In this document: positions 1 to 33,944 of the stretch, one piece after another
Layout of the letters: each line of letters starts with the position of its first letter
Numbering within the stretch: position 1 is the stretch's first letter
From: an uncultured Pelagibacteraceae bacterium
GTDB lineage: Bacteria; Pseudomonadota; Alphaproteobacteria; Pelagibacterales; Pelagibacteraceae
Length of the DNA: 33,944 nucleotides
NCBI GenBank assembly: GCA_902577575.1
Contig: CACGZQ010000007.1
Coordinates: 1-33,944, forward strand
Direction: 5' to 3'
Notes under the pieces: model-generated
The model's input: the letters and a program-made list of their open reading frames with translations, nothing else
Databases searched by the model: none
Told to the model about the DNA's origin: nothing
Made by a program: the position numbers and the translations under genes

Positions 1-151
1 CTTTAAAAAGTTTTTCAATATTTTTTTTTATAGATTTTTTGTTAGCTTTACTATGAACTTTGAAAACTGTTTTATTTTGTTCAGATAAAACAGTCGCTTT
101 TTCTGTTATAATTGGACTTCTAATCGAGTCTATATAGCTAATTTTTTTCAT
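1..151 (-). CDS. rplW: Ribosomal protein uL23, partial (N-terminal 50 residues)
   Basis: Large-subunit protein L23, which sits at the peptide exit tunnel and forms part of the docking site for trigger factor and SRP. I translated the reverse complement from the ATG at 149-151. It opens [19 protein letters not shown], and the RSPIITEKA stretch is typical of the L23 N-terminus. The frame is open to the left edge, so only about half of the roughly 100-residue protein is present. The start lies inside rplD: the two genes overlap by 14 nt (138-151), which suggests translational coupling. It is the last visible gene of the fused str/S10 ribosomal operon; rplB would be expected next, outside the window. 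Confidence 0.93.
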
Positions 152-773
152 TTAAAACTCTCTCTTGAATTTTTTTTGCAGATGTGGAAGTTATGATTAA
201 ATTTTTATATTTAAAGATATCATAAATATTTGCTCCGTTGTGCTTTATAATTTTTATATCTTTAATATTTCTTGCTGATTTATTTATATTTTTAAGAGAC
301 TCATCGTCAGATATTATTAAAGAGTTAAACAATTTATTTTTTGTTAAAAATTTATAAAAGTCTTTAGTTTTTTTTATTTCTTTTTTTACATCTGCCATAA
401 AAAATAAAGTTTTATCTAAATTTTTTTTTGACAAAGTTTGAGCTAATGCTGCTTTTCTAACTTTTTTGTTGATCTTTTTAATTTTATAGACTGATCCTTT
501 CGGTCCATGAGCTACACCCCCGCCTACAAATATTGGAGCTTTTTTACTTGCATGTCTTGCGCCACCACTTCCTTTTTGAGCAATTATTTTTTTTGTTGAT
601 CCTCTAATTTGATTTCTTTGTTTTGTTTTCGCGGTTCTACTTTTTGAGTGGTTTAATTGCCAATCAATTACATATTTGATCATTTTGTGATTAACTTTTA
701 ATCCTACTAATTTTTCTGAAATTTCAATAGAACTAGAAGATTGACCTTCGACATTTAATAAAGGAAGTTTCAT
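138..773 (-). CDS. rplD: Ribosomal protein uL4
   Basis: 50S protein L4, an early assembly protein that lines the exit tunnel. The 211 residues match the usual 200-210. The family signature is the Gly-rich internal loop around residues 65-95, containing GSGGARH and GGGVAHGPK, the extended tunnel-reaching segment that contacts 23S rRNA. The start codon follows the rplC stop with no gap. In E. coli L4 also represses its own S10 operon through the operon leader. Here rpsJ is only 2 nt downstream of fusA, so there is no room for an S10 leader of that kind, and any feedback would have to work elsewhere (inference). The 3' end overlaps rplW by 14 nt. Confidence 0.97.
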
Positions 774-1478
774 TTATTTCTTACCTTTCTTTGCTGCTGC
801 TGCTTTTAATTTTACTGCATGTTTCTCTTGTATGGTCTTTCTTGAAACATTTTTTACAGACTCTCTTAAATAAACAATAGAGTTTTTAGACCCAGGAATT
901 GAACCTCTCAAATAGATTAGACTATTGTCTATGTCTGATCTAATTACTTCTAAATTCAAAATAGTTCTAGATTTATCGCCCATATGTCCGGCCATTTTTT
1001 TTCCTTTGAAAACTTTTCCTGGATCTTGGCGCTGGCCTGTTGATCCATGAGATCTATGAGAAACTGAAACTCCGTGAGAAGCTCTTAAGCCACCAAAATT
1101 CCATCTTTTCATAACTCCGGCAAACCCTTTACCAATTGTTTTAGACCTAACATCAATAAATTTTTTATCTTTAAATATCTCTAAACCTATCTCGTTCCCT
1201 TCTTTATATTCAGCGTTATTTTCAACTCTGTACTCTTTGAGAATTTTTTTTGGTTCTGTATTCTTTTTTGCAAAATAACCTTTCATCTGTTTTGTTAATT
1301 TTGAATTTTTTAATTTAAAGAAACCAATTTTTACTGCGTTATATCCAGATTTTTCTTTGGAAATAAGATCCAAAACTCTACCTTTTTCAATTTTTATAAC
1401 AGTCACGGGCACTGACTGACCTGTTTCTAAAAATTCCCTAGTCATTCCAAGTTTTGTTCCTATTAATCCAATGCTCAT
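774..1478 (-). CDS. rplC: Ribosomal protein uL3
   Basis: 50S protein L3, an early assembly protein near the peptidyl transferase centre. The N-terminus MSIGLIGTKLGMTREF is characteristic. The conserved loop that reaches toward the A-site (GSTGQRQDPGKVFKGKKMAG) lies at about residues 145-165 and carries the Gln that PrmB methylates in other proteobacteria. Length is 234 residues, slightly longer than E. coli L3 (209), with a Lys/Ala-rich tail ending AAAAKKGKK. It starts 2 nt after rpsJ and abuts rplD. Confidence 0.97.
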   Translation of the reverse strand: MSIGLIGTKLGMTREFLETGQSVPVTVIKIEKGRVLDLISKEKSGYNAVKIGFFKLKNSKLTKQMKGYFAKKNTEPKKILKEYRVENNAEYKEGNEIGLEIFKDKKFIDVRSKTIGKGFAGVMKRWNFGGLRASHGVSVSHRSHGSTGQRQDPGKVFKGKKMAGHMGDKSRTILNLEVIRSDIDNSLIYLRGSIPGSKNSIVYLRESVKNVSRKTIQEKHAVKLKAAAAKKGKK

Positions 1479-1480
1479 AA

Positions 1481-1789
1481 TTATATTTTTATCTCTATAT
1501 CCACTCCAGAAGCTAGATCTAATTTCATTAGAGCTTCAACGGTTTGTGGGGTTGGTTCAATTATATCAATTAGTCTTTTATGAGTTCTTGACTCAAATTG
1601 TTCTCTACTTTTTTTGTCAATATGTGGTGATCGTAAAACTGTATATCTCTCAATTCTAGTTGGTAATGGAATTGGACCTTTAACCTGAGCTCCGGTTCTT
1701 TTAGCTGTATTTACTATCTCTTCAGTAGATAAATCTAGTATCTTATTATCGTAAGCCTTGAGATGTATTCTTATATTTTGATTTTCCAT
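1481..1789 (-). CDS. rpsJ: Ribosomal protein uS10 (NusE)
   Basis: 30S protein S10, also the NusE factor that binds NusB in antitermination complexes and contacts the NusG KOW domain. It has 102 residues, the standard length. Typical blocks are the N-terminal [14 protein letters not shown] and the central loop [19 protein letters not shown] that inserts into the 30S head. It begins only 2 nt after the fusA stop, so it is expected to be on the same transcript as rpsL-rpsG-fusA, making one continuous str plus S10 operon. In many proteobacteria a tuf gene lies at this junction; here there is none. Confidence 0.97.
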
Positions 1790-1791
1790 AA

Positions 1792-3864
1792 TTAAGCTAA
1801 TTTTTTTGTTACTTCGTCTTGTACGTTTTGAGGGACTTTGTCATAATGGCTAAACTGCATTGTATATTGAGCTCTGCCTTGAGTTGATGATCTCAAATTG
1901 TTAATGTATCCAAACATATTTGCTAAAGGGACAACAGCATTAATAGCTGTCGCGTTACCTCTAGACTCAGTCGATCCAACTTGTCCTCTTCTGCTATTTA
2001 GATCACCGATAACGTCTCCCATAAATTCTTCTGGTGTTACTACCTCAACTTTCATCATAGGTTCTAAAAGTTTTAAAGTCGCTTTTTGGCAAGCTTCTTT
2101 AAAACATGTTCTACTTGCTATCTCAAAGGCAAGGACACTAGAGTCAACGTCGTGATGTAATCCATCTAAAATTTTAACTTTGTAATCAATAATTGGAAAC
2201 CCTGCTAAAATCCCGCTATCCGAAACACTCTCAACACCTTTTTCAACTCCTGGAATAAATTCTTTAGGTATTGCTCCACCTTTGATCAAATTTTCAATTT
2301 CTCTACCCTTTCCTGCTTCTAAAGGCTCTACACTTAATCTTACTTTGGCAAACTGCCCTGCGCCTCCGCTTTGTTTTTTATGAATATATTCCATTTCTGC
2401 AGAACCAAGTATAGTTTCACGATAAGCAACTTGTGGTGCACCGATGTTTGCTTCAACTTTAAATTCTCTCTTCATTCTATCCACAATTATATCTAAATGA
2501 AGTTCACCCATGCCTTTAATAATTGTTTGCCCGGACTCCTCATCGGAGGAGACTCTAAAAGATGGATCTTCTTTAGCTAATCTTGCTAATGCTTCTCCCA
2601 TTTTTTCCTGGTCGCCCTTAGTTTTCGGCTCTACAGCAATCTCAATTACAGGATCAGGAAATTCCATAGGTTCTAATAAAATTGGGTTTTTTGAATCACA
2701 TAAAGTGTGTCCAGTAATAGTGTGTTTTAAGCCTGCTAATGCTACTATATCGCCAGCAGATGCCGACTTAATATCCTCTCTACTATTCGCGTGCATCAGA
2801 AGCATCCTTCCAATTCTTTCATCTTTATCTTTTGATGAATTTAAGATCGAAGTTCCTGCGTTTAAAGTACCTGAATATATTCGAATAAATGTAAGTGACC
2901 CGACAAAAGGATCATTTGCTACTTTGAAAGCTAAAGCTGAAAAATTTTCTTTTTCATCGAATTTCATGTTAACTTTTTCTTCGCTACCGACTTTTGTTCC
3001 CTCAATAGAACTAAGATCACTAGGACTTGGCAAATAGTCAATAACTGCATCTAGTAGCGGTTGAACACCTTTATTTTTAAAAGCTGAACCAGTTAAAATA
3101 GGAACAAAATCAAAAGATAGTGTCCCTTTACGTATACATTTAATCAACTCAGCTTCAGAGGGTTCTTTCCCTTCTAAGTAAGCTTCCATAATTTTCTCGT
3201 CTTGCTCAACTGCTGTTTCAACTAATTCTTTTCTATATTTTTTCGCTTTTTCATTAAGATCTTTAGGGATTTCAATATATTCAAATTTTGCACCCAGATC
3301 CTCATTTTGCCAAACTACGCCTTTCATTTTAACCAAATCTATTACACCTTTTAATTCTGCCTCAGACCCAATTGGTAATTGAAGTGGTAAGGGTTTACAG
3401 CCTAATCTCTCTTTTATCATTTCTACACACCTATAAAAATCAGCGCCGGTACGATCTAATTTATTAATAAAACAAATCCTAGGAACTTTATATTTATCTG
3501 CTTGCCTCCAAACTGTTTCTGATTGAGGTTCTACTCCTGCTACTCCATCAAAAACTGCTACAGCACCATCTAAAACTTTTAATGACCGCTCAACTTCAAT
3601 AGTAAAATCTACGTGACCAGGGGTATCTATAATATTAATTCTATGGTCTCTCCAAAAACATGTTGTTGCAGCTGAGGTTATTGTTATACCTCTCTCTTGT
3701 TCTTGTTCCATCCAGTCCATCGTAGCAGCGCCGTCATGTACTTCTCCAATTTTATGGCTTTTACCTGTATAGTATAAAACTCTTTCTGTTGTAGTAGTTT
3801 TGCCTGCATCAATGTGCGCCATGATACCGATATTTCTGTATTTATCTAAAGTATATTTAGCCAT
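1792..3864 (-). CDS. fusA: Elongation factor G
   Basis: Translocation GTPase EF-G, which moves tRNA and mRNA after peptide bond formation and acts with RRF in ribosome recycling. 690 residues, normal length. GTP-binding motifs are intact: P-loop AHIDAGKT at 16-23, DTPGH at 80-84 and NKLD at 134-137. The switch I region with the RGITITSAA segment is at about 58-66. C-terminal domains IV and V are present, with the [17 protein letters not shown] segment of domain V. The gene lies 6 nt after rpsG and 2 nt before rpsJ. It is the only EF-G seen in the window. Confidence 0.98.
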
Positions 3865-3870
3865 AAATTT

Positions 3871-4341
3871 TTACCATCTAAAATGTGCAAAAGCTTTATT
3901 TGACTCTGCCATTTTATGTGTATCCTCTCTTTTTTTAATTGCAGAGCCTTTATTTTGTGAGGCATCCATAATTTCTGCGTAAAGTTTTTCTGCCATAGTT
4001 TTATTTTTTCTTTTTCTAGTTGAGTCTAAAATCCATCTTAGAGCTAAAGCTTGTGCTCTTTTTGGTTTTACTTCTACTGGTACTTGGTAAGTTGCTCCAC
4101 CGACTCTTCTAGATCTACATTCTAAATTTGGTTTAACATTGCTTATAGCTGAATTAAAAATCTTTAATGGGTCTTCATTATTTTTACTCTTAATTTTTTC
4201 CAACGCATCGTATAAAATTTTCTCTGCTGTAGTTCTCTTTCCATCATACATTATTGAATTAATAAATTTTGAAATTACCTCAGATTGAAACTTAGGATCA
4301 GGATAAACTTTTCGAACTGGTGCTTTTCTTTTTCTTGACAT
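3871..4341 (-). CDS. rpsG: Ribosomal protein uS7
   Basis: 30S protein S7, the primary binder that nucleates folding of the 16S 3' domain (head) and lies near the E-site. 156 residues, as usual. The start [17 protein letters not shown] and the later [11 protein letters not shown] segment (about residues 80-90) are family hallmarks, and the C-terminus ends in an aromatic AFAHFRW. It lies 3 nt after rpsL. In E. coli S7 represses its operon by binding the rpsL-rpsG spacer; a 3-nt spacer cannot hold that site, so any autoregulation here must differ (inference). Confidence 0.97.
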
Positions 4342-4344
4342 AAA

Positions 4345-4716
4345 TTATTTTGGTTTTTTTGCACCGTAAAGAGATCTTCTTTGTTTTCGATTTGCAACAC
4401 CTTGGGTATCTAAGTTACCTCTTAAAATATGATATCTAACACCTGGTAGATCTTTTACTCTTCCTCCTCTTAATAAAACAACCGAGTGTTCTTGTAAATT
4501 ATGACCTTCTCCAGGAATATAAGCAGTAACTTCAAATCCGTTGGACAACCTCACTCTTGCAACTTTCCTCAGCGCTGAATTTGGTTTTTTAGGAGTAGTT
4601 GTATAAACTTTAACGCACACTCCTCTTTTGAGAGGTTGTTTTTCTAAAGCTGGAACTTTGTTCCTTGCAATAGGTTTAACGCGGCTTTTTTTTATCAACT
4701 GATTTATAGTTGGCAT
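4345..4716 (-). CDS. rpsL: Ribosomal protein uS12
   Basis: 30S decoding-centre protein S12. 123 residues. The N-terminal extension [12 protein letters not shown], the loop [18 protein letters not shown] and the loop [13 protein letters not shown] are all present. The two lysines of these loops, classic sites of streptomycin-resistance mutations, are wild type. The Asp of KDLPG, methylthiolated by RimO in other bacteria, is conserved. It is the first gene of the str portion, separated from rpoC by 148 nt that contain a promoter candidate and a leader hairpin. No Shine-Dalgarno sequence is evident in the last 15 nt before the ATG. Confidence 0.98.
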
Positions 4717-4760
4717 AATTATATTTTTGAAAGATAAACGTGAGAAAACCCAGAAATTTA

Positions 4761-4796
4761 GTTAGTGTTTAAGGCTTTAAATGCCTCACTTCTAAC
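4761..4796 (-). promoter_or_regulatory. Leader hairpin upstream of rpsL
   Basis: An imperfect inverted repeat in the predicted rpsL leader. Two four-base arms pair (64-67 with 87-90, and 72-75 with 83-86), separated by a four-base bulge, with a further three pairs outside (61-63 with 94-96). A competing outer pairing uses 61-65 with 92-96. The loop is seven A/T bases. No T run follows on the minus strand, so it does not look like a terminator. It starts about 9 nt after the predicted transcript start and ends 44 nt before the rpsL ATG. Function unknown; control by a ribosomal protein is one possibility. Confidence 0.3.
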
Positions 4797-4811
4797 ATTC
4801 AAAAATGCCGT

Positions 4812-4839
4812 AAATTAGCATTGAATTCAAAAAAGTCAA
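4812..4839 (-). promoter_or_regulatory. Sigma-70-type promoter for rpsL-rpsG-fusA-rpsJ...
   Basis: On the minus strand a TTGACT -35 (4834-4839) and a TAATTT -10 (4812-4817) are 16 nt apart. The -10 is preceded by TGC, giving an extended -10. It lies between the rpoC stop and the rpsL start, the place where the str genes would need their own promoter. The predicted start near 4805 would give a leader of about 90 nt. AT-rich sequence produces chance matches, but the -35 and the extended -10 together are better than background. Confidence 0.55.
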
Positions 4840-4864
4840 TATTTAAAGGATTTATCTGTCTGCT

Positions 4865-7800
4865 TTATGCTGTCTGTTCAGGTCCAGTTTGCGCGGTTTC
4901 TAGCTGCTGTTTTTTTAACTCTTCAATTCTTCTTTTATCTTGTTCTCTGGCCTCTTTATCCCATTGAATTTTAGTCAGTCCTGTACCAGCCGGTACTAGT
5001 CTTCCGACTATAACGTTTTCTTTAAGTCCTTCTAATGTATCGGTTTTTCCTTTTATAGATGCGTCAGTTAATACTCTAGTAGTTTCTTGGAAAGAAGCTG
5101 CTGAGATAAATGAATTTGTTTGTAAAGAAGCTTTTGTTATACCTAATAAAACTCTCTCATAACTTGCTATTTTTTTCTTTTCTTTTTTTAAGTTTTCATT
5201 AATCAAATTAATGTCAAGAAGATCTATGACTTCACCTGTTAAGAGTTCTGAGTCACCTGGATCTTTAATTTCTACCCTTTTTAACATTTGTCTTACTATA
5301 GTTTCGATATGTTTATCATTTATGACAACTCCTTGAAGCCTATAAACTTCTTGAACTTCTGTAACAAAATACTCTGTTAATTTCTCTACACCCAAAATTC
5401 TTAAAATATCGTGTGGTGCTGGGCTTCCATCTAATAAATATTCACCTTTTTTAATCTTTTCGCCCTGATTGAAATTAACATGTTTTCCTTTTGGAATAAG
5501 ATAATTAGAAGTTTCCCCACTTGAAGAAACTATAGAAATTTTTTGTTTTCCTCTAACCTCTTTGCCAAATTCGATTACACCATCGTTTTCAGCTATTATT
5601 GCGCTATCTTTAGGCCTTCTAGCTTCAAATAACTCTGCAACTCTTGGTAATCCTCCTGTGATATCTTTTGTTTTTGAGGTTTCTTTTGGCAATCTAGCTA
5701 GCACATCGCCTGCAGAGATTTTTTGTCCATCTTTTACTGATAAAATTGTATCAGGGACAAGGTAATATCTTGCTTCATTGCCATCCGCTTTTTTTATAAT
5801 TTCTCCTTTTTCATTTCTAAGAGTAATTCTCGGTTTTAATTCTGAATTTTTCAATGACGATTTCCAGTCTGTAACTGATTTTGATGACAAGCCAGTTGCG
5901 TCATCAAGTGTTTCAGTTAAAGAAGTTCCTTCCATTAAATCCATATAATTAGCAATACCGCTTGTTTCAGCGATAACTGGAAGTGTATAAGGATCCCATT
6001 CTGCAATTTTTTTTCCAACATCTATGGTATCCCCATCTTTAAAAAATAATTTGGAACCATAATTAACTTTGTAAATAGCTAATTGTCTTCCATTTTCATC
6101 TTCGATGCTAAGCTGAGTATTTCTTCCCATAACTATCGTATTTTTTTTTGAGTCCTCGATTAAGTTTTTATTTATAATTTTTAATTTTCCTTTACTCTGT
6201 GAAATTATTTGCGACTCTTCTTTAATTTGAGCTGTTCCGCCAACGTGGAAAGTTCTCATGGTTAATTGAGTACCAGGCTCTCCAATCGACTGAGCAGCAA
6301 TCATACCGACAGCTTCACCAACGCTTACTAATTTGCCTCTTGCTAAGTCTCTGCCGTAACTCATCGCACAAACTCCTCTTGTCGATCCACAAGTAATAAC
6401 TGAATAAACATTCACGGATTTTACCCCTGCAGCATCGATTTTTTCGCAATCGTTTTCATCAATTAACTTCTCTTTTTTAATAATAATTTCTCCTGTTACA
6501 GGATTTTTAATATCTTCAGCTATAACTCTTCCTAAAACTCTTTCAGATAAACTTACTAAAATATTTCCACCTTCGATAATTTCAGAAATTGTTACTGAAG
6601 ACTTTGTCTTACAATCACACTCCTTTTTAGTAATTTGAACATCTTGTGCCACATCACATAATCTTCTGGTTAAATAACCTGAATTTGCTGTTTTTAAAGC
6701 TGTATCTGCAAGACCTTTTCTAGCACCGTGGGTTGAGTTAAAATATTCTAGTACAGATAAACCTTCTTTAAAATTTGCAATAATTGGTGTTTCAATAATT
6801 TCACCCGAAGGTTTAGCAATAAGTCCTCTCATGCCTGCTAATTGCTTCATTTGTGCTTGAGAACCTCTAGCTCCCGAGTCCGCCATCATATATACCGAGT
6901 TAGTTTCAATTCTGTCATTGTCATAAACCTTTTCAGCTGACGAAATTTCTTTCATCATTTCGTTTGCTACTGTATCTGTACATTTTGACCAAACATCAAC
7001 AACTTTATTATATTTTTCACCTCTCGTTATCAGGCCATCTGAATATTGTTTTTCATATTCTTCAATTTGTTTTTTTGTACTATTTATTAAGTTTTCTTTT
7101 GTCTTAGGAATAAGCAGATCATCTTTTCCAAATGAAATACCAGCTTTGAATGCGTGTTTGAAGCCTAAAGTTTTTATTCTATCGCAGAAAATGACTGTTT
7201 CTTTTTGACCACAATATCTAAAAATAGTATCGATAACTTCAGAAACATTTTTTTTAGTTAATAATTTATTAACAAGACTGAAATTAATATCTTTATTTAA
7301 AGGTAGTAGATTTGCTAATAAAAATCTTCCCGCTGTACTTGTGTATTTCTCTAATATAATATTACCATTAGAGTCGAGTGTCTTAAATGTAGAAATAATT
7401 TTTGAGTGCAAACTAATTGATTTGTTTTCTAAAGCATGTTCAATTTCCTCAACCGTTGAAAATATTCCACTAGGTTTTTTGTCGTTATCTTCTGATGCCT
7501 GAGACAGATAATAAATGCCAAGTACAATATCCTGGCTAGGAACTATTATAGGTTTACCATTTGACGGGCTTAGAATATTGTTTGTAGACATCATTAAAAC
7601 TCTAGCCTCAAGTTGAGCTTCTAAACTCAAAGGAATATGCACTGCCATTTGATCTCCATCAAAATCTGCATTAAAAGCGGCACAGACTAGTGGATGTAGT
7701 TCAATAGCATTACCCTCAATCAGTTTTGCTTCGAATGCTTGAACTCCTAATCTGTGTAAAGTTGGTGCTCGGTTCAAAAGAATTGGGTGTTCTCTAATAA

Positions 7801-9055
7801 TATGTTCTAAAGAGTCCCAAACTTCACTTTTTTCTTTTTCAACTAATCTTTTAGCTTGTTTAATTGTTGTAGCCAATCCAAGTTTGTCTAATCGAGCATA
7901 TAAAAATGGTTTGAATAGCTCTAAAGCCATTTTTTTTGGTAATCCGCACTGATGCAATTTAAGTTCGGGTCCTACAACAATTACCGATCTACCAGAATAA
8001 TCTACTCTTTTCCCAAGTAAATTTTGTCTAAATCTCCCTTGCTTCCCCTTAAGCATTTCAGCTAAAGATTTTAAAGGTCTTTTGCCAGTGCCTGTTATTA
8101 CTCTTCCCCTTCTCCCATTATCAAACAAAGCGTCAACTGACTCTTGCAACATTCTTTTTTCATTTCTCACTATTATGTCAGGAGCTTTTAGATCTAAAAG
8201 TCTTTTTAGACGATTATTTCGATTTATAACTCTTCTGTATAAATCATTTAAATCTGATGTGGCAAATCTACCGCCATCTAAAGGAACTAATGGTCTTAGT
8301 TCTGGCGGGATGACTGGCACTGATGTTAAAATCATCCACTCTGGCTTATTACCAGAGGAAATGAATGACTCTATAAGTTTTAACCTTTTGATTGTTCTTT
8401 CTTCTGTAACTTTTGACTTAATCTCTTCAAGAGACTCTCTTAATTTTTTTTGCTCCTTTTTTAAATCTAGACTTAAAAGTATTTCTCTTACGGCTTCAGC
8501 GCCAATACCGGCTGTGAAAGCATCTTCACCAAATTCTTCTTGTGCTTTTAATAATGATTCTTCAGAGATTAGTTGTCCTTTTTTAAGTGTAGTTAACCCT
8601 GGTTCAATTACAATAAAACTTTCAAAATACAATACTTTTTCAACCTCTTTCAATTTCATATCTATTGATAAAGCAATTCTACTTGGTAAAGATTTTAAAA
8701 ACCAAATGTGTGCTACAGGACAAGCTAAATCAATATGACCCATTCTTTCTCTTCTCACATTCGATTTAGTAACTTCAACACCACATTTTTCACATATGAT
8801 ACCTCTAAATTTCATTCTTTTGTATTTTCCACACAAACATTCATAATCTTTAACTGGTCCAAATATTCTTGAACAAAATAAACCATCTTTTTCTGGTCTA
8901 AAAGTCCTATAGTTTATTGTTTCTGGTTTTTTAATTTCTCCATAAGACCAAGATTTAATTTTTTCAGGACTAGCTAATGTAATCTTAATACTGTCGAAAT
9001 TTGTTTCCTGTGTTACGCTTTGATTTTCTAAACTTTTTGATAAATTTTTTTCCAT
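4865..9055 (-). CDS. rpoC: RNA polymerase subunit beta'
   Basis: Largest RNAP subunit, holding the catalytic magnesium. 1396 residues (E. coli 1407). The first zinc site is intact (Cys 73, 75, 88, 91). The active-site motif NADFDGDQM is at 462-470, with Asp 464, 466 and 468 as metal ligands. The [16 protein letters not shown] segment, from the bridge helix/trigger loop region, is at about 925-940. The second zinc site is unusual: Cys 813, 889 and 896 are in place, but the expected fourth Cys in the C-A-x-C-Y-G block is Ser 899, read directly as AGT. An additional Cys is present at 815. It starts 2 nt after rpoB. The C-terminus is a charged tail rich in Glu and Gln. Confidence 0.98.
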
Positions 9056-9057
9056 AA

Positions 9058-12000
9058 TTAATTTAACTCTATATTTAATCCTAAAGCTCTTATTTCTTTA
9101 ACTAACACGTTAAATGACTCTGGCACACCTGACTCGAAGTTATTATTTCCTTTTACTATTGTTTCGTAAACCTTTGTTCTACCCGCAACATCGTCTGATT
9201 TTACAGTAAGTATTTCTTGCAGTGTATACGATGCTCCATATGCCTCTAAGGCCCAAACCTCCATTTCACCAAATCTTTGTCCACCTAGTTGTGCTTTACC
9301 ACCTAAAGGCTGTTGAGTAACTAAGCTGTATGGTCCCGTCGAACGGGCGTGAATTTTATCCTCAACTAAATGATTTAATTTTAACATATAGATAATTCCA
9401 ACTGTCACAGGTCTATCAAACCTCTCACCAGTTTGGCCGTTCCAAAGATTTGTTTGGCCAGAATTTGGAAGTTCGGCTAAATTAAGCATTTCTGTAATAT
9501 CTTTAGTGCTGGCCCCATCAAATACTGGAGTCGATATAGGAACCCCATTTGAGAGATTTTCCACCAATTCAATTATTTCCTTATTTGTTAATTTACCAAC
9601 AACATTATTGTAATAAGTTTCACCATAAATTTCTTTTAGTTTTTTTTTTATTTTTTCAACGTTTTGTTCAAAACTTTTTTGATATTGCTTTATTTGATCA
9701 CCCAGCTCCGAACAAGACCAACCTAAATGTGTTTCAAGGATTTGACCGACATTCATACGGCTAGGCACACCTAACGGGTTTAAAACTATATCCACGGGTT
9801 TACCGTTATCCATATATGGCATATCTTCAACAGGAACAATCTTACTTACAACTCCCTTATTACCATGTCTTCCGGCCATTTTATCTCCTGGCATTAATCT
9901 TCTTTTTACAGCAACAAAAACTTTTACAACTTTCATTACTGTGGGTAGTAAATCATCTCCTTGTTGTATTTTAGCCACCTTATCATCAAATCTAGCTTTT
10001 ATATCGTCTGAGGCATTATCAAATTGATTTTTTAATTTTTCTAAATCATTATTTATTTCTTGTTTCTGCATAGAAAACTTCCAAAAATCCTTCAAAGATA
10101 AGTTTTCAAAATCATTCTTATTTAGAGTTGTTCCAGGTTTAAGATTTTTAAATTGTTTTGATATACTTTGACCATTTAATAAATCAATAGCTCGAAATTT
10201 AATATTTCTATTTAAAATTTCTTCCTCAACTTTTTTATCTTCTTGTACTGACTCTATTTCAGCTCTTTCTATAGCTATAGATCTTTCATCTTTTTCAATA
10301 CCGTGTCTATTAAATACCCTTACATCAATTACTACTCCTGTGCTTCCTGAGGGTAATTTTAAAGATGAGTCTCTTACATCTGTGGCTTTTTCTCCAAATA
10401 TAGATCTCAATAATTTTTCTTCGGGGCTTGATGACGTCTCACTTTTAGGTGTAACTTTACCAACTAAAATATCTCCAGGTTTAACTTCTGCGCCTACATA
10501 AACAATACCGGATTCATCTAGATTTCTTAAACTCTCTTCGCTAACATTTGGGATATCTCTTGTTATTTCTTCCGCTCCCAATTTTGTATCTCTAGCCATT
10601 GACTCGTATTCCTCAATATGAATTGAAGTGAATACATCATCTGTTACACATCTTTCAGAAATTAAAATTGAGTCCTCAAAATTATATCCTTGCCAAGGCA
10701 TAAAAGCTACTGTCACATTTTTTCCTAACGCAAGTTCACCTAATTTGGTTGCTGGACCATCTGCAATGATATCACCTTTTTTTATTTTATCGCCAACTTT
10801 AACTAAAGGTTTTTGATTTATACATGTATTTTGATTTGATCTTTGAAATTTTGATAAGTTATATATGTCTACAGCAGACTGTGATAAATCTGTAACGTCT
10901 GTAACTTTAACTACAATACGCTTTCCATCAATTTTATCTACAACACCATTTCTTTTAGCTACAATTGTAACTCCCGAGTCTAATGCTACATCTGACTCTA
11001 TGCCTGTTCCAACTAAAGGAGACTCTGGTTTTAGCAAAGGAACCGCTTGTCTCATCATATTTGAACCCATCAAAGCACGGTTTGCATCATCATTTTCTAA
11101 AAAAGGTATCAATGCAGCAGCAACTGAAACTAATTGTTTAGGAGAAACGTCAATAAAATCAATATTTTCTTTGTTAGCTAATTCAAAATTTAAATTTTTT
11201 CTACAAGGAACCAATTCCTCTACAAAATTACCATTACCATCTATCTTTGAATTAGCTTGAGCAATTGTAAACTTCTCCTCCTCAATAGCTGACAAGTATT
11301 TTATCTCTGATGTAACTTTTCCATTTGTTACTTTTTTGTAAGGACTTTCTATATATCCAAATTTGTTAACTCTACAATATGTTGCTAAACTATTAATTAA
11401 ACCAATATTTGGACCTTCTGGAGTTTCTATTGGACATATTCTACCATAGTGAGTTGGATGAACATCTCTAACTTCAAATCCTGCTCTTTCCCTAGTTAGA
11501 CCTCCTGGTCCTAATGCTGAAATTCTTCTTTTGTGTGTAATTTCTGAAAGCGGATTTGTTTGGTCCATAAATTGTGAAAGTTGAGATGTTGCAAAAAAAT
11601 CTTTTAATGAAGTGGTTATTGGTTTTGCGTTTATTAGGTCTTGGGGCATAGCTGATTCTATCTCTAGAAATGTGGACATTTTTTCTTTTACAGTCCTCTC
11701 CATTCTTAAAAGACCTATCCTAAACTGGTTTTCAACTAATTCACCAACTGATCTAACTCTTCTATTGCCTAAATGGTCTATGTCATCAACTTCTCCCTTA
11801 CCATCTCTTAAGTCTAGCATGAATTGAATTATTGATATTATATCGTTTGTCTCTAAAATGGTTTTTTTTGAGGAAGTATTCAAATTTAACTTTGAATTTA
11901 GTTTTACCCTTCCAACTTCAGATAAATCATACCTCTCTTTTTTAAAATATAAATTATTAAAAATTTCTTCAGCTATTTCTACTGAAGGAGCTTCTCCAGG

Positions 12001-13149
12001 CCTTAAAACTTTATATATATCACTAAGTGCATCAGATTTATTTGAATTCTTGTCAATTTTTAATGTTTCTAAAATATAGGGGCCCTTATTTATTGGATCA
12101 ATGTTTACGATATTAAGTTCTTTCTCGTTTTGGCTGATTATTTTTTCAAGTTGTTCTTCTGTCATATCAAAACCAGCTCCTACAATTATATTGCCGTTAC
12201 TATCTTTGACATCTTTAGCCAAATAACTACCTAATAACTGCTCATTAGAAATTAATATTGACTGCAGACCCTTTTCTTGAAGCTTTTTAGCAATAATGAG
12301 ATTCAATCTTTCATTCTTTGATAAAACTTTTTTGTTATTTTTAGAGTCTATTAAGTCGTGTGATAATTTAATTGGTCTTTTAAAGTTTTCAGGATTGAAA
12401 CTTGTTTTCCACGATTTAGTTTCTTTATCAAAAGTATATTTACTTGTGTTGTAAAAAGTTTCAATTATCTTAGTTTTACTATAGCCTAATGCAGCTAGGA
12501 TAGTTGTTATAGGTAATTTTTTTTTTCTATCTATTCTAAAATATAAAATATCTTTTGGATCAAACTCAAAATCTAACCACGATCCTCTACTTGGTATGAT
12601 TCTGCAATTAAAAAGTAATTTACCACTCGCATGTGTTTTGCCTTTATCGTGATCAAAGAAAACTCCAGGACTTCGGTGCATTTGATTTACAACAACTCTT
12701 TCAACGCCATTAGTTATAAACGTAGCGCTTGGTGTCATTAGCGGTAGGTCACCAATAAATACTTCCTGTTCTTTTGCTGAAAGAATTTGTTTTGTGTTAT
12801 TTTCCGCGTCTATATCGTACACAACGAGACGTAATACAGCTTTTAATGCAGCAGAGTAAGATAAACTTCTTTGCTTACATTCAATGACGTCAAATTTTGG
12901 TTTTTCTAATTTATATGAAACATATTCTAAAGTTGATTTATCATTACCGTCTTCGATAGGAAATATGCTTTTGAAAACTTTATCTATACCTTTTGAAAGT
13001 TCGTTTAGCTGATCAGTTAAAGATTTTGACTCAAGAAACTCATTGTATGAATTTTTTTGTACTTCTATAAGGTTTGGGATAGATAAGCCCTCAGCTAATT
13101 TTCCAAAATTTTTTCTTATGTTTTTCTTTTGAGTAAAAGATAATTGCAT
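9058..13149 (-). CDS. rpoB: RNA polymerase subunit beta
   Basis: RNAP beta subunit. I prefer the ATG at 13147-13149 ([13 protein letters not shown]) to a TTG one codon upstream, giving 1363 residues. The rifampicin region at about 521-548 (SQLSQFMDQ, then [12 protein letters not shown]) matches the rifampicin-sensitive consensus at the usual resistance positions. One nearby residue differs: the Asn that follows MDQ in E. coli is Thr here. The conserved blocks [29 protein letters not shown] and [18 protein letters not shown] are present. It is separated from rplL by about 60 nt containing a hairpin with a T-rich tail, and no Shine-Dalgarno sequence is visible. rpoC follows after 2 nt. Confidence 0.98.
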
Positions 13150-13156
13150 CAAATAT

Positions 13157-13189
13157 ATAAAAATTATTACAAGTGTTACCTTATAATAA
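13157..13189 (-). terminator. Attenuator-like hairpin between rplL and rpoB
   Basis: On the minus strand a 10-bp stem (positions 13164-13173 with 13180-13189, one G-U wobble) encloses the six-base loop GTAACA and is followed at once by TTTTTATATATTT. This has the form of an intrinsic terminator, with an AT-rich stem. It ends 14 nt before the rpoB ATG. In E. coli a partial terminator at the same place sets the ratio of L7/L12 to RNA polymerase, so partial readthrough is the natural reading. That role is inferred; the hairpin could instead be an RNase processing site. Confidence 0.5.
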
Positions 13190-13210
13190 ATTGTATTCTC
13201 TTAATTTTGT

Positions 13211-13582
13211 TTACTTTAATTCTACTTTAGCTCCAGCTGCCTCAAGTTTTTTCTTAAATTCTTCGGCATCTTTTTTAGCAACACCGCTCTTAATCTCTTT
13301 TGGTGCGCCCTCAACTAAATCTTTTGCCTCTTTTAAACCTAAACCAGTTATAGCTCTAACTTCTTTAATTACGTTTATTTTTTTGTCACCAGCAGCCGCT
13401 AAAAAAAGAGAGAATTCTGATTTTTCCTCTCCTGCTGGTGCTGCAGCACCTCCTGCTGGAGCAGCTGCTACTGGTGCTGCTGCTGTAACTCCCCATTTTT
13501 CTTCAAGTTGTTTAGACAGCTCCGCTGCTTCTACAACAGTTAAAGTTGAAAGTTCGTCAATAATTTTATTTAAATCTGCCAT
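13211..13582 (-). CDS. rplL: Ribosomal protein bL12 (L7/L12)
   Basis: The multi-copy stalk protein that recruits translational GTPases to the ribosome. 123 residues. The N-terminal dimerisation helices are followed by an Ala/Pro/Gly hinge (about residues 33-52, with [18 protein letters not shown]) and the C-terminal GTPase-contact domain containing [13 protein letters not shown] and [13 protein letters not shown]. An AGGA Shine-Dalgarno lies about 7 nt before the ATG. It follows rplJ by 15 nt. L12 is needed in several copies per ribosome, which fits an attenuator just downstream that would lower rpoB relative to rplL. Confidence 0.98.
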
Positions 13583-13597
13583 TATATTTCCTATGAA

Positions 13598-14110
13598 TTA
13601 ATTTTTTAAACTCTTTGCGCGCGCTAAATTAGCAATTTTTGAGCCAGGTGCAAGTAAAATACTTACTAACTTTTGAGCAGGAGCGGCCAAAATACCCACA
13701 ATTTTAGCCCTAGCTTCATCTAAAGAAGGTAGTGTGGCTATAATAGACACCTCTTTTTCATCTAAAACTTTACCATCCATAAAACCAGCAATGATTTTAA
13801 GCTTATTATTAGTTTTTGAGAATTTAGTTAATATTTTTGCTGCAGAAATAGGATCCGATGAAATAGCTGCTGCTGTAGGACCTACAAAGTATTTTTCTAA
13901 ATCTTTTTTTTGTGTTTCTTTTAATGCTATCTTAGTAATTCTATTCTTAGTAATCTTGAATATTATACCTTTATCTCTTAATTCTTTTCTAAGCGAATCC
14001 AGTTCATTCACATTAAGCCCTTGGTATTGAGCAATCATTACGGACTCATTTGAGGTAAAATTTTTTTTCATTACCTCAACATAATTTTTCTTTGCTTCTT
14101 TGCTCATCAT
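13598..14110 (-). CDS. rplJ: Ribosomal protein uL10
   Basis: Stalk base protein L10, which anchors L12 dimers through its C-terminal helix. The open frame reaches back to a TTG at 14126-14128, inside rplA, but tandem ATGs at 14108-14110 and 14105-14107 give MMSKEAKKNY or MSKEAKKNY, a better N-terminus of 170 or 169 residues. A GGAG lies about 12 nt upstream of the first ATG. Conserved features include the LRKELRDKG block near residue 40 and the FVGPTAAAI segment near residue 75. In E. coli L10 represses translation of its own operon; no leader structure for that was looked for inside rplA here. Confidence 0.93.
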   Translation of the reverse strand: MMSKEAKKNYVEVMKKNFTSNESVMIAQYQGLNVNELDSLRKELRDKGIIFKITKNRITKIALKETQKKDLEKYFVGPTAAAISSDPISAAKILTKFSKTNNKLKIIAGFMDGKVLDEKEVSIIATLPSLDEARAKIVGILAAPAQKLVSILLAPGSKIANLARAKSLKN

Positions 14111-14114
14111 AAGA

Positions 14115-14801
14115 TTATTTAGCTCCAATTTTATAAGAAATACCCATTGTTGAGGTTATAAAAATATTTTTAATTAATTCACCTTTTATGGTGTCTGGTT
14201 TTTCTTTCTTTATACTTTCAATAAAATAATTGAAATTTTCTAACAACTTATCAACAGAGAAGCTTTTTCTCCCAATGGTAGATGCTAAATTTCCGTCTTT
14301 ATCATTTCTTATTTCTACTAGCCCAGTTTTTAAATCATTTACTGATTTAGTAATGTCATTAGATACAGTTCCAAGTTTTGGATTAGGCATTAGCCCTTTT
14401 GGACCTAAAATTTTTCCGTGCTTTCCAACCTTGCCCATCATTGAAGGTGTGCAGATTAATTTTGTAAAGTTAATTTTTCCAGAAGCAATTTTTTCTATTA
14501 GATCATCCGATCCAACAATATCAGCACCACTTTTCTTTGCCTCTTCAATTTTATCAGGATCACAAAGCACTGCTATTTTTTCTTTTTTACCTGATCCATT
14601 AGGAAGCTTTACTACTGTTCTTAAGCTGAAGTCACCACCTTTCGATTGTTTAAGGTTTATTCGTAATGATACGTCGATTGACTCGTCGAATTTTGAGTTG
14701 GAGTTTTTTTTAACTAAGTCTATAACATCGTTTGCTTTAAGTTTTTTTTCTTTCATTTTTGAATTAAGAAGTGATTTATATCTTTTAGATCTCTTTCTCA
14801 T
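14115..14801 (-). CDS. rplA: Ribosomal protein uL1
   Basis: L1 stalk protein that helps release E-site tRNA and in many bacteria represses rplK-rplA by binding its mRNA. 228 residues, near the usual 230. Typical blocks are FDESIDVSLRIN near residue 38, and the MGKVGKHGKILGPKGLMPNP region near 122-141, a strong L1 signature. It starts 2 nt after rplK. Its last codons carry the GGAG that probably serves as the ribosome-binding site for rplJ. Confidence 0.98.
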   Translation of the reverse strand: MRKRSKRYKSLLNSKMKEKKLKANDVIDLVKKNSNSKFDESIDVSLRINLKQSKGGDFSLRTVVKLPNGSGKKEKIAVLCDPDKIEEAKKSGADIVGSDDLIEKIASGKINFTKLICTPSMMGKVGKHGKILGPKGLMPNPKLGTVSNDITKSVNDLKTGLVEIRNDKDGNLASTIGRKSFSVDKLLENFNYFIESIKKEKPDTIKGELIKNIFITSTMGISYKIGAK

Positions 14802-14803
14802 AA

Positions 14804-15229
14804 TTACTCTTTGACCTCTATTCCCATTGATCTAGCTGACCCACAAATTATTTTAGTTGCTTCTTTTAAATCAAAAGCATTTAAATCTTTCATTTTTTCT
14901 TTAGCTATCGCCTCTGCTTGTTTCATGGTTATAGTTCCAGCTACTACCCTGCCAGGTTCACTTGATCCGCTTTTTAGTTTAGCGGCTTCCCGAATAAAAT
15001 GAGACGCCGGAGGTGATTTAATTATAAAGTCAAATTTTTTATCTTTATAAACAGTAATCACAACAGGAACTGGTTTGCCCATAAACGCTTTTGTTTTTTC
15101 ATTAAATGCTTTGCAAAACTCCATTATATTAATTCCTCTTTGACCTAAAGCAGGGCCTACTGGTGGTGCCGGATTAGCCTGGCCTCCTTTAATTTGTAAT
15201 TTTACATATCCAGTTATTTCTTTTGCCAT
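14804..15229 (-). CDS. rplK: Ribosomal protein uL11
   Basis: GTPase-centre protein L11, which binds the thiostrepton loop of 23S rRNA and is needed for the stringent response in bacteria that have RelA/SpoT. 141 residues, standard. The N-terminal block with [19 protein letters not shown] at about residues 14-32 is diagnostic, including the proline pair near the thiostrepton site. The C-terminal RNA-binding domain contains the conserved [16 protein letters not shown] and [10 protein letters not shown] segments. It directly abuts nusG with no gap. Confidence 0.98.
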
Positions 15230-15754
15230 TTAATTTTTCTCCACTTGGTTAAATTCTAAATCTACCGGGGTTGCTCTACCAAATATAGAAACTGAGACTT
15301 TAAGTCTAGATTTTTCTTCATCTATTTCCTCAATTAAACCATTAAAAGATGCAAAAGGGCCGTCGCAAACTTTGACTTTTTCACCAATTTCGAAACTTTG
15401 GCCTGTTTTTTGTGTAACGGCACTTTCTGAAACTTGGCCAAGTATTCGTTTTATTTCATTATCTGAAATAGGAGTAGGTTTATCAGCAGATCCTAAAAAA
15501 CCACTGACTTTTTGTAAATTTTTAATCAAATGATAAATTTGTTTAGTTAGATCTATTTTTATTAAAACGTAACCAGGAAAAAATTTTTTTTCTTTTTTGG
15601 TTCTTTTGCCTTTTTTAACCTCAGTAACATGATGGGTTGGAACTAAGATCTCCTCTAAATTAGAGGATAGTTTATATTTTTTTAGCTCTTCTTTTATAGC
15701 CTCTACAACTTTTTTTTCAAAACCAGAGTATGCTTGAACGATGTACCAATTCAT
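15230..15754 (-). CDS. nusG: Transcription antitermination/elongation factor NusG
   Basis: NusG binds the beta' clamp through its NGN domain and links RNA polymerase to Rho or to ribosomal S10 through its KOW domain. 174 residues, standard. The N-terminus MNWYIVQAYSGFEKKV and the central FFPGYVLIKIDL mark the NGN domain (about 1-105). GEKVKVCDGPFASFNGLIEE near 122-141 is the KOW motif. It lies between secE and rplK with zero-nucleotide spacers on both sides. Its partners S10 and beta' are encoded in the same gene cluster. Confidence 0.98.
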   Translation of the reverse strand: MNWYIVQAYSGFEKKVVEAIKEELKKYKLSSNLEEILVPTHHVTEVKKGKRTKKEKKFFPGYVLIKIDLTKQIYHLIKNLQKVSGFLGSADKPTPISDNEIKRILGQVSESAVTQKTGQSFEIGEKVKVCDGPFASFNGLIEEIDEEKSRLKVSVSIFGRATPVDLEFNQVEKN

Positions 15755-15946
15755 TTAAAAGCTAATTGTTAATAGAATATTAAGTAAGAACCTTAAAATT
15801 TGGTCAATGATTAAAAAAAAAATAGCAGCTATTGAGGCTAGGGCGAATACCATCACAGCACCCATCATTGTCTCTTTTTTTGTTGGCCAGGTTATTCTAA
15901 AAGTTTCTTGTTTAACTTCTTGAATAAATCTTAAAGGATTTTTCAT
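15755..15946 (-). CDS. secE: Preprotein translocase subunit SecE
   Basis: Essential small subunit of the SecYEG channel. 63 residues, the short single-span form usual outside Enterobacteria. The amphipathic N-terminal segment contains the conserved VKQETFRITWPTKKET (residues 11-26), followed by one transmembrane helix from about 28 to 50. The ATG at 15944-15946 lies 15 nt after the 3' end of tRNA-Trp. No Shine-Dalgarno sequence is visible in that leader, so translation may start on a very short leader once the tRNA is cut out. Confidence 0.96.
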   Translation of the reverse strand: MKNPLRFIQEVKQETFRITWPTKKETMMGAVMVFALASIAAIFFLIIDQILRFLLNILLTISF

Positions 15947-15961
15947 AATCTATGTAGTTTT

Positions 15962-16037
15962 TGGCAGGAGCGGAGGGACTCGAACCCACAACCTCCGGTT
16001 TTGGAGACCGGCGCTCTACCAATTGAACTACGCTCCT
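15962..16037 (-). tRNA. trnW: tRNA-Trp (anticodon CCA)
   Basis: 76 nt. The acceptor stem AGGAGCG pairs with CGCTCCT, and the 3' GCCA is encoded. D-arm TAGTTCAATTGGTAGAGC, anticodon arm with loop bases CTCCAAA (anticodon CCA) and T-arm with GGTTCGAGTCC are all present. It lies 6 nt after the tuf stop and 15 nt before the secE ATG, so it is almost certainly cut from a tuf-trnW-secE transcript. Confidence 0.97.
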
Positions 16038-16043
16038 AAGCGT

Positions 16044-17243
16044 TTATTTTACAATTTTAGTTACTACTCCAGCTCCAACTGTTTTTCCACCCTCTCTAAT
16101 CGCAAAATTTAAATTTTCACTCATTGCGATAGGTGTGATTAGCTTAACAGAAAATTTACCGTCATCACCTGGCATAACCATCTCGGTGCCAGATGGCAAA
16201 GTAACTTCGCCTGTTACATCTGTAGTTCTAAAATAAAACTGAGGTCTATATTTTGTAAAAAAAGGTGTGTGTCTTCCACCCTCTTCTTTTTTTAAAATAT
16301 AAGCCTGACATTCAAACTCTGTATGTGGTGTAATAGAACCAGGTTTACATAGAACTTGACCTCTTTCAACATCATCTCTTTCAACACCTCTTAGAAGAGC
16401 TCCAATATTATCTCCTGCCTCACCACTATCTAAAAGTTTTCTAAACATTTCCACTCCAGTACAGACGGATTTTTTAGTATCCCTTATACCAACGATTTCA
16501 ATCTCTTCTCCAACTTTAATTACTCCAGACTCAACTCTACCAGTCACAACTGTACCTCTGCCTGAAATTGAAAAAACATCTTCAACTGGCATTAAGAAAG
16601 GTTTATCTTTCGGTCTATCTGGTTGAGGAATAGTCTCGTCTACTGCTTTCATTAATTCCATTATTGCGTTTTTTCCAGTAGCCTCATCTTTTCCTTCAAC
16701 TGCATTTAGAGCGGAACCTTTAATTATAGGTATCTTATCACCAGGAAATTTATAAGAAGTTAATAGTTCACGAATTTCCTCTTCTACTAAATCAACTAGC
16801 TCTTTATCTTTAACGGTATCAATCTTATTTAAAAAAACTACAATCGCGGGAACACCCACTTGTCTTGCCAAGAGTATATGTTCTCTAGTTTGAGGCATTG
16901 GTCCGTCAGCTGCATTTACTACAAGTATTGCTCCATCCATTTGTGCAGCACCTGTTATCATATTTTTTACGTAATCAGCGTGGCCTGGACAATCAACGTG
17001 AGCATAATGTCTTTTTTCTGTTTCATATTCAACGTGCGCAGTTGAAATAGTAATTCCTCTTTCTTTTTCCTCAGGTGCTTTATCTATCTGGTCGTATGCA
17101 ACAAAGTTAGCACTACTTGATCCCCCAGCTTCAGACAACACTTTTGTAATTGCCGCAGTTAGAGTTGTTTTGCCATGGTCTACGTGACCTATTGTACCGA
17201 TGTTACAATGTGGTTTGTTTCGGTTAAACTTTTCTTTAGACAT
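16044..17243 (-). CDS. tuf: Elongation factor Tu
   Basis: GTPase that delivers aminoacyl-tRNA to the ribosome. 399 residues, close to the usual 394-396. GTP motifs: GHVDHGKT at 19-26, DCPGH at 84-88 and NKID at 139-142. NKID replaces the enterobacterial NKCD, but the Asp that gives guanine specificity is kept. A GAGG Shine-Dalgarno lies about 8 nt before the ATG, one of the clearer ribosome-binding sites here. Framed by tRNA-Gly upstream and tRNA-Trp downstream. No copy is present at the fusA-rpsJ junction, so this may be the only tuf in the genome (inference). Confidence 0.98.
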
Positions 17244-17277
17244 CTTTTTTCCTCACTTTTTTTTTAATATTTTTTTT

Positions 17278-17351
17278 TGGAGCGGGTAAAGGGAATCGAA
17301 CCCTTACATCCAGCTTGGAAGGCTAGCGTTCTACCATTGAACTACACCCGC
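17278..17351 (-). tRNA. trnG: tRNA-Gly (anticodon TCC)
   Basis: 74 nt with encoded CCA. The acceptor GCGGGTG pairs with TACCCGC (one G-U pair). The D-arm contains TAGTTCAATGGTAGAAC, the anticodon loop is CTTCCAA (anticodon TCC), and the T-loop is GGTTCGATTCC. It sits between tRNA-Tyr and tuf on the same strand, 34 nt before tuf. Confidence 0.97.
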
Positions 17352-17396
17352 AATATCCAAACTTATCGCGCTCATACATTATTAATGCTTAAAGTT

Positions 17397-17482
17397 TGGT
17401 GGAGGGGGAAAGATTCGAACTTTCGAAGACCGAAGTCAACGGGTTTACAGCCCGCCCCATTTGACCGCTTTGGTACCCCTCC
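17397..17482 (-). tRNA. trnY: tRNA-Tyr (anticodon GTA)
   Basis: 86 nt, a class II tRNA with a long variable arm (about GTTGACTTCGGTCTTC). The acceptor GGAGGGG pairs with CCCCTCC, ACCA is encoded, and the anticodon is GTA. The T-loop reads AGTTCGAATCT. It is the first gene of the tRNA-Tyr, tRNA-Gly, tuf, tRNA-Trp, secE transcript. Confidence 0.97.
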
Positions 17483-17494
17483 TAATAATTAATT

Positions 17495-17508
17495 GTGGGG
17501 ATACCCAC
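17495..17508 (-). promoter_or_regulatory. Small hairpin in the leader of the tRNA-Tyr/tuf transcript
   Basis: A perfect five-base inverted repeat, GTGGG and CCCAC around a four-base loop, 12 nt before the 5' end of tRNA-Tyr and downstream of the predicted promoter. It is the only GC-rich patch in an otherwise AT-rich spacer. No T run follows on either strand, so it is not an obvious terminator. It may guide 5' leader processing of the tRNA (inference). Confidence 0.3.
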
Positions 17509-17537
17509 TAACTTAAAAAGCATTTAACAACAAGCGT

Positions 17538-17565
17538 TTTATAAGCATTTATCAAATAATTGCAA
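17538..17565 (-). promoter_or_regulatory. Sigma-70-type promoter for tRNA-Tyr/tRNA-Gly/tuf
   Basis: On the minus strand a TTGCAA -35 (17560-17565) and a TATAAA -10 (17538-17543) are 16 nt apart. The predicted start near 17531 gives a leader of about 48 nt before tRNA-Tyr. It is the only spacer of useful size upstream of the tRNA-tuf-secE-nusG-rpl-rpoBC run, so a strong promoter is expected here. Confidence 0.6.
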
Positions 17566-17590
17566 TAAATCATTTTGCCTTGAAATATGC

Positions 17591-17596
17591 TAGTAA
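17591..17596 (+). promoter_or_regulatory. Possible extended -10 for rlmB
   Basis: TGC followed by TAGTAA fits an extended -10 on the plus strand. No convincing -35 stands 16-18 nt upstream. The predicted start near 17603 gives a 17-nt leader to the rlmB ATG, and the spacer would serve divergent transcription. Confidence 0.25.
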
Positions 17597-17619
17597 TTTG
17601 AAAAAATTGCTTAAAAATC

Positions 17620-18363
17620 ATGAAAAAAACCACTTTTTTAATAGTAGGAAAACATGCTGTGCTAGAGGCATTAAAGAATCCGAATAGAAAAATAGAGAGA
17701 GTTTTTTTAACAGAAGATGCTCAGAAAAAACTTAATAAAGAAAATCAATCTTTAAATTTATTTAAATCGATTAACGTATTTTATAAGTCTCAAAGAGAGT
17801 TAGATAATATGTGTGGAAGAGATGATACTGCACACCAAGGCCTAGTAGCGGAAGTTGAACAATTAGATGAAATCACTCTTAAAGAATTTATAATTGAAAA
17901 TAAAAAAGATAACGTAAATTTAATTGTTTTAGAGGAAGTAACCGACCCAAGAAATATTGGCTCAATTATAAGAACTGCTGTTGCATTTAATATTGACGGA
18001 TTAATAGTTAAAGAGAGATCTTTTCCCTCAAAAAGCAAATTATTATACAAAAGTGCGAGTGGTGGTGCTGAGCATATGAAAATTTTTAAAGTTTCAAATT
18101 TAAATTCTACTCTAAGATATTTAAAAAGTAAGAATTTTTGGGTGAGTGCTTTCGATGTATCTGCTACAAAAGATTTCACAACAAACAATTGGAAAGGAAA
18201 GAATGTGCTCTTATTTGGATCTGAAGGTTTTGGAATTAAAGCTAAAACATTAGAAAACTCAGATTTTAAATTCAAAGTTAATATAAATAGGAATATTGAA
18301 AGCTTGAATATATCAAATACAGTATCGGTTGTGTGCCACCATATTTTTCAATCAATTAAATAA
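17620..18363 (+). CDS. rlmB: 23S rRNA (guanosine-2'-O)-methyltransferase RlmB family (SpoU/TrmH)
   Basis: SPOUT-class SAM-dependent 2'-O-ribose methyltransferase. In E. coli RlmB modifies G2251 in the P-loop of 23S rRNA. 247 residues. The N-terminal substrate-binding domain starts with IVGKHAVLEALKN (residues 8-20). The C-terminal knotted catalytic domain has motif 1 DPRNIGSIIRTA (109-120, with the catalytic Asn and Arg), motif 2 GSEGFG (200-205) and motif 3 SLNISN (228-233). The assignment among SpoU paralogues rests on the N-terminal KHAVLEAL block and is good but not certain. It is divergent from the tRNA-Tyr/tuf cluster and followed by tRNA-Thr on the same strand. Confidence 0.9.
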   Translation: MKKTTFLIVGKHAVLEALKNPNRKIERVFLTEDAQKKLNKENQSLNLFKSINVFYKSQRELDNMCGRDDTAHQGLVAEVEQLDEITLKEFIIENKKDNVNLIVLEEVTDPRNIGSIIRTAVAFNIDGLIVKERSFPSKSKLLYKSASGGAEHMKIFKVSNLNSTLRYLKSKNFWVSAFDVSATKDFTTNNWKGKNVLLFGSEGFGIKAKTLENSDFKFKVNINRNIESLNISNTVSVVCHHIFQSIK

Positions 18364-18393
18364 AAAAATTAATTTATTTTTATTGTTTTTTTT
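18359..18393 (+). terminator. Weak AT-only terminator candidate after rlmB
   Basis: An eight-base inverted repeat (18359-18366 with 18377-18384) made only of A-T pairs overlaps the rlmB stop codon and is followed by a G and then eight T residues. The stem is too weak to be convincing alone, and such repeats arise by chance in sequence this AT-rich. If it does not work, rlmB and tRNA-Thr are co-transcribed. Confidence 0.25.
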
Positions 18394-18420
18394 GTAAATT
18401 TATTTTAAAGAGACGGACAA

Positions 18421-18496
18421 GCCCTCATAGCTCAATTGGTAGAGCAATTGATTTGTAATCAATAGGTTCGCGGTTCGAGTCCGTGTGAGGGCACCA
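18421..18496 (+). tRNA. trnT: tRNA-Thr (anticodon TGT)
   Basis: 76 nt with encoded CCA. The acceptor GCCCTCA pairs with TGAGGGC. The D-arm contains TAGCTCAATTGGTAGAGC, the anticodon loop is TTTGTAA (anticodon TGT) and the T-loop is GGTTCGAGTCC. Its 3' end is one base from the stop codon of nadK, which runs the other way. Confidence 0.97.
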
Positions 18497-18497
18497 T

Positions 18498-19265
18498 TTA
18501 AAGAACTTCATTTCTTAACTGTTCTAATTTGATTTTTTTTTGTAAACTCTTGTTTTTGTCATATAAAAGATTAAATTTAATTTTATTTTGAACAGATATA
18601 ACTATTTTTCTTGCATTTCTTACCTCTACATTATCAGCAACAGCACTAACAGGTCTTTTTAAAGGATTAAGATTAGTGATAATAATTTTTGATTTATAAC
18701 TAACTATTTTCCCTACCCATCTTCTTGGTCTAAATGCGCTTATAGGTGCTATAGAAATTTTTTTTGAATTTAAATTTAAAATAGGACCGTGAACCGATAA
18801 ATTATAAGCAGTACTTCCAGCTGGAGTTGAAACTAAAACACCATCTGAGACTAATTTCTTCATGATAAAATTTGATTTATTTTTTAAAGATAAATTTGCT
18901 GCCTGTCTGCTTTGTCTTAAAATTGAAACTTCATTTATTGCCAAACATTTTTTAGTTTTTTTCTTTGTATGAACAATCATTTCCAATGGTGATATACTTA
19001 TCATATTTGAGTTCTGAATATTTTTTATAAGATTTTTTTTTGAAAATTTGTTCATCAAAAAGCCATAATTACCGGAATTTATGCCATAAAATTTTTTTTT
19101 TGTTTTTTTGTTTTTTTTTAAAGTTTTCAACATAAAACCATCACCACCAACAACTAAAACAATACCTTTTTTTGTGAGTTGTTTTTTATTAAAAATTTTC
19201 AATATCTGTTTTTTAATCTGTACAGATTTAAAATTTTCATCAGAAATAATTAATGTTTTATTCAT
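18498..19265 (-). CDS. nadK: NAD kinase
   Basis: ATP-dependent phosphorylation of NAD to NADP, the only known route to NADP. 255 residues, normal for the proteobacterial form. The catalytic GGDG motif is at 40-43. The NSGNYGFLMN block (63-72), the NE pair (111-112) and TPAGSTAYNLS (147-157, part of the NAD site) are all present. The ATG lies only 6 nt after the mature 3' end of tRNA-Leu, so once the tRNA is removed the mRNA would be almost leaderless. The 3' end converges on tRNA-Thr with a one-base gap and no terminator. Confidence 0.95.
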   Translation of the reverse strand: MNKTLIISDENFKSVQIKKQILKIFNKKQLTKKGIVLVVGGDGFMLKTLKKNKKTKKKFYGINSGNYGFLMNKFSKKNLIKNIQNSNMISISPLEMIVHTKKKTKKCLAINEVSILRQSRQAANLSLKNKSNFIMKKLVSDGVLVSTPAGSTAYNLSVHGPILNLNSKKISIAPISAFRPRRWVGKIVSYKSKIIITNLNPLKRPVSAVADNVEVRNARKIVISVQNKIKFNLLYDKNKSLQKKIKLEQLRNEVL

Positions 19266-19271
19266 CTACTG

Positions 19272-19357
19272 TGGTGCCCTCGGCCAGACTCGAACTGGCA
19301 CTCCCAAAAGGGCAAGGATTTTAAGTCCTTTGTGTCTACCAATTTCACCACGAGGGC
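19272..19357 (-). tRNA. trnL: tRNA-Leu (anticodon TAA)
   Basis: 86 nt class II tRNA with a long variable arm (about TGCCCTTTTGGGAGT). The acceptor GCCCTCG pairs with CGAGGGC, and ACCA is encoded. The D-arm contains TGGTGAAATTGGTAGACAC, the anticodon loop is CTTAAAA (anticodon TAA) and the T-loop is AGTTCGAGTCT. It lies 6 nt upstream of nadK and 51 nt downstream of the GT61 gene. Confidence 0.97.
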
Positions 19358-19366
19358 TAAAATATT

Positions 19367-19403
19367 TTAATTATCAAATTTTATATCTAAAGAAGATAAT
19401 TAA
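19367..19403 (-). repeat. Perfect 9-bp inverted repeat before tRNA-Leu
   Basis: TTAATTATC at 19367-19375 is repeated in inverted form at 19395-19403, with a 19-base spacer. It straddles the putative -10 of tRNA-Leu and lies just after the stop of the GT61 gene. It could be a protein-binding operator, a weak terminator of the upstream gene, or chance in AT-rich DNA. No T run follows the right arm on the minus strand. Confidence 0.35.
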
Positions 19404-19412
19404 GTCTATCAA
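19384..19412 (-). promoter_or_regulatory. Promoter candidate for tRNA-Leu/nadK
   Basis: On the minus strand a TTGATA -35 (19407-19412) and a TAGATA -10 (19384-19389) are 17 nt apart. The -35 lies at the very end of the upstream GT61 coding region. The predicted start gives a leader of about 20 nt before tRNA-Leu. Confidence 0.4.
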
Positions 19413-20479
19413 CTTATTGCTATTTTTAATTTTTCTATTGGACACTCTAATATACCGTTTTGTTTGTAATTAGTTTTATACATAGGTTTTATATTTATTT
19501 GGTGATGTTTAAGTTTGCATTTATTTGATATATTTATGAAGTCGGTTAATTTTTTATTAGTCTTAATCTCAATTACGCGAGTTTTTGGCTTACAGAAAAC
19601 AAGGTTCGATAATTCTGCTCCAAACATTGAAACTATTATTTTAGCATTAGAAAATATCTTTATTTGATCTGCAAAGGACAAATTAATTGCTTTATATGTA
19701 TGAAAACCATTTAATTCTAAAAATTTTTTAACAGCTTTATTATTAAGCAAAATTCTTTCGTTTTTAAATTTTTTTAGATTATTAAAATCAAAATTTGAAT
19801 AATCTCTTTCGATGTATATTTTGTCATGTTTCTTGATTTTACTATTTGATGATAACTTTATAAAATTTCTTCTAACATCTTCTAAAATATGTTTAGGAAT
19901 TTTGTCAAACCTATGGTTAAAGGGATGGTCAGTAGAAATTATTTTGTCGGCCTTAATATATTTATTATTCTCACTACTAATTATTTGTTTTTTTTTAATA
20001 TTTAAATAATATAAAGTATCCTTCTGAAATTGAAATTTAAATGCTGGAACATAGTAATAATCAATTTTTTTAAATCTATTCATTTTTTTTATAATTAGTA
20101 ATCTCGATAAAACATCGAATAACCAATGACCATAATTGTGTTTAGCAGATCCTCCAGATATTAAGGATAAGATATTTCCACGAATTTTTTTTGAGAAACG
20201 ATTAATACCTGACTTTAAAATTGTATTATTTCTTATATTTGAGTTAATTGAATTTCTATACTGATAAGATGGACCCTCTAAAATATAATCTTTTTTTATA
20301 TATGCGGCGTCGTCAACAGAATTAGTAAATATTTCACCATCAATAATTTCATAAATTAAAAAATTTTTATATTTGATGCAGTTAATCTCTTTTTTTATTT
20401 CTTTTTTTCTTAAAATAAAAAATTTTTTTTTAAATGGATAAAATATTTTTTCTTTTATTTTTTTATAAATTTTATTCAA
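19409..20479 (-). CDS. Glycosyltransferase family 61-like protein (DUF563)
   Basis: 356 residues. The conserved NYGHWLFD motif with following SRL (115-126) and a late GAELSN followed by an aliphatic VIEI segment (about 287-305) match the GT61/DUF563 fold seen in capsule and LPS glycosyltransferases. The first 35 residues are very basic and aromatic with no clear membrane span, suggesting peripheral attachment to the inner membrane. Substrate unknown. It lies 2 nt downstream of the methyltransferase gene, forming a two-gene unit on the minus strand. Composition is extremely Lys/Ile/Asn-rich, more so than the housekeeping genes around it. Family call is firm by motif; role in surface glycan synthesis is inferred from context. 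Confidence 0.75.
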   Translation of the reverse strand: MNKIYKKIKEKIFYPFKKKFFILRKKEIKKEINCIKYKNFLIYEIIDGEIFTNSVDDAAYIKKDYILEGPSYQYRNSINSNIRNNTILKSGINRFSKKIRGNILSLISGGSAKHNYGHWLFDVLSRLLIIKKMNRFKKIDYYYVPAFKFQFQKDTLYYLNIKKKQIISSENNKYIKADKIISTDHPFNHRFDKIPKHILEDVRRNFIKLSSNSKIKKHDKIYIERDYSNFDFNNLKKFKNERILLNNKAVKKFLELNGFHTYKAINLSFADQIKIFSNAKIIVSMFGAELSNLVFCKPKTRVIEIKTNKKLTDFINISNKCKLKHHQINIKPMYKTNYKQNGILECPIEKLKIAIS

Positions 20480-20481
20480 TT

Positions 20482-21177
20482 TTAATTATACAATTTTAAT
20501 ATGTCAAAAAATTTATCTACAGAAATTAAGTTCATAAATTCACTATGATTTTTATAATATTCTTCATACTTAAGTTTTTTGAAATTCTTAATATCTAATT
20601 TAAGTGGTTTACGATTTTTTTCTCTAAAAATAACCCCAATGCCATGATCTGCAATTATAGTATAGGTGTTTATATGTGTTTTGGTTCTAGCTTTGACAAT
20701 AGATTTCCAAACATCTCCGTTCCATTTTGGGTAGACGCTTGGAACAATCTGATGCCAAATTTTTATAGGTAAACAATCGTGTAATAATATTATGCCTCTA
20801 GGATTCAAAAACTTTAATGAATTTTCAATATCCCTATCAACTTGTTCACATTCATGTAGACCATCAATAAAAACTATATCAAAATTATCTTTATTTTTTT
20901 TAAAAAATTCATCACTTGTCATTTTATGAGTTCCTCCAGTTTTTGGGTCAACTCCTATTTTTTTTTCTACTTCAATATTTCCATAGTTTTTGTTTACATC
21001 ACATCCAATTTCTAGGTAAGAACGGTAATCTTTTTCTTTAATTACTTTATTAATTATAAAGCTTCTCGAGGGATATTTTGACCAATCGTAATTTAATTGT
21101 TTAAAAAACTTTTCTCCGTAAAAATAATAAAGTAGTTTTTTTATCTTTAGATAAAATTTAGTCGATCTTTCGCTCAT
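20482..21177 (-). CDS. Class I SAM-dependent methyltransferase (Methyltransf_24-like)
   Basis: I prefer the ATG at 21175-21177 (MSERSTKFYLK, 231 residues) to a TTG 11 codons upstream. The Rossmann-fold motif I YLEIGCDVNKNYG is followed by an acidic GVDPKTGG strand end, then FDIVFIDGLHECEQVDRDI and LNPRGIILLHDCLP. This D-G-x-H pattern is typical of methyltransferases acting on sugars or other small acceptors in glycan clusters. The acceptor is unknown. It is co-directional with the GT61 gene and divergent from the GT9 gene across a 106-nt spacer, which points to a role in modifying a surface polysaccharide (inference). Confidence 0.75.
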   Translation of the reverse strand: MSERSTKFYLKIKKLLYYFYGEKFFKQLNYDWSKYPSRSFIINKVIKEKDYRSYLEIGCDVNKNYGNIEVEKKIGVDPKTGGTHKMTSDEFFKKNKDNFDIVFIDGLHECEQVDRDIENSLKFLNPRGIILLHDCLPIKIWHQIVPSVYPKWNGDVWKSIVKARTKTHINTYTIIADHGIGVIFREKNRKPLKLDIKNFKKLKYEEYYKNHSEFMNLISVDKFFDILKLYN

Positions 21178-21242
21178 ATATAAATAATAGATAGTTATTT
21201 TTTTTATCAAAATATTTGACTTTTTAGTAAATTAAAACCTTT

Positions 21243-21271
21243 TTGTTTAAGTTATTCAAGATTTTTAATAA
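21243..21271 (+). promoter_or_regulatory. Promoter candidate for the GT9 gene
   Basis: TTGTTT (21243-21248) and TAATAA (21266-21271) are 17 nt apart on the plus strand in the divergent spacer. The predicted start near 21278 leaves a leader of only about 6 nt before the ATG at 21284, so the transcript would be nearly leaderless. Confidence 0.4.
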
Positions 21272-21283
21272 AGTGATAAGAAT

Positions 21284-22237
21284 ATGAAAAAAATTTTAAT
21301 TTATAATTCAGGAGGTGGTCTTGGAGACTCGATACAATTATTTCCATTGTTGATAAGTCTTATTAATTACTACAAAAAAACAAAGTTTTTTTATTTAGGA
21401 GCTCACCAGAACCATTTTAAAGATAAGTTAAAAGAATATAATATAGATCTTGAAACAGTAGATTTAGATTTAAAATATTTTGGATTTAGATGGTGGCATT
21501 TTTTCTTTGCTAGTAAAAGAGCATTAACTAAAGGTTTTGGGAAATATGACCTTATTATTGATCTACAAACTAAATTTAGAAATACTTTGATCTTAAGTAG
21601 AATTCCACATAATTCATTTTATTCAAGAACTTTTAATGGTTTTTTTTCATCAAAGAAAATAAAATCCAACAGTCTTGATCACTTAGAAAATCTAAGCTTA
21701 TTTATAGAGGAAGACATAACTGAATTAAATTTCAACATAAAAAATTTATCAAAAGAAATTTTAAATGAAGCAAAACGATTACTACCTGATTCAAATTATG
21801 TAGGTTTTTCTGTAACTCAAGGAAATGAATACAGAAAAAAAAGTTGGTCAATTTATAAATTTACAGCTTTAGCAAATAAGGTTTTATCAAAAAATAAAAA
21901 ACCAGTTTTTTTTATCGAAAAAGATAAGATTGATTTGATTGAAAAAATTAAAAATCAAGTTCCTTCAGCAATATTTCCAGAGGTTAATTCTAAATTAGCT
22001 TGCCCTGCTCTTGTAACAGCATTATCGGCTAGACTTGATACTGCAGTTTCTATTGACAATGGTATTATGCATATGATGGCTTTAGCTAACATTCCGATGA
22101 TTGTTTTATTTGGTCCAACTAACTCAAAAAAATTTGCTCCAAAAAATAAATATACTAAAATCCTTGATAGCAAAATCATACATAAAACAAAGGATATTAA
22201 TTCCATTGAGGTTGATGAAGTTTTAAGTTTAATTTAA
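21284..22237 (+). CDS. Glycosyltransferase family 9 (ADP-heptose:LPS heptosyltransferase-like)
   Basis: 317 residues, GT-B fold. The N-terminus carries a Gly-rich SGGGLGDSIQLFPLL loop (residues 9-23), as in heptosyltransferases. The C-terminal nucleotide-sugar half contains KSWSIYKFTALANKVL (near 190), and SIDNGIMHMMALA followed by VLFGPTNSKKFAP (256-286), the conserved D-[NS]-G-x-x-H-x-A donor-site block. GT9 enzymes transfer heptose to the LPS inner core, but the exact sugar cannot be assigned. It converges on the CinA-like gene, with which it shares a TTAA stop. With the GT61 and methyltransferase genes it forms a small surface-glycan cassette. Confidence 0.82.
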   Translation: MKKILIYNSGGGLGDSIQLFPLLISLINYYKKTKFFYLGAHQNHFKDKLKEYNIDLETVDLDLKYFGFRWWHFFFASKRALTKGFGKYDLIIDLQTKFRNTLILSRIPHNSFYSRTFNGFFSSKKIKSNSLDHLENLSLFIEEDITELNFNIKNLSKEILNEAKRLLPDSNYVGFSVTQGNEYRKKSWSIYKFTALANKVLSKNKKPVFFIEKDKIDLIEKIKNQVPSAIFPEVNSKLACPALVTALSARLDTAVSIDNGIMHMMALANIPMIVLFGPTNSKKFAPKNKYTKILDSKIIHKTKDINSIEVDEVLSLI

Positions 22238-22992
22238 ATATTCAAGATCTTAATTTTTTTATCCTTAACTACTCTCATTAAATCTTTATTTACATTTATT
22301 AATCTTTTCCTAGATGTGGACCGTGATACAACTGATACTCCTATTTTGCCTAATCGAAAAAAAGGATAACTTCCTATATCTACAAATTTTTTATATTTTT
22401 TTTGAATTATTTCCAAATTTTTTGAAATATTACTCTCAACAGTGAAAAGATTTACTGTTTTACTGTGTACTTTCAATCCCCTTGATAAATAATTTTTACA
22501 ATTATCAATCATTGAGTTTAAAATTGATGGAACGCCAGGTAATGAAAAAACATTTTTAGTTTTAAAACCTGGGGCAGCGCTTGAAGGATTATAAATCAAT
22601 TTTGCAACTAGTGGCATCTTTGCCATTTTTTTTCTTCCATCATTAAATGCAGCTTTACCATAATAATTTTCTAATATTTTATAAGCTTCTTTGTGGAAAC
22701 CGTATTTTACTTTAAAAGCTTTTGCGATGGATTGAGCTGTTATATCATCATGTGTTGGCCCTATGCCTCCAGTAGTAAATACATAATTAAATAGTTTTGA
22801 TAATATTCTTATATTTTTAATTATAATTTTTTCAACGTCAGGTATAATTCTCACCTCTTTAACTGAAATTCCACACTTTGTATTTAACCAGTGACTTATA
22901 AATGCAATATTTTTATCTTGAGTTCTTCCTGATAAAATTTCATTTCCAATTATTAAAATTGCAGCATTTACATTCTTCTTTTTTTTCTTCAT
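22234..22992 (-). CDS. CinA N-terminal / MoaB-Mog-type molybdopterin-binding domain protein
   Basis: 252 residues, the COG1058 domain. The start AAILIIGNEILSGRTQDKN and the TTGGIGPTHDDITAQSIA block are diagnostic of the MoCF_biosynth fold in CinA proteins. NPSSAAPGF and FSLPGVPSIL also match the family. The protein ends where full-length CinA (about 400 residues) would continue into the nicotinamide-nucleotide amidase domain, so only the N-terminal domain is encoded. In some CinA proteins this domain is an ADP-ribose pyrophosphatase; the activity here is unproven. It is divergent from sfsA across only 16 nt. Confidence 0.85.
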   Translation of the reverse strand: MKKKKKNVNAAILIIGNEILSGRTQDKNIAFISHWLNTKCGISVKEVRIIPDVEKIIIKNIRILSKLFNYVFTTGGIGPTHDDITAQSIAKAFKVKYGFHKEAYKILENYYGKAAFNDGRKKMAKMPLVAKLIYNPSSAAPGFKTKNVFSLPGVPSILNSMIDNCKNYLSRGLKVHSKTVNLFTVESNISKNLEIIQKKYKKFVDIGSYPFFRLGKIGVSVVSRSTSRKRLINVNKDLMRVVKDKKIKILNI

Positions 22993-23001
22993 AGATTGTT
23001 A

Positions 23002-23007
23002 ATTATA
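23002..23007 (-). promoter_or_regulatory. Consensus -10 for the CinA-like gene
   Basis: A perfect TATAAT on the minus strand inside the 16-nt spacer between the divergent CinA-like and sfsA genes. No good -35 lies 16-18 nt upstream, which would be within sfsA coding sequence. The implied start is only a few bases before the ATG at 22992, so the mRNA would be nearly leaderless. Perfect hexamers are common in DNA this AT-rich. Confidence 0.3.
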
Positions 23008-23008
23008 T

Positions 23009-23707
23009 ATGAACTTTGAAGATAAATTAATATCAGGACTACTAATAAAAAGATACAAGCGTTTCTTTGTAGATATTAAAGTAGGTAATAAGATTATTAC
23101 TGCTCATTGTCCAAATACTGGCTCAATGCTAGGTTTACTAGATAAAAATAATAAAGTCTGGCTTACTAAGTCTGCTAATCCAAATAGAAAACTTAAATAC
23201 ACACTTCAAATAATCGAAAATCAAAGTGCTAAAGTTGGGATTAATACACATATTACAAATAAGATTGCTTTAGAAGCATTAAAAAGTTCAATTATTGAAA
23301 AGTTTAAAAATTTTGAGACTTTAAAACAAGAGATAAATTTCGGCTCAAATACTAGATTTGATTTTCTAATTACTGAAGGAACAAGAAAATCTTTTATAGA
23401 GGTAAAAAATGTAACACTATCAAGAAAAAAAGGTGTTGCTGAATTCCCTGACGCTGTAACTTCAAGAGGTCTAAAACATATTCAGGAATTATTAAAAGCT
23501 AATCAAAAAGGTTATGAGATTTACTTACTTTATATAATTCAAAGAGATGATTGTAATAAGTTTAAGTTAGCCAAAGACATAGATCCAAAATATTGTGAAT
23601 TATTAGTAAAAGCTGTTAAAAAAAATCTAAATGTACTTTGCTATGATTGTAAATTTTCCTCAAAAGGAATAAAACTAAATCGTAAAATAAATTTTAAAAT
23701 CGAATGA
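23009..23707 (+). CDS. sfsA: Sugar fermentation stimulation protein A homologue
   Basis: 232 residues. SfsA has an N-terminal OB-like DNA-binding part and a PD-(D/E)xK nuclease-like core. Visible are KRYKRFFVDI and TAHCPNTGSMLGLL in the N-terminal part (residues 14-44), then the core RFDFLI, FIEVKNVTL and AEFPDAVTSRGLKHIQEL. The D and E-x-K residues expected of the nuclease fold are present. In E. coli it was linked to maltose metabolism as a regulator, but its real role is unclear. The stop overlaps the map start by 4 nt (ATGA). It opens the long plus-strand run to 30455. Confidence 0.93.
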   Translation: MNFEDKLISGLLIKRYKRFFVDIKVGNKIITAHCPNTGSMLGLLDKNNKVWLTKSANPNRKLKYTLQIIENQSAKVGINTHITNKIALEALKSSIIEKFKNFETLKQEINFGSNTRFDFLITEGTRKSFIEVKNVTLSRKKGVAEFPDAVTSRGLKHIQELLKANQKGYEIYLLYIIQRDDCNKFKLAKDIDPKYCELLVKAVKKNLNVLCYDCKFSSKGIKLNRKINFKIE

Positions 23708-24453
23708 ATGAAAATTATAAAGAGTCTTTTGAAAAAACAAAAAAAGCTGGAGAAATTGCTGCTGGAGCACTAGACGAAGTTGCTAAAATTATCAAACCAG
23801 GTATTCAAACAGATAAAATAGATAAACTTTGCTACGAATACATTAATGACAATGGTGCTTACTCCGCTCCCCTTTTTTATCGAGGTTTTCCTAAATCATG
23901 TTGTACTTCTACCAATCATATTGTTTGCCATGGAATACCATCAGATAAGACTTTAAAAGATGGAGATATTGTTAATGTTGATGTCACAGCTTTAAAAGAT
24001 GGTTGGCACGGAGACACTAGTAGGACTTACGAAATTGGAGAAGTTTCTGTTAAAGCAAAAAAATTAGTTAAAACAACTTTTGATGCTATGATGAAGGCTA
24101 TCAAAATTATTAAAGAGGATGTTTTTTTAGGAGACATCGGCGCTACGATACAAAACCATGTTGAAGCTGAAGGATTTTCAGTAGTGCAAGATTTCTGTGG
24201 CCATGGAATTGGTAGACATTTTCATCAAGAACCTAGCGTTTTGCATTATGGAAAAAAAGGAACCGGCGAAAGAATAAAAGCCGGAATGATTTTCACTATT
24301 GAACCAATGATTAATTTTGGAAAGTATGAGACTAGAACTCTGAATGATGGCTGGACAGCAGTAACAAAAGATAAATCACTTTCTGCACAATTTGAACATA
24401 CTATAGGTGTAACAAAAGATGGCTATGAAATTTTTACACTATCAAAAAAATAA
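23704..24453 (+). CDS. map: Methionine aminopeptidase, type I
   Basis: Removes the initiator Met from nascent proteins. 249 residues, type Ia without an N-terminal zinc finger. All five metal ligands can be placed: Asp 93, Asp 104, His 167, Glu 200 and Glu 231. The substrate-contact His 76 is in CHGIP. Supporting blocks are GHGIGRHFHQEP, FTIEPMI and QFEHTIGVT. The start overlaps the sfsA stop (ATGA) and its stop overlaps the purB start (TAATG), so translation is probably coupled along the run. The sfsA-map neighbourhood occurs in other alphaproteobacteria (from general knowledge, not checked). Confidence 0.97.
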   Translation: MNENYKESFEKTKKAGEIAAGALDEVAKIIKPGIQTDKIDKLCYEYINDNGAYSAPLFYRGFPKSCCTSTNHIVCHGIPSDKTLKDGDIVNVDVTALKDGWHGDTSRTYEIGEVSVKAKKLVKTTFDAMMKAIKIIKEDVFLGDIGATIQNHVEAEGFSVVQDFCGHGIGRHFHQEPSVLHYGKKGTGERIKAGMIFTIEPMINFGKYETRTLNDGWTAVTKDKSLSAQFEHTIGVTKDGYEIFTLSKK

Positions 24454-25751
24454 TGATTGAAAGATATACAAGAAAAGAAATTAAAAGTATTTGGGAAGAT
24501 AAAAACAAATATTCTTTATGGCTTGAAATTGAATTAGCTGCAGCAGAGGCTATGGAAAAATTAAAAATTATCCCTAAAGGTGTTTCAAAAAAAGTTAGGT
24601 CGAAAGCAAAAATAAATGTAAACAGAATTTTACAAATTGAGGAAAAAGTTAAACATGACGTAATAGCATTCTTAACTTCAATTACAGAAAAAGCCGGTAA
24701 AGAAGCTAGATATCTTCACAAAGGTATGACCTCTTCTGATGTTTTGGACACGTGTTTTAATCTGCAATTAAAACAATCAGGCCATATTTTACTAAAAGAT
24801 ATTGATCAACTACTTAGTTCTATCAAACGTCAAGCTATAAAACACAAATACACAATGTGTATTGGTAGAAGTCACGGTATACATGCTGAACCTGTTACTT
24901 TCGGTTTTAAAATGTTAACCTTTTATCAAGAATTTTTACGAAATAAAAAAAGATTAGAAAATTCAATTAAAGAAATTTCTACTTGTGCTATTTCTGGAGC
25001 TGTTGGAACTTTTGCTAATATAGATCCTAAAGTAGAACGTTATGTAGCCAATAAATTAAATCTCAAAATAGAGCCAATTTCTACGCAAGTTATACCTAGA
25101 GATAGGCATGCTCAATTTTTTTCTACGCTTGGAATTATAGCTAGTTCAATTGAGAGATTTGCTACAGAGATAAGACATCTTCAAAGAACAGAAGTTTTAG
25201 AAGTCGAAGAGTTTTTTGGAAAAAAACAAAAAGGATCTTCAGCAATGCCACATAAAAAAAATCCAATTTTAAGTGAAAATTTAACAGGTTTAGCTAGATT
25301 AATTAGATCATTTGTGACTCCAGCTCTTGAAAACGTATCTTTATGGCATGAAAGAGATATATCGCATTCAGCGGTAGAAAGAAATATAGGGCCAGACTCA
25401 ACTATTGCCTTAGATTTTGCACTAGTGAGATTATCAAACGTGGTTAAAAATTTAAATATATATCCAGAAAAAATGTTAAAAAATTTAGATATCACTAATG
25501 GTATTTTTTTTTCACAAAGAATTTTACTTGAACTAACTAATGTAGGTTTTTCTCGAGAGGAAGCTTATAAAATTGTTCAAAAAAGTGCGATGAATGCTTG
25601 GAAACAAAATTCATCGTTTTTAAGCAATATTCTTTCAGATAAAAAGATTACTAACAAAATACCTGTTAATAAACTTAAAAAATTATTTAATTTTAGTTAT
25701 CATACTAAAAAAATTAATATAATTTTCAATCGAAGCCTAAAGAAGAAGTAA
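24453..25751 (+). CDS. purB: Adenylosuccinate lyase
   Basis: Catalyses two fumarate-releasing steps: SAICAR to AICAR, and adenylosuccinate to AMP. 432 residues, the bacterial form. Fumarase/aspartase superfamily signatures are TSSDVLDT (93-100), the RSHGIHAEP block with the probable general acid His 141, and the mobile signature loop GSSAMPHKKNP (261-271) with the catalytic Ser. The ATG overlaps the map stop by one base, and purC begins 4 nt after its stop. Confidence 0.97.
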   Translation: MIERYTRKEIKSIWEDKNKYSLWLEIELAAAEAMEKLKIIPKGVSKKVRSKAKINVNRILQIEEKVKHDVIAFLTSITEKAGKEARYLHKGMTSSDVLDTCFNLQLKQSGHILLKDIDQLLSSIKRQAIKHKYTMCIGRSHGIHAEPVTFGFKMLTFYQEFLRNKKRLENSIKEISTCAISGAVGTFANIDPKVERYVANKLNLKIEPISTQVIPRDRHAQFFSTLGIIASSIERFATEIRHLQRTEVLEVEEFFGKKQKGSSAMPHKKNPILSENLTGLARLIRSFVTPALENVSLWHERDISHSAVERNIGPDSTIALDFALVRLSNVVKNLNIYPEKMLKNLDITNGIFFSQRILLELTNVGFSREEAYKIVQKSAMNAWKQNSSFLSNILSDKKITNKIPVNKLKKLFNFSYHTKKINIIFNRSLKKK

Positions 25752-25755
25752 TCAC

Positions 25756-26547
25756 ATGAATAAAGGAAATAAGTTATACGAAGGTAAAGCAAAGATAATT
25801 TATGAAACTAAAGATAAAAATTTAGTTATTCAGCATTTTAAAGATGATGCAACAGCCTTTAATAATCTTAAAAAAGCAAAAGTTGAAGGTAAAGGAGTTT
25901 TAAACAATAGAATTTCAGAATACATATTATCAAATTTATCTCAATGTGGAATAAAAACTCACTTAGTAAAAAGAATAAACATGAGGGAACAATTAATTAA
26001 GAAGGCAGAAATCTTTCCTATAGAATTTATTGTAAGAAATATAGCTACAGGCTCATTAACTAAAAGACTAGGGATACCTGAAGGGACTAATTTAGAAAAA
26101 CCCTTACTAGAATATTGTTATAAAAAAGATGAGCTAAACGATCCATTAATATCAAAGGAACATATATTATCTTTTGGATGGGCAAATGAGAAAGAAATTG
26201 AAGTTATCGATAAAATGACTTTAAGAATAAATGACTTGTTGATTGGAATGTTCAGAGCAATTGGTATCAAACTAGTTGACTTTAAAATTGAGTACGGAAA
26301 AACTTGGAATAAAGATACTGAAAAAAAAGAAATTGTACTAGCTGATGAAATTAGCCCCGATACTTGCAGATTATGGGACGCTAGAACTGAGAAAAAACTC
26401 GATAAAGATAGATTTAGAAAAGATTTGGGAAATATTATACAAGCTTATCAAGAAGTTGCTAGAAGATTAGGAATCATGCCTGAGGAAACAAATATTAGTG
26501 AAGTTAATTTTGGAAAAACTATACCAATAAAATTCAAAAAAAAATAA
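25756..26547 (+). CDS. purC: SAICAR synthase (phosphoribosylaminoimidazole-succinocarboxamide synthase)
   Basis: ATP-dependent joining of CAIR and aspartate in purine synthesis. 263 residues, somewhat longer than E. coli PurC (237). Characteristic blocks are LYEGKAKIIYET near the N-terminus (ATP loop), FKDDATAFN, EFIVRNIATGSLTKRLG and DEISPDTCRLWD. Its product is the substrate of PurB, encoded just upstream, so two successive enzymes are adjacent. purS follows after one base. Confidence 0.96.
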   Translation: MNKGNKLYEGKAKIIYETKDKNLVIQHFKDDATAFNNLKKAKVEGKGVLNNRISEYILSNLSQCGIKTHLVKRINMREQLIKKAEIFPIEFIVRNIATGSLTKRLGIPEGTNLEKPLLEYCYKKDELNDPLISKEHILSFGWANEKEIEVIDKMTLRINDLLIGMFRAIGIKLVDFKIEYGKTWNKDTEKKEIVLADEISPDTCRLWDARTEKKLDKDRFRKDLGNIIQAYQEVARRLGIMPEETNISEVNFGKTIPIKFKKK

Positions 26548-26548
26548 A

Positions 26549-26791
26549 TTGAAATTTTCTGTAACAGTTACATTAAAAAAAAATGTATTAGACCCCCAGG
26601 GAAAAGTTGTTGAAAATACATTAAAAAATCTAGGTATGCTTAATTTAAAAAGTATCAGGCAAGGTAAATTTTTTGAAATTGAAATTGAAGAAGAGAATAT
26701 AGATATAGCTAAAAAAAAGGTTAATGAAATGTGCAATAAACTTTTAGTAAACTTAATAATTGAAGATTACAAAATTGATATAGTAAAATGA
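26549..26791 (+). CDS. purS: FGAM synthase subunit PurS
   Basis: Small structural subunit of three-part phosphoribosylformylglycinamidine synthase; it holds PurL and PurQ together and helps ammonia pass between them. 80 residues. KFSVTVTLKKNVLDPQGK at the N-terminus is the family hallmark. The start must be the TTG at 26549-26551: the family motif begins with the next codon and no ATG lies nearby upstream in frame. The stop overlaps the purQ start by 4 nt (ATGA). Confidence 0.95.
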   Translation: MKFSVTVTLKKNVLDPQGKVVENTLKNLGMLNLKSIRQGKFFEIEIEEENIDIAKKKVNEMCNKLLVNLIIEDYKIDIVK

Positions 26792-27465
26792 AATCTTCTG
26801 TAATTGTTTTTCCAGGATCGAATTGTGATAGAGATATAGCTGTAGCTTTACAAAAAATGCAATTTAAAAATAAAATGATTTGGCACAAAGAAACTTCCTT
26901 ACCAAAATCAGATCTAATAGTTATACCTGGAGGATTTTCTTACGGAGATTATTTACGATCAGGTGCTATTGCGGGAAAATCTCTTATCATTGATGAGGTT
27001 ATCAAAGCTGCTAACTCTGGATGTTTAATTTTAGGTATTTGTAATGGTTTTCAAATTTTAACCGAAACCGGGATGCTTAAAGGAACTTTGTTGCGAAATA
27101 AAAATTTAAAATTTATTAATAGAAATGTAAATATTAGAGTTATGAATAATGAAACAAGATTTACTTCTAAATATAAACTAAACCAAGTTTTAAATTTAAA
27201 TATAGCGCATAATGAAGGTAATTATTATACTGACTCAAATCATTTAGACCAGCTTAAAAAGGATAATTTAATAGCGTTCAAGTATTCTGATAGTAGTGGA
27301 AATACTGATGATAAATTTAATCCGAATGGAGCTATTGAAAATATTGCAGGTATTTTTAATGACAAAAAAAATATTTTAGGAATGATGCCACATCCTGAGA
27401 GAATGGTAGATGAGCTTATTTCTAATTCTGACGGAATAAATTTATTTTCTAGTTTATTAGATTAA
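26788..27465 (+). CDS. purQ: FGAM synthase glutaminase subunit PurQ
   Basis: Class I glutamine amidotransferase that supplies ammonia to PurL. 225 residues. The catalytic triad can be seen: Cys 85 in GICNGFQ, with His 202 and Glu 204 in MPHPER. The [17 protein letters not shown] oxyanion-hole region is at 47-63. Being separate from PurL, it marks the three-subunit PurS/PurQ/PurL system rather than the single large enterobacterial PurL. Confidence 0.97.
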
Positions 27466-27467
27466 AA

Positions 27468-29645
27468 ATGGGAATTAATAATAAAATTATCGAAAAACAC
27501 GGTCTTAAAATTGAAGAATATAAAGTCATTAAAAAATTGCTTAAAAGAGATCCTAATTTATTAGAACTTGGTGTCTTTTCTGCAATGTGGAATGAACATT
27601 GCTCATATAAATCCTCTAGAATTCATTTAAAAAAACTACCAACAAAAGGTGATCAAGTCATACAAGGTCCAGGAGAGAACGCTGGTGTAATCGATATTGG
27701 AGACAATGACGCTATTATATTTAAAATTGAAAGTCATAATCATCCCTCTTTTATTGAGCCTTATCAGGGTGCTGCCACGGGTGTTGGTGGTATTTTAAGA
27801 GATGTTTTTACGATGGGGGCTAGACCGATAGCTCTTTTAAATTCTATTCATTTTGGATCTCCGTCCCATCCTAAAACAAAAAGTTTATTGAATGGAGTAG
27901 TTTCAGGTATAGGAGGTTATGGTAATTGCATAGGAATACCTACTGTGGCTGGTGAAACAAAATTCAATGATACTTACAATGACAATATTCTAGTTAATGC
28001 GATGGCTGTTGGTCATGCTGAAAAAAATAAGATATTTTATTCTAAAGCTAAGGGAATAAACAAATCGGTTGTCTATGTTGGATCAAAAACTGGACGTGAC
28101 GGTATTCATGGTGCATCAATGGCCTCTGCAGAGTTTGATGAAAATTCTGATGAAAAAAAACCTACTGTACAAGTAGGTGATCCATTTACTGAAAAATTAC
28201 TTTTGGAGGCTTGTTTAGAATTAATGAAAGATGACTCAATTATAGCTATTCAGGATATGGGTGCTGCTGGTTTAACTTCCTCAAGTGTTGAAATGGCTTC
28301 AAAAGGATCATTAGGTATTGAGTTAATCTTAGACAAAGTGCCCTGTAGAGAGGAAAATATGAGTCCCTATGAAATGATGTTATCCGAAAGTCAAGAAAGG
28401 ATGTTAATTATTCTTGAGGACGGTAAAGAAGAACACGCTAAAAAAATTTTCCAAAAATGGGACTTAGATTTTGTAATAATTGGAAAAACAACTGATACAA
28501 AAAAGCTTACTTTGAAGTATAAAGATGAAATTGTGGGAGAAATTCCTATAGAAGCCTTAGCTTCAAAAGCGCCGATATATGATAGAAAATGGACTAAAAA
28601 AAAAATCCCAAAAAGTATCAATATTAAAAAATTTAAGAAAATAGGACTAAAAGAGGCTTTAATTAAAATTTTATCTTCACCCAATCATTCAAATAAAAGT
28701 TGGATTACAAATCAGTACGATCAAATGGTAATGTGCGATACTGCTCAAAAATCTGGATCAGATGCTGCAATAATTAGAATACACAACAAAGATAAAGCAA
28801 TAGCTGTAGCGGTCGACTCCTCAGCAAATTATTGCAAGTCATATCCAATAACTGGTGGAAAGCAAATTGTGTGTGAGAATTGGAGAAATTTGATTACTGT
28901 TGGAGCCAAACCAATCGCTATAACCAATTGTCTAAATTTTGGTAATCCGGAAAATAAAGAAGTGATGGGTGAATTTGCTGAATGTTTGGAAGGTATCAAA
29001 GAAGCATGTAAATTTTTAAATTTTCCAGTGGTTTCCGGTAATGTATCTTTTTATAATGGTACCAATAAAAAAAATATTTATCCTACTCCTGTAATTGGAG
29101 GAGTTGGTTTAATTGAAAAACTATCTCAACCTCTTAGTCATAATTTCAAAAAAAATAATAGCTTATTAATTTTAATTGGTAAAACTTTTGGACACTTAGA
29201 GCAAAGTTGTTACTTAAAAGAGAACTTTGCTGTTGAAGATGGTAAACCTCCTAAAATAAATTTTATAAATGAAAAAAATAATGGAGAAATTGTATTAAAA
29301 TTGATAAAGGAAAATTTTGTCTTATCTTCTCACGATATCTCAAGTGGAGGACTTTTAGTTGCACTAAGTGAGATGTCAATAGGATCTAAGTTAGGAGCCA
29401 AAATCAACAAGCCAAAAAAACTTGTAAATTTAACAGAATATTTTTTTGGAGAGGATCAAAGCAGATATATTTTAGAAATTCATGAAAATAGTTTGTCTGA
29501 TGTAGACAAAATACTTAAAAAAAATAATATTTATTATGAAAATATCGGAATTACTCAAGATAATTATTTTGAAATTGAAGGAGAGATGAAAATTGACATA
29601 AATGACCTATTTAAAATTAATAATCAATGGTATAATAATTATTAA
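27468..29645 (+). CDS. purL: FGAM synthase subunit PurL (small type)
   Basis: ATP-dependent conversion of FGAR to FGAM. 725 residues, the small form that works with PurS and PurQ (large PurL is about 1300). [14 protein letters not shown] (37-50, with conserved His 44), [33 protein letters not shown] and, in the second half, [18 protein letters not shown] are the expected duplicated ATP/substrate site elements of the AIR-synthase-like fold. It starts 2 nt after purQ and its stop overlaps bolA (TAATG). Confidence 0.98.
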
Positions 29646-29875
29646 TGGCTTTACCTTTAGATGAAATAAAAAAATTAATTAAAGAAGGCATACCCGATGC
29701 AAAAATTGAAATCAAAGATTTGATGGGCGATAACAATCATTACTCTGCGGTTATTAAGTCACAAGTTTTTAAAAATTTAAATAAAGTTGAGCAACACAAA
29801 CTGGTCTATAAATCGCTTAAAGGTAAAATGGGAAATGAATTACACGCTTTATCAATTACAACAAAAACAGAATAA
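29645..29875 (+). CDS. bolA: BolA family protein
   Basis: 76 residues, KH-like fold of the short BolA/IbaG group. The conserved HYSAVIKSQVFKN segment and the VEQHKLVYKSLKGKM segment with the conserved His (a possible iron-sulfur ligand) are visible, followed by LHALSI. BolA proteins form [2Fe-2S] complexes with monothiol glutaredoxins, and the next gene encodes one, joined by a one-base TAATG overlap. This neighbourhood after purL is common in alphaproteobacteria, so the partnership with GrxD is a strong inference. No DNA-binding role is shown here. Confidence 0.92.
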   Translation: MALPLDEIKKLIKEGIPDAKIEIKDLMGDNNHYSAVIKSQVFKNLNKVEQHKLVYKSLKGKMGNELHALSITTKTE

Positions 29876-30192
29876 TGACTATAAAGGAAAAAATTAAAAA
29901 TTTAATTGATACGAATGAAGTTTGCTTATTTATGAAAGGTACACCTGAAAATCCTCAGTGTGGTTTTTCAATGGCAACATCAAATATTTTAAAACATCTT
30001 AATGTGACTTTTAAAGGAATTAATGTACTAGAAGATGATAACTTAAGACAAGGAATAAAAGATTTTAGTGATTGGCCTACAATACCTCAATTATATATTA
30101 AAAAAGAATTTATTGGGGGATCAGATATTGTAAAAGAGATGTTTGAAAAAGGAGAACTAAAGAGTCTTTTGCAAGAAAAAAAGCTTATATAA
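29875..30192 (+). CDS. grxD: Monothiol glutaredoxin (CGFS type, Grx4/GrxD)
   Basis: Single-domain iron-sulfur carrier and sensor. 105 residues. The active-site CGFS is at 29-32, preceded by FMKGTPENPQ. The glutathione-binding elements DWPTIPQLYI and FIGGSDIVKEM are present. CGFS glutaredoxins bind a [2Fe-2S] cluster with glutathione as a dimer or with BolA, encoded directly upstream. It starts and ends in one-base TAATG overlaps, so it should be translated together with bolA and the following small membrane protein. Confidence 0.96.
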   Translation: MTIKEKIKNLIDTNEVCLFMKGTPENPQCGFSMATSNILKHLNVTFKGINVLEDDNLRQGIKDFSDWPTIPQLYIKKEFIGGSDIVKEMFEKGELKSLLQEKKLI

Positions 30193-30455
30193 TGAGAAAT
30201 TATATATACAAGATTATAATTGCTTCCATAGCAATTGTTTTAGTATTTCAATTTACTATTGGTAAAGAAATTTCAAAAATAAATAATAAGATTGATTTCT
30301 TTTCAACACCAGAGGGCAGAAAAGACTTAATTAATTCACTAAAAAAAGAAATTCGTAAGGCTAATGAAAGAGAAAATTACCTTGATGAAGAAGAAAGATT
30401 ATTAATAAAAAACTTTTTAAACAAAATAAGAAAAGAATTAGAATTAAATAATTAA
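30192..30455 (+). CDS. Small single-span membrane protein of unknown function
   Basis: 87 residues; I do not recognise a family. Residues 6-22 form one strongly hydrophobic helix after a short MRNYIYK start, so a membrane anchor or uncleaved signal is likely. The rest (about 25-87) is polar and highly charged with many Lys, Glu and Asn, and probably helical; it may form a coiled coil. The start overlaps the grxD stop by one base (TAATG), which supports a real, co-translated gene. It is the last gene of the run and shares a palindromic TTAA stop with the converging membrane-protein gene. A link to iron-sulfur biology rests on position only. Confidence 0.7.
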   Translation: MRNYIYKIIIASIAIVLVFQFTIGKEISKINNKIDFFSTPEGRKDLINSLKKEIRKANERENYLDEEERLLIKNFLNKIRKELELNN

Positions 30456-32032
30456 TAACATTCTAATATCTTAGCTAATACTATATTTTCTTGGGATAAA
30501 TTAATCTTTATTTTTTCTTCATGAAATAACTTACAATTATTTGGAGAACCTTTACTTAAAGACCTCTCCGTAAAAGCAATATAAAAAGGTCTTTCATTTT
30601 TTTTATACAAATCATTAAATGGCTTAAAGCATTTATTATTATCTTTAATAAAGTAATTGATACCATCATTTCTATTGGAAATTATACAAGCGTCTTTGTT
30701 GTTAACATTATTGTTGAGTACATTAGCTATATTTTTAGTTGATGCTCCCCAATAATCTTTTTCAAAGTTGTCATTAACCTTTAAAAAAATATTAAGATTA
30801 TTTAGCCATAAATAATTGTAAGGAAATATTTTTAAATTTTGTATAGAAAAAAAAATTATAAAAAAACTTACCAGAAAAATTGAAATTTTTTTTTTGAAAT
30901 TAAAAATTGTAATTAAAGATATAATAAAAATTAAGGGTATTAAAAAAAGTACTTGTCTTAATTCATCGTATAAATTTACATTTAGAAGTATTAGAATTAA
31001 AATTATTGAGGAGATAGTCAACATTAGTGATCCAACAATTATTAAATTTCTTTTTTCTAAAAATAATTTTTTTTCAATTAATGGAAACAATACTAATCCC
31101 ATAAGTATCACCAAAGGTAATTTAAAGAATAGCCATATAAATAAATATGTTGGAGGTAAATCTTGAGCTTTCATACACTCACCAAGAGTGATTGTGCAAA
31201 CTGTTTGTATATGCCCGCTCATAAAGATTATTGAGTAAAAAAATTTAAAAGGATTATTCCAGAAACTTGGATAAAAAATATAAAGAAAAATAAAGAAAGA
31301 AATGGCAAAGATGAATAAATTTTTATAGAAATCTTTTAAAAATCTATTGAAGCTATAATTATGAGACTTCAAAAATAATATTAAAAAAAACAAATATTCC
31401 AAAAAAATTAATATGCCACTAATTCTAATTGATAAGAGATATGCAGTAAGTATACCAAAAATTATTATTTTCTTTTTTTTAATTTTTGATTTTAAAAAAA
31501 AATCATCAAGTACGTTGTAAATATAGTAAGTACAAATCGTCCATAGGGACATAAAAGGTACGTCTTTTACATTAAATAAACTATGACCTAATAAATATGG
31601 ATAAGTGAGAAACATTAAACAGCAAAGATTTGAGTAATTTTTATTTCTCGTAGAAAGATAAATTAATTTTCTTAAGTAAATACCTGATAAAACGAAAAAA
31701 AGAAATACGGTTGGATGTTTCGCTAGTAATAAAGCGCCTTCTTCTCTTAAGTTTTCTTTGTCTATAAAGTTTAATGTAAATAATTCTAGAATTGATGACA
31801 GATAGTAAAATCCTACACCATAAAAACCATGGTAGGTTTCTAGAAAACTAACATCAAAGTTTTTATTAAAGAATATATTAAAGAATTTTTTTTTATTAAA
31901 TTCCCAAACTAAATTATTATGTGACTCATCGTGAGTTATACCTACTTTTAGCGATAAAAACATTCCTACAGCTAGAAATATTGTTAATATATAATAAAAG
32001 TAATTTTTTTTTATGTTATTTGCTATTTTCAC
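30452..32032 (-). CDS. Polytopic membrane protein, probable GT-C glycosyltransferase (GT39/PMT-like)
   Basis: 526 residues with about ten or more hydrophobic segments by eye. After the first membrane helix (about 12-30) comes an acidic loop motif, GITHDES (Asp 35, Glu 36), in the place where GT-C enzymes carry the catalytic acidic pair facing the periplasm. The C-terminal 110 residues are soluble, with FIKDNNKCFKPFND. Such proteins use polyprenyl-phosphate sugars; donor and acceptor are unknown. The start is a GTG at 32030-32032 with no Shine-Dalgarno. It lies 23 nt downstream of rpsD and may share its promoter. Very Phe/Ile/Leu/Lys-rich. The GT-C call is by architecture, not by a firm family match. 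Confidence 0.6.
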   Translation of the reverse strand: MKIANNIKKNYFYYILTIFLAVGMFLSLKVGITHDESHNNLVWEFNKKKFFNIFFNKNFDVSFLETYHGFYGVGFYYLSSILELFTLNFIDKENLREEGALLLAKHPTVFLFFVLSGIYLRKLIYLSTRNKNYSNLCCLMFLTYPYLLGHSLFNVKDVPFMSLWTICTYYIYNVLDDFFLKSKIKKKKIIIFGILTAYLLSIRISGILIFLEYLFFLILFLKSHNYSFNRFLKDFYKNLFIFAISFFIFLYIFYPSFWNNPFKFFYSIIFMSGHIQTVCTITLGECMKAQDLPPTYLFIWLFFKLPLVILMGLVLFPLIEKKLFLEKRNLIIVGSLMLTISSIILILILLNVNLYDELRQVLFLIPLIFIISLITIFNFKKKISIFLVSFFIIFFSIQNLKIFPYNYLWLNNLNIFLKVNDNFEKDYWGASTKNIANVLNNNVNNKDACIISNRNDGINYFIKDNNKCFKPFNDLYKKNERPFYIAFTERSLSKGSPNNCKLFHEEKIKINLSQENIVLAKILECY

Positions 32033-32055
32033 AAAACAAAAAAATTTATTTATTC

Positions 32056-32673
32056 TTATCTAGAATAATATTCTATAACTAAATTAGGTTCCATTACTAC
32101 AGGAAAGGGGACTTCAGAAAATTTGGGAACTCTAATTAACTTTGCGGTTTTATTCTTATCGTCAATTTGGATGTATTCTGGTACATCTCTTTCTTTACTT
32201 TGAATAGAACCTTCGACAATAACTAATTTTTTTGATTTTTCTCTTATTTCTATAAGATCACTACCTTTAACAACATAACTAGCGATATTAACTCTTTTTT
32301 TGTTAACCCTGATATGACCGTGATTAATCATTTGCCTAGCTGAAAAAACTGTTGGAGCGAACTTTGCTCTGTAAATTATTGTGTCTAATCTACTTTCTAA
32401 CAGAGCGATTAGATTTTCGGTAGTATCACCTTTTTTTGACAAAGCCTTACGGTAGATATTTCTAAACTGTCTTTCATTTATATTTCCATAATATGCTTTT
32501 AATTTTTGTTTAGCATGTAATTGAACTCCATAATCTGTTGGCTTACCTTTTTTATTCTGGCCGTGCTGTCCTGGAGGATAAGCTCTAGAGTTAAATGGAC
32601 TTTTTGGCCTTCCCCAAATGTTAGCTTTTAACCTTCGGTCTACTTTATGCTTAGATTTTAATCTTTTTGTCAT
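32056..32673 (-). CDS. rpsD: Ribosomal protein uS4
   Basis: Primary 16S rRNA-binding protein of the 30S body, also an antitermination factor at rRNA operons in E. coli. 205 residues. The N-terminal region [13 protein letters not shown] and YPPGQHGQ is of the zinc-free type. The S4 RNA-binding domain (about 95-160) contains [19 protein letters not shown] and [13 protein letters not shown]. It stands apart from the rpsM-rpsK-rpoA cluster, as in other alphaproteobacteria. A near-consensus promoter lies just upstream. The mRNA leader would be about 8 nt and no Shine-Dalgarno is visible. Confidence 0.98.
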
Positions 32674-32687
32674 GTTTTTTGTGCTTG

Positions 32688-32715
32688 TTTATAAAGTTTC
32701 ATTTTGATTTGTCAA
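32688..32715 (-). promoter_or_regulatory. Near-consensus sigma-70 promoter for rpsD
   Basis: On the minus strand a perfect TTGACA -35 (32710-32715) and a TATAAA -10 (32688-32693) are 16 nt apart, in the 48-nt spacer between the TrmJ-like gene and rpsD. The predicted start near 32681 gives a leader of about 8 nt. This is the best promoter match I found in the window. Confidence 0.75.
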
Positions 32716-32721
32716 TTATGG

Positions 32722-33441
32722 TTATGAAGTTTTTTTACTTAATGTGCTTATTATACTTGATAAAATCCTCAGTTCTTTATCATTTGGCTCTAATCTATAA
32801 ATTAAATTATTGATATTTAATAACATCGACTTTTTCTTCTCTATGGGTACAAAAAATCCTTTTTTTTCTAGTAAATTGGTTAAATGATTTGTAAATGAAA
32901 TTATCTTTTTTTTTGATGACACCTTTAAATTTTTTGATTTTTTTTTAAAAAATACATCATTAAGAAGTTTAAAAATTTCAAAACATATTATCGTTACCGA
33001 ATGTGATAAATTTAGAGATTTAAATTTTTTTGAGGTTGGAATTTGAAGAATATAGTTTGAAAATGATAAATCATAGTTAGATAAGCCAGATGCTTCTGGT
33101 CCAAACATAAACCCGAACTTTAAATTTTTTCTAGTATTTACTAATTTATATAAATCCTCAAAATTAATATTTTTTTTGTTTATATCTCTTTTTCGAGCGC
33201 TCAAAGAAATAACAATATTAAACTCTTCAACTGCTTTATCAATAGTACTAAATACTTTAGTTTTATTAATAACATCAAATGCTCCGACAGAGGTTGTTTT
33301 GGCTTTATGATTTGGAAAATTAAATTTTGGAGCTACAATATTTAATTTTTTAAATCCAAAATTTTTTATAGATCTTGCAGAAGCGCCAATATTTTCTCCA
33401 AGTTGAGGTCTCACTAGGATAAACCCAAATTTATTTTTCAT
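32722..33441 (-). CDS. TrmJ/LasT-like SPOUT RNA 2'-O-methyltransferase
   Basis: 239 residues, SpoU/TrmH superfamily. The knotted catalytic domain lies at the N-terminus, as in TrmJ: motif 1 with LVRPQLGENIGASARSIKNF (9-28), motif 2 FGPEASGLSN and motif 3 SLNLSHSVTIICFEIF. TrmJ methylates ribose at tRNA position 32; this target is likely from domain order but not proven. The C-terminal third is a short helical extension, in the position of the TrmJ dimerisation domain. The start overlaps the cimA 3' end by 11 nt. This is the second SpoU-type enzyme in the window after RlmB. Confidence 0.85.
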   Translation of the reverse strand: MKNKFGFILVRPQLGENIGASARSIKNFGFKKLNIVAPKFNFPNHKAKTTSVGAFDVINKTKVFSTIDKAVEEFNIVISLSARKRDINKKNINFEDLYKLVNTRKNLKFGFMFGPEASGLSNYDLSFSNYILQIPTSKKFKSLNLSHSVTIICFEIFKLLNDVFFKKKSKNLKVSSKKKIISFTNHLTNLLEKKGFFVPIEKKKSMLLNINNLIYRLEPNDKELRILSSIISTLSKKTS

Positions 33442-33944
33442 TTAAATTTGCAGGTGCTTTTTCTTTGTAAAGTTTATAGTCTAAACTATCAATTAAAGCT
33501 TTAAATGAGGCTTCAATAATATTAGGAGATACACCTACAGTAAACCAACTTTTTCCTGACTTGTCTGTGCTTTCAATCAAAACTCTTGTGGTAGCTTCTG
33601 TACCAGTATTTAAAATTCTAACTTTATAGTCTAAAAGTTTTAAATCGGAAAAATAATTGTAGTATTTTGTAACTTTTTTGAAATTAGATCTAATTGCATT
33701 ATCAAGCGCATTAACTGGACCATTTCCTTCTCCGTGACACTCTATTTCTTTACCATCAATTAAAAAAATTACATTTGCTTTAGTTTGTATTTTATTAGAC
33801 TTAGAAACATTTACATCGTAACTTTTAACTTTTAGATACTCTGGAACTTTGCCCAAAAGTCTATTAGCTAACAATTCAAATGATGCATCAGCACCGTCAT
33901 AAGAATACCCACTAAACTCTCTATCTTTTACCTCATTTAAAATT
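33431..33944 (-). CDS. cimA: Citramalate synthase, partial (C-terminal part)
   Basis: The reverse frame stays open to the right edge, so the true start is outside the window; a TTG at 33872-33874 is internal. I translated the edge portion: it contains NEVKDREFSGYSYDGADASF leading into ELLANRLLG. That block, together with GNGPVNALDNAIR, DYKVRILN, TEATTRVL and WFTVGVSPNIIEASFKAL, matches the C-terminal LeuA-type regulatory domain of CimA-type enzymes better than 2-isopropylmalate synthase. CimA condenses pyruvate and acetyl-CoA to citramalate, a threonine-independent route to isoleucine. The LeuA domain is the usual site of isoleucine feedback. Confidence 0.88.
   Translation of the reverse strand, partial: ILNEVKDREFSGYSYDGADASFELLANRLLGKVPEYLKVKSYDVNVSKSNKIQTKANVIFLIDGKEIECHGEGNGPVNALDNAIRSNFKKVTKYYNYFSDLKLLDYKVRILNTGTEATTRVLIESTDKSGKSWFTVGVSPNIIEASFKALIDSLDYKLYKEKAPANLNEK

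Follow-up and report, generated by a model that had tools for sequence, protein, structure and literature searches.

The short spacer between rplL and rpoB in SAR11 bacteria encodes an RNA hairpin whose pairing on the sense strand is under selection in the genus of the genome analysed here and in a second genus of the same family together with its near relatives. By analogy with E. coli, this hairpin probably lowers polymerase output. From its position and the E. coli parallel, we tentatively read it as an intercistronic step-down element that separates rpoBC from rplL and to which a weak partial terminator was added in the first of these genera, a reading with slightly less than an even chance of being right.

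Selection for pairing in the rplL-rpoB hairpin

The window, the whole analysed stretch of 33,944 nt, is one contig of an incomplete SAR11-type genome (681 kb, 64% complete). It carries a minus-strand gene run of nusG, rplK, rplA, rplJ, rplL, rpoB, rpoC, rpsL and rpsG, in which rplL (13211-13582), encoding ribosomal protein L7/L12 (Pfam PF00542, E = 3.8e-29; PF16320, E = 6.1e-20), is followed downstream by rpoB for the RNA polymerase beta subunit (9058-13149; Pfam Rpb2 domains, best E = 3.9e-138) and rpoC for the beta' subunit (4865-9055; Pfam Rpb1 domains). Between the TAA stop of rplL (13213-13211) and the ATG of rpoB (13149-13147) we measured a spacer of 61 nt (13150-13210, minus strand), in agreement with the length of about 60 nt given in a first-pass annotation of this DNA. 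From the tight gene spacing, we infer that these genes form one transcript. The annotation had also placed nusG in that transcript, and the gene is indeed encoded upstream on the same strand (15230-15754; PF02357, E = 3.1e-28). Further downstream, the 148-nt rpoC-rpsL spacer (4717-4864, minus strand) corresponds to the site for which Meyer et al. 2009 (PMC2704228) describe the SAR11 rpsL motif; a search of this spacer against Rfam 15 gave no match even at E ≤ 1.

RNAfold predicted a 10-bp stem in the rplL-rpoB spacer of the window, with positions 13189-13180 (5′ arm) paired with 13173-13164 (3′ arm) around a 6-nt loop (13174-13179), all on the minus strand. The hairpin spans 13189-13164 and leaves 14 nt to the rpoB ATG, which are filled by the U-rich tail UUUUUAUAUAUUUG (13150-13163); the U-tract UUUUUAUAUAUUU, a trait of the genus of the window, lies directly 3′ of the stem. 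The fold and the coordinates thus reproduce the stem, the loop, the T-rich tract and the distance to rpoB as first annotated, and the description of the stem as almost entirely A-U holds as well, with eight A-U pairs, one G-C pair and one G-U pair among the ten. The minimum free energy was -10.3 kcal/mol over 67 nt (z = -2.9), and 3 of 200 shuffled sequences folded as well. Rfam 15 returned no match to the spacer at the gathering score, and the three matches obtained at a relaxed threshold were far below it.

To collect relatives, we searched genomes for L7/L12, which gave matches in 107 of 151 genomes of the genus, in 229 of 297 of the family and in 30 of 30 further genomes; the genomes without an rplL match (44 of 151 and 68 of 297), many of them incomplete, were not scored. 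Spacers fetched from part of the matching genomes yielded 165 distinct family spacers including that of the window, after leaving out a second window copy (L001; L002 was counted), the duplicates L129 and L141, and L153, which contains N. In the sister family, 30 genomes were searched, 24 had a match and 20 spacers were fetched. We refer to the genus of the window as g1 and to the other genera of its family as g2-g12 and g14. Alignment A1 is a plain MAFFT alignment of 95 g1 spacers that omits the divergent L078, L079 and L093, and alignment A2 holds 47 spacers (23 from g4, 3 from g9, 1 from g7 and 20 named SAR11 records), from which the other genera and L138, a weak spacer of g4, were left out.

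All 98 distinct g1 spacers, including that of the window, form a hairpin with dG ≤ -4, and the observed energy was reached by 13 of 1960 shuffles. Stem covariation among relatives, the check that the first-pass annotation had called for, was found in both alignments. In A1, compensatory double changes occurred at 12 of 14 pairs, a count that 16 of 500 shuffles also attained (mean 9.3); the four remaining measures, among them the 137 double-change cells (shuffled mean 38.6), were reached by none of the 500. The covarying columns include 22-31, which hold the 5′ arm of the window, and covariation extends to the 3′ arm. In A2, 7 of 9 pairs had double changes, with 42 double-change cells compared to 11.8 in shuffles. 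Because the aligned spacers are related, these counts do not represent independent events; controls with one arm slid by 1-3 columns retain the relatedness, yet far fewer of their cells pair, with 46-56% versus 92.3% for the true register in A1 and 15-51% versus 95.5% in A2.

On the coding strand, G-U pairs greatly outnumbered A-C pairs, by 129:19 in A1 and 48:4 in A2. Because a DNA palindrome would lack such a strand bias, the G-U excess shows that the RNA of the sense-strand transcript is under selection, and the sense-strand hairpin is thus selected for pairing in g1 and in g4 with its near relatives. Folding energies were lower for the sense than for the antisense strand in 86 of 98 spacers of g1, 19 of 24 of g4, 5 of 8 of g3 and 5 of 6 of g5, and in just 3 of 12 of g2, 2 of 5 of g6 and 2 of 4 of g12; because of this unevenness across genera, support for the strand is firm only for g1 and g4.

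The loop (A1 columns 32-39) varies in letters and length among relatives, and no conserved unpaired motif was found inside the structure. At the base of the stem in g1, the first U's of the tract also pair with upstream A's and lengthen it (columns 18-21 with 50-55). Separately, an A/T box directly follows the rplL stop (13198-13210, minus strand; ACAAAATTAAGAG in the window, ACAAAATTTAAGAC as genus consensus). Its columns 4-9 are 92-98% identical in A1, and the box as a whole (columns 4-14) exceeds most of the stem in conservation, although the consensus leaves it unpaired. On visual inspection, the A/U base of the stem is complementary to the AAAATTT of the box, which could take part in a competing fold or be a cleavage site.

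Distribution of the hairpin within and beyond SAR11

A hairpin with dG ≤ -4 was present in 152 of the 165 distinct family spacers. It occurred in every spacer from g1 (98/98), g3 (8/8), g5 (6/6), g6 (5/5), g7 (1/1), g9 (3/3), g10 (1/1), g11 (1/1) and g12 (4/4) and in 23 of 24 from g4, and was weak or absent in g2 (2/12), g8 (0/1) and g14 (0/1). The median stem comprised 14 pairs in g1 and 6-10 in g3, g5, g6, g7 and g9-g12. All 20 fetched spacers of the sister family also form a hairpin, with the observed value reached by 8 of 400 shuffles; these are single-sequence hairpins, as RNAalifold returned no consensus structure for a MAFFT alignment of the 20 spacers.

SAR11 rplL-rpoB spacers were 36-71 nt long across the family and the sister family. 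In the 152 family spacers with a hairpin, the stem started 16.4 ± 3.2 nt after the rplL stop and ended 9.6 ± 2.7 nt before the rpoB ATG. Start codons were placed by alignment to the rpoB of the window and are misplaced in a few rows (e.g. L142, L151, L292 and L302-L304). Most stems of the sister family ended about 20 nt before the rpoB start, compared to about 10 nt in the family of the window. In most of the sister-family rows (L291-L310), the last 20 nt or so before rpoB consist of a AGGGCGAATAYACATTA-like stretch placed between the hairpin and the start.

Covariance models built from A1 and A2 (R1 and R2) were used to search for hairpins of related sequence. R1 had no match below E = 1 among 49 sources from other genera. 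Against 45 sources, R2 recovered three spacers from g6 (E = 0.002-0.018) and, weakly, one from g2 (E = 0.08); 21 of the sources were g1 loci, and in none of these did it find the rplL-rpoB spacer. We therefore rejected the idea that the genus groups share a homologous hairpin sequence; because the letters of the hairpin differ between groups and R1 has no match across genera, position and structure are the basis for its continuity from group to group.

Two 400-kb samples, one from a same-genus genome (G021) and one from a g4 genome of the same family (G219), served to judge how rare such an element is. The spacers of the window, G021 and G219 sit in the alignments behind R1 and R2 and match by construction; the informative result is that nothing else in the two samples matched well, the next matches elsewhere having E-values of 1.7 and 0.66. 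With a simple purpose-made gene caller, median codirectional spacers were 1 nt in G021 and 3 nt in G219, which bears out the earlier statement that nearly all spacers are a few bases long for these samples of relatives rather than for the window's own genome. Codirectional spacers of 40-80 nt had a hairpin with dG ≤ -6 in 4 of 26 cases in G021 and in 3 of 37 in G219. Three of these in G021 and two in G219 were terminator-like, with a GC-rich stem of -17 to -22 kcal/mol and a U-tract, and the remaining one in each sample was the rplL-rpoB spacer.

Outside SAR11, the best 80 of 581 loci included 49 with both genes, of which 46 had spacers of approximately 131-507 nt and three had short ones (10, 59 and 59 nt); one of the three short spacers (L285) forms a strong hairpin. 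We also searched 20 alphaproteobacterial genomes no larger than 1.7 Mb. Both genes were recovered from 15 of them; the spacers ranged from 6 to 386 nt, and the short ones (6, 25, 29 and 52 nt) had no hairpin. Strong hairpins of unrelated sequence are present in the 59-105-nt spacers of three other alphaproteobacteria, L285 (AG-313-N13), L322 and L327, where the same solution was perhaps reached independently.

The U-tract and its terminator character

We scored a U-tract as at least 6 T in 8 nt, allowing the first of these positions to lie anywhere between 3 nt within the stem and 2 nt past its end, and terminator strength with a d'Aubenton-Carafa-type score. A U-tract was present in 76 of 98 g1 spacers versus 1 of 67 from other genera. 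The g1 spacers without it comprised 12 of 13 in the divergent set L084-L096 and ten others. The terminator score was above zero for 62 of 98 g1 spacers (median 11, maximum 36), for 1 of 67 from other genera and for 0 of 20 from the sister family; the window scored +4.5.

Compared with other gene ends, the rplL end ranked 6th of 95 in G021 (25.4), below five GC-rich ends (38-64) and above three further positive ends (9-22). In G219, it ranked 26th of 123 (-40), with nine ends positive (11-60) and the best six of them GC-rich at 49-60. As a yardstick, convergent-gene ends scored above zero in 0 of 10 and 1 of 22 cases. The stem of the window departs from the GC-rich stems of intrinsic terminators in having one G-C pair in ten, and a terminator scan had no match at the spacer because it asks for three G-C pairs.

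A FastTree tree with 132 tips was built from L7/L12 and the RpoB N-terminus. The sister family forms its earliest branch, and g1 is joined to g2 (support 0.997) and then to most of g3 (0.966), several deeper nodes being weak. Because the genus with the U-tract is nested in the family tree beside g2 and g3 and the hairpin is distributed more widely, the hairpin most simply predates the terminator role: it would be old, with the U-tract gained in g1, the alternative being repeated loss elsewhere. Of the 42 sampled g1 tips, 23 carry a U-tract, and the branch order inside g1 has a support of 0.013 at its base, so that we make no claim as to when inside the genus the tract arose.

The attenuator proposed in the first-pass annotation is therefore upheld in part. 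Taken as the whole function of the element, it would be a partial intrinsic terminator, as in E. coli, that releases a share of the polymerases before rpoB. The selected RNA hairpin, the U-tract and the positive scores in most g1 spacers speak for it, as do the rank of the rplL end in G021 and its location at the same junction as the E. coli attenuator, which is described in the accessible part of PMC4670729. Outside the genus, however, the hairpin is kept with hardly any U-tracts or positive scores and thus does not resemble a classical terminator there; the divergent g1 spacers mostly lack the tract, five GC-rich gene ends of G021 are stronger than the AU-rich stem, and the score of the window is marginal. 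Factor-dependent or U-poor termination is possible. Because pure termination leaves the order-wide hairpin unexplained, we rated it below the step-down reading and consider it unlikely as the sole function.

Possible function and known systems

The rplL product is needed in several copies per ribosome, and rpoBC is needed far less. A ribosome on a stop codon reaches approximately 12-15 nt past it, and the stem begins approximately 16 nt downstream of the rplL stop, which leaves room for the hairpin to fold just clear of a ribosome terminating there. Folded between the genes in this position, the step-down element may hinder the re-initiation of terminated ribosomes on the rpoB start, which lacks a Shine-Dalgarno (SD) sequence, and could thereby uncouple rpoB from the heavily translated rplL. 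In g1, the window included, the later-gained U-tract would add weak intrinsic termination, with part of the transcripts ending before rpoB. In its most specific form, in which the U-tract-free hairpin found across the order is a translational insulator of rpoB from rplL that was converted in place to a weak terminator in one genus, this proposal is doubtful; if true, a change of mechanism would have been caught at the balance point between ribosomes and RNA polymerase. Because the spacings to the rplL stop and to the rpoB start are about equally tight, they are compatible with a role at either gene.

An SD 4-mer at -20 to -5 of rpoB was present in just 5 of 98 g1 spacers. Such 4-mers precede only 13% (g1) and 17% (g4) of called genes (L170-L209), and because starts without SD are the rule in these genomes, its lack at rpoB is not special. 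AGGA-like purines occur just upstream of the hairpin, at approximately -40 to -50 from rpoB, in L146, L150, L154, L156, L160 and L161 of g4 and in L103 and L109 of g9, as though the stem kept an SD-like site away from the start. We rejected an SD bridged by the hairpin as a general rule, as these letters are confined to part of g4 and two g9 spacers, with none in g5, g6 and g12 and hardly any in g1.

We also considered mRNA processing or stability, in which the AU-rich spacer would be cut and the hairpin would protect rplJL mRNA at its 3′ end or rpoBC mRNA at its 5′ end, giving the two parts different half-lives. Against this stand a distance to the rpoB start that is as tight as that to the rplL stop and, for RNase III specifically, median stems of 6-9 bp in several genera, which are short for this enzyme. 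The conservation of structure rather than sequence and the variable loops are what an exonuclease barrier would show, and in g1 the hairpin is closely preceded by the A/T box, which is unpaired and highly conserved. The corresponding spacer of E. coli carries a site for RNase III, according to the consulted part of PMC2777011. On balance, we judge processing improbable as the main role.

Feedback by a protein such as L10-L12 or RNA polymerase that binds the hairpin as an autogenous operator would suit this position, and ribosomal protein operators are common according to the sections of PMC2704228 consulted. This is very unlikely in view of loop and stem letters that drift within g1 and differ between genera, no conserved unpaired motif in the hairpin and the lack of an Rfam match. 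Short inverted repeats are common in AT-rich spacers such as this one, but a protein site on DNA or mere chance was ruled out, with next to no probability left, by the covariation, the shuffles and the G-U excess. A promoter scan of the spacer gave one 9-of-12 match, the first hexamer of which falls in the loop, and such matches were at background (37 found versus 31.7 expected).

The step-down reading matters in that the rplL-rpoB junction helps to set the amount of RNA polymerase relative to ribosomes. In SAR11, this junction has shrunk to approximately 55 nt with one structured element retained by compensatory change, which suggests that even a streamlined genome profits from retaining a step-down here and that the mechanism behind it is free to change. 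The division into lineages that carry the U-tract and lineages that lack it offers a natural comparison of termination and non-termination, for which 60-nt reporter inserts could be used.

Our literature search, which had most subscription papers outside its reach, found no study of termination in SAR11 and no account of an rplL-rpoB hairpin there. In a term search of the available main text of Naville and Gautheret 2010 (PMC2965389), the words rpoB and rplL were absent; the accessible parts of PMC13236596 and PMC6131387 and a term search of PMC4538822 held nothing bearing on the junction, and in the consulted portions of PMC5371410 and PMC9032294, work on the E. coli junction appears merely as a reference. 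The screen of Meyer et al. 2009 ranked 'Ca. Pelagibacter ubique' spacers longer than 100 bp, so that the rplL-rpoB spacer of approximately 55 nt lay outside it, and the junction is absent from Table 1 of that article (PMC2704228, consulted in part). The SAR11 hairpin is thus best filed as a variant of the known E. coli rplL-rpoB junction that is itself unreported in the literature searched.

Within SAR11, it resembles the cis-acting structures with covariation described in the same sections of Meyer et al. 2009 (PMC2704228), the rpsL motif and the rhtB element, the latter being a hairpin that has poly-U after it in roughly half of the cases. Intrinsic (Rho-independent) terminators of SAR11 share with it the position after a stop codon and, in g1, the U-tract, but the best of them have GC-rich stems (five scoring 38-64 in G021 and six scoring 49-60 in G219), in contrast to the AU-rich stem at rplL-rpoB. 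As described in the parts of the articles available, the E. coli junction has an attenuator that decouples ribosomal protein and polymerase expression (PMC4670729) and an RNase III substrate (PMC2777011), and an internal promoter serves rpoBC (PMC12083536). The rplJL-rpoBC genes of E. coli and SAR11 have in common the gene order, the junction, a hairpin-forming RNA within it and a proposed expression of less rpoBC than rplL. They differ in that E. coli has a 319-nt spacer with two activities reported in the portions consulted, whereas SAR11 has 36-71 nt with mostly one AU-rich hairpin and, in one genus, a U-tract.
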